Source: Thermoanaerobacter pseudethanolicus ATCC 33223 (lineage in GTDB: Bacteria; Bacillota; Thermoanaerobacteria; Thermoanaerobacterales; Thermoanaerobacteraceae). Taken from it: 64,000 bases of DNA. Under the pieces are notes generated by a model. That model searched no databases, was not told the DNA's origin, and saw only the letters and a program-made list of their open reading frames with translations. This document shows, in pieces, positions 1-64,000 of the stretch (positions are counted from its first letter, which is position 1; every line of letters begins with the position of its first letter). The position numbers and the translations under genes were made by a program. The stretch is from NCBI RefSeq assembly GCF_000019085.1, contig NC_010321.1, forward strand, positions 2,119,001 to 2,183,000, in the 5' to 3' direction.

Positions 1-1760
1 TCTGCAACAGCTCTTCCACCCTCTTCACCAGGTAACCAAGCTTCAATAATTGCTGGAATTTTTTCAGCTATCCAAGAAATAGACATTGGTCTTCCATTTA
101 TAAGTACCACTATTACTGGTGTACCAGTTTCATAAATTGCTTTTATCAGCTCTTCTTGTACACCCGGCAAATTAAGGTCTGCCCGATCTCTTGATTCACC
201 AGAAGTACAGCCATCTGTTAGCCCTGATTTATCTCCTACTACTACAACAGCAACATCAGCCTGTTTTGCAATCTCAACCGCTTCTTTAAAACCATCCTTA
301 CTATTGTTAAGAACATCGCAGCCTTTTGCATATAAAACTTCTGTATTAGAAGAAACTTTTGCCTTAATTCCCTGTAGCACAGTTACAATAGGTACATAAA
401 TATCTTTTGCTTCTAAGCTTTCTGGCAAAGGTGTATTAAAAACATTGTCGGTCTCTCTCATTTCAAGTAATGATTCAATATGACAAGGATATGCATAATC
501 ACCAATCATATTGCGAATACTATCAGCATTGGGGCCAATAACTGCAATAGATTTCAAATCTTTCTTTAAAGGCAGCAAATTATTTTCATTTTTCAACAAT
601 ACTATAGACTCCTGCGCTATTTTATAAGCTAGTTCTCGTTGTTCATTTGTATCAAAAATCTCAACAGCCTTTTCTTCATTTATATAAGGATTCTCAAATA
701 ACCCTAATTCAAATTTTATTTTTAAAACTCTCTTTACAGCTTCATTTACAAAATCTATATCAATCTCACCACTTTCAATTAACTCTCTAAGCGGCAAGCC
801 ATAATAGTCGGTGCTTGGTAATTCCACATCAACACCAGCCTCTAAAGCCAATTTTGCAGCTCCCTTTTTATCTGATGTCACATGATGGTACTCGTAAAGC
901 TGGCTTATAGCAAAGTAATCAGATACTACAATTCCCTCGAAACCCCAATCTTTACGTAAAATATCGTTTAACAATTTTTTTGATTTGTGACACGGTACCC
1001 CATCAAGTTCGTGGTATCCCGGCATAATCGAACTTAATTTCGCCTCTTTTACCGCCGCCTCAAAAGGATAAAGAAAAACTTCTCTAAGCTCCCTTTCAGG
1101 AATATGAGCAGGAGCCCAATTCATGCCTCCCTCTGAATTTCCATATCCCACAAAATGTTTTCCTGTAGCTACAATGCCTTCCTTTAAACTTTCAGTTTGA
1201 AGCCCACGAATATATGAAACACCCATACGCATTACTAAATAAGGGTCTTCTCCAAAAGTTTCTTCTGTTCTTCCCCAACGTGGATCTCTTGTAATATCCA
1301 ATAAAGGCGCAAGAGCTTGCCTTGCTCCAACAGCTTTCATCTGTTCCCTTATTACAGAAGCCATTTTTTCAACAATTTCATTATTCCACGTACTCGCAAC
1401 TCCTATAGTTTGTGGAAAAATAGTTGCCCCTTTTGCCATATATCCACTACAAGACTCCTCATGAATCAAAGCAGGTATGCCAAGCCTTGTATTTTCAATC
1501 AAAAATTTTTGAATCTGATTTGCTATTCTCACTGTTTCCCGTGGTGATAAATTACTTGCTCCACCAAGGCGGGTGATTTGACCTATTCCATATGACATCA
1601 ATCTTTTAGCTTTATCAAAAGAAAATTTCATATCATCTAATATTTCGTATACCCAAATACTGTTTAGTTGTGCTACTTTTTCTTCTATAGTCATTTGCTG
1701 TAATAAATCTTCTACTCTTTTTTCCACTGATTGAGTGGAATCTAAATATAATGGCGTCAT
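1..1760 (-). CDS. Glycoside hydrolase family 3 beta-glycosidase (probable beta-xylosidase/beta-glucosidase), 3' end outside window
   Basis: The reading frame starts at ATG 1760 behind a GGGGG-type SD and stays open to the left edge, giving about 586 residues without a stop. The translation shows the GH3 N-terminal TIM barrel (IEEKVAQL near residue 26, RDPRWGRTEETFGEDPYL near 158, GKHFVGYG near 200). The nucleophile motif VVSDYFA puts the catalytic Asp near residue 281, and the start of the C-terminal alpha/beta domain (ESIVLLKNENNLLPL) follows. No signal peptide is visible, so the enzyme is probably cytoplasmic and cleaves imported oligosaccharides. It is the last gene read after the sugar ABC transporter and xylAB, which suggests xylo-oligosaccharides as substrate. 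GH3 enzymes vary widely in specificity, so this is inferred from context only. Confidence 0.9.
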   Translation of the reverse strand, partial: MTPLYLDSTQSVEKRVEDLLQQMTIEEKVAQLNSIWVYEILDDMKFSFDKAKRLMSYGIGQITRLGGASNLSPRETVRIANQIQKFLIENTRLGIPALIHEESCSGYMAKGATIFPQTIGVASTWNNEIVEKMASVIREQMKAVGARQALAPLLDITRDPRWGRTEETFGEDPYLVMRMGVSYIRGLQTESLKEGIVATGKHFVGYGNSEGGMNWAPAHIPERELREVFLYPFEAAVKEAKLSSIMPGYHELDGVPCHKSKKLLNDILRKDWGFEGIVVSDYFAISQLYEYHHVTSDKKGAAKLALEAGVDVELPSTDYYGLPLRELIESGEIDIDFVNEAVKRVLKIKFELGLFENPYINEEKAVEIFDTNEQRELAYKIAQESIVLLKNENNLLPLKKDLKSIAVIGPNADSIRNMIGDYAYPCHIESLLEMRETDNVFNTPLPESLEAKDIYVPIVTVLQGIKAKVSSNTEVLYAKGCDVLNNSKDGFKEAVEIAKQADVAVVVVGDKSGLTDGCTSGESRDRADLNLPGVQEELIKAIYETGTPVIVVLINGRPMSISWIAEKIPAIIEAWLPGEEGGRAVA

Positions 1761-1789
1761 TTAAAAATCCCCCTTTTGCTATTAGTTTT

Positions 1790-2633
1790 TTACTCTTTTA
1801 TAGCTCCCATTGCAATCCCACTTACAATATATTTTGAAAATATAGCATAAACTATTATAATAGGAATCATCGTGATTGCAAGACCAAGGTATATTGCTCC
1901 ATATTCTGTTCTATACATATCCCCACGTAATAATTTAACAATCATTGGAAGCGTATATTTTTCTATTTTTGAAATTAACATAAATGGAGTAAAAAAAGTT
2001 ATTCCAAGAAGCAACAAAAGATAAAATTCCCATTGTAAATGCACCAGGTTTTGCTATAGGTAAAATAATTTTATGAAAAATTCCAAGTTCTCCACTTCCT
2101 TCGATACGGGCAGCTTCTATTAAATCCTTTACTATCGTAGATTCCAAATATTGTAGTGCAAAAAATACCATTGGAGGCGAAGCAATAGCTGGAACAATTA
2201 GCGGAATATAACTATTTAATAATTTTAGAGATGCCATATATTTATAAAATCCTATTATTGGTACTAATTGAGTTGGAACAATTGTCAAAAGTACCACAGT
2301 ATTATATAGCATTTTTTTCCATTTAAAATCATATACATGAATTGCATAAGCCGTCATCATTGAAAAATAAACAGTTAAAAAAGTAACTGGAACAGATATA
2401 ATAAGGCTGTTTAAAAAGCCTCTCCATATGTTTACTCCCATACCTGTAAGATGATTCCAATTTACCCACAGATTACTGCTTGGCAACAAACTAACTCCTT
2501 GCTGTATTTCAGGTGTGGAACGTGTAGCATTAACAAGCAAAAGCCATATAGGTAAAATAGCAAGTAAGAAAAGTATAATTAAAAAGATATATACTCCTAT
2601 CTTCATAAATTTTATACGAAGTTTATAATTCAT
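1790..2633 (-). pseudogene. Carbohydrate ABC transporter permease, MalG type, broken by a one-base frameshift
   Basis: Reading from ATG 2633, the protein has several membrane segments and a clear EAA loop (EAARIEGSGELGIFHKIILP) that would contact the ATPase. After VASWNNFF the frame runs out of register. The other frame carries the expected C-terminal part (TPFMLISKIEKYTLPMIVKL) to the stop at 1790. The switch falls in a run of seven A at 1991-1997; six would restore one protein of about 280 residues, the usual MalG-family length. It partners the permease at 2666-3577. The lesion may be a real mutation, a sequencing error in the homopolymer, or slippage that still yields protein. The ATPase subunit is not in the window, as is common for such systems, which share an MsmK-type ATPase. 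Confidence 0.85.
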
Positions 2634-2665
2634 AATCCCATCCTTTCTTAGCCTAATTTTTGTCT

Positions 2666-3577
2666 TTATTCCCTCTCTTTTAGCAGGTTTATTATAATAA
2701 ATGCTGCAATAGCAGTTATAAGAAAAATCATAACACCAACAGAAGCAGCAGCACCAATATAACCATCGCCGCTTGAAAATTTCATATACATTAAAACGCT
2801 CATTGTTCTTATAGCTCCGTCAGGAGATCCTGTCCCATCAGTTAATAAATAGGGTATATCAAACATCTGCATTCCGCCTGATAACGAAGTCACAAGTACA
2901 TATATTAGAACCGGTTTTAAAAGAGGAAGAGTAATTTTAGTAAACATTTGCCATGAATTAGCACCATCCACTAAAGCTGATTCATAATATGAAGGTGAAA
3001 TTGAAGATAGCCCTGCCATTAAAAAGATTATTGTTACTCCATACCACATCCACCATTGAATAAACGCCACAATAAGTTGTGTCCAAGTAGTACTCCTAAA
3101 AAAGTCAAAAGCTTCTTTTAAAATTCCTGTACGAACTGCTATTTGATTTACAGGACCATATAGGGAGAAAAAATTATAAAAAAGTGCAGCTACTGCAACT
3201 GGCATAAGTATATTTGGTAAATAATAAATCGTTCTCCATAACCCAATAAATTTAATTTTCAATCTGTTATTGACAAACCAAATAGCTAAAAGCATAGCAA
3301 TAGTTAATTGGGGAATAAAATTAATAAGCCAAATTTTCCAAGTATTTATTACTGATTTTAAAAAATAGTTATCAGAAAATAATTGTTTGAAATTCGCAAG
3401 TCCAACAAAATGATAAGACGAATTCATCAGAGTCATATCTGTTAAACTTAAGTAAAATGTATAAATAAGTGGATATAGATTAAAAACTAAAAATATAACT
3501 ATAAATGGCAAAGTAAAGATATAACCATAATAGTTCTTATTAATCTTGCTTTTCGACTTTAAATTAAAAGCTTCCAT
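2666..3577 (-). CDS. Carbohydrate ABC transporter permease, MalF/UgpA type
   Basis: This 303-residue integral membrane protein has about six hydrophobic segments. The first is near residues 17-37. Near residue 200 it has the inner-membrane-permease EAA loop (YYESALVDGANSWQMFTKIT). Start ATG 3577 follows a GTGAGGG SD. It forms the heterodimeric channel with the MalG-type protein encoded 32 bases downstream and takes substrate from the lipoprotein encoded at 3663-5105. The position between a binding protein and a GH3 glycosidase, behind xylAB, suggests import of xylose-containing oligosaccharides. Substrate is inferred from context. Confidence 0.9.
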   Translation of the reverse strand: MEAFNLKSKSKINKNYYGYIFTLPFIVIFLVFNLYPLIYTFYLSLTDMTLMNSSYHFVGLANFKQLFSDNYFLKSVINTWKIWLINFIPQLTIAMLLAIWFVNNRLKIKFIGLWRTIYYLPNILMPVAVAALFYNFFSLYGPVNQIAVRTGILKEAFDFFRSTTWTQLIVAFIQWWMWYGVTIIFLMAGLSSISPSYYESALVDGANSWQMFTKITLPLLKPVLIYVLVTSLSGGMQMFDIPYLLTDGTGSPDGAIRTMSVLMYMKFSSGDGYIGAAASVGVMIFLITAIAAFIIINLLKERE

Positions 3578-3662
3578 ATTTGTATTCCCTCACTTTTATA
3601 AAATTACTAAGAAGCCTAGAGAAAATGCCAACAAAACGTTAACATTTTCTCTAGCTAATATA

Positions 3663-5105
3663 TTAATTAACTTGAACATTGGGAAGAGCATTTTTAACAT
3701 TGTCTTTAAATTGCTTTACCGCTTCCTCTTTACTTACTTTACCAGAAGCGTAAGCATCCAATGGATCCCATAATGCACGTTGAATCACATCATCCGTGCC
3801 CTGAATATTTTTGAGAGTATTAGCAAGATCAATGCGTTTTGCTGCTTCTGCAAATACTTCATAAGGATTTTGTCCTCCAACAAATTTACTTGCAGGAGTA
3901 TCTTTCATCTGTGGTATTAGTTCTTCTACTACTTTTTTGCTCGATACAAAGTCTCCAGCTGGTTGTTTTAAATCGTTCCCAACACTGGGATCTATCTTTT
4001 TTAGATATTCATTCGTATAAACACCTAGTGCCCAATTTTTTAATGTTTCCTCATTTAAAGTAGCAAATTTTATAAATTCTTTTGCTAATTCTATATTCTT
4101 ACTATCTTTTGGCACTCCGAACCATGTACCACCCCATTGATATGGTAATGGACCTGGAATAAGAGCCCAATCGCCTGATGTATCATGACCTACCGTTTTA
4201 CCTTCTTTGTTTTGTTTTGCTACAGCATTAGGTTGCAATACGTACGACAATCCCCATGTTGGCAGGAAATATGAAAAAACTTGTTTTGGATTACCTTTTG
4301 CATCCACTAACGAATCGTTCATGCCAGCAAACCAGCTTTCTGACCATTGTTGTGTTTGTGCTTCATATCCGTTTTGCCTAAATAATTTTGCAATATCAAA
4401 TAATTTATCAATTTGTGGATCTATAACCAATTTATTGTTCACTATCCACGGTTGTGACCTATTTGCAAAAAACAAATTTCCAAAATCAGCTGTAGAAGCT
4501 ACCATATAGGTATTGCCGTTAGATTTTTCCTTTATTATTTTTGCTGCTTCTGCAAATTTGTCAATGTCGGACATTAACTCTTGGATTTTTGCCGGATCAT
4601 CAGTTCCAAAATATAGTTTTGCAAGACTTCTACGATAATACATAACGCCAGGAGTAGCCTGATAAGAATAAGCTTTTATCACACCATTTTGATCTGTTCC
4701 CATATCTATAGTAAATTGATAAGTCTCTAATTCTTTTGCTGCAGGAAGTAAATCAGATATGTCAGCTAAATAATTACTTTCCACAAAACTTCTAACAAAA
4801 CTTGCTTCTAAAGCAACAACATCCGGAACATCTCCTGACTGTAATGCTGATTTAAGTTTTAATTGATATTCTCCTTCTGTCATTGGAATCATAGTATACT
4901 CTATTTTTACATCTGGATGTTTCTCTTTAAAAGCTGTTGCGAAAACCTTTGCTTCATTTGTAAAAGACCAAATCTTTAATACTTTTTCTTTTGGCTGAGT
5001 TGACTCAGATTGCCCTGTTTGACTATTTTGTCCGCATCCTGATAACAACCCAACCACCATAATCACAATTGTAATCAAAGCAATAATTCTCCTCATTCTT
5101 TTCAC
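3663..5105 (-). CDS. Extracellular sugar-binding lipoprotein of the ABC transporter
   Basis: The 480-residue product begins with a lipoprotein signal: positive MKRMRR, a hydrophobic core, then the lipobox LSGC with Cys at residue 24, so the mature protein is tethered outside the membrane. After a Ser/Gln-rich linker comes a family 1 solute-binding domain (KVLKIWSFTNEAK, then AFKEKHPDVKIEY), of typical length. It captures sugar for the two permeases downstream. Start ATG 5105 follows a GGAGGG SD. The 135 bases upstream separate it from xylB and contain an 18-bp palindrome, so it probably has its own control rather than pure read-through from xylAB. Confidence 0.9.
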   Translation of the reverse strand: MKRMRRIIALITIVIMVVGLLSGCGQNSQTGQSESTQPKEKVLKIWSFTNEAKVFATAFKEKHPDVKIEYTMIPMTEGEYQLKLKSALQSGDVPDVVALEASFVRSFVESNYLADISDLLPAAKELETYQFTIDMGTDQNGVIKAYSYQATPGVMYYRRSLAKLYFGTDDPAKIQELMSDIDKFAEAAKIIKEKSNGNTYMVASTADFGNLFFANRSQPWIVNNKLVIDPQIDKLFDIAKLFRQNGYEAQTQQWSESWFAGMNDSLVDAKGNPKQVFSYFLPTWGLSYVLQPNAVAKQNKEGKTVGHDTSGDWALIPGPLPYQWGGTWFGVPKDSKNIELAKEFIKFATLNEETLKNWALGVYTNEYLKKIDPSVGNDLKQPAGDFVSSKKVVEELIPQMKDTPASKFVGGQNPYEVFAEAAKRIDLANTLKNIQGTDDVIQRALWDPLDAYASGKVSKEEAVKQFKDNVKNALPNVQVN

Positions 5106-5128
5106 CCTCCTAATTTGTGCTGTGAAAA

Positions 5129-5146
5129 TTTTACTAGTAAAATTAA
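5129..5146. promoter_or_regulatory. 18-bp perfect palindrome, candidate repressor operator
   Basis: AATTTTACTAGTAAAATT reads identically on both strands and lies 24 bases upstream of the start of the sugar-binding lipoprotein gene. A second palindrome (TTAAATT, 3-base gap, AATTTAA) lies beside it at 5145-5161. The position between xylB and the transporter genes fits an operator for a local sugar-responsive repressor. The sequence differs from the XylR-like site in front of xylA. The regulator is unknown and none is encoded nearby. Confidence 0.45.
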
Positions 5147-5240
5147 ATTTTTAATTTAACAATTTTGTGATTTTATCTCACCCCCTTTAACATTCCCCTT
5201 TAATATTGTGTTTTTACTTTTACAAGTATATTTTTCGAAA

Positions 5241-6743
5241 TTAATTTATACTGGCTATTTCCCCAAACCTATCTTTAAGGGCCTTATACAAACCTCTATA
5301 AATCTGATATATTTCATTATATTTACTTACATTTTCTCCTATTGGGTAAACACTATCAGTCACTTTGATGAGTGTACTACATGCCTCCTCAACATCTTTA
5401 AATATTCCATATCCTACGGCTGACATTATTGCTGCGCCAAAAGCTGGTCCTTCAGTTGCATTTACCATGTCTACTCTGACACCGAAAATATCTGCAAGTA
5501 CTTGCCTCCACAATACGCTTTTTGCACCACCACCGCTTACTCTGACTTCATTTACCGGTATATTGAGTTCTTTTATTATCTCAAGTGAGTCTCTAAGCCC
5601 AAATGCTACACCTTCAAGTATTGCTCTTGTCATGTGTTCTCTCTTGTGAGTCATGTTTAATCCTATAAAACTTCCTCTTGCATAAGGGTCACTATGTGGA
5701 GTCCTCTCACCCATGAGATAAGGCAGAAATATTAATCCACCACTGCCTGGTGTTACTTTTTCTGCTTCTTCTAAAAGCTTTTCATATGTTATAGAAGAAC
5801 CATTAAAGTTGATTATGTTATCTATCCACCATTTTAAACAAGCGGCTGCTGAGAGCATTACTCCCATTACATGCCATTTGCCATTAGCATGACAGAAAGA
5901 GTGTAATCTGTTTTCTTCATCTACTACATATTTGTCTTGACTTGCAAATACAACTCCTGAAGTGCCAAGTGCAACTGATACTATGCCACTTTTTACTGTT
6001 CCTGTCCCTACTGCTCCACTTGCTTGATCTCCTCCTCCGCCTACAACTATTGTCCCTTCTTTTAATCCTGTCAAATCTGCTGCCTCTTTTGTGACATATC
6101 CAGTTACCTCCGTAGATTCATAACATTTTGGCATCCAATTATAGGGTATCTCTAACGCATCTAGCATCTCTTTTGACCATTTTCTATTTTCTACATCAAA
6201 CAACAATGTACCTGATGCATCTGATACATCTGTTGCATATTCCCCTGTAAGTTTGAATCTGATGTAATCTTTAGGTAAAAGTATACGATGAATCTTTTTA
6301 TATATATCAGTGCGATGTTTTTTTACCCATAATATCTTTGGCGCTGTAAATCCTGTTAATGCTTTGTTCCCTGTATATTTTGTCAATCTTTCTTTGCCTA
6401 ATGTTTGGGTAATATAATCACATTCCTCTTGCGTCCTTTGGTCATTCCAAAGTATAGCAGGCATCAGTACATTGTTGTTCTCATCTAAAAGTACAAGCCC
6501 ATGCATTTGGCCACTTAAACCTATGCCTTTTATATCACCATTTTTTACACCAGTTTTAATTATTAACTCACGTATGCCATCTTTTGTGGCATTCCACCAG
6601 TCTTCAGGATTTTGTTCTGACCAACCTGGCTGAGGGTAATATACTGGATATTCTTTTGATGTGCTTCCTATTACATTTCCCTTTTCCTCTATTAAAATTA
6701 TCTTTACAGCTGATGTACCCAAATCTATCCCAATAAAATACAT
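5241..6743 (-). CDS. xylB: Xylulokinase
   Basis: This 500-residue FGGY-family kinase phosphorylates D-xylulose to xylulose 5-phosphate with ATP in the cytoplasm. The N-terminal phosphate-binding signature GIDLGTSAVK is at residues 5-14, followed by MHGLVLLD near residue 80 and the xylulokinase-typical ILWNDQRTQEEC. The C-terminal FGGY signature region includes GGGAKSVLWRQVLADIFG and ends in the expected Ala/Gly-rich AFGAAIMSAVGYG. Length matches the family. The start ATG 6743 lies 14 bases after the xylA stop, so the two genes form one transcription unit for xylose entry into the pentose phosphate pathway. Confidence 0.96.
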   Translation of the reverse strand: MYFIGIDLGTSAVKIILIEEKGNVIGSTSKEYPVYYPQPGWSEQNPEDWWNATKDGIRELIIKTGVKNGDIKGIGLSGQMHGLVLLDENNNVLMPAILWNDQRTQEECDYITQTLGKERLTKYTGNKALTGFTAPKILWVKKHRTDIYKKIHRILLPKDYIRFKLTGEYATDVSDASGTLLFDVENRKWSKEMLDALEIPYNWMPKCYESTEVTGYVTKEAADLTGLKEGTIVVGGGGDQASGAVGTGTVKSGIVSVALGTSGVVFASQDKYVVDEENRLHSFCHANGKWHVMGVMLSAAACLKWWIDNIINFNGSSITYEKLLEEAEKVTPGSGGLIFLPYLMGERTPHSDPYARGSFIGLNMTHKREHMTRAILEGVAFGLRDSLEIIKELNIPVNEVRVSGGGAKSVLWRQVLADIFGVRVDMVNATEGPAFGAAIMSAVGYGIFKDVEEACSTLIKVTDSVYPIGENVSKYNEIYQIYRGLYKALKDRFGEIASIN

Positions 6744-6757
6744 ATTTTAGCCCTCCG

Positions 6758-8074
6758 TCATTCACTAAATAAATACTGATTTAATATTGACTCCAGTAGT
6801 TCCTGCTTGCCTGATTTGTTCTCAATTTTTGGATTGTTTAATGCGTATTCTTCAAGAGTTTTAAAATTCGCTTTCCCACTTACTATCTCTGCTCCTATGC
6901 CTTCTCGATAACTTTTGTATCTTTCTTCTATAAATCTATCAAATACACCATCTTTAACAAGCTTATAGGCTACTTTGAATCCTTTTGCAAATGCATCCAT
7001 ACCCGCTATATGCCCTAAAAATAAATCTTCTGGCTCAAAGGAGGCACGCCTTACTTTCGCATCGAAGTTAAGTCCACCTTTGTTAAAACCTCCCATCTTT
7101 ATGACTTCGTACATCGCAAGGGTTGTCATTCGTATGTCTGTTGGATATTGGTCTGTATCCCATCCTAAAAGCATATCTCCCATATTTGCATCTATAGAGC
7201 CTAACATATTGTTAATCCTTGCATATCTTAATTCATGTTGAAAGTCATGTCCTGCAAGTGTCGCATGGTTCGCTTCTATGTTTAATTTGAAGTATTTATC
7301 AAGGTCGTACTTCTTTAAAAATGCATGTACACTTGCTGCATCAAAATCATATTGGTGTTTTGTCGGTTCTTTAGGTTTTGGCTCAATTAAAAACTGCCCT
7401 TCAAATCCTATCTCTTGTGCATATTCTACTGCCATGTGCAAAAATCTTGCTAAGTTATCAAGTTCCAATTCCATATCTGTGTTAAGTAATGTTTCATATC
7501 CTTCTCTTCCACCCCAAAATACATAGTTCTGTCCTCCAAGTTCTTTTGTTATCTCAAGTGCTTTTTTTACTTGCGCTGCTGCATATGCAAATACATCTGC
7601 ATTACAGGAAGTAGCTGCTCCATGTACAAATCTCGGATTTGAAAAAAGGTTCGCTGTGCCCCATAATACTTTTGTTTTGCTCGTCTTTAAGTAGTCTTTT
7701 ATCATTGCAACTATTGTATCTAAATTTTTGTTCGTCTCCCTTAATGTCTCTCCTTCCGGAGCTATATCTCTGTCATGGAAACAGAAAAATGGTACGTCGA
7801 GTTTTTCAAATAGTTCAAAGGCTGCTTCTACTCTCGCTTTGGCAATATCCATAGGGTCAGTAAAATGGTCCCATGGCCTTTGCATTGTGGGTGCTCCAAA
7901 TGGATCTGTCCCATTGGCTGTAAATGTGTGCCAGTACGCTACTGAAAAACGCAAGTGTTCTTTTAAAGGTTTTCCGTCTATTATTTCATCTGGATTGTAA
8001 AATTTAAATGCATATGGATTGTTTGATTTTGGTCCTTCATATTTTATTTGTGGTACATTTTTGAAGTATTCCAT
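6758..8074 (-). CDS. xylA: Xylose isomerase (class II)
   Basis: The 438-residue enzyme converts D-xylose to D-xylulose, and also glucose to fructose, using two divalent metal ions. Visible family markers are [13 protein letters not shown] with the catalytic His near residue 101, the metal-binding run [14 protein letters not shown] near 230, and [13 protein letters not shown] near 265. The start is taken as ATG 8074 because AAGGAGG lies 7 bases ahead and the protein then begins [19 protein letters not shown], as I recall for the Thermoanaerobacter enzymes. The frame is open to 8227, but that extension overlaps another translated ORF. xylB follows directly. Confidence 0.97.
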
Positions 8075-8102
8075 GTCATTTTCCTCCTTTTTGAAAATAT
8101 AA

Positions 8103-8249
8103 TTATTTAAAACTTTGCTCCAAGTGCCATGCAATATATGCTTCCATTGTCTCATTTGAAAGCTCCGTGTGGTATCCTGCAGGATCGAATCTTGTAGCAG
8201 CAGGGCCAAATGCCCATATTCCGACACTGTTTTTTAATTTTCTTTTCAT
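8103..8249 (-). CDS. 48-codon ORF ahead of xylA, looks like the N-terminal stub of a TIM-barrel sugar isomerase
   Basis: ATG 8249 is preceded by GGGGTGG about 8 bases upstream, and the frame closes at TAA 8103-8105, 28 bases before the xylA start. The product contains [19 protein letters not shown], which resembles the first strand and loop of xylose-isomerase-like TIM-barrel proteins, but the barrel is missing. It may be what remains of a decayed isomerase gene, kept as a translated leader of xylA, or a short functional peptide. The frame is real and has an SD; the homology is recalled and not computed. Confidence 0.5.
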
Positions 8250-8266
8250 TTATATAACCACCCCAA

Positions 8267-8297
8267 TAGTTTATTGATTCAACAAACTTATATTATA
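8267..8297 (-). promoter_or_regulatory. xylA promoter -10 box with overlapping XylR-type operator
   Basis: On the minus strand a TATAAT (8292-8297) is followed at once by the imperfect inverted repeat AGTTTGTTG-AAT-CAATAAACT (8268-8288), whose arms match at 8 of 9 positions. This resembles the Bacillus-type XylR operator (AGTTTGTTT...CAACAAACT). It would cover the transcription start and block initiation when xylose is absent. No convincing -35 hexamer is visible. No xylR gene lies in the window. Confidence 0.6.
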
Positions 8298-8335
8298 TAT
8301 ATTCGACGTATATTAAAAAAATCCTCCTTTTTTGA

Positions 8336-8390
8336 GTAAAAAAATAAAAAAAATAAAGCCACGGAGTGACATATACTCCAATGGCTTTAT
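8336..8390 (-). terminator. Intrinsic terminator of ktrBA
   Basis: A long hairpin (ATAAAGCC at 8353-8360 pairing with GGCTTTAT at 8383-8390, extended by GGAGT/ACTCC) is followed on the minus strand by an almost pure T run. It lies 24 bases after the ktrA stop. Confidence 0.85.
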
Positions 8391-8413
8391 TTTTCTACAA
8401 TTCTTCCTATATC

Positions 8414-9061
8414 CTATGTTTTTATCTCAAATCTTTTAATATCTGTATTTTTCCCGCAAACAGCTAATACATCACCTTCATTAATCTCATAGTCCGGCCC
8501 TGGTGATACAATGATTTCATCATTAAATTTTTTTACCGCTACGACATTTAATCCATATTTTTCTCTCACGTTTATTTCCTTTAACGTTTTGCCAAACCAT
8601 TCTTCAATTGGAAGAATTTCTGCTATGCTGTATTCCTTAGAAAACTCAATAAGGTCTATTAAATTGCTAGAAAAAACATTTCTGGCAACCCTTATGCCCA
8701 TATCTTTTTCAGGCATAACAACCCTGTCTGCTCCAACCTTATAAAGAACCCTCGCGTGTAATTCATTGTGAGCTTTTGCTATTACGTATTTTACTCCCAA
8801 TTCTTTCACAAGCATTGTTACCATAATGCTTGATTCCATGTTCTTTCCTATAGCAACTATAGCCACATCAAAATTTTTCACACCTAGGGACTTAAGTACA
8901 TTTTCATCAGTAGCATCAGCCCTCACTGCATGTGTAACCAAGCCATTCATAGCTTGCACCAATTCTTCATCTATAACCAGTACGTCATTGCCCATTTCAT
9001 ATAAAGTCTTAGCCAAACTTATGCCAAAGCTTCCTAACCCAATAACAACGAATTGTTTCAT
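8414..9061 (-). CDS. ktrA: Ktr potassium uptake system, cytoplasmic regulatory (RCK) subunit
   Basis: This 215-residue protein has an RCK N-terminal Rossmann domain. The dinucleotide-binding GLGSFGISLA is at residues 8-17 and the acidic strand end DVLVIDE near residue 30. A C-terminal RCK_C domain follows from about residue 135 (SIAEILPIEEWFGKTLKEINV). Family members form an octameric ring under the KtrB channel dimer and gate K+ uptake in response to ATP/ADP; many RCK_C domains also bind c-di-AMP. The start ATG 9061 is 14 bases after the ktrB stop, so the two are co-transcribed. Length is normal for KtrA/KtrC. Confidence 0.93.
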   Translation of the reverse strand: MKQFVVIGLGSFGISLAKTLYEMGNDVLVIDEELVQAMNGLVTHAVRADATDENVLKSLGVKNFDVAIVAIGKNMESSIMVTMLVKELGVKYVIAKAHNELHARVLYKVGADRVVMPEKDMGIRVARNVFSSNLIDLIEFSKEYSIAEILPIEEWFGKTLKEINVREKYGLNVVAVKKFNDEIIVSPGPDYEINEGDVLAVCGKNTDIKRFEIKT

Positions 9062-9075
9062 CGTCCCACCTCTAT

Positions 9076-10419
9076 TTAACCCACCATAATTTTTTCTTCA
9101 GCATATTTTATTATAGGTTTAGGCCTTCTCTGCCTTTTTGCCAATGCCAGCGCCAATGTTAAAGGACCAACTCTGCCAGTATACATTGTAAATATTATAA
9201 TAATTCTGCCAACTGTACTCAATTCGGGGGTAAGCCCAAGTGATAGTCCTACAGTTCCAAAAGCTGAAGTCGTCTCGTATAATACAGTCAAAAAGTTGGA
9301 TGTTTCAGTAATAGATAAAACCATAGTCACGGAGAAAATAATAAAAACACTTATAAAAGATATAGCTACAGCTTTATAGACTATGTTTCTGCTAATAGTG
9401 CGCTTATAAAGTACTGTCTCTTCTTCACCTTGTATAACTGATAACACAGTATATAGTATAACCGCGAAAGTAGTTGTCTTGATGCCTCCACCTGTTCCAG
9501 CTGGAGAAGCTCCAATAAACATAAGTATTATTGTCAAAAATTTAGACGCTATAGTCATGTCAGAAAGCGATAACGTATTAAAGCCAGCTGTCCTTGGTGT
9601 CACAGCTTGAAATAATGCTGCAAGTATTTTTGTAGGAAAATCCAGTGGTCCTAATGTTTTTGGATTATTGTATTCAAATAAAAATATAAGCAGTGTACCG
9701 ATGGCAATTAAAAGCAACGTGATAGTTATAACAATTTTTGAATGCAGTGTAAATTTGTTAAAATGTCTATGTTCGTATATATCAAGCAAAACGTAAAATC
9801 CTAATCCACCAAATATTATCAAACCCATTACGACCAGGTTTACCACCCAGTCAGAAACATAACCCGTTAGACTCTTAAAATTCCCCATAAGATCAAAGCC
9901 AGCATTATTAAATGCAGAAATAGAATGGAACAAGCCATAATACACTGCTTTTTTTAATCCCATCTGCGGTAAAAATCTCAAAGTCAACATAATTGCGCCA
10001 ATGCTTTCAAATAAAAAAGAAACCATTAGTATATACTTGGCAAATTTCACAATGCCTCCGAGGCTATTTGTATTGAAAGCTTCTTGCATCACCAATCTCT
10101 CTTTAAAGGTTATCTTCCTACCAAGGATCAACGCGAAAAGCGTTGACATGGTCATAATACCTAAACCGCCAACTTGTATCAGCAACATTATCACTATTTG
10201 CCCAAAAACAGACCAATATGTTTTTGTGTCAACAACTACAAGGCCAGTAACACATGTAGCTGATGTAGCCGTAAAAAGCGCAGTTAAAAAATCTGTTCTC
10301 TCTCCACTTTTAGTTGCCACAGGTAGCATTAGTAATAAAGTTCCAATTAATATAATAGTCGCAAATCCTAAAGCAAGTACTTGAGTAGGTGTTAGTTTTA
10401 TTTTTATTATAAAAATCAC
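9076..10419 (-). CDS. ktrB: Ktr potassium uptake system, membrane channel subunit (TrkH/KtrB family)
   Basis: This 447-residue membrane protein consists of four repeated TM-P-loop-TM units. The selectivity loops are visible as TSATCVTGL near residue 53, FNNAGFDL near 168, TPRTAGFN near 272 and TSAFGTVGLS near 385. It carries K+ (Na+-coupled in studied homologues) and works with KtrA encoded just downstream. ATG 10419 follows AAGGTGA. A perfect sigma-A promoter lies upstream. No c-di-AMP riboswitch is recognisable in the roughly 75-base leader, although many Firmicute ktr operons have one. Confidence 0.93.
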   Translation of the reverse strand: MIFIIKIKLTPTQVLALGFATIILIGTLLLMLPVATKSGERTDFLTALFTATSATCVTGLVVVDTKTYWSVFGQIVIMLLIQVGGLGIMTMSTLFALILGRKITFKERLVMQEAFNTNSLGGIVKFAKYILMVSFLFESIGAIMLTLRFLPQMGLKKAVYYGLFHSISAFNNAGFDLMGNFKSLTGYVSDWVVNLVVMGLIIFGGLGFYVLLDIYEHRHFNKFTLHSKIVITITLLLIAIGTLLIFLFEYNNPKTLGPLDFPTKILAALFQAVTPRTAGFNTLSLSDMTIASKFLTIILMFIGASPAGTGGGIKTTTFAVILYTVLSVIQGEEETVLYKRTISRNIVYKAVAISFISVFIIFSVTMVLSITETSNFLTVLYETTSAFGTVGLSLGLTPELSTVGRIIIIFTMYTGRVGPLTLALALAKRQRRPKPIIKYAEEKIMVG

Positions 10420-10495
10420 CTTCCCATGAAAAAAGCAAGAAGCCTATGGAACCACTTCTTCTTTAAAATATCTAAGTCAAATTTTCAACGCTTAA

Positions 10496-10524
10496 ATTAT
10501 AGCAGATTACTGTCATCGAGTCAA
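10496..10524 (-). promoter_or_regulatory. Sigma-A promoter of ktrBA
   Basis: On the minus strand TTGACT (10519-10524) and TATAAT (10496-10501) are separated by exactly 17 bases. The start would lie near 10489, giving a leader of about 70 bases. That leader contains a weak inverted repeat (AAGAAG ... CTTCTT) followed by six T, which could be a minor attenuator. Confidence 0.8.
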
Positions 10525-10547
10525 TCATGCTATTTCTTTTAGTTATA

Positions 10548-10575
10548 AAGCCATGGAGCAACTTCTCCATGGCTT
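10548..10575. terminator. Hairpin at the 3' end of gnd
   Basis: AAGCCATGGAG (10548-10558) pairs perfectly with CTCCATGGCTT (10565-10575). The gnd stop codon (10574-10576) lies inside the stem. The T tract on the minus strand is weak (TTTATAAC), so termination may be partial. Confidence 0.6.
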
Positions 10576-11983
10576 ATTTTTCCCACTCTGTGTGGAATAT
10601 TCCTTCTTTATCGACTCTTTCATAAGTATGAGCTCCAAAAAAGTCACGTTGGGCTTGAATAAGATTTGCAGGAAGATTTTCCTCTGTTAAAGCAAAATAA
10701 TAATCAACTGCAGAATTTATTATCATGAGAGGTATTCTATAATTTCTTCCAATTTCTAGAACTTGATAGACAGAATTTAATTTATCCTTAATAAATTCTA
10801 TAGACTTATCACTATGCAAAAGATTTGCATATTCTTCATTTTCTCTGATAATATCCCTCAAAAAGTCTAAAATTTTTGCTCTTATAATACAGCCTCCTTT
10901 CCAAATTCTTAATATTTCGCTAAGGTCTACTCCATAATTATATTGTTTTGAAGCTTCATAAATGAGCCATAATCCTTGTGAAAATGACATGAATACTCCA
11001 AAAAGCAGTGTCTTTTTTAAATGCTCTATCATTTCTTCTTTATTCACAGAGATTGTATTCTTTTCTTTCGAATATAATTTTGATAAAGTTTTTCTTTCTT
11101 CCTTGTAATGAGAAATAACTCTGGCCTCTACCGCCAAATTCAATGTTGGTGTAGGAACTCCTAAATCCAAAGAAGTTTGAGCAGTCCACTTTCCAGTGCC
11201 TTTTTGTTCTGCTTTATCTAAAATGTAATCTAATAAAAATCCTCCAGTTTCTTTGTCTTTATATCTCATAATTTTATAAGAAATTTCCATTAAATAAGAA
11301 TCAAGTTCTTCCTGATTCCACCTTTCAAACACATCCCCTATCTCTTCATTAGTCATATTCAATATTTTCCTCATAAAATCATACACTTCAGCAATCAATT
11401 GCATAATAGCATATTCAATACCATTATGAACCATTTTTACAAAATGCCCTGCAGAATCGTTGCCCACATACGTACAACAAGGCCCATCTTCTGTTTTTGC
11501 AGCTACTTTTAAAAGTACATCTTTTATCAACTCATAAGCTTCTTTTGTTCCACCTGGCATTAAAGAAGGACCATATAATGCACCATATTCTCCACCAGAA
11601 ATTCCCATGCCTAAAAATAAAATATTCTTTTCTTTTAAAACTTTTAACCTCCTGGAAGTATCCATAAAATAAGAATTCCCACTGTCAACAATAAGATCCC
11701 CTTTTTCTAAATACGATAAGAGTTCGTTTATCACATCATCTACAGGTGTTCCTGCTTTTATTATAAGTATAATTTTTCTTGGTTTTTTTAGACTTTCGAC
11801 AAAATCTTTTAATGTGTAAAAAGGATAAATTTTCTCTTCTTTTACTTTCTCATCAATAAACTCTCTCGTCTTTTCCTCTGTTTTGTTAAATACAGAGACA
11901 GCATATCCATTTCTTGCAATATTTAATGCTAAATTTTGTCCCATCACCCCAAGGCCTATTAAACCAATGTCAGCTTTTATCAT
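10574..11983 (-). CDS. gnd: 6-phosphogluconate dehydrogenase (decarboxylating)
   Basis: This 469-residue enzyme oxidises 6-phosphogluconate to ribulose 5-phosphate and CO2. The N-terminal Rossmann motif GLGVMGQNLALNIARNGY is at residues 10-27. GMGISGGEYGALYGPSLMPGG near residue 126 and the catalytic-Lys region HFVKMVHNGIEYA near residue 180 identify the family, with the usual helical C-terminal domain. The start ATG 11983 follows GGGAGG. It lies beyond the PTS/2-hydroxyacid dehydrogenase module and on the same strand, and could receive 6-phosphogluconate made there. Cofactor preference cannot be read with confidence. Confidence 0.95.
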   Translation of the reverse strand: MIKADIGLIGLGVMGQNLALNIARNGYAVSVFNKTEEKTREFIDEKVKEEKIYPFYTLKDFVESLKKPRKIILIIKAGTPVDDVINELLSYLEKGDLIVDSGNSYFMDTSRRLKVLKEKNILFLGMGISGGEYGALYGPSLMPGGTKEAYELIKDVLLKVAAKTEDGPCCTYVGNDSAGHFVKMVHNGIEYAIMQLIAEVYDFMRKILNMTNEEIGDVFERWNQEELDSYLMEISYKIMRYKDKETGGFLLDYILDKAEQKGTGKWTAQTSLDLGVPTPTLNLAVEARVISHYKEERKTLSKLYSKEKNTISVNKEEMIEHLKKTLLFGVFMSFSQGLWLIYEASKQYNYGVDLSEILRIWKGGCIIRAKILDFLRDIIRENEEYANLLHSDKSIEFIKDKLNSVYQVLEIGRNYRIPLMIINSAVDYYFALTEENLPANLIQAQRDFFGAHTYERVDKEGIFHTEWEK

Positions 11984-12177
11984 ACATTACCTCCCATTAT
12001 ATAAATAGTTTACTTGCATATTTTTAAAGGCTTTGTTGAATTATACCCTTTCCCTTTTGTCCTATTCATTTCTTCTATAATTGTAACATTTAATTTTTTG
12101 TATCATTGCTTTTTCGTTAATAATTTCCAATAAATGGTTGTTATTTGCTTTCTTTATTTATATATCAACAGAAAAAA

Positions 12178-13185
12178 TCAAATTTTCCATGGCCTACCCT
12201 CCAAAACTTCTGGATTTATTACCCCTTCAGGTATTTCTCCTCTTAAAACTTTCTCTACATCAGAAACCACTTTGTCCCCCATGCCTTTTAGGCATTCATA
12301 AGTGTATGCAGAAGTATGAGGCGTTATTATGACGTTGTCAAATGCCAAAAGAGGATGATTTTCGTCAATAGGTTCCCCTTCTATAACATCTAACCCTGCT
12401 CCTAAAACTATTCCTTCCTTTAACGCCTTAATTAAAGCCTCTGTATCTATAAGTTCTCCTCTTGCTGTATTGACAATAAATGTACCTTTTTTCATCATGG
12501 CAAATTCTTTATGAGAAAGAATGTGATAATTGTCGCGATTTAGCGAAGCATTTAAAGAAATTATATCTGCCCTCTTTAAAAGTTCCTCTAATGTGACAGG
12601 CTCTGCTCCCCTTTTTTCTATTTCTTCTGCTGAAAGATTAGGGTCATAAGCCACTACTTTAGCACCAAACCCATATTTCAGGATTTCACAAACTCTGCTT
12701 CCAATATTTCCAATACCTATAATTCCTACAACTTTGTCTTTTATTTCATATCCAATGAAGCTCGCTCTTTCCCCCCACTTTCCTTCTTTCACTTTAAGTG
12801 AGGCAGACCTTACTTTTTTCATAACATCTAGTAAAAGTGCAATAGCGTTTTCGGCTACAGCTTCCCTTTCTACAATGCCTTCAACTTTCGTTACAATAAC
12901 TCCCTTTTCAGTAGCACTTTTAATGTCTATTGTATCATAACCTATGCCGTGACGTGTTATTAAAAGAGTTTTGTCTTTATGCTCAAAAAACTCCTTATCG
13001 TAATATGGCTTGACACTGGCAATTATTACAGAATACCCCATTAGCTTTTCCGCTAAAGCCTTCCCTCTCATATCGTGGGGAAGTTCAAATCTTTCGACTT
13101 CTCCTAATGCTTTTAACCTTTCAATATGTTCAGGAAAGTGCTTGCCAAAACTGCTGGAATTTACAATGGCAATTTTAACACCCAT
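12178..13185 (-). CDS. D-isomer-specific 2-hydroxyacid dehydrogenase (divergent member)
   Basis: This 335-residue NAD(P)-dependent dehydrogenase has the Rossmann loop GIIGIGNIGSRVCEIL near residue 150. The catalytic Arg is in NTARGELID, the Glu in EGEPIDENHP, and the His in ITPHTSAYT. The start is set at ATG 13185 because GGGAGG lies 6 bases ahead; an upstream TTG in frame overlaps that SD. It is the most diverged of four such enzymes in the island (the others are at 13973, 22941 and 26676). Being last in the mannose-type PTS module and next to gnd, it may reduce a phosphorylated 2-ketoaldonate to the 2-hydroxy acid, as KguD-type enzymes do. The substrate is inference. Confidence 0.85.
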   Translation of the reverse strand: MGVKIAIVNSSSFGKHFPEHIERLKALGEVERFELPHDMRGKALAEKLMGYSVIIASVKPYYDKEFFEHKDKTLLITRHGIGYDTIDIKSATEKGVIVTKVEGIVEREAVAENAIALLLDVMKKVRSASLKVKEGKWGERASFIGYEIKDKVVGIIGIGNIGSRVCEILKYGFGAKVVAYDPNLSAEEIEKRGAEPVTLEELLKRADIISLNASLNRDNYHILSHKEFAMMKKGTFIVNTARGELIDTEALIKALKEGIVLGAGLDVIEGEPIDENHPLLAFDNVIITPHTSAYTYECLKGMGDKVVSDVEKVLRGEIPEGVINPEVLEGRPWKI

Positions 13186-13310
13186 TTTTATGCCTCCCAA
13201 ATTTAATTTACTAATGAATTACGTATTGTCTGTCATATTAAATTTTATGATGGTTCCTTAAGTCCTGATAAGGCTAAACCTGCTGCTGAATCAATGCCCT
13301 TTCATGTAAA

Positions 13311-13943
13311 CTAAACTTGATTTACCAGCCTTACAAACTCAATAGCTTTTTCGGTTATTTTGTCAAACATGCCTTTTGCAATAAGTTCTTTATCTACTAA
13401 TGCTCCGCCTAAGGATACGCCTGTTGCACCTGCTAAAATAAAATCTTTAATATTATTTTTATTAATTCCTCCCGTCACAAAAATGGGTATATGTTTGAGT
13501 GGCCCTAAAATTTCTTTTAAATATTGAGGTCCAAAAACTCCTGCAGGAAAAACTTTAATAAAATCCGCTCCTGCTTCATAACCTGTTAAAATTTCTGTCG
13601 GAGTAGTAGCACCAGGAATAACAGGTATACCATACCTATTACATAATTTTATTACATCAAGTCTCATAACCGGTGTAAATATAAATTTTGCACCTGCTAT
13701 AATAGCAGCCCTCGCAGTTTCCGCATCTAATACTGTTCCAGCACCAACAAAATATTTATTTGCTTTACTTAATTCTTTGATTACATCTATAGCACCGGGC
13801 GCTTCAACAGTTATTTCTAATGCTTCAATACCACCTTTTTTTAAGGCATCAGCTAAAGAAAACATTGTGTTTATATCACTATTTCTAATTACAGCTGTAA
13901 TTTTAAGTTGTTTAAGTTTTTCAATTATTTGTTGTTTTTCCAT
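13311..13943 (-). CDS. KDPG/KDPGal-type aldolase, module 1
   Basis: This 210-residue class I aldolase cleaves a 2-keto-3-deoxy-6-phospho sugar acid to pyruvate and glyceraldehyde 3-phosphate. The family's Glu is in ALEITVEAPG near residue 42, GAGTVLDAETA is near 67, TPVMR near 90, and the Schiff-base Lys is in FIKVFPAGVFGP near residue 129. Start ATG 13943 follows AGGAGG. It lies between two dehydrogenases behind the mannose-family PTS, the same layout as dgaF in the glucosaminate operon. No 6-phosphogluconate dehydratase is present in the module, so the origin of its substrate is open. The paralogue at 22274 belongs to module 2. Confidence 0.9.
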   Translation of the reverse strand: MEKQQIIEKLKQLKITAVIRNSDINTMFSLADALKKGGIEALEITVEAPGAIDVIKELSKANKYFVGAGTVLDAETARAAIIAGAKFIFTPVMRLDVIKLCNRYGIPVIPGATTPTEILTGYEAGADFIKVFPAGVFGPQYLKEILGPLKHIPIFVTGGINKNNIKDFILAGATGVSLGGALVDKELIAKGMFDKITEKAIEFVRLVNQV

Positions 13944-13972
13944 CTTCCTACCTCCTATTTTTTAAAATTATT

Positions 13973-14935
13973 TTATTTCTGCCTTTTATAAAGATATTTT
14001 GGTTCCATGCCTTCTAATACGCTGATAAGTCCTTCCACTGCCATAATTCCCATCCTATCTGTCGCATCTTTGGTAGATGCTCCACAATGAGGTGTTAAAA
14101 TTATATTGTCTAATTTCAATAATTTACTATCTATCGGTGGTTCTATTTCAAAAACATCTAATGCCGCTCCTGCAATTTTTTTATTTTTTAACGCGTTATA
14201 TAGAGCATTCTCGTTTATAATTCCACCACGCGAAGTATTAATTATATAAGCTGTATCTTTCATAATTTCTAATTCTTCCTCATCTATAAAATGATAGGTT
14301 TCTTCTGTCAATGGTAAATGTAATGTTATAAAATCAGACTCTTCTAATAATGCTTTTTTATCAACGTATTTCATGCCTATGCTATTTGCAAACTCATAAT
14401 TAGGGTACTTGTCATATGCTAATATTTTCATATCAAAACCCGTAGCTCTTTTGGCAACACATCTACCAATGGCTCCCGTCCCAATAATTCCAATTGTTTT
14501 CTTATAAATTTCGTTACCAATTATTTTTTCCCATCGGTTGTTTCTAACTATATTATCTAACTTTATGATTTCTCTGCTTAAACCCAACATTAGAGCAAAA
14601 ACTAAATCTGCTACAGATTCTTTATTTGCATCAGGCGTATAAGTAATCTTTATCCCCATTCTTTCTGCTTCATCAACATCTATATTATCTACGCCAACTC
14701 CATATTTTGTTATAACTTTTAATTTTTTTGCATTTCTCAACACATTGCTTGTTATCTTATCTAAACCAACAATTATACCATCCACATCCTTAATGAGATC
14801 AATCAATTGTGATTCTTCATATGGTTGTCCGGATTCATTTTTTATAATTTCATAATCATACTTTTTTAGCATCTCAAATGGGAGATTACTACTTTTCCCA
14901 AAAGATCTTGGCGTAATCAATATTTTTTTCCTCAT
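13973..14935 (-). CDS. D-isomer-specific 2-hydroxyacid dehydrogenase, module 1
   Basis: This 320-residue enzyme has the substrate domain in two parts around an NAD(P) domain with GIIGTGAIGRCVAKRA near residue 147. The catalytic residues are Arg in NTSRGGIIN, Glu in VFEIEPP and His in LTPHCGAST. Residues 1-25 (ILITPRSFGKSS...) are clearly like the paralogues at 22941 and 26676, so the three form one subfamily. Automatic annotation would call it phosphoglycerate dehydrogenase, but it lacks the C-terminal ACT domain of SerA and sits in a PTS/aldolase operon, so a sugar-acid substrate is more likely. Confidence 0.88.
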   Translation of the reverse strand: MRKKILITPRSFGKSSNLPFEMLKKYDYEIIKNESGQPYEESQLIDLIKDVDGIIVGLDKITSNVLRNAKKLKVITKYGVGVDNIDVDEAERMGIKITYTPDANKESVADLVFALMLGLSREIIKLDNIVRNNRWEKIIGNEIYKKTIGIIGTGAIGRCVAKRATGFDMKILAYDKYPNYEFANSIGMKYVDKKALLEESDFITLHLPLTEETYHFIDEEELEIMKDTAYIINTSRGGIINENALYNALKNKKIAGAALDVFEIEPPIDSKLLKLDNIILTPHCGASTKDATDRMGIMAVEGLISVLEGMEPKYLYKRQK

Positions 14936-15058
14936 TCTTATTAAACCTCCCTTTATTTTTAAAGAAAGAAACCTATTTATGTGTTCTATGAATTTTATTT
15001 TTAATGACCTTGGTTTAACATTTTGTTCATGTCTATAATAGTAAAATGTAGTGTTTAT

Positions 15059-15559
15059 TTATTTTAAACCAAATAACTTTAGGGCATCCTCTAAATCAAC
15101 TCTTTTACTATCTGGAACTGTTTGAAAAAAGACTTCCACGCCAAAATTATCCGCAAGTTCCACAAGTATTTCTAACTCTTCTTTTTTCAAGCTAACACTG
15201 GGTATTATAAATTTCCTATCTTGGCTTTTAGCAATACCTCCTATATTCAATTTTTTTATTGGCAAGCCATTGGCAATTGTTTCTTTAACCGAAATTATAT
15301 CCTTATAAAGTAAAATTACTCTAAATCCGTTAAACTTATCTTTTTTCCATAATGTTATCGTTTCTTCTGTACTAAGTATTTTCAGTGCTACATGAGCTGC
15401 TGAGGCAGACATCATATAAACTTGTTTCATAAACTCATCATTCGCAAGGGAATTATCAATTATAAAAATAGAATTACAATTATATCCTTTTACCCATTTG
15501 GTCATTACTTGACCATGAATTAATCTGTCATCTACTCTAGCAAACACTATTTCTCCCAT
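15059..15559 (-). CDS. PTS mannose/fructose/sorbose-family EIIB
   Basis: This 166-residue cytoplasmic phosphotransfer protein carries the phosphorylated His in VDDRLIHGQV near residue 12, close to its N-terminus, as in LevE and ManX-B. It passes phosphate from EIIA to the incoming sugar. The start is set at ATG 15559, because AAGGTGA is 9 bases upstream; a GTG three codons earlier sits too close to the SD. It is the last of the four EII genes of module 1 (order EIIA-EIIC-EIID-EIIB), with 118 bases to EIID. Confidence 0.92.
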   Translation of the reverse strand: MGEIVFARVDDRLIHGQVMTKWVKGYNCNSIFIIDNSLANDEFMKQVYMMSASAAHVALKILSTEETITLWKKDKFNGFRVILLYKDIISVKETIANGLPIKKLNIGGIAKSQDRKFIIPSVSLKKEELEILVELADNFGVEVFFQTVPDSKRVDLEDALKLFGLK

Positions 15560-15677
15560 TTTAATCACTCACCTTTCTTTTTTATCTCAAAATTCCTTGC
15601 AGAACCCAAAGATACATGAATTTTAAGGGTTCTGCAAGGATCAATAACATATATTTAAATTTAAAATCTTTATATTT

Positions 15678-16565
15678 TTAAAGTATACCTATTACTCCTA
15701 ACACTCCAAAAATAACTACTAACCATAAAAGTGCTTGTATTATTTTCAAGCCTTTTTTGGAAAAATATAAATAAACTAATAACACAGTAAGTAAAGGCAA
15801 TAACCCAGGTAGAATTTTGTCCAATATATCTTGCAACACAAACTCTTTCCCTGAAAGGCTCCATTTTAGAGGAGTACTAACTGATACATATAAAGCTGCT
15901 AAAATCCCCATCATAAATGTGCCTAAAATTGATAATCCATCAATTATACTCCTTATTCCCTTGCCACTAACTATTTCAATGGCTGCAGCTCGTCCTAACC
16001 GATACCCTAGCTGAGTAAAGTAAAATCCATAAGTAAAAGTTAAAGCCACAAATGCAATCCACGGAATTAATGCACCTAAAGCACTACCTGCTTTCGCCCA
16101 AGGAAGGAACATACCTATTAAAATATATTGAACTGTACCAGAATCTATAGCATCTCCTATACCTGCAAGTGGTCCCATTAAACCAACTTTAGTGCTATTA
16201 ATTACATCCGGAGTAACAACATCCTCTCCTTTATTCTCCTCCAATGCTCTAGCCCTCGCCTCTTCTAGAGAAGCTGTAATTCCAAGTATCGTCCCACCGC
16301 CCCAAATTGCTTGAGTATTATAAAACACGAGATGTCTTTTATATGCTTCTTTTAAATCTTCACTCTTTTTATACAGTTTTCTCAAAATAGGCATCAACCC
16401 CCAAAGAAGAGAAGGGGCTATCATTCTGTCATAACTATGAGGAATTTCATTTGCATACCACCATCTAATCCAACTCAAAAGTAAATCTTTTTTCGTAATT
16501 TTACTATCAGTAGAATTAGATTGTGTACCCTTTAAATCATCCTTAGCTTCTATGTTTTCCATCAT
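15678..16565 (-). CDS. PTS mannose-family EIID membrane subunit
   Basis: This 295-residue protein has the EIID signature: a cytoplasmic N-terminal half containing HLVFYNTQAIWGGGTILGI near residue 80 and GPLAGIGDAIDSGTVQYIL near 130, followed by several hydrophobic segments and a hydrophobic C-terminus. With EIIC it forms the sugar channel. The pair fits mannose-family transporters, whose substrates include mannose, sorbose, glucosaminate and glucoselysine. Start ATG 16565 or the next codon follows AGGAGG. The stop is 113 bases ahead of the EIIB start. Confidence 0.93.
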   Translation of the reverse strand: MMENIEAKDDLKGTQSNSTDSKITKKDLLLSWIRWWYANEIPHSYDRMIAPSLLWGLMPILRKLYKKSEDLKEAYKRHLVFYNTQAIWGGGTILGITASLEEARARALEENKGEDVVTPDVINSTKVGLMGPLAGIGDAIDSGTVQYILIGMFLPWAKAGSALGALIPWIAFVALTFTYGFYFTQLGYRLGRAAAIEIVSGKGIRSIIDGLSILGTFMMGILAALYVSVSTPLKWSLSGKEFVLQDILDKILPGLLPLLTVLLVYLYFSKKGLKIIQALLWLVVIFGVLGVIGIL

Positions 16566-16583
16566 ATGCCATTTACCTCCTCT

Positions 16584-17363
16584 TTAGATTTCTTGCCCTT
16601 CAACCTGTGAATGTGTAACAAGTACATATAGATAAGCTATTATTCCTCCTAAAATTGCGTATGTCACAGTATTGACATTAAGCGGCTTTAAAATTACAGC
16701 CATAAAATAAGCTAAAAGAAAGAACACAAGAAATTTTCTTTTTCCTATTACAGTTAGTGTTAACGCAATTCCTAATGCAGGTAGTCCTCCTCCAACAACA
16801 TTTAACACATGAAATGCCTTTCCAACAGTTAATGTTTTTACTAAATCAGCTATTAGAGGTGTTCCTTTATAAAGTGCAATAAACATTAGTGGAAAGAACA
16901 GAACCAAACTTACAAGTATAGGAAGTACAATAATGCTTAAAGTTAATCCTTTTTCATTAAGCTCATCCGCATATTTATCGGTTAAACGAATGATAAATGT
17001 ATTAATAAAAAATCTTAGAGAATAAAGATAAGAACCTAAAAGTCCTACAGGAACAGCTATAGCAATTGCTGCTTCTGGAGTTAGGCCTCCTAAAATAGCA
17101 ACCGGTACTGCTATAGCAGTCGCTACAGCAGGTTCACTTGGCATAGCACCTCCTGGAGCAATTAAGCCCATATAAATTAATTGAATGGCAGCTGTAATAG
17201 TCATCGCTGTTGGAATATCATGCATAACTATCCCAACTATTAAGCCTGTCATCAAAGGACTAAAACGAAGCATTAATGTAGAGTAACCAAGAGCACGTGC
17301 CTCTACTATTGCTATCCATAAAGCTATCAAAGCTGCCTGTGAAATACTTAAACTCATTTGCAT
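16584..17363 (-). CDS. PTS mannose-family EIIC membrane subunit
   Basis: This 259-residue membrane protein shows the EIIC-Man features IVEARALGYSTLMLRFSPLMTG near residues 20-40 and GLIAPGGAMPSEPAVATAIA near 67, and is strongly hydrophobic throughout. With EIID, encoded 18 bases downstream, it forms the transport domain. Start ATG 17363 has a GGGGG-type SD. A 229-base gap with an internal hairpin separates it from EIIA, which may serve to set different mRNA levels. Confidence 0.93.
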   Translation of the reverse strand: MQMSLSISQAALIALWIAIVEARALGYSTLMLRFSPLMTGLIVGIVMHDIPTAMTITAAIQLIYMGLIAPGGAMPSEPAVATAIAVPVAILGGLTPEAAIAIAVPVGLLGSYLYSLRFFINTFIIRLTDKYADELNEKGLTLSIIVLPILVSLVLFFPLMFIALYKGTPLIADLVKTLTVGKAFHVLNVVGGGLPALGIALTLTVIGKRKFLVFFLLAYFMAVILKPLNVNTVTYAILGGIIAYLYVLVTHSQVEGQEI

Positions 17364-17404
17364 TTTTCATTTCCCCCTATCTCGTATAATATAATTTTGG
17401 AAAT

Positions 17405-17440
17405 TTCTGGCTAAAGCTTCAGGCTTTAAGCAGAAAAATA
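17405..17440 (-). repeat. Inverted repeat between EIIA and EIIC genes
   Basis: On the minus strand TCTG.TTAAAGC and GCTTTA..CAGA flank a short loop in the 229-base gap inside the PTS operon. There is no T run, so mRNA processing or stability is more likely than termination. The rest of the gap shows no ORF or other signal. Confidence 0.35.
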
Positions 17441-17592
17441 TTATCTTCTGGTATTATTGTATAACTGTTAACAAGAACTTGGAATCTCTAGCTTACCTCT
17501 GTAGAGCCTTCTTTGTTATTACTCGAGTTAGACTGTATTCCCTCCAACTGTCTGCTATTTTTTTACTCGTATGCTGTTTCACCTCTCTTTCT

Positions 17593-18003
17593 TCACAAAC
17601 TAAGTGAATTCTTCTCAATTACCTTAATACCATCAACACCAACTTTGTATATGTTATTTATCAGTTCTTTTGTGTCACATGCATTAAGTGAAGACAGCAA
17701 TTCTATAAGCATAGGCATGTTAACTCCTGTTATAACTTTTACATCGTAATTTTTCATAACATAAAGTGCAACATTAAATGGACTTCCCCCAAATAAATCC
17801 ACAGCAATTATTACTTCCTTGTTCTCTCTTAGCTTTTCTCTAACAATCTTTTCAACTTCAGCTCTTAAAAGCTCGATATTATCCCCTAAATTAAGTCCCA
17901 AGGCTAACACATTTTCCTGTTTTCCCATAATCACCTCAATTCCGTTTAATAATCCTTTCCCAAAATTTCCATGTGTAATAATTAGTACGAATTTTTCTTT
18001 CAC
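17593..18003 (-). CDS. PTS mannose-family EIIA
   Basis: This 136-residue soluble protein accepts phosphate from HPr on the His in IITHGNFGKGL near residue 10. The second family marker VDLFGGSPFNVAL lies near residue 68. GTG 18003 follows GGAGGTG with 5 bases spacing. It is the first gene of module 1's operon and lies about 108 bases after the predicted sigma-54 start. EIIA of this family is also the phosphate source that modulates LevR-type activators, linking transport to the regulator encoded just upstream. Confidence 0.93.
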   Translation of the reverse strand: MKEKFVLIITHGNFGKGLLNGIEVIMGKQENVLALGLNLGDNIELLRAEVEKIVREKLRENKEVIIAVDLFGGSPFNVALYVMKNYDVKVITGVNMPMLIELLSSLNACDTKELINNIYKVGVDGIKVIEKNSLSL

Positions 18004-18122
18004 TACTACACCTCCGCTTTGCTAATATCTTTAACTTTGAATTTTAAAATACTTCTTTGAAACTTTTTTAAAAGTTGATGTTAACTATACTTTATTTTAA
18101 ATTTTTATCTGCTTCTTTATAA

Positions 18123-18138
18123 TGCAAAAAGCATGCCA
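18123..18138 (-). promoter_or_regulatory. Sigma-54 promoter of the module 1 PTS operon
   Basis: On the minus strand TGGCATGCTTTTTGCA fits the -24/-12 consensus TGGCAYRNNNNTTGCW at every fixed position. It lies between the LevR-type activator gene and the EIIA gene it should control, with the predicted start near 18111. The same bases form the 3' arm and T run of the activator's terminator. Confidence 0.85.
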
Positions 18139-18167
18139 AATAGTGTACTAACTATTCAGCATGCTTT
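18124..18167 (-). terminator. Terminator of the module 1 activator gene, overlapping the sigma-54 promoter
   Basis: AAAGCATGC (minus strand, near 18166) pairs with GCATGCTTT (near 18130), with an inner stem AATAGT/ACTATT, followed by TTTTTGC. It begins just after the activator stop codon at 18174. Confidence 0.75.
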
Positions 18168-18173
18168 GATTAA

Positions 18174-20921
18174 TTACACATTTAACTCTGCTACTCTATC
18201 TTTTATAATATCATATATCAGCCTTATTTCTGATGTAGGAATTTCAATTTTGTACATCTCTTCTATGACACTAAAAGAAGATTTAACGAAATTTATGAAC
18301 TGTCTATGACACTGTTCAAACTCTTCTAAACTACTGTAAAACACAATGGGCTCTTTCATTACTAATCTTTCAATCATTACACTAACGTGTATATATAAGC
18401 TTATTTTTAAATCATTTGAAAGCCTCACACCAATGAATCTTTCTAAATCGGAAATAGCTTTTTCAACTTGAGCAATTATTTTATCAGGATTTAATATTGT
18501 CAAATGATGTAACACATTTTGCAAAGAAAAAAGTCTGACTATCGTTTGATTGATTCGCTGAATTTTTTCAGCATCCGCAACCCCTCTTAAAACTTTACTC
18601 AATAGTACATCGCCCTTTCCAGCAATCAAATCTTCTAACGACAAATAAGGTATTTCTTTTATGCCAGGATCTGCTGTACCAATAATTAATTTAACATTAA
18701 AGTCTTTAAATATCTCGTCTTTTACACCATTACCTTTAAGTCTATTATAATCGTACGCAATTATTTCAATATCTTCATTTACAAAGCATTCTTTTAAAAG
18801 TTCTTTTATTTTTACAGCAGTTCCTATTCCCGTTATACAAGTAGCAATAATAGCATTTCTTTTATTTTTTTGCGACTTAATGAGTTTATAACTACTGCTA
18901 TTTCTTTGGATTGATTCTGTAACAATTTGTTCTATAGGCTGATTTTGCATTATCTTGTTGCCAACGTCTAAAGCCAATTGAGTAGTAATATTATTAATAA
19001 TTGCTATGTCTCCCTCGACAATGTCAGTCAAAGACTTGTATATCTCCTCTAAAGAACCCATATCAACCAATATAATGATTCCTTTGGAGGTATCTATATT
19101 CTTTAAATAATCTTGAACTTTTAGCATAATTTCCTGTGTTGACATCTCAATTGGCATATCAAAAGCTTCAAAAACAAACTGTCCCAAAAGCCTATTGGCG
19201 ACGCTGGCTATGCTACTGGCAGTTGAATAACCATGGGCTATTATTATAGAATTTATGAGATTTGTATTGTCACTTTTATTTAAACTTTTAATATAAAGCG
19301 TAAAATAAATTACAGCTATTTGGTTGAGCTTGACGTCCAGGTTAACTTCAATAAGTTCTACCATTTTATTAGCTATTATAAACTCTTTGGGAAAAACATT
19401 TTTCAAAACTCTGTATACCATTTTTATATTCTCAGAATACTTCTCGTAAGTTACATCGCTTAATAAATAATTAATAAAATGCGTCAATACTAAAACTGAA
19501 TTACCATAATATTTAATCCCATACATATTTTGTATTATATTTAACACATTCTCCACTACGCTTTTGATAGCATTGAAAACTATCGAATCTATATAAGTAT
19601 TGTCATTTTTAAAAATTATTTTATCTGTAAATTCATTCAAATAAATTAAAGCGTCTTTTTTAAAAGTATCCTCACTTATTTCTTTGCTGCTATATCTCTC
19701 AAATAGTTCAAATAGCTTGTTCACTACCTCATAAACCTCTCTATCGTCTCCTTTATCCCATGTTAAATCTTCATCTTTCCTATTGTGAGAAATTAACATG
19801 CCGTTAAAGTGAAAATTACTTTTTATTATATCTAAATCAGCCTGCATTTCTCTCGGCAGGTCATATAGATGGATTCGCAATATATTTGTCTTCTCTCTTA
19901 TGACATGGTTATAGGCTTGAGCACAGCTGTATTTTATGACATTCATAAGCTGGCCAATGTTGCCGGATATTTTGGTCTTAAGAAGAACATTCAATACTTG
20001 CTTGCTTATTAAAATATCCATTCCCAGATTTTTTGCCTCATTTTTGTAAAAGTTATAGATAAGTTGTAACCTTTCATGTAAAGGTCTGTCATAAAGGGAA
20101 GGAATATTTACAACTAATGGGATTCTTCTTAAAAAAGTCTTTGTAAGAGTTTGCTCAGGGTCTTCTGTTGTAGCAAAAATAAACCTCACTTTCGCCGTTC
20201 TCCAATTGCCTGTCTCACCAAGCCTTCTAAATATTCCCTTGTCCAAAAATAGAAACAGTTTTTCCTGCCCTTCTGGCGGCAATCTGTGAACTTCATCCAA
20301 AAACAAATATCCTCCATCCGCTTCTTCTAAAAGGCCGGGTTTATCTTTATCAGCACCTGTAAATGCTCCTTTTACATAGCCAAAAAGGTTTGCGGAAAGT
20401 AGTTCAGGATTGTTAGCATACTCAGCGCAATTAAATATCACATATGGAGCATTTTCATCTATGGCATTGATCGATTTTGCATATTCGTAAATAAGTTGAG
20501 CAATGAAGCTTTTACCTACTCCTGTATTTCCAATAAGTAAAATAGGTAGTCCATTGGGAGGATAGGAAGCAGCAGATTTGCATAATTTCACTTGTGTTTT
20601 AAGACTGCCGTTATATCCTATAAGCTTTGTAAAAGGGTCATCGTTTGAAACCTTTACAGTTGAATCCAAAGTTTTAGCCGTTTCTTTGAATTCTTTTGCC
20701 TTCTTTTCATAAACTTCTTTGTCTAAAAAATAGACAGGCCTTGTGTTTATTTTTATTATTTTGCCCTCTTTATAAAGTTCATTTAATAAATGGCTTGCCA
20801 CATTCCTTCTTAAATTCAATTTTTTTGCAATTTCTTGGGCAGTCAATCCCTTCTTTTCTTTAATATTTATATCTTTTGACAAATCCTTTATCAAATTAAA
20901 TACTCTTTCTTTGTTTGTCAA
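18174..20921 (-). CDS. LevR-type sigma-54-dependent activator with PRD and PTS-like domains (module 1)
   Basis: This 915-residue regulator has, in order: a winged-helix N-terminus (LTAQEIAKKLNLRRNVASHLL, residues 25-45); an AAA+ domain at about 100-340 with Walker A GNTGVGKS, the sigma-54 contact loop GAFTGAD and Walker B GGYLFLDEVHRLP; PRD1 at about 450-560; an EIIA-Man-like domain (IIIAHGYSTASSIASVANRLL); an EIIB-Gat-like domain (ATCITGIGTA); and C-terminal PRD2. This is the LevR/DgaR/ManR architecture. In the family, PTS-dependent phosphorylation of the PRDs switches activity. Start is TTG 20921 with GGGGAG 7 bases ahead. It should drive the sigma-54 promoter directly downstream. Confidence 0.93.
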   Translation of the reverse strand: MTNKERVFNLIKDLSKDINIKEKKGLTAQEIAKKLNLRRNVASHLLNELYKEGKIIKINTRPVYFLDKEVYEKKAKEFKETAKTLDSTVKVSNDDPFTKLIGYNGSLKTQVKLCKSAASYPPNGLPILLIGNTGVGKSFIAQLIYEYAKSINAIDENAPYVIFNCAEYANNPELLSANLFGYVKGAFTGADKDKPGLLEEADGGYLFLDEVHRLPPEGQEKLFLFLDKGIFRRLGETGNWRTAKVRFIFATTEDPEQTLTKTFLRRIPLVVNIPSLYDRPLHERLQLIYNFYKNEAKNLGMDILISKQVLNVLLKTKISGNIGQLMNVIKYSCAQAYNHVIREKTNILRIHLYDLPREMQADLDIIKSNFHFNGMLISHNRKDEDLTWDKGDDREVYEVVNKLFELFERYSSKEISEDTFKKDALIYLNEFTDKIIFKNDNTYIDSIVFNAIKSVVENVLNIIQNMYGIKYYGNSVLVLTHFINYLLSDVTYEKYSENIKMVYRVLKNVFPKEFIIANKMVELIEVNLDVKLNQIAVIYFTLYIKSLNKSDNTNLINSIIIAHGYSTASSIASVANRLLGQFVFEAFDMPIEMSTQEIMLKVQDYLKNIDTSKGIIILVDMGSLEEIYKSLTDIVEGDIAIINNITTQLALDVGNKIMQNQPIEQIVTESIQRNSSSYKLIKSQKNKRNAIIATCITGIGTAVKIKELLKECFVNEDIEIIAYDYNRLKGNGVKDEIFKDFNVKLIIGTADPGIKEIPYLSLEDLIAGKGDVLLSKVLRGVADAEKIQRINQTIVRLFSLQNVLHHLTILNPDKIIAQVEKAISDLERFIGVRLSNDLKISLYIHVSVMIERLVMKEPIVFYSSLEEFEQCHRQFINFVKSSFSVIEEMYKIEIPTSEIRLIYDIIKDRVAELNV

Positions 20922-21010
20922 GGATGATCTCCCCTTTAAGGCGAATTAGTAAACTATCGCACACCTCCATACTGTATTTATAAAAAGTATACCACAGAAA
21001 AGTAAAAATT

Positions 21011-21054
21011 TTTAGAGGAAAGTTAAGCTAGTTTGTAAATCAGACTTTCTCTAA
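21011..21054 (-). terminator. Probable terminator between the MFS gene and the module 1 activator
   Basis: TTTAGAG.AAAGT pairs with ACTTT.CTCTAAA around a 20-base loop, followed by AAAATTTTTAC on the minus strand. It overlaps the MFS stop codon at 21040. Confidence 0.45.
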
Positions 21055-22200
21055 ATCATCAGTTGTTTCTGTTTTCGCTAAAATTAAAGACATAAATACG
21101 ACTAAAATCATAAATATCAATATAGCTGAAAATCCAATAAAAACTCCAAAAATGTCGTTTAATCTTCCAATTAAAAAATTTGCCAACATATTTATTGTTG
21201 AACTTATTGTCAAAATAATGGCGATTATAATAGTTACATGTTGTTTAAATTCTTTCATGACTATAGCAATTGTCGTTGGGAAAATTATTGAATAAAAAAA
21301 TCCTGCTACTGAAATTAAAAATGCAAAATTTCTTCCGGCCATTCCAGATGCAATAAGTATTGAAGAAACCAAAGAAAATATAAACAAACTTTTTATATAA
21401 CCAATTCTTTCAACAATAAACCCCCCAACTAATCTGCCAAAAGTGAATGTCGCAAAGAAAAGCCCAAGATAGAGAGAACTTATTGTATTGTCCATTTTAT
21501 ATTGTGCGCTAAAAAATGTGACAGCCCAATTGCCTATGCCAAGTTCAGAGGCAACGTAAAATCCAAGCATACTTGCAAAAAGCCACATGCGTTTGTCACT
21601 TAGGATTTGTATGTAATCTATTTTATCTCTCGCAATGTGTTTTTCCTCTCCATGCATCTTAATCTCAAGTGCAGCTAACATTAGTATAAAAACTATTGCT
21701 CCAACAGTTAAATAAACTTGTTGCCACGAAAAATTGATATGTAACAGTTTTGCTGTCATATTTGGGGAAATAATAGCTCCAACTCCGTAAAAAAAGTGAA
21801 GCAAATTCATCATAAGTGCTTGGTTTACTATAAAAACTATTGAAGCAACTGCATTTATGCCAATCTCCAATAGTCCCATCCCCATGTTCATCACAAAAGC
21901 AAAAATAAGAAATACAATAAATTTACGAGCTGCAAAAATTCCAAGTATTCCGGCTATTATAAGGATTAGACCACTTATTAATACTGACTTACGGCCTATT
22001 TTATCGGCTAAAAATCCTCCTAGAAAAGTTGATAAAATAAATCCAAAACTTCCAGCTGACAAAAATAAGCCCATCATAGTATAGTCAACACCATAAAAAG
22101 TCTTGATATTTATTATCAGCGGTCCTTTGACATTTTCTACTATTCCTATTAACATCATTAAAAGGTAAATTATTGCAATTGTATACGCGTTTTTTCTCAA
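21040..22200 (-). CDS. MFS transporter, module 2 (probable sugar-acid permease)
   Basis: This 386-residue protein has about 12 membrane segments and the MFS loop 2-3 motif GGFLADKIGRKSVLISG near residue 63. The counterpart in the second half is GGFIVERIGYIKSLF. The start is taken as TTG 22200, 8 bases after a GGGGAGG SD; the adjacent TTG 22203 is also possible, and the in-frame GTG at 22236 precedes the SD. It follows the aldolase and galactonate-dehydratase homologue, suggesting uptake of an unphosphorylated sugar acid alongside the PTS. The SD lies in the 3' arm of a 10-bp stem. Confidence 0.85.
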   Translation of the reverse strand: MRKNAYTIAIIYLLMMLIGIVENVKGPLIINIKTFYGVDYTMMGLFLSAGSFGFILSTFLGGFLADKIGRKSVLISGLILIIAGILGIFAARKFIVFLIFAFVMNMGMGLLEIGINAVASIVFIVNQALMMNLLHFFYGVGAIISPNMTAKLLHINFSWQQVYLTVGAIVFILMLAALEIKMHGEEKHIARDKIDYIQILSDKRMWLFASMLGFYVASELGIGNWAVTFFSAQYKMDNTISSLYLGLFFATFTFGRLVGGFIVERIGYIKSLFIFSLVSSILIASGMAGRNFAFLISVAGFFYSIIFPTTIAIVMKEFKQHVTIIIAIILTISSTINMLANFLIGRLNDIFGVFIGFSAILIFMILVVFMSLILAKTETTDDLEKV

Positions 22201-22208
22201 CAAAATAT

Positions 22209-22259
22209 CCTCCCCTGTCTTGTTTATCCTGCACATTAATTATACAGAAACAGGGGAGG
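22209..22259 (-). promoter_or_regulatory. Hairpin that sequesters the SD of the MFS gene
   Basis: On the minus strand CCTCCCCTGT (22250-22259) is perfectly complementary to ACAGGGGAGG (22209-22218) across 31 bases. The second arm is the SD of the transporter gene, so pairing would hide it. There is no T run after the stem. A TATAAT also lies in the loop. Confidence 0.5.
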
Positions 22260-22273
22260 AAAAACAAATTTGG

Positions 22274-22921
22274 TTATTTACCATTAACTTCTTTAAACGC
22301 ATTTACGAATGCTGCAGCTCTCTTTGTTATTTCATCAAACTTTCCTTCCTCGACAAGCTTATTATTTACAAGCTCACTGCCTATTCCTACAGAACATGCT
22401 CCAGCTTTTATAAAATCTTTAAAATTGTCAAGATTTACTGCCCCAACTGCCATCATTTCTATTTGCGATAAAGGTCCTTTTAACTGTTTTATATAGTTTG
22501 GCCCAAAGACTCCAGCAGGAAACACTTTAACAATCTGCGCTCCATTTTCCCACGCTGTTACTGCTTCTGTAGGTGTCGAAATGCCCGGAACAGGTAGTAC
22601 ATTGTACCTTTGGCATATTTTTATCATTTCTAGATTTAAAGAAGGTGATAATATAAATGATGCTCCTGACAGTATAGCAATTCTCGCAGTTTCAGCATCT
22701 AAGACAGTACCTGCACCTACTAATACCTGATCACTATATTTTTCAACAAGTTTTTCTATCATCTTAGCAGCACCAGGGGTATTAAATGCAACTTCAATAG
22801 CTTTTATTCCCCCTGCAATCAGTGAATCTGCAATTCTATATAATGAATCAACGGATGTACCCCTTACAATTGCACAAATTCCTACTTCCTTAATCTTATT
22901 TAATACCTCATAGCTTTTCAT
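22274..22921 (-). CDS. KDPG/KDPGal-type aldolase, module 2
   Basis: This 215-residue class I aldolase has the family Glu in AIEVAFNTPGA near residue 43, GAGTVLDAETARIA near 70 and the Schiff-base Lys in IVKVFPAGVFGPNYI near residue 130. Start ATG 22921 is preferred over ATG 22927, which lies against the AGGAGGG SD. Next to a galactonate-dehydratase homologue it may act on 2-keto-3-deoxy-6-phosphogalactonate, as DgoA does. Its paralogue in module 1 differs in the region after the Schiff-base Lys (AVGAVNLDN here, VTGGINKNN there), so the two may differ in stereochemistry. Confidence 0.88.
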   Translation of the reverse strand: MKSYEVLNKIKEVGICAIVRGTSVDSLYRIADSLIAGGIKAIEVAFNTPGAAKMIEKLVEKYSDQVLVGAGTVLDAETARIAILSGASFILSPSLNLEMIKICQRYNVLPVPGISTPTEAVTAWENGAQIVKVFPAGVFGPNYIKQLKGPLSQIEMMAVGAVNLDNFKDFIKAGACSVGIGSELVNNKLVEEGKFDEITKRAAAFVNAFKEVNGK

Positions 22922-22940
22922 AATCATTCCCTCCTAAAAA

Positions 22941-23903
22941 TTATTCGCCATTAACTATGTGTGCGCCTTGCTTTTTATTTAACACTAGTACAACATTTTT
23001 TGCAGCCACAATTCCCATATTAGTAATGGCCTCACATGTGTATCCTCCAATATGGGATGTTATTACAACATTGTCAAGCTGAAGAAGTGGGCTATTAATG
23101 GGTGGCTCTTGTTCCATAACGTCAAGTGCAGCCCCTGCTATTTTCTTATTCGCTAAAGCATTGTATAGTGCGCGTTCATCTACAATACCACCTCTTGATG
23201 TATTTATCAAGAAAGCAGTTGGTTTCATCATGCCAAGTTCTCTTTCGCCAATAAGACCTTTTGTCTCCGGTGTCAATGGAACATGGATAGTTACAATATC
23301 TGACTGCTTCAAAAGTTCCTCAAATGAGCAATAAGTTACTCCATATTCTTCTGAAAATTTTAGATCTGGATAAACATCATAGCAAAGTACATTCATATCA
23401 AAACCCTTAGCTCTCTTTGCAACACCTTTCCCTATCTTTCCTAAGCCAATTATGCCCAGAGTCTTTCCGTAGATTTCAGTACCCATTATTCTCTTCCATC
23501 CGCCAGATTTCACAATTCTATCTACAGCAAGTAAATTCCTTGCAAGCACGAGCATGAGCCCAATTACCAAATCAGCCACGGAGTTATTATTAGCGTTTGG
23601 AGTATTTGTTACAACAATTCCTTTTTTCTTTGCAGCATTCAAATCAACATTATCATATCCAACCCCGTATCGAGAAATAACCTTCAACTTCTTGCCTGCA
23701 TTAATTACATCTTCAGTTACTTTATCGTTACCTACTATCAGTGCATCAGCATCTTTCACTAAAGGTATAAGTTCTTCTGCACTTAAAGGCCTATCAGCAG
23801 GAATCTTAACCACTTCACAGTCATTCCCTTTTAATATATTGAACGGCTCATCACTGCTCTCACCAAACGATCTAGCAGTAATCACAACTTTATACTTCGG
23901 CAT
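22941..23903 (-). CDS. D-isomer-specific 2-hydroxyacid dehydrogenase, module 2 copy a
   Basis: This 320-residue enzyme has the dinucleotide loop GIIGLGKIGKGVAKRAKGFD near residue 149. The catalytic Arg is in NTSRGGIVD, the Glu in VMEQEPP and the His in ITSHIGGYT. The N-terminus (VVITARSFGESSDEPFNIL) matches the module 1 enzyme at 13973 closely. It lies 19 bases upstream of the aldolase and shares its transcript. No ACT domain is present, so it is not a classical serine-pathway enzyme. It probably interconverts a 2-keto and a 2-hydroxy sugar acid; direction and substrate are not decided by sequence. Confidence 0.88.
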   Translation of the reverse strand: MPKYKVVITARSFGESSDEPFNILKGNDCEVVKIPADRPLSAEELIPLVKDADALIVGNDKVTEDVINAGKKLKVISRYGVGYDNVDLNAAKKKGIVVTNTPNANNNSVADLVIGLMLVLARNLLAVDRIVKSGGWKRIMGTEIYGKTLGIIGLGKIGKGVAKRAKGFDMNVLCYDVYPDLKFSEEYGVTYCSFEELLKQSDIVTIHVPLTPETKGLIGERELGMMKPTAFLINTSRGGIVDERALYNALANKKIAGAALDVMEQEPPINSPLLQLDNVVITSHIGGYTCEAITNMGIVAAKNVVLVLNKKQGAHIVNGE

Positions 23904-23948
23904 TGTATCACCCCTTGAAAATCCAATGTTATTTACTGCTTAATAATA

Positions 23949-25094
23949 TTACCACTCAGCTACCGTTCCATCGTAATTCCTCCATTTTGGATTAGTCCAA
24001 TGTAATCCTTCCATATCAACTTTTTTGACTAATTCTTCATCGATTTCAATACCTAGTCCTGGGCCCGTTGGAATATCAACAAAGCCATCCTTATACGCAA
24101 AGATTTCTTTATTCTTTACAAAATCAAGTAAATCAAAACCTTGATTATAGTGTATGCCTAAACTTTGTTCTTGTATAAACACATTAGGTGTACAGATATC
24201 TAATTGTAATGTAGCAGCAAGTGCAATTGGACCATACGGAGCATGTGGAGCTACAGCTACATCAAACGCTTCTGCCATAGCAGATATTTTTTTAGCTTCA
24301 AGAATACCCCCTGTTAATGCTACATCGGGTTGAATTATATCTACAACACCGCTTTTTAATACATCTTTGAATCCCCACCTAGTATATAATCTTTCACCTG
24401 TGGCAATAGGTATGGATGTATGACTAGCTATTTCTTTTAGTGCTTCATTGTTTTCAGGTAATACAGGTTCTTCTATAAACATCGGCCTGTATTTTTCCAA
24501 TTCTTTAGCTAAAACTTTAGCCATTGCCTTATGAACACGTCCGTGGAAATCTATCCCTATCTCCATTTCATAACCAATAGCATCTCTTATTGATGCCACT
24601 CTTTCAATAACAGCTTCAATTTTTTTATATGAATCAATATAATGAAGTTCCTCTGTGGCGTTCATTTTTATTGCCTTGAAACCTTTATTCTTCCTATCCA
24701 AAGCTGCTTCCACTACATCTGAGGGTCTATCTCCACCAATCCATGAGTAAACCATTATTTTGTCTCTTGCTTTTCCGCCCAAAAATTCATATACTGGCAT
24801 ATTATAATATTTGCCTTTTATGTCCCATAATGCCATTTCTATGCCTGATAAAATTGTCATATTTATAGGACCGCCTCTAAAAAAGGACCTATATATTACT
24901 TGCCACATATCCTCAATTTGTCTCGGGTCTTTATCAATAAGATACTCTCCCATTTCATATGCGCCTGCAACAACTGTTTCTGTTTTAGTACCCGAAATCA
25001 ATTCACCCCATCCACTAATCCCTTCATCTGTATCTATCTTTAAAAATATCCATCTTGGTTTTACCTTATATACCTTTAATGATGTAATCTTCAT
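23949..25094 (-). CDS. Enolase-superfamily sugar-acid dehydratase, galactonate dehydratase (DgoD) type
   Basis: This 381-residue enzyme matches the remembered DgoD sequence along its length: PRWIFLKIDTDEGISGWGE near residue 14, RGGPINM near 79, SWIGGDRPSDV near 124, the metal ligands in IGIDFHGRV, FIEEPVLPEN and TGERL, the catalytic His in APHAPYGPIALAA, and the C-terminal WRNYDGTVAEW. DgoD dehydrates D-galactonate to 2-keto-3-deoxygalactonate. ATG 25094 is chosen because the SD AGGAGGGGAG lies 9 bases ahead; the upstream ATG precedes that SD. No 2-keto-3-deoxygalactonate kinase is nearby, so the product may arrive already phosphorylated. Confidence 0.9.
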   Translation of the reverse strand: MKITSLKVYKVKPRWIFLKIDTDEGISGWGELISGTKTETVVAGAYEMGEYLIDKDPRQIEDMWQVIYRSFFRGGPINMTILSGIEMALWDIKGKYYNMPVYEFLGGKARDKIMVYSWIGGDRPSDVVEAALDRKNKGFKAIKMNATEELHYIDSYKKIEAVIERVASIRDAIGYEMEIGIDFHGRVHKAMAKVLAKELEKYRPMFIEEPVLPENNEALKEIASHTSIPIATGERLYTRWGFKDVLKSGVVDIIQPDVALTGGILEAKKISAMAEAFDVAVAPHAPYGPIALAATLQLDICTPNVFIQEQSLGIHYNQGFDLLDFVKNKEIFAYKDGFVDIPTGPGLGIEIDEELVKKVDMEGLHWTNPKWRNYDGTVAEW

Positions 25095-25185
25095 CTTTAT
25101 TTCTCCCCTCCTCATTTTAATGTCTTACTTGTGTTGAACCTTTTTTACTTTCAGCTTCTTATAATCTAAGGAATGTTTTATTACC

Positions 25186-26355
25186 TTACCACGAACACCA
25201 AATCTCTTGATTTCTATATATACACGTTTCTGAAAATCCATATATCTCTGCTTTTGTTAATTTACCATTACATACATCTATTATCTCTTGTAAAAGCATT
25301 TCACCACATTCTTTAATGTCTTTTTTACCTTCAATTATATCCGAAACATCTAAATCAATATTATCCGACATGTTTTCATACGTTTGTTTATTTCCCGTTA
25401 TTTTAATTAAAGGTATAATAGGATTACCAATAGGGGTACCTCTCCCTGTGGTAAATACACATATCTGCGCTCCTCCAGCTACCATCCCCGTAACAGATTC
25501 AATATCATAACCTGGTGTATCCATTATAATGAGACCTTTTTCTTTCGGAATTTCTCCATAACGTACAACTTCATTAATAATACTTGTTCCACCTTTCATA
25601 ATCGAACCTAATGATTTTTCTTCTAAAGTACTCAATCCTCCTTTAATATTTCCCGGTGAAGGATTCGCGCCCCTAACATCTATTCCTAATCTAATAAACT
25701 CGTTTTCTAAATTTTTAACTATTGTTAATAAGTTATTCCTAACTTTTTCATTTTTTGCTCTTCTGGCTAATATATGTTCCGCTCCAATGAATTCTGTAGT
25801 CTCACCCAAAAATACTGTAGCCCCTTCTTTTATTAAAATATCACTGCAATATCCTAATGTTGGATTAGCAGCTATTCCAGAAGTAGCATCAGAGCCTCCA
25901 CAATTAGTTGCTAATGTTATATTAGAAATGTCAACTTCTTCACGCTCTATTTTTGACATCTCTTCTACCATTTTTCGTGCTAATTTAATTCCCTTCTGTA
26001 TGGTTTTTAGTGTTCCTCCCTCTCTTTGTATACTTATGACTTCTACTGGTTTATTACTCCTTTTTTTAACTTCTTCATATAAATCATAAGCTTGAATAGT
26101 TTCACATCCCAATCCAACTATAATAGTTCCATATACGTTAGGATTTAAAGCCAACCCTATTAAAGTCCTGTGCATAAGCTCCACGCTACTTCCAATTTGT
26201 CCGCATCCCTTTGGATTAGTTATATATGTCGTACCTTGAACTTGTTCTGATATTAATCTCGCTGTTTCATTTGCACATCCTACAGAAGGCAAAATTAAAA
26301 CTTTATTTCTTATTCCATATTTACCATCTGGTCTTTTGTATGCCTTAATTTTCAT
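25186..26355 (-). CDS. Altronate/galactarate dehydratase-type large subunit (UxaA C-terminal domain)
   Basis: This 389-residue protein corresponds to the catalytic C-terminal part of UxaA/GarD, a family of Fe-dependent dehydratases that also includes SuyB. It begins AYKRPDGKYGIRN and carries the conserved Cys motifs SVGCANETA, NPKGCGQIG, GLGCETIQ, ATNCGGSDATSG and the C-terminal FSETCIY. It overlaps the small-subunit gene by four bases (ATGA), so the two are translationally coupled. It should remove water from an aldonate or aldarate to give a 2-keto-3-deoxy acid; substrate is unknown. It supplies a second dehydratase in module 2 besides the DgoD homologue. Confidence 0.88.
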   Translation of the reverse strand: MKIKAYKRPDGKYGIRNKVLILPSVGCANETARLISEQVQGTTYITNPKGCGQIGSSVELMHRTLIGLALNPNVYGTIIVGLGCETIQAYDLYEEVKKRSNKPVEVISIQREGGTLKTIQKGIKLARKMVEEMSKIEREEVDISNITLATNCGGSDATSGIAANPTLGYCSDILIKEGATVFLGETTEFIGAEHILARRAKNEKVRNNLLTIVKNLENEFIRLGIDVRGANPSPGNIKGGLSTLEEKSLGSIMKGGTSIINEVVRYGEIPKEKGLIIMDTPGYDIESVTGMVAGGAQICVFTTGRGTPIGNPIIPLIKITGNKQTYENMSDNIDLDVSDIIEGKKDIKECGEMLLQEIIDVCNGKLTKAEIYGFSETCIYRNQEIWCSW

Positions 26356-26642
26356 TTCTTACCCCTCACGCTCTCTATATTATCTATATGAACACACTGG
26401 CCAATTTCTATAGATTTAATAGCTTTACCTATAACCTCCCCATATTTATAAACGTTATTTCCGGATTGAATAGGTACTACTGCGATTTTGTGGTATATTT
26501 CTATATCATCTAATGCAATTAGTCTATTAACTGTTTCATTATTATAGATAATATCTACAACATCACCCTTTTGAATCTGTGACAATGCTGTTGCAACACT
26601 ATCCGCTTTATTTAAAAGAATTGCTTTTTTTATACTAGGCAT
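26352..26642 (-). CDS. Altronate dehydratase-type small subunit (UxaA N-terminal SAF domain)
   Basis: This 96-residue protein matches the N-terminal SAF-like domain of UxaA: ALSQIQKGDVVDII, then VPIQSGNNVYKYGEVIGKA, which contains the typical YGxxIG pattern. In Escherichia coli this domain is fused to the catalytic part; here it is a separate gene, as in many thermophiles and in SuyA/SuyB. ATG 26642 follows GGGGGGAG. It ends inside the first codons of the large-subunit gene. Confidence 0.88.
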   Translation of the reverse strand: MPSIKKAILLNKADSVATALSQIQKGDVVDIIYNNETVNRLIALDDIEIYHKIAVVPIQSGNNVYKYGEVIGKAIKSIEIGQCVHIDNIESVRGKK

Positions 26643-26675
26643 TTAATATCTCCCCCCATTTACTTTAGCTTAACT

Positions 26676-27635
26676 CTAATCAACCAAAACAATATTAGGA
26701 GGAGTTTCGCCTTTTAAAACTGCAATTACATTATCAACAGCAGTATTACCCATTCGTTTATTTGATTCAACAGTTGTTCCACCAATATGAGGTGTTAATA
26801 TAACATTGGGTAAATCAAAAAGAGGCAAATGCATTGGAGGTTCAAAATCATATACATCAGTAGCATACCCCTTTAAAGTTCCATCTATCAAAGAGTTGTA
26901 AAGAGCTTCATTATCAATAAGTTGACTCCTAGCAGTATTAATCATAATAGCACCTTTTTTTATTAATTTAAATTTATCTGCATTAAGAATATTTAATGTA
27001 TCGTTGGTTAATGGTAAATGCAAACTTATAAAATCTGCTTCTGATAAAAGTTCATCTAGCCCCACATACTTTACTCCTAGCCCCAAGGCTAATGGATTTT
27101 TCTTGATATCATATCCTAAAATATTCATATCATATCCAGTAGCTCGTTTTGCCACTGCAGTACCTATTGTACCAACTCCGATAATTCCAATAGTTTTTTT
27201 GCTTAAACTTATACCAACTGGCTTAATCCACTTACCATTTTTTGTATCAGTATTTGCTTGATAAAGCCCACGAGCAAGCATATGAAGTAATCCAAAAGCT
27301 AAATCAGCAACTTCTTCGCTATTAGTGCCAGGAGCATTAGTAACAACAATGCCTAATTGATTTGCAGTTTTAACGTCGATGCTATCTACTCCTACTCCAT
27401 GTTTTGCAATAATCTTGAGTCTCTTACATTTTTTGATAACATCCCCTGGAACTTTATCATTTCCTACTATCAATGCATCCGCATCAGAAGCATATCTTAT
27501 TATTTCTTCATTTGTAAAAGGTCTTCCAAAAGGATTAAGTACAACTTCACAACCAAATTCTTCAAGACGTTTTACTGGTTCTTTATTAATTTTTCCAAAT
27601 GTAACTGCTGTACTAACAACTTTCCATTTTTTCAT
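26676..27635 (-). CDS. D-isomer-specific 2-hydroxyacid dehydrogenase, module 2 copy b
   Basis: This 319-residue member of the same subfamily as the genes at 13973 and 22941 has GIIGVGTIGTAVAKRATGYD near residue 147. The catalytic Arg is in NTARSQLID, the Glu in VYDFEPP and the His in LTPHIGGTT. The Gly-Gly after the active-site Arg seen in its paralogues is Ser-Gln here, so substrate preference may differ. It is separated from the PTS EIIC gene by 142 bases holding a 16-bp hairpin, and is followed by the two-subunit dehydratase. Confidence 0.87.
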   Translation of the reverse strand: MKKWKVVSTAVTFGKINKEPVKRLEEFGCEVVLNPFGRPFTNEEIIRYASDADALIVGNDKVPGDVIKKCKRLKIIAKHGVGVDSIDVKTANQLGIVVTNAPGTNSEEVADLAFGLLHMLARGLYQANTDTKNGKWIKPVGISLSKKTIGIIGVGTIGTAVAKRATGYDMNILGYDIKKNPLALGLGVKYVGLDELLSEADFISLHLPLTNDTLNILNADKFKLIKKGAIMINTARSQLIDNEALYNSLIDGTLKGYATDVYDFEPPMHLPLFDLPNVILTPHIGGTTVESNKRMGNTAVDNVIAVLKGETPPNIVLVD

Positions 27636-27708
27636 TTAAATATTCCTCCCTCGTCTCACAAACAGATCTGCCTATATTCATTATTATGATTCACATCAAC
27701 AAATTATA

Positions 27709-27750
27709 GTACCAAACAAGAATAAACTATCAACTATTCTTGTTTGGTAC
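27709..27750. repeat. Perfect 16-bp hairpin between EIIC and the dehydrogenase gene
   Basis: GTACCAAACAAGAATA (27709-27724) is fully complementary to 27735-27750 with a 10-base loop. On the minus strand the hairpin is followed by TATAATTTG, not a T run. It could be a partial terminator or mRNA stabiliser that lowers expression of the enzymes relative to the PTS, or an operator. Confidence 0.5.
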
Positions 27751-27777
27751 AACTAATTGCATTTTATTATAATATGT

Positions 27778-29157
27778 TTAAATTTTTGCTTTGCTTTCGT
27801 TGCCTTTATAACCAAATGCTTTATACCATACTTCAGGACTTCTCTTAAAGAAAAATAGCATCGCAAAAATACCTATAAATGCTACAACAAGTCCTATAGG
27901 TGATTGCCCCAGTAACCAAAACAATCCATGTAAAGGTCTCATATCAGCGCCAACAATGGCTTTACCAGTATCAGGTAACTGGGTTCCTATCAAAGTTACT
28001 ATATGGGCAAAAAGTGGAGATGCTGCACTGGCAAAGTATAATGTTATAATTACAGCAATAACTGTAGTGATATAAGAAGCAATAATATTTCCTCCCATTA
28101 TTGCTGTTACAGCTGAAGCTAAGAAAAAGGGTGTTACTCCTAAATCTGCTAACATGATAAATTTATTACCTGGTAGCAAAAATATAAGAGGTACAGTAGT
28201 CAACATAGTCAGAAGCCCTGTAGTAAGAACATCCGGATGTCCAATAGTAAGAGCTGAATCCATCCCAAAATTTAATTTTCTATTAACGCCTCTCTTAGAA
28301 AGTACCTCTCTTACTCTCTCATTAAGAGGTACAAATCCTTCCAAGAGAGCTCCGGTTGCTTTGGGATATAAGTAGATAAAAGCACCTGTTCCTATGCCTA
28401 ATGCCAATATCCCAGACCAAGTTTGCATATCACCTAATTTATTTCTCTATGCAATAAACCCTATAATTGTAGCTATTATAAAGCCCACAACAACAGAATC
28501 TCCTAAAATACCAAATTTTTCTCTTATAGTTCGTGAACTAATTTGTATCTTGGTTAATCCAATTTTATCAAAGAACCATTTCAAAGGAACAGCTATTAAT
28601 GTTCCTCCTTGACCACTTGCATGCGGAAAAGCAAGCCCTGGTAAATTAAAGAATGTTTGCATGGTAGGAGCAGTTATATCGGCAAGTATAAGAAGGAACA
28701 TTTCAACTGCTACCGCAGTTAATAACCCATATACCAGATTATTAGTCGCATAATAAACCATGCTGCCTATAAAAGCCCAATGCCAGAAATTCCATACGTC
28801 CAAGTCTAAAGTATCTGTCCAGTGTAATAAAAGCATTATAATGTTAACAATTATACCAATAGGAATAATCAGTGCCCCAATTTGTGTTGAATAACCCACT
28901 GCTGCTAAAAGAGCCCAACCAGTATCAACATATGGTAAATGCACTCCTCCCGTAGTTATCATATCCGAAACTGCTTTCCCAATTAATCCCATGAAATACG
29001 GATTTAAGACTGATACTAAACCATTAAGACCTACACCTATGTAAAGTGCTGATCTGAGAGCTTTAGAAAACTTTACTCCAAGAATTAATTCAAAAATTAG
29101 TATTACAATAGGAAGTAGAACAGCAGCCCCAAAGGTTTTCACAATCATCGTAAACAT
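27778..29157 (-). pseudogene. PTS galactitol-family EIIC interrupted by one in-frame TAG
   Basis: The first 236 codons (from ATG 29157) give a hydrophobic EIIC N-terminal part ending IIATIIGFIA. A TAG at 28447-28449 follows. The same frame continues at once (RNKLGDMQTWSGILALGIGTG) through the remaining conserved parts, including GVNRKLNFGMDSALTIGHPDV and the C-terminal FFKRSPEVWYKAFGYKG, to 27778. The total of about 459 codons is the normal GatC-family length, and nothing else is missing. A one-base change from a sense codon would explain it. An ATG six codons later has only a poor SD, so re-initiation is doubtful. Either the transporter is inactive in this strain, the base is an error, or the stop is read through. 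Confidence 0.85.
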
Positions 29158-29159
29158 TT

Positions 29160-29486
29160 TTACTTACCCCCTCTTTCTTTATTGTTAATAATATCTTGAA
29201 TTTGAGTAAAAACTTGGTCTTTTCCTATGCCAGTTAAGAACGGAACTCCACTAATAACAGGAATATTTACATCTAAATCTGTTCCAGCAGTAGAAATCAC
29301 AAAGTCAAAATCTCCATTTTTTACCATATTATCAACATCTACTACTCTTCCTTGTACAAATTCTGCGTGAATACCTTTTTCCTCCAAAGCTTCTCTTAAA
29401 GATACCAGCGCAATTGTAGAAGTAGCAACACCATCTGCGCACACAACAAGTACACGCACATTCTTGTAATTCTTTCCTGTCATCAT
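29160..29486 (-). CDS. PTS galactitol-family EIIB
   Basis: This 108-residue soluble domain carries the phosphorylated Cys in VLVVCADGVATSTIA near residue 15, the P-loop of GatB-type EIIB. The start is one of two consecutive ATG codons (29486 or 29483) behind GGAGGGAG. The stop lies two bases before the EIIC start. It takes phosphate from the EIIA encoded upstream and gives it to the sugar bound by EIIC. Confidence 0.92.
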   Translation of the reverse strand: MMTGKNYKNVRVLVVCADGVATSTIALVSLREALEEKGIHAEFVQGRVVDVDNMVKNGDFDFVISTAGTDLDVNIPVISGVPFLTGIGKDQVFTQIQDIINNKERGGK

Positions 29487-29951
29487 ATTTTATCTCCCTC
29501 CTATCTCTAAAGTTATGTTTCAGGAACACCCTAGCTACAGTCAACAATCTTAGCTTTTTTCTTCACTTTCTCATAATACTTCAGGTGCTGATTCCATTAT
29601 CCCTTTGAGGTAATTTTTTATCCTAAAGCTACTAATGCTTCGTGTATCAGGTTTGATACGATACTGTTAGTATGACTTTGATCACGGCTATTGAAAATAT
29701 TATAATTTCTTTAGTTTCCAGTTTAAAAAGTCGGATAAAGAAATCCCAAAACATCTTAACGCATTCGCCAAGAATTTGCTTGCCTTGTGTGAAATAAATT
29801 ATCAATCTGGCAGCTTTAGTGCTGAAGACGCCTCTTTAGCTAAGTGTAGTAATCAACTCTTTAATTTTCAAGATTCCAATAATTACTAGTTGACATTACA
29901 CCTCTAAGCCTAAATTTATAAAGCTTACTATTTTGCTTCATTTACTAAAAT
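29487..29951 (-). other. 465-base gap inside the PTS operon, probable decayed gene
   Basis: No intact frame is present between EIIA and EIIB. On the minus strand, coding-like stretches appear in different frames and are cut by stops: LAKEASSALKLPD near 29836, GKQILGECVKMFWDFFIRL near 29780-29720, and SNLIHEALVALG near 29655-29625. This looks like the remnant of one gene with several lesions. I cannot name the family. Only the EIIB SD at the left end is a clear signal. Confidence 0.4.
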
Positions 29952-30425
29952 TTAATTCAATGTAAATGAAGCATTTTTTATTATATCAATGATTTTATCA
30001 CCTCCATTTGCTTCAATTATTTTCTCAAGTAATGTGTCATTCTGTATTAATTGAACCATTTGTTGAAGCATCTCCACCTGGCTATGTGCTTCATTTAGTG
30101 CCATCATAAATACAATGCTAACATTTACTTCTTCCAACGGATTTGCCATGTTTTTAAATATAACAGGTTTTGACAATGTTGCAATAGCTATTGCAGGTTT
30201 TATTACATGTTCTGGATCTGTATGAGGAATTGCAACATTATACGTATTTAATTGCAAACCTGTTGGAAAAGTTTTTTCACGTTTAATAATTGCATCTAAA
30301 AAACTCTCTTTTACAAAACCGTTATCATATAGTTTTTTAAATAGTACTTTAAATATTTCTTCTTTACTTTTAACATCTAAATTTGTAACAATTAATTCTT
30401 TATTGAAATACTCTGATATTCTCAT
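29952..30425 (-). CDS. PTS galactitol/fructose-type EIIA
   Basis: This 157-residue PTS_EIIA_2 domain carries the phosphorylated His in NVAIPHTDPEHV near residue 67, as in GatA. ATG 30425 is 9 bases after AGGAGG; two TTG codons just upstream are closer to the SD. It is the first gene of the module 2 operon, about 27 bases after the predicted sigma-54 start site, and ahead of EIIB and EIIC. Confidence 0.92.
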   Translation of the reverse strand: MRISEYFNKELIVTNLDVKSKEEIFKVLFKKLYDNGFVKESFLDAIIKREKTFPTGLQLNTYNVAIPHTDPEHVIKPAIAIATLSKPVIFKNMANPLEEVNVSIVFMMALNEAHSQVEMLQQMVQLIQNDTLLEKIIEANGGDKIIDIIKNASFTLN

Positions 30426-30462
30426 CAACAATTACCTCCTCATCTACTGCCCTTCTATATAG

Positions 30463-30478
30463 TGCAAATATCGTGCCA
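30463..30478 (-). promoter_or_regulatory. Sigma-54 promoter of the module 2 PTS operon
   Basis: On the minus strand TGGCACGATATTTGCA is a full match to the -24/-12 consensus. The -24 element begins only two bases after the activator's TAA stop (30480-30482). The start would fall near 30452, about 25 bases ahead of the EIIA start. Confidence 0.9.
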
Positions 30479-30479
30479 A

Positions 30480-33419
30480 TTAATTGGCCGGTAGTGTATT
30501 TTTTAATATTATTTCTTTTATTTGAACCGGACTTTTAGCTCCCTTCAAAGCATTTACAATCTTTTCGTCTGTCATTACTTTATATAAATCAAGCATATAA
30601 TCCTTCGAATCTTCTTTTAACGCTATCATAAAAACTAAATCCGCTTTAAGCTCTCCTTCCCAAAAAATAGGTTTTTTTAATTTTGCAATTGCTATGGCAG
30701 ATTTCGTAACGTTTTTCGTGTATCCATGTGGTATAGCTATACCGCCTTTCATCCAGGTGGCTCCCATTGATTCTCTTTTGTATACACTTAGCAAAAACTT
30801 ATCATCTACATAACCTTTATCTTGAAGCAATTCTACTAATTTATCTATGACATCACTTTTCATAGAAATATCCACATCACATAAGATAAGGTTTTCATCA
30901 ATGATTTCTTTCAATGGATTTTCAACCTTTAAATTGAGGATTTTTTTAAGCTTTTCAATCCCTGTGCCATGTAAAATATCTTCAACAGATATAAAAGGTA
31001 TACTTTTTATGCCGGGATTTATTGTACCAACAAAAGCTACCACTTCATTTTCTTCTCTTATTTTTGAAATTTCTTTTTCAATATCTTCCTGCCGGAGCAT
31101 TCCAACAGGTATTATTTTGTAATCATCTTTTAGTTGTGGTAAGACATCTTCAATATATTTCTTTATTTTTAACGCTGTTCCCTCTCCTGTAATACATACA
31201 GTTACAATTGCTTTTGGAAGCTTATCTTTACTCTTTATACCTTCAACTCTTCCTATATATGTTTTATCTACGTCTAACGCATCTGCTATTTCATCTAAAG
31301 TTGTATCCGGAATAATCGCTCTTCTGACAGCTTCTAATACCATAACAGTATCTACTCTCCCTATCACTCTTGTAGGTATCCCTGTCCTTTTGGTTATAAT
31401 TTCACCAAAGGTAATTAATGAACCCATGTCAACCAAAATAATGCAGCCTTTGCCTTCGTCTATTTTTTTTACTACTTCAATTGTCCTTTCAAGAACAGAT
31501 TCTGGGCTTTCATCAAGAGTCATATCTATACCGACTGCATGATTTACCCCTAAGAGTTTATTTGCCACCTCTGCCATGCCACTTGCAACATGGCCGTGTG
31601 TAAGCACAACTACACCCACTCTGCCCTTTACTATTTCTTTTTCGCCTGAAAACGTCCTCAAATACATGGCAATAAAGCCTATTTCTTCCTCTGGCAACTC
31701 AATGCCTAATTCTCTCTCTATTTGTTTTGCCATTATTTTAGCGGTAGAATACTCCGCTGGATATTCTCTTATAATATTTTCCAATTGTGGGTTGATTATA
31801 GGCTTGCCGCTTAATATTCTTTCATAAGTTGCGCTTAAATGTATAGCAAGTGAATAAAATAAATTTTCCTCTAACCTACTAAAGCTTTTTTTAGCAATTT
31901 CATAAGCTTTTTCAGCCGCCTCCACAATTTTTTCTCCTACTATCCCTTTTAAATCCTTTTTTGAAATTGCGATGTTTGATTTGACATTTATAGCAAACTT
32001 TTTTAACTCCTCTTCTATTTCTTTCCCCACAATTTTATCTATTTCTTCTTTGCTAAGACCTTGATTTTTCAAATCAATAAACCTTTCTTCTATAAATTGA
32101 TATATTTCATCCGGAAGCATGTATCTGTCTTCTTTTGGATACAACTTATTTTCTTTATCAGGATATACCAAAACATCTTCATTTGAATACTTTTCAATTT
32201 CAGGGCTTCTCTTGTTTACTCTGATTATTCCCATCTTTACATGGTTGGGTAAGTCTGAAAGGTTTATTGTCACAAAAGAGTCTTTGCTTCCCATAGAGTT
32301 CAAAAAGGCTCTAGCACAAGCAACCTGTATATCACTTCTCAATTGGCCAATATTGCCTGGGCATTCATATAGCATAAGCACTCTTACTGCATCTTTCTTT
32401 ATGAGAATTGGCTTATTAATCCTAAAAGATTCTTTTGAAAAAAAGGTATATATGATTTCATACCTCTCTTCTGGAGGCCTGTCCGCTAAAGAAGGCAGTT
32501 CTATTAAGACAGGAATTCTTCTTCTAAAAGTAAGCAATAAAGAAGATTCAGGGTTTTCTGTGGTTGCAGCAATTAACATGATTTGAGCCTCACGAGTACT
32601 TTCTGTTTCTCCTAATCTTCTAAATTTTCCTTTGTCAAGAATAGAAAAGAGTATTTCCTGCCCTTCACTGGGAAGCCTATGAACTTCATCTAAAAAGAGT
32701 ATTCCTCCATCAGCTTTTTCTACTAATCCTGCTTTAGGAACATCTGCACCTGTAAAAGCTCCTTTAACATAGCCAAAAAGCTGGGACATAAGAAGCTGAG
32801 GATTGTCTGCATAATCAGCACAGTTAAAAACTACAAAAGGCGCATTTTTGCTAAATCGCCCAGACTCTATGGCGAAACTATACATCGCTTCTGCAAGCTG
32901 GCTTTTACCAGCGCCTGAAGGCCCCACTATTAAAGTATGAAGTCCATGGGGAGGATATAAAACAGCAGCTTTTGCAAGGCTTATTTGAACCTTAAGACTT
33001 CCTTCGCTTCCAATGATATCTTTAAAGGACAATGTATCTTTGTTGGAATTATGGTCTTTATCAACATTCTGTTTTTCAACGTTTTGGAAAATTTCTGATT
33101 TAACTAAAGTTTTACTACTTTCGCTTTTTAAAATTTCCTTTTTTATTTGTGCAGCCACAAAGCGAGAAATGTTGTATCCTAAATTGTTTAACTCTTTTGT
33201 CAAATTTCTATCTGAAATATTTGGGTCCTTTGAAATTATTTTTTTTGCATCTTCTAAAAGGTAAGGTTTTCTTCTTTCTCTTGAGTCGGGAATATTATTT
33301 TTCAGTCTAAATTGTGTCACATCTTCTCTTTTAATATTAAGGATTGATGCTATTTGGTCATCTGTTAAAGGATTCTTTTTATCCTCTTTTTGTATAATTT
33401 CAAAAATTCTATCAATCAT
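30480..33419 (-). CDS. LevR-like sigma-54-dependent activator with C-terminal EIIA domain (module 2)
   Basis: This 979-residue regulator has an N-terminal helix-turn-helix (TDDQIASILNIKREDVTQFR), then an AAA+ domain at about 115-360 with Walker A GPSGAGKS, GAFTGAD and GGILFLDEVHRLP. PRD1 lies near 460-575, an EIIA-Man-like domain (VVLTHGHVASGMAEVANKLLG) near 595-715 and an EIIB-Gat-like domain (VTVCITGEGTALKI) near 735-825. In place of LevR's PRD2 there is a fructose/galactitol-type EIIA domain with the phospho-His in GIAIPHGYT near residue 920. The start is ATG 33419 with GGGAGG; the open extension to 33572 runs into a terminator and has no SD. It should activate the adjacent galactitol-type PTS operon. 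Confidence 0.92.
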   Translation of the reverse strand: MIDRIFEIIQKEDKKNPLTDDQIASILNIKREDVTQFRLKNNIPDSRERRKPYLLEDAKKIISKDPNISDRNLTKELNNLGYNISRFVAAQIKKEILKSESSKTLVKSEIFQNVEKQNVDKDHNSNKDTLSFKDIIGSEGSLKVQISLAKAAVLYPPHGLHTLIVGPSGAGKSQLAEAMYSFAIESGRFSKNAPFVVFNCADYADNPQLLMSQLFGYVKGAFTGADVPKAGLVEKADGGILFLDEVHRLPSEGQEILFSILDKGKFRRLGETESTREAQIMLIAATTENPESSLLLTFRRRIPVLIELPSLADRPPEERYEIIYTFFSKESFRINKPILIKKDAVRVLMLYECPGNIGQLRSDIQVACARAFLNSMGSKDSFVTINLSDLPNHVKMGIIRVNKRSPEIEKYSNEDVLVYPDKENKLYPKEDRYMLPDEIYQFIEERFIDLKNQGLSKEEIDKIVGKEIEEELKKFAINVKSNIAISKKDLKGIVGEKIVEAAEKAYEIAKKSFSRLEENLFYSLAIHLSATYERILSGKPIINPQLENIIREYPAEYSTAKIMAKQIERELGIELPEEEIGFIAMYLRTFSGEKEIVKGRVGVVVLTHGHVASGMAEVANKLLGVNHAVGIDMTLDESPESVLERTIEVVKKIDEGKGCIILVDMGSLITFGEIITKRTGIPTRVIGRVDTVMVLEAVRRAIIPDTTLDEIADALDVDKTYIGRVEGIKSKDKLPKAIVTVCITGEGTALKIKKYIEDVLPQLKDDYKIIPVGMLRQEDIEKEISKIREENEVVAFVGTINPGIKSIPFISVEDILHGTGIEKLKKILNLKVENPLKEIIDENLILCDVDISMKSDVIDKLVELLQDKGYVDDKFLLSVYKRESMGATWMKGGIAIPHGYTKNVTKSAIAIAKLKKPIFWEGELKADLVFMIALKEDSKDYMLDLYKVMTDEKIVNALKGAKSPVQIKEIILKNTLPAN

Positions 33420-33530
33420 GGTCACAAGCCTCCCTTCAACATATATTATGCAAAAAATATACCATAAATATGGCAGGAATTGTAGCGGAATATTTAGTAA
33501 ATTGCATAAGTTTGAATAAAAACTTTTTAG

Positions 33531-33562
33531 ATAAAAATAAAAAAGACCTTGAATAGGTCTTT
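33531..33562 (-). terminator. Terminator of the toxin-antitoxin operon
   Basis: AAAAGACCTATTCAAGGTCTTTTTTATTTTT is read on the minus strand 36 bases after the PIN gene stop: a 9-bp stem followed by a T run. Confidence 0.85.
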
Positions 33563-33597
33563 TGGCATACAAAGTATGGTAGCATTTGTATTGGTCT

Positions 33598-34017
33598 TTA
33601 AGTTAAGCCCTTATTGGATAAAAAATCTTTTGGTGATATTGCTTTATTAGTTATTTTTTGGAATTCCTCATCTCTTGTAATAATCAAATCACCCTTTAAC
33701 TTTTTCAAACATTGCATTTGTAAAGCATCTTCTAAATCTCTAAACTCCTTAAAATTCATTGCTTTCTTTATATCATGTTTTGTTATACTCACTACTTCTA
33801 CTATACTTAACAAAGCTTCTAATGCTTTTATGCTTTCATTGTGAGAAAGGTTTTTATTTATGAAATAATATATATCCGTAATTGAAAAAGCAGCTAAATA
33901 AGCATTTATCTTTTTTTCTTCCGCTAATTTTAATATGTTATAAGCATCTACGTCAAAGGGAGTTCTTTTTAATAAAACATCAAGAATAACGTTAGTATCA
34001 ATTAACACTTTCATCAT
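33598..34017 (-). CDS. PIN-domain toxin (VapC-like RNase)
   Basis: This 139-residue PIN domain has the acidic residues expected of the Mg-dependent nuclease site: Asp in LIDTNVILD near residue 7, Asp/Glu in RDLEDALQM near 92, and Asp in IITRDEEF near 115. It starts with two consecutive ATG codons (34017 and 34014). The gene lies 50 bases downstream of a Phd/YefM-type antitoxin gene, the usual antitoxin-first order. VapC toxins cleave tRNA or rRNA; the target here is unknown. Confidence 0.85.
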   Translation of the reverse strand: MMKVLIDTNVILDVLLKRTPFDVDAYNILKLAEEKKINAYLAAFSITDIYYFINKNLSHNESIKALEALLSIVEVVSITKHDIKKAMNFKEFRDLEDALQMQCLKKLKGDLIITRDEEFQKITNKAISPKDFLSNKGLT

Positions 34018-34067
34018 TTAACCTATTATACCCATATTGTTATTTAACGGGTAATCTTCCCTCCCCT

Positions 34068-34301
34068 TTAATTGTATTTATTTCTTATTCTTTCTTCCCG
34101 TATTTGCTCAGCAGATATATTTTTGTCAGGATAGTCAGATAAAATTCCATACAAAAAATCTGCATTTGGAGTACCTTCTTTTTTTGCTGGAATAAGTTTT
34201 GCAACTTCACGTCCATTTTTCGTTATAATAATTTCTTCTTTATCAACTAATTCTAAATATTTACCAACTCTTGTTTTGAATTCTGTAGCGCTTACTCTCA
34301 T
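34068..34301 (-). CDS. Phd/YefM-family antitoxin
   Basis: This 77-residue protein begins MRVSATEFKTRVGKYLELV and continues EEIIITKNGREVAKLIP, the typical N-terminal DNA-binding fold of the prevent-host-death family. The C-terminal part (NISAEQIREERIRNK) is charged and probably binds the toxin. ATG 34301 follows AGAGGTGA; an in-frame GTG at 34310 overlaps the SD. Such antitoxins neutralise the partner and repress their own operon. Confidence 0.85.
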   Translation of the reverse strand: MRVSATEFKTRVGKYLELVDKEEIIITKNGREVAKLIPAKKEGTPNADFLYGILSDYPDKNISAEQIREERIRNKYN

Positions 34302-34442
34302 TTTTATCACCTCTTTTACTATGCCTATTCTACATGTTATCCAATTTGATTATATTATTCAGCATAGAAATAGTCAATATATAAAAGACACAAATAACCA
34401 TTTTTCAATTTATGTATTAGAACAAATATCATAAAAGAAAAA

Positions 34443-35255
34443 CTACCTAAGTTCCATAAAAGCCGCCATACTTCCTGTCATGCCTTTATCCCTTCTATAA
34501 GAATAAAATTCACTACTGCAATGGGTGCACATTTGGCTTACTGTAATGTTTTCATCTGGTATGCCAGTATTTATAAGTTCAATATAGTTAGTATGCTGCA
34601 AATCCAGCATCCATTTTTCATCTGCCTTTTTTACAAGAACTTTTTCCCAATCATCAATAACATCTTTAATTTTATTCGCAACATCATCGCCTACTTCATA
34701 GCAACATTTGTATATAGAAGGGCCTATCCCTACAAGTATATCTTTGGGATTTGAACCATATTCTTCATCCATGGCATTAACCGTTTTAGGCCCAATATAG
34801 GCTACTGTGCCTCTCCATCCTGCATGTGCAAGGGCAATAACTTTTTTGACAGGGTCTAAGAAAAACAAAGGCACACAGTCGGCATAAAATGTAACAAGAG
34901 GAGTACCTCTTTCATTAGTCATAAGGGAATCTACACCAGAAATATCGCTTCCTCCAAAGTTTTTACCTTTGTCCTTTAGAGTCACTTTTCTTATAACATC
35001 CCTGTGAACTTGGTCTGAAAAGACCATATCTTCGTATGAAAAACCGCCAACATCGCAGATTATTTTAAAATTTTCATAGACTTCCTCTTTAGTGTCATAT
35101 CTTTTTAAGCTTAAATTCAAGGAAGCGTATTTGCCTTTGCTTACACCGCCAATTCTAGTAGTAAAAAGGTGTTTGACAAGCCCTGTCTTTTCAAAAGATG
35201 GTATTGTGTAAAAAACTATTCCTTTTACCTCATTTCTTTTAAAACCCACTTCCAA
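34443..35255 (-). CDS. pgeF: Multicopper-oxidase-fold (DUF152/YlmD) purine nucleoside phosphorylase/editing protein
   Basis: This 270-residue protein of the PgeF/YfiH/YlmD family has the zinc-site motifs FSDQVH near residue 80, FYADCVPLFF near 123, LAHAGWRGTVA near 140 and the C-terminal CTHCSSEFYSYRRD. Family members have been described as peptidoglycan-editing factors, laccase-like oxidases and purine nucleoside phosphorylases/adenosine deaminases, so the in vivo role is not settled. It is the downstream partner of a 41-residue membrane protein gene. Confidence 0.88.
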   Translation of the reverse strand: MEVGFKRNEVKGIVFYTIPSFEKTGLVKHLFTTRIGGVSKGKYASLNLSLKRYDTKEEVYENFKIICDVGGFSYEDMVFSDQVHRDVIRKVTLKDKGKNFGGSDISGVDSLMTNERGTPLVTFYADCVPLFFLDPVKKVIALAHAGWRGTVAYIGPKTVNAMDEEYGSNPKDILVGIGPSIYKCCYEVGDDVANKIKDVIDDWEKVLVKKADEKWMLDLQHTNYIELINTGIPDENITVSQMCTHCSSEFYSYRRDKGMTGSMAAFMELR

Positions 35256-35302
35256 AATACCAACTCCTTTTTATACTGCATCAGTTTTTTTCTTCTCTAT
35301 CT

Positions 35303-35428
35303 TTATCTTTTTTCATCTTTAATTCCGAAAAGTTTCTCTGTCCATTTGATAAAAGCTATTTGTATTAAAAAGAGTAGTATCACTGTTATCATAGCAATTA
35401 TAGGAATGATAATAAAATATTTCTCCAT
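35303..35428 (-). CDS. Small single-span membrane protein, 41 residues
   Basis: ATG 35428 follows AAAGGAAAG at a normal distance, and the frame ends at TAA 35303-35305. Residues 5-27 are almost entirely Ile, Leu, Val, Phe and Ala, forming one membrane helix, followed by a charged tail (IKWTEKLFGIKDEKR), so the C-terminus should be cytoplasmic. It lies 47 bases upstream of pgeF on the same strand. No family is recognised. The SD, codon pattern and helix argue that it is expressed. Confidence 0.55.
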   Translation of the reverse strand: MEKYFIIIPIIAMITVILLFLIQIAFIKWTEKLFGIKDEKR

Positions 35429-35502
35429 TAAATTTCTTTCCTTTATCCTCCACTAATTTTCCTAATAATATAATACTATAAACACTGTCAAAAATCATTA
35501 AA

Positions 35503-35538
35503 AATTTTAAAAAAATAGCAGGATTAACCTGCTATTTT
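35503..35538 (-). terminator. Terminator of the DUF362 gene
   Basis: AAAATAGCAGG/CCTGCTATTTT with a 5-base loop, followed by TTTTTTTAAAATTTTT on the minus strand. The gene's stop codon is in the first arm. Confidence 0.85.
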
Positions 35539-36650
35539 AGTTCAATAAGTTCATAATCTCTTGTACCCAAGCCAATTTCTTCGCCATATTTTAATTGTAG
35601 TTCTCCTTTTGTTTCAGGATGCAAAGCTTTAAATTTGTCTTCTCCAGGATTCATGCCGTATCCCGCTTCTTCTAACGCTGTGCCTCTGTGGCCAAATTGC
35701 TGATTTACAAGGTCATAGCTTGCCTGGTCTATGGCTACAGGATCAAAGGAAGCCAATATTCCTATATCAGGAACAATCGGCGCATCACTCCAAGGCGTAC
35801 AATCGCAAAGTGGTGTAACATTCATGACAAAGTTTATAAACGCAATTTTGCCTTTTTTTGTAGAATAAGCGCCATAAGCATATTCCGTCATTCTCTCTAC
35901 AAAAGCATCCATATCAGTTCCCCATTGAGGCTTTATGACACCATATTGGCAAATTGACACGCATTCTCCACACCCTATGCATATAGAAGGGTCAATATAA
36001 GCAGAACTATTGACTAAAGATATCGCATTTACGGGGCAATTCCTGATGCACATTTGACAGGCAGTACATCCCTTTCCTACAACAGGCTGCACTGTTGAAT
36101 GCTGCTGCTGTTTTCCTGCCGCAGGAGCACATCCCATAGCCAAGTTTTTTATGGCTCCTCCAAAACCAGCCAATTCATGGCCCTTGAAATGGGACATTAC
36201 AATCATTGAGTTTGCAAAGAAAATATTTGAAGCAATCTTTACAGTGTCAAAATGCTTTTTACCAATTTTCACTTCTACAGAGTCTTTACTTAAAATACCA
36301 TCGGCAATTATTATTGGTGCATTTACAACTGCATAGGCAAAACCATTTTCAATTGCTGTCACCAAATGGTCAACCGCATTTGAACGGCTGCCTTTGTAAA
36401 GAGTATTTGTATCTGTTAAAAATGGTTTACCCCCATAACTTTTAATTTTGTCAACCACTTTTCTTACATATATGGGGTTTATGTAGGCGTTGTTTCCCTT
36501 TTCTCCAAAGTGAATTTTAATAGCTACCAAATCATTTTTATCAATAATGTTTTTAAAACCCGCTACATCAAAAATTCTCGCTACTTTGGAGGACAAACTG
36601 CTGCTAGCTTTGTTTGCCCTCAGATTGTAAAAATATACTTTTGATTTCAT
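35532..36650 (-). CDS. DUF362 protein with a two-cluster ferredoxin domain
   Basis: In this 372-residue protein residues 1-190 form the DUF362 domain (VAIKIHFGEKGNNAYINP near residue 42, FLTDTNTLYKGSRS near 96, MSHFKGHELAGFGGAIKNLAMGC near 152). Residues 190-245 contain two 4Fe-4S motifs, CTACQMCIRNCP and CIGCGECVSICQ. The family is common in clostridia, and its role is unknown beyond presumed electron transfer. ATG 36650 follows AGGTGG. It ends in its own terminator and starts 22 bases after the murJ stop, so it is probably co-transcribed with murJ. Confidence 0.88.
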   Translation of the reverse strand: MKSKVYFYNLRANKASSSLSSKVARIFDVAGFKNIIDKNDLVAIKIHFGEKGNNAYINPIYVRKVVDKIKSYGGKPFLTDTNTLYKGSRSNAVDHLVTAIENGFAYAVVNAPIIIADGILSKDSVEVKIGKKHFDTVKIASNIFFANSMIVMSHFKGHELAGFGGAIKNLAMGCAPAAGKQQQHSTVQPVVGKGCTACQMCIRNCPVNAISLVNSSAYIDPSICIGCGECVSICQYGVIKPQWGTDMDAFVERMTEYAYGAYSTKKGKIAFINFVMNVTPLCDCTPWSDAPIVPDIGILASFDPVAIDQASYDLVNQQFGHRGTALEEAGYGMNPGEDKFKALHPETKGELQLKYGEEIGLGTRDYELIELK

Positions 36651-36671
36651 AATACCACCTCATTTACAAAA

Positions 36672-38237
36672 TTAATTTCTTACAAGTTTAGAATTTACAA
36701 ATCTTATGCCCCTTTTAAAATAAGAGAGGGCAGATTTGTCAGTGATTAATACAATGGCAGAGTAAATTATAGTTCCAATTAATATGGTCATAAACAAGAC
36801 TATAACCTCATAAATTCTTTTATCTGACGGCATCTTAATAATCATATTATTATACACAAAATGCACTACAACCCCCATTACAACTGATGCAAACATTGCC
36901 CTTATAAAACTCATAAACATGTATTTCCCGCCTATTTTACCAAGTTTTCTTTTTAAAGAAGTAAATAAAAGAAAAGTAGCAAATATGGCTGCAATAGAAG
37001 TAGAAAGAGCAAGTCCACCTAATTTTAAATATCTTACCAAAATTAAGTTAAGTGCAATATTTAGTAATACAGCTATGGCACCATTTATCATGGGAGTTTT
37101 TGTGTCTTTCATAGAGTAAAAACTTCTACTTAAGACATCTCTAAGGCCATACGCAGTCATTCCTATGGCATAATAAAAAAGGGCGATTGAGGTAAGATAT
37201 GTGGACTTCTCATCAAAAGCTCCTCTTTCAAATAATACTTTTATTATAGGCACTCGGAGTACCATTGCACCAACTGATACAGGTATTAATACATATAAAA
37301 TACCACTTACTACAAAATTTAAACTTTTTAGAAAACCTTCTTTGTCGTCTGCTACTGAATGTTGCGATAAAACAGGATATATAGCAGTTGCAATTGATGT
37401 TGAAAAAACACCTAATGCAAACGTCTTAAGCCTATTGGCATAACTCAATGCCGCAATACTTCCGTCAGGCAAAAAAGAAGCTATCACTCTATCCACATAA
37501 ACATTTATAGTCTGCACCCCTGTCCCCACAAGCACAGGCATTGCTAATAAAATGACTCTTTTTACTCCTTCATCTTTAAAATTCACTCTCAACTTGAATC
37601 TGTAACCTAATTTATATAAAACAGGCAAATGAACTAATGTTTGTATAAAAGTGGCGATAATTGTAGAATAAGCTACTGCAGTAATTCCAAATTTGCCCCC
37701 ATATAAAATTGCTACTGTTATTACAATAATATTGTAAGGTATACCAATCATGGCAGGAACAGTGAAATGTTCCATCGCCTGAAGAGCACCAGTAAAAATA
37801 TTAGATGCAGCTATCAACACCATTGTAGGCAATAATATAGTCGTAATCTTTACTGTCAACTCAAATTTTTCTCCAGTAAAAGCTGGCGCCACAAATTTTA
37901 CAAGATAAGGTGCGAATGTAAAACCCAAGAAAGTTAAAATTACTGTTGCAACCAATACAACACCTAAAAGGTTATTTATAAAATCAAATGCCTTTTGCTT
38001 TCCTTCTTTTTGAAAGTATTCGGTAAATATTGGCACAACAGTGGTAGCTATTGCGGCAGTTACCGCCACAAAAAGTGTCATAGGTATAACAGTTGCTATA
38101 TTGTAGGCATCCATGGAAACAGAAGTACCAAATTTAGCAGCAAAAGTTATTTCTCTCAAAAATCCAGATACTTTACTTAATAAAGTTATTATCATTATGA
38201 CGCTAGCTGCTTTTACAGCTTTTTTAGCCGTCGACAT
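36672..38237 (-). CDS. murJ: Lipid II flippase MurJ (MviN family)
   Basis: This 521-residue membrane protein has about 14 helices and MVF-family signatures: SKVSGFLREITFAAKFGTS near residue 22, with the Arg needed in E. coli MurJ, and YANRLKTFALGVFSTSIATA near residue 265. It moves lipid-linked peptidoglycan precursor across the membrane. ATG 38237 follows AGGAGG and lies 12 bases after the fabZ stop, so fabZ and murJ form one transcript. Confidence 0.92.
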   Translation of the reverse strand: MSTAKKAVKAASVIMIITLLSKVSGFLREITFAAKFGTSVSMDAYNIATVIPMTLFVAVTAAIATTVVPIFTEYFQKEGKQKAFDFINNLLGVVLVATVILTFLGFTFAPYLVKFVAPAFTGEKFELTVKITTILLPTMVLIAASNIFTGALQAMEHFTVPAMIGIPYNIIVITVAILYGGKFGITAVAYSTIIATFIQTLVHLPVLYKLGYRFKLRVNFKDEGVKRVILLAMPVLVGTGVQTINVYVDRVIASFLPDGSIAALSYANRLKTFALGVFSTSIATAIYPVLSQHSVADDKEGFLKSLNFVVSGILYVLIPVSVGAMVLRVPIIKVLFERGAFDEKSTYLTSIALFYYAIGMTAYGLRDVLSRSFYSMKDTKTPMINGAIAVLLNIALNLILVRYLKLGGLALSTSIAAIFATFLLFTSLKRKLGKIGGKYMFMSFIRAMFASVVMGVVVHFVYNNMIIKMPSDKRIYEVIVLFMTILIGTIIYSAIVLITDKSALSYFKRGIRFVNSKLVRN

Positions 38238-38249
38238 ATATTAAGCCTC

Positions 38250-38678
38250 CTATCCTTCTTCAGTCATTATAAACATAAGCTCTGCAGTAGCTGCAACTTC
38301 ATCTCCAACTTTTGCAACACCTTTAGCTTTAACAAGCCCCATCTTTATAGAATCTATTAAAACTTCTAAAACAAGTTGGTCTCCCGGCCTTACTACTTTT
38401 TTGAAGCGGCACTTATCAATCCCTGTGAAAAGCCCTAATTTACCTTTGAATTCTTCTATATTCATAACAGCAATACCTGCTACTTGTGCCAATGCCTCAA
38501 CAATAAGAACTCCTGGCATTATAGGATTGTCTGGAAAATGCCCTTGAAAAAAAGGTTCATTAGCTGTCACATTTTTTATTCCAACAGCTTTTTTACCTTC
38601 TTCAATTTCTATTATTCTATCCACTAATAAAAAAGGATATCTATGAGGAAGAATTTTTCTTATGTCTTTATTTTCCAC
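38250..38678 (-). CDS. fabZ: (3R)-hydroxyacyl-ACP dehydratase
   Basis: This 142-residue hotdog-fold enzyme of fatty acid elongation has [13 protein letters not shown] near residue 10 and the catalytic His/Glu in [20 protein letters not shown] near residue 46-65. Length is normal. The start is GTG 38678 with only a weak SD. The right end of a TnpB element lies 17 bases upstream, so the native leader and promoter may have been replaced by insertion. In relatives fabZ follows the flagellar rod genes directly. Confidence 0.93.
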
Positions 38679-38694
38679 CCTATGTTTCAGCTCT

Positions 38695-38895
38695 GTAAAA
38701 CCTATAAAGATCTAAAATTATCTACAATATTTATAGGTTTTACTCATACACTCAAGCCTTTATGGCTTAGTGTACATAATGGCATCTCTCTACAATGCCA
38801 TACCGTGAGCCAACGGTACTTTTGTTCACTCCTTTCTTTAAGTCAAGCAACTAATTTCCCATATCGGAAATGTAGAGTAGTTACTTGACTTATTT
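38695..38895 (-). ncRNA. Structured right end of the TnpB element, putative omega RNA
   Basis: Read on the minus strand from inside the tnpB 3' end, five hairpins follow one another: AAGTCAAG/CTTGACTT with an inner GGAAAT stem (38840-38891), ACCGTtggctcACGGT, ATGGCAT/ATGCCAT, ACACTaAGCC/GGCTtGAGTGT, and a last perfect 14-bp stem (38695-38708 with 38730-38743). This dense folding at and beyond the tnpB 3' end is what is known for TnpB guide RNAs. The exact 3' boundary and guide are not determined. Confidence 0.5.
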
Positions 38896-40039
38896 CTTTG
38901 TAATTTAACTCTTTATTCCCTTTATACTTGTTAAATATGTTTATGCTTGAGTTTATATCTCTATCTAATTCCATACCACATTGGCACTTATACACTCTTT
39001 TGGATAAATTCATATCTTGTTTTCTACCACAATTTGAGCATGTTTTAGAAGTATAGGCTTCATCGATATAGACAATATTAACACCATGCAATTTTGCCTT
39101 GTATGTTAATACTGTCTTAAATTTACCCACTCCCCAATTTTCCTTTATACTTCTGTTTAGAGCTTTCATTTTAGATTTTTTTACCATCTGTTCTTGAGAC
39201 AGATTGCCTAATATTATTTCTTTATTGTTTAATACTAAATACTTTGTTATTGCATGAATGAAGTGTTCCTGCTGTTTTCTTCTCTTTTCATACAACCTGT
39301 TTAATGTTTTTGTAAGTTTTTTATATCTTCTACTTCCTTTTTTCTTTTTATCTCTCATTGACCTTACTTTATCTATCTTCTTGTTCCAGTATTTATCGTA
39401 TCTTGGATTTATAATCTCAATAACTTTACCATCTTGGCTTATTCCTGTTATAAATTTAGAAATACCTAAATCAACTGCTAAAATATTGTTTGAATTGTTT
39501 TCTATTTTCTCTACTTCATAGGTTATTGAAAGCATATACTTATTTCTTGACTTTATTATCCATACTTCACCATAATTTTTAGGTATTTCATTAATATCTA
39601 TATCAAACTCATAAAAACCCAACTTAATTTTATTGTCATTTATTTTTACATATTCTTTCGGTGTTTTTAATGGGTAAAAGTAATCTTTATTTTTATATCT
39701 TGGAAGTTTAGATTTTTTACCATTTGCTCTTTTCTTTAAACAATTCTTATAATCTGTATCTAAATCTATGCAAACTGCGTGTAAATGTTTTGCATATACT
39801 TTAGCATACTCTGTATTTTGCTCTCTTAATAATTTAATCTGACTTCTTTGCTCTGACATTGTTATAGTTTTACCATAACAGTTATAATATTCAATCCTCT
39901 GGCGTAGATAGGTGTTGTAAAGTATTTTACATAAGTTACTATCCCTCTCTATACACTCTATTTGTTCTTTTGTTGGGTGTATAGCTATCTTTTTGCATAG
40001 TATAATTTTTTCTTCATTCTTCTTGAATCTCACGCTCAA
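38843..40039 (-). CDS. tnpB: TnpB (IS605/IS607 OrfB) RNA-guided nuclease-family protein
   Basis: This 398-residue protein has an N-terminal helix-turn-helix/REC-like part (KIAIHPTKEQIECIERD), RuvC-I Asp in ILAVDLGISKFITG near residue 190, the OrfB zinc ribbon TCSNCGRKQ...CQCG near 345-365, and RuvC-III Asp in LDRDINSSINIFN. The segment where most TnpBs carry the RuvC-II Glu reads IILGNLSQEQM, with Gly at that place; some TnpB lineages relocate this residue, so loss of activity is not certain. ATG 40039 starts the frame. No full-length transposase accompanies it, so it is probably not mobile on its own. Confidence 0.9.
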   Translation of the reverse strand: MSVRFKKNEEKIILCKKIAIHPTKEQIECIERDSNLCKILYNTYLRQRIEYYNCYGKTITMSEQRSQIKLLREQNTEYAKVYAKHLHAVCIDLDTDYKNCLKKRANGKKSKLPRYKNKDYFYPLKTPKEYVKINDNKIKLGFYEFDIDINEIPKNYGEVWIIKSRNKYMLSITYEVEKIENNSNNILAVDLGISKFITGISQDGKVIEIINPRYDKYWNKKIDKVRSMRDKKKKGSRRYKKLTKTLNRLYEKRRKQQEHFIHAITKYLVLNNKEIILGNLSQEQMVKKSKMKALNRSIKENWGVGKFKTVLTYKAKLHGVNIVYIDEAYTSKTCSNCGRKQDMNLSKRVYKCQCGMELDRDINSSINIFNKYKGNKELNYKEISQVTTLHFRYGKLVA

Positions 40040-40122
40040 GCACTTCCTTTACCACTTTTTTTAACTTTTTTTGTTTATAACTTCTACTACATTTGAGATA
40101 TAATATGATTGAGGTGATTGTA

Positions 40123-40203
40123 ATGTATTCAATAGGTGAGTTTTCTAAAAAATTAGGAGTATCAATACAAACTTTGAGAAATTGGGATAAGGAAGGTATA
40201 TAA
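40123..40203 (+). pseudogene. N-terminal stub of an IS607-type serine recombinase (tnpA)
   Basis: ATG 40123, behind GAGGTGATT, encodes MYSIGEFSKKLGVSIQTLRNWDKEGI and then stops. This is the MerR-like helix-turn-helix that begins IS607 TnpA. The resolvase catalytic domain is absent. It points away from tnpB, unlike the usual same-strand order, so the element has been rearranged or a second one truncated. Confidence 0.7.
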
Positions 40204-40335
40204 CGTATCCAATAGGTTTTTATATATTTTTATATATTTTTGTCAACTGTTTTAACCACCTCTTTTTAGCGGAATTAGAAGATATGACAAAACAGTGGCT
40301 TATCATTGATTATATCACAAAAAAATGAAAAATAA

Positions 40336-40353
40336 AAAGGGCAAGCGCCCTTT
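40336..40353 (-). terminator. Distal copy of the flagellar operon terminator (left direct repeat)
   Basis: On the minus strand AAAGGGCGCTTGCCCTTTTTATTTTT forms a 7-bp stem with a T run. It is a direct duplicate (17 of 18 bases) of 40671-40688 on the other side of the structured repeat. Only this copy has the T run. Confidence 0.75.
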
Positions 40354-40667
40354 CAAACTTTTGAAAATAGGATATTTTGCATAAGGAACGACTTGTGACA
40401 AAGCGACCCGGCACTCAAGTAAGAAAGTTTATAAAGCAAAAATAGAAAAACAATCATACTTACCTGAGTGCCGGGAAACTTAACGAGACCAAGGGTGGAA
40501 GCAGGGCCGAAGCCATGGATGGCGGAGGCGGGCACCTTAAGGCATGGATGCCACTTGACGTAGGTACCCTGCCGGAACCCGAAGGTCGAGTTTAGTTTTG
40601 TCGCTTTGGAACTCCGGAGTGACGATGCAAAATATCCTATTTATATATTTTTGACTTTGTCAACAAG
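40354..40667. repeat. Structured repeat, copy A (possible mobile noncoding RNA element)
   Basis: This GC-rich block in an AT-rich region is shared with 56495-56746. It begins CAAACTTTTG and ends GTCAACAAG. A perfect 18-bp terminal stem (40365-40382 with 40625-40642) encloses a multi-hairpin core: GCAGGG/CCCTGC (40501-40506 with 40567-40572) around two small hairpins, GCCATGGATGGC (40512-40523) and GGCATGGATGCC (40541-40552). Copy A has an extra arm absent in copy B (CCCGGCACTCA at 40407-40417 pairing with 40465-40475). Direct repeats of a terminator flank it. No protein is likely. The transcribed strand is unknown. Confidence 0.75.
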
Positions 40668-40670
40668 ATG

Positions 40671-40688
40671 AAAGTGCAAGCGCCCTTT
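40671..40688 (-). repeat. Proximal terminator copy (right direct repeat)
   Basis: AAAGTGCAAGCGCCCTTT, 17 of 18 bases identical to 40336-40353. It touches the stop codon of the rod-binding protein gene. On the minus strand it forms a hairpin but has no T run behind it. Confidence 0.65.
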
Positions 40689-41023
40689 TACACTTTCTTA
40701 GAAAGTTGATTATATATTTGGTCAGCCAGTCCAAAAGAACCATTTTGCGCCAATATTTCAGCATATTTATCGTACAGCATAGAAGTAAAAACATCATTTG
40801 CTAGGCTATCTCCCGTCAATGGGTCTTCTGGAATTGTCTTTATCATCTCATTTAACATAAGCCCTATAAAAGTTGCCTCTAATTGCTGACATGCTTCTTT
40901 AAGCTTTTTACTGTCTTTGTCTTTTATCGCCTGTTGTATTATTCGTTCAAAATCACTTCCATCTTTTTGCAAATCAATTTGAAATCTATTTATATCACTG
41001 TTATTCATAGGATTTATTTCCAT
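40688..41023 (-). CDS. Rod-binding protein (FlgJ N-terminal domain)
   Basis: This 111-residue protein matches the rod-binding domain of FlgJ: KKLKEACQQLEATFIGLMLNEMIKTI near residue 40-65, then YDKYAEILAQNGSFGLADQIYNQL. It lacks the muramidase domain of proteobacterial FlgJ, as is usual in Firmicutes. It probably caps assembly of the flagellar rod. ATG 41023 follows AAAGGGATG, 23 bases after the flgG-type gene, in the same transcript. Confidence 0.88.
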   Translation of the reverse strand: MEINPMNNSDINRFQIDLQKDGSDFERIIQQAIKDKDSKKLKEACQQLEATFIGLMLNEMIKTIPEDPLTGDSLANDVFTSMLYDKYAEILAQNGSFGLADQIYNQLSKKV

Positions 41024-41046
41024 GCAAGGTCATCCCTTTCAATAAA

Positions 41047-41847
41047 TTATCTTCTCAGATTATTTGCAATTCCCAGCATTTCATCAGCTGCTTGTATAGC
41101 TTTTGAATTTATTTCATAAGCTCTTTGTGCGGCAATCATGTCCACCATTTCCTTTACAACTTGGACATTTGAGGTTTCTAAAAATCCTTGCATGACTTTG
41201 CCCATTCTTCCTTGAAAGTCATCTCTTGTACTAGGCTGCCCTGAGGCTTCTGTTGGCTCATAGAGATTACTACCCACACTTAAAAGTCCCTGAGGATTGA
41301 CAAAATTATAGATTCCTAAAGTAGCTACTTCTTGAGTAGTTCCATCAGGATTTTTTACGCTTATTACACCCATTGGCGATACTGATATATCTTTTTCAGT
41401 GCTGTCAAAAACTATGGGATTACCGCTGTCATCTAATACAGGATAGCCGTCAGCAGTTACAAGCATTAAAGTGTTACCGTCAGCACTTAATTTAAAACTT
41501 CCATCCCTCGTGTAATAAACTTTGTCATCCGGTCCTAACACAGCAAAAAAGCCTTCTCCATCCAATGCCAAATCCAAAGGATTCTCTGTCTGCTGGAGGC
41601 TTCCTTCCGTAAAATCTTTTACAATTGCTGAAGGTCTCACGCCTACCCCTACTTGCATATTGACAGGTTTACCTTGTCCACCATATACGTTTTCTCTTTG
41701 TAAAGTTTGATATATTAAATCTTTAAATTCGGCCCTATCTCTTTTAAAAGCAGTAGTATTTACATTCGCAAGATTATTCGCGATAACATCTACGTTAAGT
41801 TGCTGAGCAGTCATGCCAGTTGCTGCAGACCACAATGCCCTCATCAT
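41047..41847 (-). CDS. flgG: Flagellar rod protein of the FlgG/FlhP type
   Basis: This 266-residue protein begins MMRALWSAATGMTAQQLNVD with the conserved ANNLANVNTTAFKRDR near residue 24. The C-terminal half ends with the basal-body signature GFLETSNVQVVKEMVDMIAAQRAYEINSKAI. Length and the C-terminus fit the distal rod protein. The start is ATG 41847, 9 bases from AGGAGG; the ATG at 41856 touches the SD. In Bacillus the corresponding pair next to mbl is flhO-flhP. Confidence 0.9.
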   Translation of the reverse strand: MMRALWSAATGMTAQQLNVDVIANNLANVNTTAFKRDRAEFKDLIYQTLQRENVYGGQGKPVNMQVGVGVRPSAIVKDFTEGSLQQTENPLDLALDGEGFFAVLGPDDKVYYTRDGSFKLSADGNTLMLVTADGYPVLDDSGNPIVFDSTEKDISVSPMGVISVKNPDGTTQEVATLGIYNFVNPQGLLSVGSNLYEPTEASGQPSTRDDFQGRMGKVMQGFLETSNVQVVKEMVDMIAAQRAYEINSKAIQAADEMLGIANNLRR

Positions 41848-41861
41848 AATTTTCATCCTCC

Positions 41862-42617
41862 TTATACTTTTCCAACTTCGTTGACAGCTTTTCCAAGAGT
41901 CTCATCAAAAGCAATTACAACCTTCTGATTTGATTCATAATTTCTCATCACGCTTATCATATTTACCATTTCTTTAACTGAATTCACATTTGACTGTTCT
42001 AAAAAACCTTGCTTTATTTTCCCTGTTGCAGGAATAACTTGTACATTGGCACTGTTATCTATAAAAAATAAATTATTGCCCTCTTTTCTTAAACCATCAT
42101 AATTATCAAAATCCACAATTCTAAGCCTGTCCACCAATTGACCATTGTTTATAATATTGCCCATCTCATCAACAGAAATGTCTCCTTGTGACAACTGTAT
42201 AGGCCCATTTTCCCCTTCTACAATATATCCCTCTTGTGTGACTAAATACCCATCTTTGGATAAAGTAAAAGAGCCATCCCTTGTATACCTTTGACCATTA
42301 GGGGTATTTACCACAAAAAACCCATTGCCATCTATCGCAAAGTCTAACTTACCATTTGTTTGAGAAAAAGCACCTTCTTCAAAATTTGTATGAAAAGTGT
42401 CAACTAACACGCCGTAATCCATTGTTCCAATTTTCCCGTTAGGCGGTGTGTTATCGCCACCATGTCTTGTTACTTCAAAATTTGGGAAAGGGGAAGTAAC
42501 TACCACATCTCTTTTATATCCTACTGTATTAACATTTGCAAGATTATTCGCCAAAACATCCATTATCTTAGTTTGGGTAATCATCCCCGAAGAGGCAGTG
42601 TAAAGCCCTCTTAACAT
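41862..42617 (-). CDS. flgF: Flagellar basal-body rod protein of the FlgF/FlhO type
   Basis: This 251-residue protein begins MLRGLYTASSGMITQTKIMDVLANNLANVNTVGYK, the common N-terminal helix of rod proteins, and ends with GFLEQSNVNSVKEMVNMISVMRNYESNQ. It is a paralogue of the next gene, 14 bases downstream. By order and length it corresponds to flhO of Bacillus. ATG 42617 follows GAAGGTGA and lies 12 bases after the mbl stop. Confidence 0.88.
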   Translation of the reverse strand: MLRGLYTASSGMITQTKIMDVLANNLANVNTVGYKRDVVVTSPFPNFEVTRHGGDNTPPNGKIGTMDYGVLVDTFHTNFEEGAFSQTNGKLDFAIDGNGFFVVNTPNGQRYTRDGSFTLSKDGYLVTQEGYIVEGENGPIQLSQGDISVDEMGNIINNGQLVDRLRIVDFDNYDGLRKEGNNLFFIDNSANVQVIPATGKIKQGFLEQSNVNSVKEMVNMISVMRNYESNQKVVIAFDETLGKAVNEVGKV

Positions 42618-42629
42618 AAAATCACCTTC

Positions 42630-43661
42630 TTACTTATTGATTTTGTATACGTCTATTACAGTTTCTGATTTTTCTAATAATTCAAGAGAATCCAATGCCT
42701 TCCCTGCACCTAAAGCCACACAACTTATAGGGTCATTTGCAAGATATACAGGTGTATTCATCCTTTCTCTTAAAAGCCTGTCCATTCCTTTTAGCAATGC
42801 TCCGCCCCCCGTGAGTACTATCCCTTTGTCACTTATGTCCGCCGCTAATTCAGGAGGTGTTCTTTCTAATACACTGTGGACAGCTTCAACAATTTCTTCA
42901 AGAGGCTCTTTTAATGCTTCACATATTTCACTGGAAGTCACTTCTACATTCTGAGGCAAGCCTGACATTAAACTTCTCCCTTTTACTAGCATTTTCTCTT
43001 CTTTACCGTCAAAGTAGGCAGTACCTATATTTATCTTTATTTCTTCTGCCATTCTTTCTCCTATTATTATATGATGTTTTTTTCTCATATGCCTTATAAT
43101 TGCCTCATCAAAATTGTCCCCCGCTACTTTAATATTTTTAGACACCACTGAACTCCCCAAAGAAATTACGGCTATGTCAGTGGTGCCTCCCCCAATATCT
43201 ACAATCATATTTCCACTAGGCTGTGATATATCTAATCCTGCTCCTATGGCTGCCGCAATAGGTTCTTCGATTAGATAAGCTTTTCGCGCTCCTGCTTGTA
43301 ATGCTGCATCAATGACAGCTCTTTTTTCTACCTGTGTTACGCCACTTGGAATACAAATCATTATTTTGGGTCTTAATAAAAACCTTCCCCCGCAGGCTTT
43401 GTTTATAAAATACCTAAGCATTTTCTCTGTAACGTCGTAGTCAGAAATTACTCCCGCCCTCATAGGCTTCATGGCTAATATATTCCCTGGCGTCCTGCCT
43501 ACCATTCTTTGTGCTTCTTCGCCAACTGCAAGAATTTTATTAGTATTTCTATCAATTGCTACAACTGATGGTTCTTTTAAAACAATTCCTTCCCCTTTGA
43601 TGTAGACCAGGACAGATGCCGTGCCAAGGTCAATTCCGATATCCTTAGAGATCGCAAACAT
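42630..43661 (-). CDS. mbl: MreB-family actin-like cell-shape protein (Mbl)
   Basis: This 343-residue protein has the actin-fold phosphate loops GIDLGTASVLVYI near residue 9 and NMIVDIGGGTTDIAVISLG near 155, and the adenosine motif GIVLTGGGALLKGMD near 285. It polymerises on the inner membrane and guides lateral wall synthesis. The position between spoIIID and flagellar rod genes is that of mbl in Bacillus, which is why this name is preferred over mreB. ATG 43661 follows AAAGGTG. Confidence 0.9.
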   Translation of the reverse strand: MFAISKDIGIDLGTASVLVYIKGEGIVLKEPSVVAIDRNTNKILAVGEEAQRMVGRTPGNILAMKPMRAGVISDYDVTEKMLRYFINKACGGRFLLRPKIMICIPSGVTQVEKRAVIDAALQAGARKAYLIEEPIAAAIGAGLDISQPSGNMIVDIGGGTTDIAVISLGSSVVSKNIKVAGDNFDEAIIRHMRKKHHIIIGERMAEEIKINIGTAYFDGKEEKMLVKGRSLMSGLPQNVEVTSSEICEALKEPLEEIVEAVHSVLERTPPELAADISDKGIVLTGGGALLKGMDRLLRERMNTPVYLANDPISCVALGAGKALDSLELLEKSETVIDVYKINK

Positions 43662-43792
43662 CCAAACACACCTTTCTTATGTATTTCGACAAAAATGGCA
43701 TCCACTTAAATTATCGACATTGATGCCGAAATGTTTAATTTATTATCAATTTATTAATTCGCTACAAATTTACAAAATCCTCTTTTATTTTC

Positions 43793-44053
43793 TTAAAATT
43801 TATTGTTCGTTTTTTGATATTTTATTTTAGTTGCTTTTCCTCCTCTTATATGCCTTTCCGCTTTATTTTTGCTTAGAATCTCTCTCACTTCTTTATATAA
43901 TTCAAAGTTTATATCTGGAAGCCTTTCTGTCACATCTTTGTGAACTGTGCTTTTGCTAACTCCAAAAACCTTCGCAGCTTCTCTTACAGTTGCTTTGTGT
44001 TCTACTATATATTTTGATATTTCTAGTGTTCTCTCTTCTATGTAATCTTTCAA
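43793..44053 (-). CDS. spoIIID: Sporulation transcription factor SpoIIID
   Basis: This 86-residue DNA-binding protein of the mother cell has the helix-turn-helix ATVREAAKVFGVSKSTVHKDVTERLP near residues 20-45, and RHIRGGKATKIKY near the C-terminus, as in Bacillus SpoIIID. The start is set at TTG 44053, 8 bases from AAAGGGGG, giving MKDYIEERTLEISKYI, in line with the Bacillus N-terminus. It modulates sigma-E and sigma-K genes. Confidence 0.92.
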   Translation of the reverse strand: MKDYIEERTLEISKYIVEHKATVREAAKVFGVSKSTVHKDVTERLPDINFELYKEVREILSKNKAERHIRGGKATKIKYQKTNNKF

Positions 44054-44119
44054 ACCCAAAACCCCCTTTAAATTTTTCAAATCTCATTAATATGTATATG
44101 CCAAAACAAAGCCATTAGA

Positions 44120-44172
44120 ATATTTATAAAAACAAAAAAGACTTGAATACGGGAAGTATCCAAGTCTTTTTA
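44120..44172 (-). terminator. Terminator of spoIIQ
   Basis: AAAAAGACTTGGATAC...GTATTCAAGTCTTTTTT on the minus strand, with an 11-bp stem at 44135-44145/44161-44171 plus inner pairing and a T run. Confidence 0.85.
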
Positions 44173-44183
44173 AGCAGGTGTTC

Positions 44184-45020
44184 TTATTTAAAATATGCTA
44201 TTGGATCAACAGGTATTCCATTTTCTAAAAGTTCAAAATGTAAGTGGGGTCCTTCCCCAACTTCAAACTTTGCTGATTCTCCTATTTTCCCTATTTGCTG
44301 TCCTCTTACTATTTTTTCTTGTTCCTTTGCTAAAATCTCATCGTCTAAATTTGCATACCGTGTTTCCCATTTTCCATTTTTTATAACAACAGTATTCCCT
44401 AATTTTGGATCTTTATATACCTTTGTCACAATTCCATCCATAGCTGACAATACAGGTTCTCCTAAGTTTGATCCAATATCTACACCTTTATGAGTTGTCC
44501 ATTCTTGAAGGGTTTTTGAAAATACAAGCTTATCTTTAGCAAATTCTAATATTATGTCTCCATTTACAGGCTTCAATAAAACTAACATCGTAGAAGATAA
44601 ATTACTATCTTTTTTTATTGTGGATGTAGTACTTGCCATAACAGTTGCTACTTTGCTGTTTGTTAAACTATCATTTTTCCCTGAACTTTTAACCTCGTCA
44701 CTATTTTTTGTTACCGGTTGAGGATTTTCTTTTTTGTCAGATACGTTATTTTCTTGTTGTTGGCTGATAACAGCTGTAGAATTATTTTGCTGTTCTTTTT
44801 CTTCCTGAGCTTGCGCTAGTTCTTCTTCATAACCCCAATCACTTTCAATAGCTGAATTAATTTCTTCTTGCTGTGCTTTTCTGAGTTCTTCTAATTTTTT
44901 TAAATTATTATTAGTAACATAAACTGATGTAGCGGCTATCACTACTACGGATAAAAATAATACTATGTAAAAACCCTTTCTATCAAAAAATCTTATTAAA
45001 TTTTCCCTGTTTATTCTCAC
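44184..45020 (-). CDS. spoIIQ: SpoIIQ-like M23 (LytM) membrane-anchored protein
   Basis: This 278-residue protein has a short cytoplasmic tail and one membrane helix (GFYIVLFLSVVVIAATSVYV, residues 16-35). A Gln/Glu/Ser-rich linker follows to about residue 150, then a LytM domain. The zinc ligands are present: HKGVDIG and HLHFEL near the end. Bacillus SpoIIQ has lost one ligand, whereas clostridial SpoIIQ keeps them, so this one is probably an active endopeptidase. The partner would be SpoIIIAH. GTG 45020 is 6 bases after GGAGGTGA. The position between spoIIID and spoIID supports the name. Confidence 0.88.
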   Translation of the reverse strand: MRINRENLIRFFDRKGFYIVLFLSVVVIAATSVYVTNNNLKKLEELRKAQQEEINSAIESDWGYEEELAQAQEEKEQQNNSTAVISQQQENNVSDKKENPQPVTKNSDEVKSSGKNDSLTNSKVATVMASTTSTIKKDSNLSSTMLVLLKPVNGDIILEFAKDKLVFSKTLQEWTTHKGVDIGSNLGEPVLSAMDGIVTKVYKDPKLGNTVVIKNGKWETRYANLDDEILAKEQEKIVRGQQIGKIGESAKFEVGEGPHLHFELLENGIPVDPIAYFK

Positions 45021-45064
45021 ATTTTTCACCTCCAAATGGTATTTTAACCATTAACTTAATTATT

Positions 45065-45102
45065 TATACAAAAAATACAGCACTTTATCAGTGCTGTATT
45101 TT
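45065..45102 (-). terminator. Terminator of spoIID
   Basis: AAAATACAGCACT/AGTGCTGTATTTT with a T run on the minus strand. The spoIID stop (45088) lies in the loop side of the hairpin. Confidence 0.85.
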
Positions 45103-46131
45103 CAATAAATCTTCAATTTTTACTATTTCTATCCCTGTATAATAATATTTCAATATTTCGTCAAACTTTTTCCCTTGTTTCGCCATTGCATTTGCTCCAT
45201 ATTGACTCATTCCCACTCCGTGACCATAACCTATGACGGTTATTACAATGTTATTTCCTTGTGCCTCAAAGCTAAAATTTGTAGAATTTAAATCAAAAAT
45301 TTCTTTTATATCTTTACCATTAAAAGTTATATTCCCTATTTTTAAAGTTTTAACGTGCCCAACTTGTGTTCTTTCTACATCTTTTATTTGAGTTAAAATA
45401 TTGCTATTATCCAATTTCAAAGAAGGCTCTTTTTGCTTTAATTTATTTATAAATTCTTCTTTTGACACTATAACAGTAGTTTTATATTTTGATGCTACCT
45501 CTTCTCCAGGAGAAACCACACTTCTTAAATAAGGAATTTTACTCTGCCATACGTCCTCAGAATTCTCTGTTTTCCCTCCACTTATAGCATGATAAGCTGG
45601 CACAATTAAAGCATCATCGTACACTAAGACAAGTCCTCTTGTATCTTCTACTGCTTGAGATATTTTGGCATAGTATTTATCAAAATTTTCTCCCCATTTT
45701 TGCCTCAACTCCCCCTCAGATTGCCATGCTTGGCAATGTTCAGAATCGGCGCACACATCAGCTCCTGGATGTAATTCGCAACCCTTTCCTCCCAAAGCTA
45801 TTTCCTTTGAGAGAGCATAAGTCCTCGCTGCAACAGCTTGTGCCTTTAAAGCTTCCATTTCAAACTCCGCAGGCATTTCTGCAGCAACTACTCCTTTTAC
45901 GTATTCCTCTAAATCCATTTTTTGTATTTTGTTTTGGTTTGTTATAAAAACATTTATAGTTTTGTAATTACTTGTGTCCTCTAATTTTACTAATTTCCCG
46001 TTATCCACTAATTTTATTTCTTGGGAAGGTACAGAAAAAGTTTTATGAAAATTAAAGCCAAACACTATTATAGATGGCAAAATTATCAAACTAAAAAATA
46101 TTGTGAAAACTCCATAAGCAACATATCTCAT
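45088..46131 (-). CDS. spoIID: Stage II sporulation protein D, peptidoglycan lytic transglycosylase
   Basis: This 347-residue protein has an N-terminal membrane anchor (residues 5-27) and the SpoIID domain: EYVKGVVAAEMPAEFEMEALKAQAVAARTYA with the catalytic Glu near residue 85, the CELHPGADVCADSEHCQAW insert, and the C-terminal GYGHGVGMSQYGANAMAKQGK. It cleaves septal glycan strands during engulfment together with SpoIIP and SpoIIM. ATG 46131 follows GGAGGGGG. A sigma-E-like promoter lies about 35 bases upstream. Confidence 0.94.
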   Translation of the reverse strand: MRYVAYGVFTIFFSLIILPSIIVFGFNFHKTFSVPSQEIKLVDNGKLVKLEDTSNYKTINVFITNQNKIQKMDLEEYVKGVVAAEMPAEFEMEALKAQAVAARTYALSKEIALGGKGCELHPGADVCADSEHCQAWQSEGELRQKWGENFDKYYAKISQAVEDTRGLVLVYDDALIVPAYHAISGGKTENSEDVWQSKIPYLRSVVSPGEEVASKYKTTVIVSKEEFINKLKQKEPSLKLDNSNILTQIKDVERTQVGHVKTLKIGNITFNGKDIKEIFDLNSTNFSFEAQGNNIVITVIGYGHGVGMSQYGANAMAKQGKKFDEILKYYYTGIEIVKIEDLLKIQH

Positions 46132-46163
46132 TTTCCCCCTCCGACATTAAACATGCTAAATAA

Positions 46164-46192
46164 AATATATGTCCATAAATATATATTTATTC
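46164..46192 (-). promoter_or_regulatory. Sigma-E-like promoter of spoIID
   Basis: On the minus strand GAATAAAT (46185-46192), 13 bases, then CATATATT (46164-46171) resembles the sigma-E consensus KMATATTT / CATACAMT. The position, with a start about 26 bases ahead of spoIID, fits the known sigma-E control of this gene. Confidence 0.5.
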
Positions 46193-46204
46193 TTCCAGAG
46201 AATC

Positions 46205-46243
46205 CAAAATAACAATTAAAATAGTGGGAAAAGTTCCCACTAT
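46205..46243 (-). terminator. Hairpin upstream of spoIID
   Basis: ATAGTGGGAA pairs perfectly with TTCCCACTAT (46221-46243, 3-base loop). On the minus strand it is followed by TTTTAATTGTTATTTT, so it can end transcripts coming from the right. Confidence 0.6.
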
Positions 46244-46311
46244 AGTAGAGGAGGATATAAGCATTTATTGCTTCATAACTTTCTATCGGCAGTTTTAATA
46301 TAAAACTTTAA

Positions 46312-46406
46312 TAAAACAAAAAAACAGCTGCTTTAAAGCAGCCTACATTGGGTTGGGGGTGCAGAATATATTAAATTTTATGGGGAAAAGGGGAATCATT
46401 CTTACA
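46312..46406 (-). ncRNA. Candidate short C-rich RNA between the PEP-binding gene and spoIID
   Basis: A -10 TATAAT (46413-46418) with TTTAAA 17 bases upstream would start a transcript near 46406. It contains CCCCTTTTCCCC and CCCCCAACCC and ends at a perfect 8-bp hairpin (46327-46342) followed by TGTTTTTTTG. No ORF is present. C-runs complementary to SD sequences are typical of Firmicute regulatory RNAs; expression is not shown. Confidence 0.4.
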
Positions 46407-46496
46407 GTTTAAATTATATTACATTATTTTGGCGCTTTAAATAGGACTTAAGTCTCATTTTTTGTTATTTTTATATCTTTTTATACATAAATCGAC

Positions 46497-48200
46497 TTAC
46501 TTCTCATGAGAAATGACATACCCTATCATTTTGTCTCCATCTAAATAAGCATCAAATCGTCCTTCAAATATTTTGACAGCCGTGTCGATATATGTCCCCC
46601 TTTTAAACCATTCTTCATTGAAAATATTATTTTCATAACCATCAAATACCGGCATGTATAAAATGTTATCAATGTCTAAATCAGTAAAAAAGTGAGTCCC
46701 ATAAGAAAGCTCTGGCATAAAATCGCCATTTTTTATTCCAAGCTCTACAATCATAGCAGCATTAGATATTTCGTTGTATATAACAGGTACCCCTAAATAG
46801 GGATTAGAGGAACCCCATCTTCCCGGACCCACAAGAATGTATCTATCTCCTATACTTTTATTGAGTCTACCTATTATTCTTGCAATTTCATGTTTATCTC
46901 TATATTGGCTGTAAACTTCATGGTCTACGTATACTATATATTTTATGTTTTTCAAGATGCCATTTGTAAGCATTCTATCCCCTTTCAACAAGACACATTT
47001 TTTTTCAATATCTTTAGGAATGTGGACTTTTCTGAAACTCTCATAAGAACTCAATGGTCGTGTTTGAAGAAGATAAAATTCGCCTTTTTTTAAGTCATAA
47101 GTGAATTCAATGTCAACTGCCATTCCCATTTCTTCCTCAAGATATTTAAACAAATTAGAGATTATGTTAAAAAATCCTCTGTGTTTCCTCGGAAAGTTTT
47201 CAAAAGTAAAAATATATTTATTAAAAACATCATTGCTGTTATTCAGTATATTGATATCAAAAATAGCGTTCTCTCTTTTTGAGTATATTTGAGCAATATC
47301 ACCTATCTTATCGTGATATGTTAAAAATTGCGGTACTTCATTTATGTTATAGGTCTCAACTTCCCCTGTAATTAAATTTAGCACATCAAAAGTTTCCTGT
47401 GAATTTTTCGCTATTTCTTTTGGATTATTGCCTTCGGGCCTTAAACGCAAATTAGTTAGAGAAAAAATTCTCGCATATCCTCTACCTGTACACTTTGTCC
47501 CTAAACCAAAAACTAATCTCACAACCCCATCTTCTATTTTAATTCTGTCAGTCCACCGTCTGTAATTTCGAGAGAAGCCTACTCCAGAAACCTCTGGATA
47601 AAAATACATACCTTTTTGTGAACCTATCAGTTGTTGCACAATTACCCCCATTAATTCTTTTTGATCAGGAGCATGTTTTCTCCTATATGCGACGGCATCT
47701 GGGCCATATACGCTTACATAAATCTCTTTAATAGCTTTTTCTAATTGTTTAAGCCTTTCTCTATCTGTCCCCTTGTTAGGAATAAAAGTGGTATAATACT
47801 TGCCAGCAAAAGAATATTTTACATTATCTTCTAATAAAGAAGAAGACCTCACAGCTAAAGGATAATACATTTTATTTAAAATCTCTGTCAGCACTTTTTT
47901 AAATTCTGGAGGAAATTTAGCTTCTCTAAATCTCATTTCTACTTCCTCATAAGGAGTATCTTCCGTTATATCATTTAAATTATTATAATCTAAAAACATT
48001 TGATAATAATCAGTAGCTATAAAAAAACTTTCAGGTATCTTTACACTTTGCTTAAAAACATCAATATATTTTTCTAATACCTCTTCTGCAAAGCAAAGTC
48101 CTGAAGCTTTTCCTCCAATATACCCTTCCCCAAAAATTCTATCTTCGTTTTTTCTGTTTAAGCGAGGATTGTAATTTTTATATAATAAAGTCTCAGACAT
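46497..48200 (-). CDS. PEP/pyruvate-binding domain protein (PPDK N-terminal domain only)
   Basis: This 567-residue protein has the ATP-grasp-like N-terminal domain of PEP synthase and pyruvate phosphate dikinase: GGKASGLCFAEEVL near residue 29, YPLAVRSSSLLEDNVKYSFAGKYYT near 112-135, and DIEFTYDLKKGEFYLLQTRPLS near 362. No phosphohistidine swivel motif or PEP-binding TIM barrel is present, so it cannot carry out the full reaction alone. The C-terminal 170 residues are not recognised (they include GDRYILVGPGRWGSSNP). Role unknown. It stands alone between ald and spoIID. Confidence 0.75.
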   Translation of the reverse strand: MSETLLYKNYNPRLNRKNEDRIFGEGYIGGKASGLCFAEEVLEKYIDVFKQSVKIPESFFIATDYYQMFLDYNNLNDITEDTPYEEVEMRFREAKFPPEFKKVLTEILNKMYYPLAVRSSSLLEDNVKYSFAGKYYTTFIPNKGTDRERLKQLEKAIKEIYVSVYGPDAVAYRRKHAPDQKELMGVIVQQLIGSQKGMYFYPEVSGVGFSRNYRRWTDRIKIEDGVVRLVFGLGTKCTGRGYARIFSLTNLRLRPEGNNPKEIAKNSQETFDVLNLITGEVETYNINEVPQFLTYHDKIGDIAQIYSKRENAIFDINILNNSNDVFNKYIFTFENFPRKHRGFFNIISNLFKYLEEEMGMAVDIEFTYDLKKGEFYLLQTRPLSSYESFRKVHIPKDIEKKCVLLKGDRMLTNGILKNIKYIVYVDHEVYSQYRDKHEIARIIGRLNKSIGDRYILVGPGRWGSSNPYLGVPVIYNEISNAAMIVELGIKNGDFMPELSYGTHFFTDLDIDNILYMPVFDGYENNIFNEEWFKRGTYIDTAVKIFEGRFDAYLDGDKMIGYVISHEK

Positions 48201-48261
48201 TTTTCCACCGCCTATTGAGATTTTAATTTTACAAAAATTATAACATGAGATTTTTTAGTAA

Positions 48262-48299
48262 ACAACAAAAAACCTCCCACAAAATTTCTTTGTGAGAGG
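48262..48299 (-). terminator. Terminator of ald
   Basis: ACCTCTCACAAA/TTTGTGGGAGGT (one mismatch) followed by TTTTTTG on the minus strand, just after the ald stop at 48323. Confidence 0.8.
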
Positions 48300-48322
48300 T
48301 AGATATTTTCATTCAGAAAATC

Positions 48323-49447
48323 TTACTCTTTATCTAAAGCCTCAACAGGGTCAACATACTCTAAACCTTGAGCATCTGCAACAGGTTTGTAGGTTACCAT
48401 TCCTTTATAAACATTTAATCCTTTTAATAAAGCTTTATTTTCAAGTAAAGCCTTCTTATATCCTTTATTTGCTATTTCTAAAGCATAATGCAATGTTACG
48501 TTAGTTAAAGCAAAAGTAGAGGTTCTCGGAACCGCTCCTGGAATGTTAGGCACAGAATAATGTACTACTCCATGTTTTATAAAGTACGGGTCTTTGTGAG
48601 AAGTCGTTCTATCACAGGTCTCTATACAACCACCTTGGTCTATTGCAACATCCACTATTACTGCACCTTTCTTCATCGTCTTTACCATTTCTTCTGTCAC
48701 AAGTTTTGGCGCCTTTGCTCCAGGTATCAAAACTGCTCCTATTAGCAAATCTGCTTTCTTCACACTCTGAGCAATATTAAAACTATTTGACATCAAAGTT
48801 GTAACTCGTCCACCAAATATGTCATCAAGGTAAGCAAGTCTCGCTGGATTTACATCCAATATTGTAACTCTTGCTCCCATCCCCATAGCTACCTTTGCTG
48901 CATTTGTACCTACCGTTCCCCCACCTATTATTACTACTTCTGCTGGCTCTACTCCTGGGACTCCGCCCATTACAATTCCTCTTCCTTCATTTATGTTGGT
49001 AAGAAGATAAGCTCCTATTGTCACCGACATCCTTCCAGCTACTTCACTCATGGGAGTTAAGAGAGGAAGTGCTCCATTATCTAATTGTACTGTCTCATAA
49101 GCAATCCCTACTACTTTTTTCCTTAATAGAGCTTCTGTTTGTTGTTTATCAGGAGCTAAATGAAGATAAGTAAAAAGAATCTGTCCTTCTTTGAAATAGT
49201 CATATTCGCTTGGCTGTGGTTCTTTTACCTTCATAATCATATCTGCTACATCAAATACTTCTTTTGCAGTATTAAGTATTTTCGCTCCAACCTTTGCATA
49301 TTCTTCATCAGTTATGCCACTTCCCATTCCTGCACTTTTTTCAATATATACTTCATGGCCATTTTTTATAAAAGCTTCAACTCCCGCAGGAGTAATAGCC
49401 ACACGAGCCTCTGCAGTTTTTATCTCTTTTGGAACGCCAATTTTCAT
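48323..49447 (-). CDS. ald: Alanine dehydrogenase
   Basis: This 374-residue NAD-dependent enzyme interconverts L-alanine and pyruvate plus ammonia. It starts [20 protein letters not shown] with the substrate Arg. The catalytic Lys lies in [11 protein letters not shown] near residue 74 and His in TYLHLAPDK near 95. The Rossmann loop is [17 protein letters not shown] near residue 170. Alanine is a usual fermentation product of Thermoanaerobacter and a germination-related amino acid in spore formers. The gene is single, with its own promoter and terminator. Confidence 0.95.
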
Positions 49448-49497
49448 ATCCTATCTCTCCTTTATCAATCTTTTATCAAAACCTTTTCAATATATTA

Positions 49498-49526
49498 ATT
49501 CTACAAAGCTATTAAAAATCCTTCAA
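49498..49526 (-). promoter_or_regulatory. Promoter of ald
   Basis: On the minus strand TTGAAG (49521-49526), 17 bases, TAGAAT (49498-49503), with the start about 45 bases ahead of ATG 49447. Confidence 0.45.
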
Positions 49527-49587
49527 CAAAAAATAGAAATTATAAAAACTTTTAAGTAAACAACATACTTTCTTAAAATTTTTCGTA

Positions 49588-49617
49588 AATTTAAAAAGGC
49601 GCAACATGACGCCTTTA
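49588..49617 (-). terminator. Terminator of murA
   Basis: AAAGGCG/CGCCTTT hairpin with a TTTTTAAATTT tail on the minus strand, beginning at the murA stop codon. Confidence 0.75.
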
Positions 49618-50865
49618 TATTCTATATATGATTGCACCAAGATTTTTTAACTTTTCTTCCATTTTTACATAACCTCTGTCAATATGATAAATATCGTTTA
49701 TTTCAGTCCTACCTTCTGCAATAAGTCCTGCCAATACTAAGGCTGCTCCCGCCCTTAAATCCGTTGCTTTAACTTCTGCACCTGTCAAATGATCTACTCC
49801 TGTAACAACAGCGCTTCTCCCTTCTATCTTTATATTTGCCCCCATACGCTTTAGCTCATCCACATGCATAAATCTATTTTCAAAAACTGTTTCTATTATA
49901 ACGCTTGTCCCTTTTGCCACTGTCATCATAACCATCATTTGAGCTTGCATATCTGTAGGAAAGCCTGGATAAGGAAGAGTTTTTATGTCCACTGCTTTAT
50001 AATTTTTGATTCCTTTGACTCGCAGTCCCTTAGGTTCTTCTGTTATCTTAATTCCGCATTCTGTTAATTTCGCAATTATAGACCTTACATGATCCACTAT
50101 GACATTTTCTATAAGAACATTTCCTCCAGTCATTGCAGCTGCTACCATAAAAGTCCCTGCTTCAATTCTATCTGGTATGACAGTATGCTCAGCCCCTTTT
50201 AGCTCCTTTACTCCTTCAATTCTTATTGTATCTGTCCCCGCGCCTTTAATATTTGCTCCCATCTTGTTGAGAAAATTGGCAAGGTCAACAATTTCCGGCT
50301 CTTCCGCAGCGTTTTCTATTATAGTAACTCCTTCCGCAAAAACTGCCGCCATCATGATGTTTTCTGTAGCCCCAACACTTGGAAAATCTAAATAAATTTT
50401 TTTGCCTGTCAATTTTTTGGCTCGTGCTTCTACATAACCATGTCCTATGGTGATATCTGCTCCCAAAGTTTGAAATCCTTTTAAATGCAAATCTATTGGT
50501 CGAGAACCAATAGCGCACCCACCTGGCATAGAAATTTTAGCGTGCCCCAACCTTGCAAGTATGGGTCCCATCACCAAAAACGATGCTCTCATTTTCTTCA
50601 CCAAATCATATGGGGCTTCTACATCTTTAATATCCACTTTTATCTTTAATTTCTCATTTTCAAATTCACATATAGCACCAAAATGCTTAATTAACTCTAT
50701 CATGACATTGACATCCTCTAAAGTAGGTATGTCATCTAACACTATTTCTCCTGATGACAACAAAGAAGCGGCAATTATAGGTAATACAGAATTTTTAGCA
50801 CCACTTATTTTTACACTTCCTTTAAGAGGTGGGCTTTTTTCAACAATAAATTTCGTTGTTATCAC
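49615..50865 (-). CDS. murA: UDP-N-acetylglucosamine 1-carboxyvinyltransferase
   Basis: This 416-residue enzyme makes the first committed step of peptidoglycan synthesis by transferring enolpyruvate from PEP. The N-terminal [21 protein letters not shown] carries the PEP-contacting Lys near residue 24. The catalytic Cys is in [18 protein letters not shown] near residue 116, and [18 protein letters not shown] is near 305. The GTG 50865 start lies against its SD, so the true start might be a few codons away. It follows ywmB, as in Bacillus. Confidence 0.95.
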
Positions 50866-50871
50866 CCTCTT

Positions 50872-51621
50872 TTAATATTCTATAGCTATAATAGGTGTCG
50901 CCACCCATATATAAGTTTTATCGTCAAAAGAACTATATCTTATTGCTACGTTTAAATTTATTTTTTCACTTCCTAATTTAATATATTCTTTTAATTTGCT
51001 CGAATAAGCAGAAACACTTATTATATTTTCATCTTCCATTCCTTCTACTTTTTGTGCATCTAATTTGTCAAGTATTAATTTAACTATACTACTATTTTTT
51101 TCTTTATTCAACTTCCCTTTAAAAGTCCCTACAAAGCAGGTTGTTATCTCCGGTTTCCCTTTTAATTCCTTAAAAGTATTATCGATAAGTTTTTTTTCTT
51201 TTTCAACATCTTGATATCCTTTTAGTAAATATTCATCTATTAACAAGTATGCCTCTCCTTTATCCCTATTCTTTATACTTTGCGCCACAATACTTATTGC
51301 TCTCATATTTTCTGAATAGTCTATTTCTATCTGTCGAAAATTATCTTTTTCGCTTTTTGATACCTTAATTTTTTCTTTGTCAATTTCCATGCTTTCAAGT
51401 GCTTTTTCAACATATTTTGTTAAATTGTCAAAATTTGTAAATACATTGTCGACTTTTGCCCACCCGTTTATATTCGCATATTCATAAGTGGCTCCTGTCG
51501 TTAAAAAGACTTCTTTTGTCAGTGAAACATCTTCCGTCAATGAAAGAAAAGTCTGTTTTTGAAATCCAAATGAAAATATTACAATAAAAATTATTAATCC
51601 TGTAAATATTTTTTTAAACAC
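50872..51621 (-). CDS. ywmB: YwmB-family secreted or membrane-anchored protein
   Basis: This 249-residue protein has an N-terminal hydrophobic segment (residues 5-20) that acts as signal peptide or anchor, followed by an extracytoplasmic YwmB-like domain (ATYEYANINGWAKVDNVF near residue 44, ITTCFVGTFKGKLN near 160). The TATA-box-like fold of YwmB is known but its function is not. Position directly before murA matches Bacillus, where ywmB precedes murAA and spoIID. GTG 51621 is 8 bases from AGGAGG. A terminator-like hairpin precedes the SD. Confidence 0.75.
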   Translation of the reverse strand: MFKKIFTGLIIFIVIFSFGFQKQTFLSLTEDVSLTKEVFLTTGATYEYANINGWAKVDNVFTNFDNLTKYVEKALESMEIDKEKIKVSKSEKDNFRQIEIDYSENMRAISIVAQSIKNRDKGEAYLLIDEYLLKGYQDVEKEKKLIDNTFKELKGKPEITTCFVGTFKGKLNKEKNSSIVKLILDKLDAQKVEGMEDENIISVSAYSSKLKEYIKLGSEKINLNVAIRYSSFDDKTYIWVATPIIAIEY

Positions 51622-51636
51622 ATTTCTTACCTCCTT

Positions 51637-51706
51637 TTAAAAAAAGGCGGTAAAATACCTGCGAATCCACAAGGGGGAGAATGGATCCGCCGATTTTTAC
51701 CGCCCT
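51637..51706 (-). promoter_or_regulatory. Terminator-like leader hairpin directly before ywmB
   Basis: GGCGGTAAAA (51646-51655) pairs with TTTTACCGCC (51695-51704), an inner 9-base arm pairs with one mismatch (51661-51669 with 51682-51690), and the loop carries CTCCCCCTTG. Seven T follow, then immediately the AGGAGG of ywmB. This is the layout of a transcription attenuator in a leader. No ligand motif is recognised and no clear promoter is seen in 51707-51960. Confidence 0.55.
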
Positions 51707-51825
51707 TCTATTTTAAATTATTAACTGAAATAAAAAGATTTATTCATCAATCTAAAAAATTTTATTATTGACATAACAGGAAAAATGGGCAGCCATTAGA
51801 AATAATTAGATAAAAAGAGAATAAG

Positions 51826-51905
51826 TCAGAAAAGGTCAGATAAATATAGATAAATTTTCCTGATAAACTTTTTTGGTCAAAAAAGGTCAAAAATCAAATT
51901 TGTTT
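51826..51905 (+). promoter_or_regulatory. GGTCA direct repeats upstream of the small membrane protein gene
   Basis: AAGTCAG, AAGGTCAG, TGGTCAAA and AGGTCAAA occur in tandem within 80 bases ahead of the plus-strand gene at 51970. This could be a binding array for a regulator. A TATAAT follows at about 51905. Confidence 0.3.
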
Positions 51906-51969
51906 TATAATTTTGATAAAGTAAAATTATAAGTGGAAGGAAAAATATCTCAAAAAGGAGGTGTGAAAT

Positions 51970-52266
51970 ATGTTCTGGGTAACACTTATTGTAGTAGGAC
52001 TTATATCTAGTCTTGTATTTCATCCTTTGTTCAACTCCAAAGCTGGAGAATCTTACGTCGAAAAGCTAAATAAAATTTACGGAACATACTGGGCAGCACT
52101 AGTTGCACATCTAATCGGAGCATGGCTTGGCGGCGCTTACCTAGGCAAATGGGGCTGGATGGTCGCTGATTACAACGTAATAGGCGGATTCATCGGAGCA
52201 ATAGTAATTGGTTATCTGTGGTACCTAATCGCTAAAAGTCAAACAAAAGCAGAAGCTAATAAATAA
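51970..52266 (+). CDS. Small membrane protein, Gly-rich (GlsB/YeaQ-like)
   Basis: This 98-residue protein is one of the few plus-strand genes, with a full AAGGAGGTG SD. It has an N-terminal helix (FWVTLIVVGLISSLVF), a middle amphipathic part (YVEKLNKIYGTYWAALVAHLIGAWLGG) and a C-terminal Gly-rich helix (DYNVIGGFIGAIVIGYLWYLI) that recalls the YeaQ/YmgE transglycosylase-associated family. That resemblance is weak. The strong SD and terminator argue for high expression. Function unknown. Confidence 0.75.
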   Translation: MFWVTLIVVGLISSLVFHPLFNSKAGESYVEKLNKIYGTYWAALVAHLIGAWLGGAYLGKWGWMVADYNVIGGFIGAIVIGYLWYLIAKSQTKAEANK

Positions 52267-52279
52267 AATAAATCTATAA

Positions 52280-52307
52280 AAGCGGGGTTTATTCCCCGCT
52301 TATTTTT
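52280..52307. terminator. Bidirectional terminator
   Basis: AAGCGGGG TTTATT CCCCGCTT with T-rich tails on both sides serves the plus-strand gene at 51970 and the minus-strand comEB, whose stop (52300) is inside the stem. Confidence 0.85.
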
Positions 52308-52749
52308 GTCGCTCAATTTTTACTAAGTCAATATTTGCTTCCTTTAAAAGTTTAAAAGCTAATTCATCGGGATACTCCTCTTCATATACAATTCGCTTAA
52401 CTCCTGCATTGATTAACATTTTAGCGCATATGACACAAGGACTGGCACTTACATAGAGAGTAGCCCCTTTAGTACTTACCCCATGCAACGCTGCTTGTAT
52501 AATCGCATTTTGCTCTGCATGTACACCTCTACAAAGCTCTGGCCTTTCTCCCGACGGTATCCCTAATTGCTCTCTCAAACAACCTGTTTCTTCACAATGG
52601 GCGAGTCCTGTAGGAGGACCATTATACCCTGTTGAAATTATGTGTTTATCCACCACCAAAATAGCCCCTACTTGTCTTCTAAGACAAGTAGAGCGAGTTT
52701 TTACAACATCTACAATTTGCATAAAATATTCATCCCATGAGGGTCTCAT
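52300..52749 (-). CDS. comEB: dCMP deaminase (ComEB family)
   Basis: This 149-residue zinc-dependent deaminase converts dCMP to dUMP for thymidylate synthesis. The zinc site is GVHAEQNAI near residue 75 (His, catalytic Glu) and [10 protein letters not shown] near 103 (two Cys). The start is set at ATG 52749 ([10 protein letters not shown]), with GAGGGATG upstream. An in-frame GTG at 52770 overlaps the upp stop and is the alternative. It follows upp in a pyrimidine-salvage transcript. Confidence 0.92.
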
Positions 52750-52766
52750 TTGTACATCCCTCGCCA

Positions 52767-53402
<636 letters not shown>

Positions 53403-53448
53403 TTACCTCCTGTAAGTTTAAAATTTCTTTTCTAATAACAAATTAATA

Positions 53449-53895
53449 TCATTTGCTATACTTTTTCTCAATTTCCGCTATTTTGTCAATCCTTCTCTGA
53501 TGACGTCCTCCTTGGAAAGTTGCATTTAACCATTCTTCCACCATCATCACAGCAAGTCCTGGTCCTGTGATGCGTCCTCCCAAGCACAAAATATTAGCAT
53601 TGTTGTGTTCCTTAGCGGCTTTTGCTGAAAAAACATCTTCTGCATGAGCAGCTCTAATTCCTGGTACTTTATTTGCCGCTATTGACATACCAATGCCTGT
53701 CCCACAGACTAAAATTCCTTCGCTGCACTCATGAGATGCAACAGCCTCTGCTACTTTGAGGGCATAATCTGGATAATCTACAGATTCTGTACCAAAAGTT
53801 CCAAAATCTTTATAGGCTATTCCTTTTTCATCTAAATACTTTTTTATAGCTTCTTTAAGTTCATAGCCACCATGGTCAGCTCCTAATGCAATCAC
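53449..53895 (-). CDS. rpiB: Ribose-5-phosphate isomerase B
   Basis: This 148-residue enzyme begins MIALGADHGGYELKEAIKKYL and has the Cys-containing active-site loop GILVCGTGIGMSIAANKVPGIRAA near residue 67, and HNNANILCLGGR near 97. It interconverts ribulose 5-phosphate and ribose 5-phosphate, the step after gnd and in xylose catabolism. Its start overlaps the ywlE stop by four bases, so the two are coupled. Confidence 0.95.
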   Translation of the reverse strand: MIALGADHGGYELKEAIKKYLDEKGIAYKDFGTFGTESVDYPDYALKVAEAVASHECSEGILVCGTGIGMSIAANKVPGIRAAHAEDVFSAKAAKEHNNANILCLGGRITGPGLAVMMVEEWLNATFQGGRHQRRIDKIAEIEKKYSK

Positions 53896-54353
53896 CGTTT
53901 TTCCCTTCCTTCTGAAATTTTGGTTATAATCTTTGAAATTAGATTGTCTAACTCGCGAGCCGTTTGTCTATACACTTCTATAGGCATGCCATAAGGGTCC
54001 TCAACCTCTCCCTGTAGCCCTACAAATTCTTTTATAGTAAAAACTTTATGGGAATATTCTGGGTACTTAGAAAGTATGCTCTGTTTATGAGAATTCGACA
54101 TGGCTAAAATTAAATCAGCCTCTTCTAAATCTTGACGTCTTAAACTTTTTGACCTGTGGTTTGAAATATCTATATTATAATCCTGTTTTAATACTTCTAT
54201 TGCTTCTTGCGAAGCTGGAAAACCTTCTGGAGCAAATACTCCAGCAGATTTTGCTTCAAAGTCCTTACCGAAAGCTTTCGCTTTGTCATTAAAAAGTCCC
54301 TCTGCCATAGGGCTTCTACAGCTATTCCCAGTGCACACAAATAATACTTTCAT
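53892..54353 (-). CDS. ywlE: Low-molecular-weight protein-tyrosine/arginine phosphatase (YwlE type)
   Basis: This 153-residue protein has the P-loop VCTGNSCRSPMAEGLF at residues 6-21, with the nucleophilic Cys, the Arg, and the acid Asp in VEDPYGMPIEVYRQ near residue 116. In Bacillus the YwlE homologue removes phosphate from protein arginine. The family cannot be split by sequence alone without the arginine-specific Thr. Here the residue after the nucleophilic Cys is Thr (CTGNSC), which matches YwlE. It overlaps ywlC and rpiB by four bases on each side. Confidence 0.88.
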   Translation of the reverse strand: MKVLFVCTGNSCRSPMAEGLFNDKAKAFGKDFEAKSAGVFAPEGFPASQEAIEVLKQDYNIDISNHRSKSLRRQDLEEADLILAMSNSHKQSILSKYPEYSHKVFTIKEFVGLQGEVEDPYGMPIEVYRQTARELDNLISKIITKISEGREKR

Positions 54354-55414
54354 GGCAATTCTCCTTCAGCACTTATTTCTTTATAACCGGCAGCTTTTTC
54401 TAATCTATTCATAATAGCAAGTCCAATATTGTCATATTCAAAACTTTCAGCAAAAATGACATCTACTCCCTTTTTGTCAAATTGTCTTAAAACTTCAAAA
54501 AGATTTTTCGCTATCGTCTCTGGTCTATTTCTATCCCCTACGACAATAATTTCTCCCTTTTCATATTGTGTCGAAGTTTGTACCGTTGCCATTATACCAA
54601 CTTTTTTACCATATTTCAATTGTTCTTCTGTCAATTCTTGAATTTTTTTTACAACTTTCTCAAGGTCTCCTGTTACTATATAGACCTCCGCATTAGGAGA
54701 ATAATGCTTGTACTTCATGCCAGGGGACTTAGGCTTTAAATCTTCTTGTGGCTTTTTTAAAAGTGAAGGATCCACTTCAACATTTCCTATCACTTCTCTC
54801 AGCATTTCCAAAGTAACTGCTCCCGGTCTTAAAATGACCGGCACCTTTTCTGTCAAATCCAAAACAGTAGATTCTACGCCAACATCACATTTTCCTCCGT
54901 CTATTATTACATCTACTTTTCCATACAAATCTTCAATAACGTGAGAAGCATCAGTAGGACTAGGCTTACCTGAAACATTAGCGCTGGGAGCAGATATAGG
55001 GACTTCTGCCCTTTTGATTAAAAGATGAGCAATTGTGTTTGAAGGCATCCTTATAGCTACAGTATCCATGCCAGCCGTATTAACATAAGGCACTTTTTGT
55101 GATTTTTTAAAAATAAGTGTTAAAGGGCCTGGCCAAAATTTCTTCATAAGAGTTTTAGCTTTTTGAGGTACTTCTTTCACAAGGTCATAAATCTGCTCTA
55201 ATTCTGCAATATGAACAATAAGAGGGTTATCTTGAGGCCTTCCCTTTGCTATAAATATCTTTTTTATAGCTTCTTCATTGAAAGAATTGGCTCCAATTCC
55301 ATAAACTGTCTCTGTAGGAAAAGCCACAAGTCCTCCTTCTTTTATCACTTTTGCTGCAAAATCAATAAGCTCAATTTCTGGATTATTTTTATTAACACGT
55401 ACTATTTTTGTCAT
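54350..55414 (-). CDS. ywlC: Threonylcarbamoyl-AMP synthase (Sua5/YwlC type)
   Basis: This 354-residue protein has an N-terminal YrdC domain (AFPTETVYGIGANSFNEEAIKKIF near residue 31, KGRPQDNPLIVHI, PISAPSANVSGKPSPT near 137) and a C-terminal Sua5 domain from about residue 240, after the linker SPGMKYKHYSP. It makes the intermediate for t6A at position 37 of ANN-decoding tRNAs. It is first of the ywlC-ywlE-rpiB group, the same trio as in Bacillus. Confidence 0.95.
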   Translation of the reverse strand: MTKIVRVNKNNPEIELIDFAAKVIKEGGLVAFPTETVYGIGANSFNEEAIKKIFIAKGRPQDNPLIVHIAELEQIYDLVKEVPQKAKTLMKKFWPGPLTLIFKKSQKVPYVNTAGMDTVAIRMPSNTIAHLLIKRAEVPISAPSANVSGKPSPTDASHVIEDLYGKVDVIIDGGKCDVGVESTVLDLTEKVPVILRPGAVTLEMLREVIGNVEVDPSLLKKPQEDLKPKSPGMKYKHYSPNAEVYIVTGDLEKVVKKIQELTEEQLKYGKKVGIMATVQTSTQYEKGEIIVVGDRNRPETIAKNLFEVLRQFDKKGVDVIFAESFEYDNIGLAIMNRLEKAAGYKEISAEGELP

Positions 55415-55441
55415 TTAAGGCACTCCCTGCATAAACAAAAC

Positions 55442-56161
55442 TTACAAATACTTTGTTATTATTATACCACCAATAAAACCTAATATCATCCCCAAAATAG
55501 AAATTTTCCCTTTGTAAATATTTCTGGCCTCAGGAATTACATCGCCACAGGTCACATACAACATAGCTCCTCCTGCTATGCCTAAATTTAATCCAATAAA
55601 ATAAGGGGATATACCACCCGTCACAACTCCAATTAAAGCCCCTATTCCTGTAGGAATCCCAGCCAATACGGTGTATATTACATTTTTATAAGGAGGTATA
55701 CCGCCTGCAGAAAATGGCGTTGCCATTGCTAAACCCTCAGGAAAATCGTGCAAAGCAATAACTAAGGCGATGTCAATACCTAATGACTGAGATACCATAA
55801 AACCAGAACCTACAGCAAGTCCTTCAGGGAAATTATGTAAAGCAATTGCAATTCCTAATAGTACTCCTTCTTTTATGAAACTTCCGGCAATATCCATATT
55901 TTCTATTATCATGTCAAAAAAAGAAATCAAAATGGCTCCCATTAATATCCCAATTGTCCCCAATGTAAGACCTGCTATATCAAAAGCATGAGGCAAAAGG
56001 TCAAAAGCAACAATAGAAAGCATTAAACCTGCAGCAGTGCCCATAATCCCACTAAAAAATCTATTAGAAGGGTTTTTTAAAAAATATGTCGCAGCTCCCC
56101 CCATTCCCGTACCGATTATTCCGACCAAAGAGCCTATTATCATCCCATTGAAGGCAGACAT
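55442..56161 (-). CDS. ZIP-family metal transporter
   Basis: This 239-residue membrane protein has about eight helices and the ZIP metal-site helices GIAIALHNFPEGLAVGSGF near residue 103 and ALVIALHDFPEGLAMATPF near 131. Both contain the His-N/D-x2-PEG motif. It probably imports Zn2+ or a related divalent ion. ATG 56161 follows AAGGGG. The upstream region holds a terminator-ended leader or small RNA with its own sigma-A promoter, which may control it. Confidence 0.9.
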   Translation of the reverse strand: MSAFNGMIIGSLVGIIGTGMGGAATYFLKNPSNRFFSGIMGTAAGLMLSIVAFDLLPHAFDIAGLTLGTIGILMGAILISFFDMIIENMDIAGSFIKEGVLLGIAIALHNFPEGLAVGSGFMVSQSLGIDIALVIALHDFPEGLAMATPFSAGGIPPYKNVIYTVLAGIPTGIGALIGVVTGGISPYFIGLNLGIAGGAMLYVTCGDVIPEARNIYKGKISILGMILGFIGGIIITKYL

Positions 56162-56228
56162 AAAAACATCCCCTTAATTTTTAAATCTACTTCAAATGTA
56201 TTAAATCGTTATTGAACTTATGCTTAGC

Positions 56229-56367
56229 ACAAAAAAATTCGCTCGAAGGTAGGAGGACCATCGAGCGAATAAAGCGTCCTCTATAGAGGACAGCTGGGGG
56301 GCAATGTTAAATTGTATGTATTTTGTCACATACTGCTATTTCTTAGTTTAACTTAATAAAGTGTTTT
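56229..56367 (-). ncRNA. Candidate leader or small RNA upstream of the ZIP gene
   Basis: A perfect promoter (56374-56402) would start a transcript near 56367. It contains ATTGCCCCCCAGC and a 16-base palindrome GTCCTCTATAGAGGAC (56277-56292). It ends at a 10-bp hairpin (56237-56246 with 56261-56270) followed by seven T at 56231-56237. The loop of this terminator contains GTCCTC, complementary to the second arm GAGGAC of the palindrome, so alternative pairing is possible. It may be an independent RNA or a termination-controlled leader of the ZIP gene starting 68 bases later. Confidence 0.55.
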
Positions 56368-56373
56368 TTTATA

Positions 56374-56402
56374 ATTATAATTTATAACGATTATTTAGTC
56401 AA
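56374..56402 (-). promoter_or_regulatory. Sigma-A promoter upstream of the ZIP leader RNA
   Basis: TTGACT (56397-56402), 17 bases, TATAAT (56374-56379) on the minus strand. Confidence 0.8.
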
Positions 56403-56464
56403 GCACAAAAATTTTAATTATACCTATATTTTTTGATAATATCATTATCTATACAGAAATAAAA

Positions 56465-56484
56465 AGAACAGGTTTTCCTGTTCC
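56465..56484 (-). terminator. Distal copy of the prfA terminator (left direct repeat)
   Basis: GGAACAGGAAAACCTGTTCTTTTTATTTC on the minus strand has an 8-bp stem and a T run. It matches 56749-56768 at 19 of 20 bases. Confidence 0.75.
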
Positions 56485-56494
56485 AGACTGTACG

Positions 56495-56746
56495 CAAACT
56501 TTCGTAAAAGAGATATTTTGCATAAGGAGCGACTTGGTACAAAACGATAACAAAACTTAGCAAGACCGAGGGTGGAGGCAGGGCCGAAGCCATGGATGGC
56601 GAAGGCGGGCACCTTAAGGCATGGATGCCACCTGACGGAGGTACCCTGCCGGAACCTGAAGGGGAAGCTTATGTTTTGTCGCTTTGGAAAACCGGAGCGA
56701 CGATGCAAAATATCTCTTTTGAAAATTTTTTAAATTTTGTCACAAG
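56495..56746. repeat. Structured repeat, copy B (possible mobile noncoding RNA element)
   Basis: This is the second copy of the block at 40354-40667, from CAAACTTTCG to CACAAG. The terminal 18-bp stem (56506-56523 with 56703-56720) is again perfect although its outer bases differ from copy A. The core keeps GGCAGGG/CCCTGCC (56578-56584 with 56644-56650) and the two ATGGAT hairpins (56589-56600 and 56618-56629). The extra arm of copy A is missing. Terminator duplicates flank it at 56465-56484 and 56749-56768. Confidence 0.75.
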
Positions 56747-56748
56747 CT

Positions 56749-56768
56749 AGAACAGGTTTCCCTGTTCC
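56749..56768 (-). repeat. Proximal prfA terminator copy (right direct repeat)
   Basis: AGAACAGGTTTCCCTGTTCC forms the same hairpin as the distal copy but without a T run on the minus strand. It lies one base beyond the prfA stop codon. Confidence 0.65.
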
Positions 56769-56769
56769 T

Positions 56770-57840
56770 TTAATTTAGATTCATATTCTTGAGTTTTTCT
56801 GCCTGGTCATTTAAAATTAAAGCATCTATAATTTCATCCAAGTCCCCATCAAGAACTTCCTGTAATCTATATAAAGTTAAACCTATTCTGTGGTCAGTAA
56901 CTCTGCCTTGTGGAAAATTGTAAGTTCTTATCCTCTCGCTCCTTTCCCCAGTACCTACTTGGGATTTCCGTGTCTCAGCAATTTCTCTTTGTTGTTCTTG
57001 TAGAGCCATTTCATAAAGCTTTGCTCGCAAAATTTTAAGAGCTCTTTCTCTATTTTGAATCTGTGACCTCTCATCTTGACAAGTTACTACAATCCCTGTC
57101 GGAATATGGGTAACTCTGACTGCGGAATCAGTCGTATTTACACTCTGCCCTCCATGACCGCCTGACCTAAATACATCTATCTTTATATCATTTGGATTTA
57201 TCTCTACATCAACTTCCTCGACTTCAGGCAAAACTGCCACTGTAGCGGTAGAAGTGTGTATTCTTCCTCCAGCTTCAGTGGTTGGAACCCTTTGAACCCT
57301 ATGAACACCACTTTCGTATTTTAACCTGCTGTAAGATCCTTTTCCAGAAATATTTAAAATTACTTCTTTAAATCCTCCGATATCTGTTTCATTGGAGCTC
57401 ATTATTTCTACTTTCCAACCTTTTTTCTCTGCATACATGGAATACATCCTAAAAAGGTCATGGGCAAAAAGAGCTGCCTCTTCTCCTCCTGCTCCTGCCC
57501 TAATCTCCATTATGACGTTTTTCTCATCATTTGGGTCTTTTGGTATTAAAAGAATTTTTATCTCCTCTAATAATTTTTCTTTTTTTTCTTCTAATTGAGA
57601 AAGTTCTTCCTCTGCCATCTCTTTAAGCTCTTCATCATTTGAAGACAACAACTCTTTTGTAGCCTCTATATCTTCCAAAACTTTTTTGTATTCTCTGTAT
57701 TTTAACACAATATCTTCAATAGCCGCATGCTCTTTTACATACTTTCTCCATTCAGCTACATTTGAAATAATATTAGGGTCACTTATTTTCTGACTTAAAT
57801 CTACATATCTATCTTCTATTGCTTGCAATTTATCAATCAT
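56770..57840 (-). CDS. prfA: Peptide chain release factor 1
   Basis: This 356-residue factor recognises UAA and UAG. The catalytic GGQ is in [20 protein letters not shown] near residue 230. The codon-recognition region lies near [22 protein letters not shown] (185-206), where the P-x-T tripeptide is PTT instead of PAT or PVT. prmC, which methylates the GGQ glutamine, follows upstream on the same transcript. The start is the second of two ATG codons (57840), which is better spaced from the SD. Confidence 0.95.
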
Positions 57841-57888
57841 CATCTCACCTCAAAAATTGATTATATCATATATTGCTATTTGTGAAAA

Positions 57889-58728
57889 CTATAACTTATA
57901 CCTTGCTATTACAACTCTATCAATTCCCGATAAATCCTTTATCACTTCAATATTTTTAAAACCACCTTTTGTCAATAAATCAGTTACCTCCTCTTTTTGG
58001 TCATATCCCATTTCAAAGCAAATTGCCCCTTCAGGATTTAGATAAAAAGGAGCTCCCTCTATAATCTTTTTATAAAAGAAAAGCCCATCTTCTCCTCCAT
58101 CCAACGCTATAATAGGTTCTTTTTTTACTTCTTCTTGAAGGGTTTCAAGTTCGCCTCTTTTAATATAGGGTGGATTTGATACAATAAAATCAAACTTTAT
58201 ATTCTTAGGAACCTGTGAAAAAACATCACTTTCTATAAAAACAATTTTATCTAAAACGTTGTGTTTTTTTGCATTATATTTTGCCACCTCAAGAGCTTTT
58301 CTACTAATATCGACAGCATATACAAAGCAATCAGGAAAATATTTGACTACACTTACAGCTATAGCACCACTGCCTGTCCCTATGTCAATTAGTGTATTAC
58401 CTTTCTTAAGCCTTTTTAATACTTCTTCCACAAGTATTTCCGTCTCAGGCCTTGGAATCAATACATTTTCATCCACGAAAAACTCCAAACCCATAAAATA
58501 ATGTTTTTTTACAATGTACTGATAAGGAATGTGAGATTTTCTCATATTTAAAAGTCCTAAAAACTTTGCTAACTCCCCTTCCTCCACTTCATCTTCTCTT
58601 TTAATTATTAGATTTATCCTATCCATCCCCAAACAGTAGGCAAGGAGCAGTTCCGCTTCAAGTTTAGGATTTTCGCAAATGCCTTGAAGTTCTTTTGCCC
58701 CTAAATTTATCACTTCATATACTTTCAA
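57889..58728 (-). CDS. prmC: Release factor glutamine methyltransferase
   Basis: This 279-residue SAM-dependent enzyme methylates the GGQ glutamine of release factors. The SAM loop LIDIGTGSGAIAVSVVKYFP lies near residue 115 and the substrate motif FIVSNPPYI near 182. The start is TTG 58728, 8 bases after GGGAGG, giving MKVYEVINLGAKEL; the in-frame upstream ATG at 58758 lies inside the preceding gene. It overlaps the yqhQ end by 14 bases, and its stop is 48 bases ahead of prfA. Confidence 0.92.
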   Translation of the reverse strand: MKVYEVINLGAKELQGICENPKLEAELLLAYCLGMDRINLIIKREDEVEEGELAKFLGLLNMRKSHIPYQYIVKKHYFMGLEFFVDENVLIPRPETEILVEEVLKRLKKGNTLIDIGTGSGAIAVSVVKYFPDCFVYAVDISRKALEVAKYNAKKHNVLDKIVFIESDVFSQVPKNIKFDFIVSNPPYIKRGELETLQEEVKKEPIIALDGGEDGLFFYKKIIEGAPFYLNPEGAICFEMGYDQKEEVTDLLTKGGFKNIEVIKDLSGIDRVVIARYKL

Positions 58729-59641
58729 ATTCTTGTCCTCCCTCGTCCTCCAAAACACTTTTTAGTGATGCAATAGCAACTTCTAATTGATTGTCATCAG
58801 GCTCTCTTGTAGTAAGTTTTTGTAACAGCAAGCCAGGATATACAAAAGCCGCTATTATTTTATTGTCACTTCGCCCTGCCAATTTTATTATTTCATAAGA
58901 TATACCAGCAACTACAGGAAGCAAAAGAATTCTACTGAGTATCCTTATATAAAGAGTAGGCCATTTCAAAAAAGAAAAAACTATTATAGAGACAGTCATG
59001 ACTATAAAAAGGAAATTTGTTCCACACCTAGGATGTAAAGTAGTATATTTGCGAGCATTTTCTACTGTCAATTCCTCTTCATGTTCAAGGCAGTAAATAG
59101 CCTTATGCTCTGCCCCATGATATTCAAAAATACGCTTTATGTCTTTCATCTGAGAAATAAGAACAAGGTACAAGAGAAAAATGACAACCCTCAACAACCC
59201 CTCGACAAAATTTATGACTATGGTATTTTTTGTAAATAATTTCATGTAATCCGCTACATATGTCGGTCCGATAAAAAATATGACAATAGATAAAATTAAA
59301 GATATTGCGACAGAAAAATACATCAAAACATCATCTAACTTATCTCCAAACACTTTTTGTAAAAATGAATCAAATTTTGAAATATTTTCTTCATCTTCTT
59401 CTTCAAAAAGTTCTGCAGAATAAGTAAGGCTTTTTATACCTACGATAAGAGAATCAAAAAGAGCAAAAGTACCTCTTATAAAAGGTAACGAAAAAAATTT
59501 ATTCCTTTTAGTCAAGGGTTTTACATACTCTTTCTTTATAATTATTTCATCTCCTTTTCTTACAGCTGTCGCTACACTATTGTGTCCTCTCATCATAACT
59601 CCTTCAATTACTGCTTGACCACCTATATCAGTTTTTTTCAT
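58715..59641 (-). CDS. yqhQ: DUF1385 membrane protein (YqhQ family)
   Basis: In this 308-residue protein the N-terminus contains IGGQAVIEGVMMRGHNSVATAVR near residue 6. Several membrane helices follow, and the conserved FEYHGAEHKAIYCLEHEEELTVENARKYTTLHPRCGTNF lies near 170-210. The His/Cys-rich segment suggests metal binding. Function is unknown; in many Firmicutes it lies next to prmC/prfA and rpmE, as here. Confidence 0.88.
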   Translation of the reverse strand: MKKTDIGGQAVIEGVMMRGHNSVATAVRKGDEIIIKKEYVKPLTKRNKFFSLPFIRGTFALFDSLIVGIKSLTYSAELFEEEDEENISKFDSFLQKVFGDKLDDVLMYFSVAISLILSIVIFFIGPTYVADYMKLFTKNTIVINFVEGLLRVVIFLLYLVLISQMKDIKRIFEYHGAEHKAIYCLEHEEELTVENARKYTTLHPRCGTNFLFIVMTVSIIVFSFLKWPTLYIRILSRILLLPVVAGISYEIIKLAGRSDNKIIAAFVYPGLLLQKLTTREPDDNQLEVAIASLKSVLEDEGGQEFESI

Positions 59642-59656
59642 TATTACACCTCTTTT

Positions 59657-60238
59657 CTATGTACGGGGAACTTCATGGCATTTTCGACACCTTGCTTCAT
59701 AGGTTTCATGGGCCCCTACTAAAATGATTGGATCATCGTATTTTGCAGGTTTCCCATTGATAAGCCTTTGAGTGCGAGTAGCAGGATTGCCACATTTCAC
59801 ACATATAGCCGTCAGTTTATCCACAGACTCCGCAATTGCCATTACATCAGGAGTAGGCCCAAATGGTTCTCCCCTAAAGTCCATATCTAAGCCAGCACAA
59901 ATGACTCTTTTGCCCAAATCAGCAATTTCCCTTACAACATCCACAATCGAATGGTCAAAAAACTGAATTTCATCAATTGCGATAACCTCTGTGTCTTCTT
60001 CTAAAAGCTCAATTATTTCAAAAGCTTTTACTACACTAATAGCATTTATATTAGTGCCATTGTGAGATACCACCTTGTCAATAGAATATCTATCGTCAAT
60101 AGCCGGTTTAAAAACTTGTACTTTTTGTTTGGCAATTTGTGCTCTTTTAATCCTTCTTATTAGTTCTTCACTTTTACCGCTAAACATAGGACCAACTATA
60201 ACCTCTATAAAACCATGATCCAAAGATCCGTATATCAT
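59657..60238 (-). CDS. tdk: Thymidine kinase
   Basis: This 193-residue type II thymidine kinase has P-loop [18 protein letters not shown] near residue 14, the lasso/active-site Glu in [11 protein letters not shown] near 88, and the zinc Cys pairs [12 protein letters not shown] and ARCRKCH. The start is set at ATG 60238 with AAAGGTGG 5 bases ahead. An in-frame TTG at 60262 has no SD. It provides dTMP by salvage. Confidence 0.94.
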
Positions 60239-60260
60239 GAAAACCACCTTTCTTAATGTC

Positions 60261-60300
60261 AAATTAAAAACAAAAGGTTAGAGTCTTCACCACTCTAACC
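60261..60300 (-). terminator. Terminator of rho-rpmE
   Basis: GGTTAGAG/CTCTAACC hairpin (60276-60300), then TTTTGTTTTTAATT on the minus strand, directly after the rpmE stop. Confidence 0.8.
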
Positions 60301-60306
60301 CCCAAA

Positions 60307-60516
60307 TTATTTTTCCTCTAAATTAAATCTCTTTCTAAATCTCTCGACTCTTCCACCTGTATCTACAATCTTCTGCTGGCCTGTAAAGAAAGGATGGCAT
60401 TTGGAACATATTTCTACTCTAATTTCTTTCTTTGTAGAACCTGTTATAAAAGTATTTCCACATGCACACCTTACAACCGCATCATGATAATAGGTAGGAT
60501 GTATATTCGGTTTCAC
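60307..60516 (-). CDS. rpmE: Ribosomal protein L31, zinc-binding type
   Basis: This 69-residue protein begins (GTG) [20 protein letters not shown] and contains CAC at residue 16 and CSKC near residue 37, the four-Cys zinc form. It then ends with [22 protein letters not shown]. The start GTG 60516 follows GAGGTGAA. The open frame upstream to 60582 is not used. Genes for rho and rpmE are adjacent in many Firmicutes. Confidence 0.95.
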
Positions 60517-60578
60517 AGCTTTCACCTCTTTCAACCAAAACTCATACGGAGAAATTATAACACAAGTTATACACAATA

Positions 60579-62105
60579 TCAAGATTTATATAATTGTGCT
60601 CTTATCATATTTATAAACTCCGCATTAGATTTAGTTCGTATTAATTTTTCAATTAACATCTCTGTAACCTCTGCAGGCGGTAAATTTGACATGGCTTTCC
60701 TTAATATCCACATGGCCTCCAATTCTTCTTTAGTAAGCAGCAATTCTTCTTTTCTTGTACCCGATTTGTATATATCAATAGCAGGGAATATCCTTCTTTC
60801 TTGTAATTTTCTATCAAGGTGAAGTTCCATATTGCCCGTTCCCTTAAATTCTTCAAATATAACTTCATCCATGCGGCTTCCCGTTTCAATCAAAGCAGTA
60901 GCAAGGATAGTTAAACTTCCACCCTCTTCTATATTCCTGGCTGCTCCAAAAAATCTTTTCGGAGGATGTAATGCAGAAGGGTCAATGCCACCAGAAAGAG
61001 TTCTTCCTGAAGGAGGTGTAATAAGGTTATAAGCTCTCGCTAACCTAGTAATACTATCTAAAAGAATCACCACATCCTTTTTATACTCCACAAGTCTTTT
61101 AGCGTGCTCTAATACCATTTCAGCCACTTTAGTATGGTGTTCTGGGAGTTCATCAAAAGTAGAATATACTACTTCTCCTTTTATAGAACGTTTCATGTCA
61201 GTTACTTCTTCAGGGCGTTCATCAATTAAAAGCACAATGAGAATAACTTCTGGATGGTTTTGTGAAATGCTATTGGCAATTTGCTTAAGTAAAGTGGTTT
61301 TTCCTGCTTTTGGCGGTGCAACAATCATACCCCTTTGCCCTTTACCTATAGGAGCAATGATATCTACCAATCTCATGGAAAATTCTGTAGGTGAAGTCTC
61401 TAATCTCAATTTCTCATTTGGGAAAATAGGAGTTAATTCATCAAAGGGAATCCTTTTTTTAGCATTTTCGGGATCTTCACCATTTATAGATTCCACATAA
61501 AGAATTGCAGAATATTTTTCCCCTTCTCTAGGAATCCTTGTAATACCTCTTACTTTGTCGCCAACTTTTAAGCCAAAACGCCTTATTTGCGATTGAGAAA
61601 TATATATATCTTTAGGCCCTTGAACAAAGTTTTCTACTCTTAAAAATCCGTAACCATCTGGCAAAATATCAAGAATGCCTTCTGCCACTACATCTCCTTG
61701 TGTCTGTATAAGTTCTTTCAATGGATCAGAAAGTTCTTTAGCAATTGGCAAGATGTCTTTTGAAGGCTTTGATTGAGCTTGTAATCCATTTGCGCTATTT
61801 TCAGTACTAATAGACTTTGCATATCCATTTTTCGATATGTTAGAATTTGTATTTGAAGTATCGTCTGTATTTTTCCCTACCCTACTTTCTTGTAATTCTT
61901 GTGTTGGCCCCTCATTTAAACCTTCCTCTTTTCTGTTATCCTCTTGAATTAAATTTTCTCCATTTAATTGACTAACTTTTTCCAAAATTTTTTCTCTCAG
62001 CTCTTGTTTTCTGTATTTCGTAATACTTTTAATGCCTAACTCTTTTGCAATTTCTCTCAGTTCCATCAAACTCAAATTTCCCAAAGTATTAATATCAAAA
62101 TGCAA
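60579..62105 (-). CDS. rho: Transcription termination factor Rho
   Basis: This 508-residue hexameric RNA helicase has a Rho_N domain ([24 protein letters not shown], residues 12-35) and a low-complexity insert rich in Asn, Ser and Glu at about 45-125. An RNA-binding cold-shock domain follows ([15 protein letters not shown] near 142), then the ATPase domain with P-loop [17 protein letters not shown] near 265, Walker [18 protein letters not shown] near 343, and [27 protein letters not shown] 62105 is 6 bases after GGGAGGT. The insert is longer than in E. coli Rho, as in other Gram-positives. Confidence 0.95.
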
Positions 62106-62199
62106 ATGTACACCTCCCAAAAGTAGAATTTTAACAAACTAAGTCCTCATTACCTCATTTTTAAAAAAGTATAAGAGGGAACTTACCTGGAGGATAAAA

Positions 62200-62286
62200 A
62201 TGAGAATTTCTGCGCAACACACTTCTCGCAAAGGATACTTATTAAAAACACAAAAAGAAAATGCTAAAAGAAATGAATACGTATAA
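62200..62286 (+). CDS. Possible 28-codon peptide antisense to the rho leader
   Basis: ATG 62200 has GGAGG at 8 bases and encodes a basic, hydrophilic peptide (MRISAQHTSRKGYLLKTQKE...), ending at TAA 62284-62286. No family is recognised, and it may be chance. The rest of 62106-62411 holds the rho promoter and the fba terminator. Confidence 0.25.
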   Translation: MRISAQHTSRKGYLLKTQKENAKRNEYV

Positions 62287-62295
62287 TCTTATTCT

Positions 62296-62324
62296 ATTTT
62301 ATTTATATTTTTTTGGAATGTCAA
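62296..62324 (-). promoter_or_regulatory. Promoter of rho
   Basis: TTGACA (62319-62324), 17 bases, TAAAAT (62296-62301) on the minus strand. The leader to the rho start is about 180 bases long, room for autogenous control. Confidence 0.7.
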
Positions 62325-62377
62325 GTAGTTATTTTCAGTCCCAAATTTATAATTGACAATTTGTAAAAATTTATACA

Positions 62378-62410
62378 TAAAAAATAAAAAGCGGTGAAAC
62401 CCCGCTTTAA
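62378..62410 (-). terminator. Terminator of fba
   Basis: AAAGCGG/CCGCTTT hairpin followed by TTTATTTTTTATG on the minus strand, directly after the fba stop. Confidence 0.75.
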
Positions 62411-62411
62411 A

Positions 62412-63263
62412 TTATGCTCTTCCTGCTGCTCCAAATAAAATCATTTTTTGCTTAATTACTTCTTTCATCGCATCTTTACACGGACCTAAAATTTTTCTTG
62501 GGTCGTATACTTCACTATCTTTTTCTAATAAATCTCTTAGTCTTCGTGCAAAAGCTTGTCTTATATCCGTATCTATGTTTATCTTATTTATGCCAAGGCT
62601 TACAGCCTTCTTTATAGCCTCTTCAGGAACTCCTGAAGCTCCATGTAAAACTAAAGGAATATTGAGCATTTCTTTTATTTTTTTAAGTCTATCAAAGTCC
62701 AGCTTAGGTTCTCCTTTGTAAGGTCCATGAGCTGTCCCAATAGCTATAGCTAAATAATCTACTCCTGTTTCTTTTGCGAATTTTAAAGCTTCTTCTGGGT
62801 CTGTCATAGCCGCTTCTCTTTCATCTACTGTGATATTATCCTCTGTACCACCAATTTTTCCGATTTCAGCTTCAACAGAAACTCCCATTCCGTGAGCAAT
62901 TTGCACCACAGTTTTCGTCACTTTTATATTTTCTTCGAGTGGCAATTTTGATGCATCCATCATTACAGAAGTCCAACCATTTCTCAAGCATTTCATGACC
63001 GTATTGAAATCTGTACCATGGTCAAGGTGAAGGGCAATTGGAACTGACGCTTTTTCCGCCATTGTCCTGACAATCGCTGAAATCGTCTCAATACCAGCGT
63101 ATTTCAATCCTCCCTCACTGACTTGTATTATGACTGGTGATTTAGTCTCTTCTGCTGCTTCCACAATGGCTTGAGTAATTTCTAAATTACTGGTGTTAAA
63201 AGCTCCAACTGCATATCCTTCTTTATGGGCCTTTTCCAATATCTCTATACCTGTCACTAACAT
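62412..63263 (-). CDS. fba: Class II fructose-bisphosphate aldolase
   Basis: This 283-residue zinc enzyme of glycolysis has zinc His residues in ALHLDHGTDF near residue 80, IAIGTAHGPYKGEP near 175 and LVLHGASGVPEE near 207. EAEIGKIGGTEDN lies near 131. ATG 63263 is 9 bases after AAAGGAG, giving MLVTGIEILEKAHKEGYAVGAFN; the upstream in-frame ATG at 63296 lacks an SD. Tagatose-1,6-bisphosphate aldolases are close relatives, but the position after spo0F is that of Bacillus fbaA. Confidence 0.93.
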   Translation of the reverse strand: MLVTGIEILEKAHKEGYAVGAFNTSNLEITQAIVEAAEETKSPVIIQVSEGGLKYAGIETISAIVRTMAEKASVPIALHLDHGTDFNTVMKCLRNGWTSVMMDASKLPLEENIKVTKTVVQIAHGMGVSVEAEIGKIGGTEDNITVDEREAAMTDPEEALKFAKETGVDYLAIAIGTAHGPYKGEPKLDFDRLKKIKEMLNIPLVLHGASGVPEEAIKKAVSLGINKINIDTDIRQAFARRLRDLLEKDSEVYDPRKILGPCKDAMKEVIKQKMILFGAAGRA

Positions 63264-63330
63264 TTCTAACAACTCCTTTATTATAACTGTTTTCAAAATA
63301 CTACCTAATATTATGTAACTTTACTTTTTC

Positions 63331-63359
63331 ATTATAGCATTTGTTTAAAGCTAGCTCAA
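63331..63359 (-). promoter_or_regulatory. Promoter of fba
   Basis: TTGAGC (63354-63359), 17 bases, TATAAT (63331-63336) on the minus strand. The start would be about 60 bases ahead of the fba start codon, after the spo0F terminator. Confidence 0.7.
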
Positions 63360-63390
63360 GAAAAATATAAAAAGGTACAAACGTACCTTA
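63360..63390 (-). terminator. Terminator of spo0F
   Basis: AAGGTAC (63372-63378), 4-base loop, GTACCTT (63383-63389), then TTTTTATATTTTTC on the minus strand. Confidence 0.75.
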
Positions 63391-63738
63391 TACAAACATT
63401 TCTTGCTTTAGACTATCATAAACTAAATTTTTTAGTGTTATTATGTCAAAAGGTTTAGAGATAAAAGGAAACTCCGTAAAAGGCTCTTGTGGCTCATCTG
63501 CTGACATTATAATACCTTTCATGTTTGGATGAATATTCTTAACTTTTTTGATGATTTTTAGCATATCTTTTGCCATGTGTAAATCAAACAATCCTACATC
63601 AGGTCTAAATTTTTCTATCTCTTTGTCAAAATGGCTAATATCACTGTAAGTTCTCACTTCATGGCCATCCATCGTGAAAATTTCTTCTATTAAACTACAG
63701 ATTCCCTTATTATCGTCTAAAACTAAAATTTTACTCAT
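63388..63738 (-). CDS. spo0F: Single-domain response regulator, probably Spo0F
   Basis: This 116-residue receiver domain has no output domain. The acidic pocket is VLDDN at residues 5-9, the phosphorylated Asp is in VGLFDLHM near residue 54, the switch Ser is in IIMSADE near 82, and Lys is in FISKPFD near 98. Its position directly upstream of fba is that of spo0F in Bacillus. Classical Spo0F relays phosphate to Spo0B; clostridia-like anaerobes usually lack that phosphorelay, so here it may serve another kinase. ATG 63738 follows AAAGGTGG. Confidence 0.75.
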   Translation of the reverse strand: MSKILVLDDNKGICSLIEEIFTMDGHEVRTYSDISHFDKEIEKFRPDVGLFDLHMAKDMLKIIKKVKNIHPNMKGIIMSADEPQEPFTEFPFISKPFDIITLKNLVYDSLKQEMFV

Positions 63739-63846
63739 TTTATGCCACCTTTTACACCCATAAATCTTTCTTTAACACACACAATAATTAATATTCTACA
63801 AAAAAATAAATATTCCTCTTTTTAAATCAAAAATTTATTAAAAAAT

Positions 63847-64000
63847 TTATGAATTAGCAATTTCTATTGCTTTATCTACAATTTTGTCGTCAATCTCTAA
63901 CTCTAATAAATCTAAATTTTTCCTTACATGTTCGGGATTTTTCGTTCCTAAAAGCACTGAATAGATGCAATATTTTTATTCGTTCCCTTCTAGTAACTGA
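63847..64000 (-). pseudogene. C-terminal piece of an aldo/keto reductase with a frame break, cut by the window edge
   Basis: On the minus strand SVLLGTKNPEHVRKNLDLLELEIDDKIVDKAIEIANS ends at TAA 63847-63849 and is typical of the cofactor-binding end of aldo/keto reductases. Upstream in that frame is a TAA. The expected preceding residues (NKNIASI) appear in another frame. At least one base seems lost near 63960, and that frame too has a stop close by. The rest lies outside the window. Confidence 0.55.

Follow-up and report, generated by a model that had tools for sequence, protein, structure and literature searches.

A conserved C-rich small RNA gene confined to one family of thermophilic anaerobes

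Anatomy of the RNA gene and its surroundings

We analyzed a window of 64,000 nucleotides from the genome of Thermoanaerobacter pseudethanolicus ATCC 33223, which consists of a single contig of 2,362,816 bases (window G000:C1:2119001-2183000; positions below are those of the window unless a contig or locus is named). On its minus strand, the window contains a gene for a small RNA (sRNA) of ~88 nt that is preceded by a gene for a protein with a PPDK_N domain and followed by spoIID (45088-46131), with which it is co-directional. The features assigned to the gene are, in the direction of transcription:

46442..46457, minus strand: palindrome TGAGACTTAAGTCCTA, a candidate regulator site, the downstream half of which reaches the -35 hexamer
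46436..46441, minus strand: -35 hexamer TTTAAA
46413..46418, minus strand: -10 hexamer TATAAT, 17 bases from the -35 hexamer, at an identical offset in 18 of 19 copies
46318..46406, minus strand: sRNA gene, ~88 nt, with a predicted start at 46406-46405 and the end of the T-run at 46318
46378..46405, minus strand: invariant block 1, GUAAGAAUGAUUCCCCUUUUCCCCAUAA, 28 nt, beginning at the predicted start and the same in 19/19 copies
46393-46382, minus strand: CCCCUUUUCCCC within block 1, predicted to lie in the loop of a 5' hairpin
46370..46377, minus strand: variable spacer (alignment columns 35-42, 8 columns), 19.6% identity between the copies of genus g1 and the other copies
46350..46369, minus strand: invariant block 2, AUAUUCUGCACCCCCAACCC, 20 nt, the same in 19/19 copies, its 5' part closing the hairpin
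46359-46350, minus strand: C-rich run CCCCCAACCC, predicted to be unpaired in the Thermoanaerobacter copies
46318..46343, minus strand: intrinsic terminator, with a 7-pair stem at 46343-46326 and seven T at 46324-46318

Seven bases intervene between the -10 hexamer and block 1, which is where a transcript is expected to start, and the C-rich run in block 1 reads CCCCTTTTCCCC (46393-46382, minus strand). A preliminary description of the locus had proposed a compact promoter-to-terminator unit with two C-rich runs; such a unit is present, ~88 nt in length on the minus strand, and is conserved in 19 copies. It is important to note that this conservation, and not the counting of motifs, establishes its reality: promoter-like motifs in the region were not above chance (6 compared with a shuffle mean of 8.3) and terminator-like motifs were weakly above it (3 compared with a shuffle mean of 1.0). 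On the basis of the comparisons between genomes described below, we conclude that the sRNA unit is real.

Two other elements were seen in the window. A second terminator-like hairpin, ATAGTGGGAACTTTTCCCACTAT (46221-46243, minus strand), with CCTCCTC just before it, lies between the sRNA and spoIID and was not seen in nine aligned relatives. A malK-I RNA (RF03069) was found at 38676-38895 on the minus strand with 61.8 bits (gathering score 60.3).

Conservation of the RNA, its promoter and its neighbours

The sRNA locus is present in 10/10 genomes of the genus, our own genome included, with 89-100% identity. An order-wide search gave a match in 20 of 24 genomes, from which 19 copies were kept after removal of the match in G010, a stretch of 29 bases without the RNA architecture. 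A covariance model built from the 19 copies (R1) matches the window at 46411-46318 with 118.3 bits and finds the sRNA in 19 of the 20 genomes of the family, the one without it (G017) being 89% complete and in about 610 contigs. None of 17 other genomes of the class matched the model, and among 398 genomes drawn from the phylum there were eight matches, seven of them to members of the family; the eighth (G202, 30 bits) is without both C-rich motifs and was dismissed as chance-like. Pattern matching gave 11 loci, at eight of which the covariance model confirmed the sRNA, and on this list the named carriers include Thermoanaerobacter wiegelii, T. thermocopriae, Caldanaerobacter subterraneus, Thermoanaerobacterium butyriciformans and Thermoanaerobacterium saccharolyticum; in the pattern matches from Streptomyces, a Desulfobacca MAG and an Akkermansia MAG, the model found no sRNA. 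Plasmid and phage records contained no match. Elsewhere in the genome there are 27-bp matches to the sRNA, one of them at a locus (L014) the start of which presumably resembles mobile-element sequence. Rfam 15 has no family that reaches threshold at the sRNA locus, the core strings of the sRNA occurred in the openly licensed literature only in two papers, unrelated to it by title and abstract, and the listings of openly licensed literature on sRNAs of Thermoanaerobacter and Thermoanaerobacterium included nothing about this sRNA. We conclude that the sRNA is a real, hitherto uncatalogued family that is confined to one bacterial family and belongs to a known type of RNA.

In the alignment of the 19 copies, columns 7-34 and 43-62 are invariant (48 positions). 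Block 1 shows 100% identity between the genus copies and the others, as compared with 50.9% for the six bases that precede it (ten genus copies against the other nine), and the terminator region (columns 63-90) shows 61.5% identity between genera; in the full-length copies that were folded, a terminator-type hairpin and a T-run are nevertheless retained despite the change in sequence. Because the invariant blocks flank a spacer of such low identity, the constraint acts on the RNA sequence. In the predicted consensus fold, UGUA-GAAUG pairs with UAUUCUGCA, placing CCCCUUUUCCCC in the loop and leaving CCCCCAACCC unpaired. All but one of the nine hairpin pairs never vary and, therefore, covariation speaks neither for nor against the hairpin. 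Several g3 copies depart from the consensus in their minimum-energy folds, and the alternatives seen in some copies include a hairpin of GCACC with GGUGU, the loop of which contains the second C-rich run.

The unit had also been described as containing no ORF. Strictly, this does not hold, as there is an ATG frame of 18 codons, the ATG of which corresponds to bases 7-9 of invariant block 1; what holds is that the frame is not conserved. Because the ATG opens a frame in 19/19 copies, we considered that the sRNA might be the mRNA for a short peptide (MIPLFPI...), a reading that we find scarcely credible. The length of the frame ranges from 8 to 58 codons depending on the species, with small deletions shifting the frame, and from this inconstancy across the 19 copies we conclude that there is no conserved protein gene and ruled out a peptide gene. 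Moreover, the first codons are fixed at every base, third positions included, and no Shine-Dalgarno (SD)-like sequence precedes the ATG.

The placement of the unit upstream of spoIID is correct for the genome in which it was described and for two further genomes (G008 and G012, in addition to G000), but most relatives have another gene at this place: the unit is followed by the gene for a different secreted-type protein in the other genomes of the genus and in the g3 loci that were read. On the upstream side, members of the genus have the PPDK_N gene, whereas g3 and G012 have other, small genes there. Because both neighbours vary, spoIID is no constant partner of the sRNA, and because the upstream gene changes between genera, the sRNA is not simply the 3' end of a single mRNA. 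These observations also bear on the idea that the sRNA acts in cis as a leader of the downstream gene, either an attenuator or a riboswitch-like element whose expression platform would be the terminator. Its position upstream of and co-directional with spoIID and the intrinsic terminator at its end would fit such a leader, as would a weak preQ1-II-like match, which, however, is on the other strand and reaches 19 bits compared with a gathering score of 47. Nevertheless, with a downstream gene that is not constant, folds that show no antiterminator alternative and no Rfam riboswitch at threshold at the locus, we regard a leader as quite unlikely.

Judged by its sequence, the promoter (TTTAAA-17-TATAAT) is of the housekeeping type. 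The palindrome half CCTATTTA and TATAAT lie at identical offsets, with the 17-base spacer, in 18 of the 19 copies, and in the nineteenth (G012) the promoter is severed by an insertion sequence. AGACTTAAGTCCTATTT is found exactly at the sRNA in nine of the ten genus genomes and with one mismatch in the tenth, and without mismatch it is found nowhere else in these ten genomes. In some species the palindrome core changes in matching halves (e.g. GGTCTTAAGACC compared with AGGACTAAAGTCCT), which is the behaviour of an operator. The rigid position of the palindrome upstream of the promoter suggests that a regulator may act here; the palindrome bears, as far as we can judge, no resemblance to a Fur box. 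A relaxed form of the palindrome gave 10 sites in the genome compared with 6 for the reversed control, and none of the six of these 10 sites that were inspected is an obvious promoter site; when a stricter form was searched for and up to two mismatches were allowed, each genome had 3 to 8 matches in forward and 3 to 8 in reverse orientation, compared with 0 to 5 for the controls.

In G012, a gene with a transposase domain (DDE, 578 aa, PF01609) interrupts the sRNA gene (L071:1454-3485), and a 30-base exact direct repeat comprising the promoter end and the 5' end of the sRNA is present on both sides of the insertion. Because promoter and RNA body are thereby separated by two kilobases, the sRNA gene is either dispensable in G012 or otherwise driven. 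We note that a repeat of 30 bases is unusually long for a target duplication. The comparison of genomes strongly supports the view that the gene specifies a C-rich RNA that is compact, non-coding and transcribed independently.

Relation to other C-rich RNAs

The sRNA has at least two C-rich runs that lie in predicted unpaired regions and are invariant in 19/19 copies, and it has, by sequence, its own promoter and intrinsic terminator, as do members of the class of C-rich sRNAs of Firmicutes that pair with SD sequences. We compared it with individual C-rich RNAs. One candidate was CsfG, the sporulation-specific C-rich RNA of the forespore, known from Bacillus and other endospore formers; the ylbH leader of Rfam represents its antisense strand (PMC3574147). 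The ylbH leader model (RF00516) aligns over its full length with the plus strand at 46316-46407, both RNAs contain a UUUCCCCA stretch and C/U-rich conserved unpaired stretches, and the sRNA adjoins a sporulation gene in its own species. Still, the model reaches only 12.4 bits at this locus (gathering score 50; genome-wide E 4.73), and a far better candidate is found at C1:1338738-1338858 with 41.5 bits, itself below the gathering score of 50. CsfG has a counterpart in 24/24 genomes of the order (in 1/24 above the Rfam cut-off), and the counterparts have a nearly invariant C/U-rich core (15 of 25 loci aligned) that differs in sequence from the sRNA blocks; this core, CTTCCTTCAATTTCTCCTCTCCCA, is absent from the sRNA. 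The CsfG locus adjoins rsmD in our own genome and is separate from the sRNA locus; we take its neighbours to be rsmD and coaD, with genes for small acid-soluble spore proteins near. With the sRNA promoter, moreover, of the housekeeping type by sequence, it is very improbable that the sRNA is CsfG or a paralogue, and the weak RF00516 score, the separate CsfG locus and the different core led us to rule out this identity.

The preliminary description had also suggested kinship with a second RNA of the window, at 56229-56367. This RNA, likewise on the minus strand, is conserved in 19/24 genomes of the order. Within it, GCCCCCCAGCUGUCCUC is invariant, and the loop of its terminator, UGG[U/A]CCUCCUACC, always shows CCUCCU, an anti-SD-like sequence; in six of the stem pairs, both partners differ between species groups (alignment of 15 of the 19 copies, leaving out L087 and L092 as mis-anchored and L086 and L099 as near-duplicates). 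The AATTTAA that the two RNAs have in common lies in the variable spacer of the sRNA and is missing or different in the relatives of the other RNA. Because the common element lies in variable parts of both RNAs, the suggested kinship is not supported. The two RNAs are alike in kind, and the only common feature that remains in their sequences is a run of C.

Rfam contains an RsaE model, and neither RoxS/RsaE (hits up to E 10) nor FsrA is among the Rfam hits listed for the sRNA locus. RoxS/RsaE are described in PMC4409812 as pairing with SD sequences through several C-rich regions, among which is a CCCCUUU motif, and multiple C-rich regions are what these RNAs and the sRNA have in common; in contrast, the sRNA lacks the duplicated CCCCUUUGUU found in RoxS, and it is confined to a bacterial family different from those of RoxS/RsaE (Bacillus, Staphylococcus). 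FsrA of Bacillus is described in the same source as having three C-rich regions, with a short distance between two of them; it resembles the sRNA in its multiple C-rich regions and differs in that Fur control was not seen for the sRNA. PMC9410917 describes IsrR of Staphylococcus as an RNA of 174 nt with single-stranded C-rich regions, stems of conserved sequence with little covariation, and regulator sites at its promoter, namely Fur boxes inside the promoter and immediately downstream, and as conserved within one genus. In its C-rich regions, its stems and the presence of regulator sites at the promoter, IsrR resembles the sRNA as predicted. On this description, IsrR is longer than the sRNA, the regulator site of which would be a different palindrome located upstream of the -35 hexamer.

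Proposed mode of action

We propose that the product of the gene is probably a small regulatory RNA of ~88 nt that stands alone and acts in trans, and that its C-rich runs would pair with SD regions. As read from the promoter and terminator, RNA polymerase carrying the housekeeping sigma factor would initiate at 46406-46405 and end at the intrinsic terminator. The transcript is predicted to begin with a 5' hairpin exposing CCCCUUUUCCCC, followed by a single-stranded linker that contains CCCCCAACCC and then by the terminator hairpin. By analogy with RoxS/RsaE and IsrR, the exposed C-rich segments would pair with the G-rich SD regions of several mRNAs and thereby block translation, and Hfq, a gene for which is present in the genome (117.7 bits), would perhaps assist this pairing as suggested by the same RNAs. 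The sRNA may be turned on or off by a transcription factor that recognises the palindrome immediately upstream of the -35 hexamer.

We evaluated pairing at 436 gene starts that a simple script identified in 464 kb (~20% of the genome). For the loop segment of block 1, the mean was -9.80 kcal/mol at these starts as compared with -7.69 in coding regions, and the corresponding values for shuffled RNA were -9.93 kcal/mol and -7.51; the preference for start regions is thus equalled by a shuffled C-rich RNA, and this test does not separate the sRNA from shuffles. The best single matches were attained by 19/100 (block 1) and 9/100 (block 2) dinucleotide shuffles. The best match of block 1 is to the start of what we take to be a gene for an S1-domain-like protein, and because shuffles reach the best scores, this gene start is only a lead. 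The spoIID start pairs with block 1 at -15.6 kcal/mol, which is unremarkable. Because pairing was no better than for shuffles, we infer the mechanism from architecture and analogy; judged in this way, trans-acting pairing with SD sequences, as first suggested in the preliminary description, is plausible, while target prediction at the 436 starts did not add to it.

The same result would also fit an sRNA that acted via an RNA-binding protein, by titrating it or being bound by it, rather than by pairing with mRNA. Such action would also account for the 48 invariant positions, which include the stem and exceed what a short SD seed needs. Given, however, that we recognised no known protein-binding repeat and that the architecture matches that of known base-pairing C-rich RNAs, we consider action through a protein unlikely, and SD pairing remains our working hypothesis. 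A more far-reaching reading, which we offer tentatively and regard as rather doubtful, is that the sRNA is a family-wide master riboregulator, frozen over nearly its whole length by many mRNAs or by a dedicated protein, controlled by an uncharacterised regulator, and one of at least three C-rich RNAs. On this reading, essentially all bases except those of the short spacer and the terminator would be frozen for that reason, the palindromic operator would be nearly private to the sRNA, and the sRNA, the RNA at 56229-56367 and CsfG would be separate C-rich RNAs of the same cells.

The genera with identical pairing blocks and divergent spacer and terminator provide a natural contrast, and the fixed palindrome at the promoter provides a handle on the controlling signal. 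Most work on C-rich sRNAs that pair with SD sequences concerns Bacillus and Staphylococcus. The principle of SD pairing would be extended to this family and to growth at high temperature by a near-frozen C-rich sRNA in thermophilic anaerobes that are used in work on biofuels.
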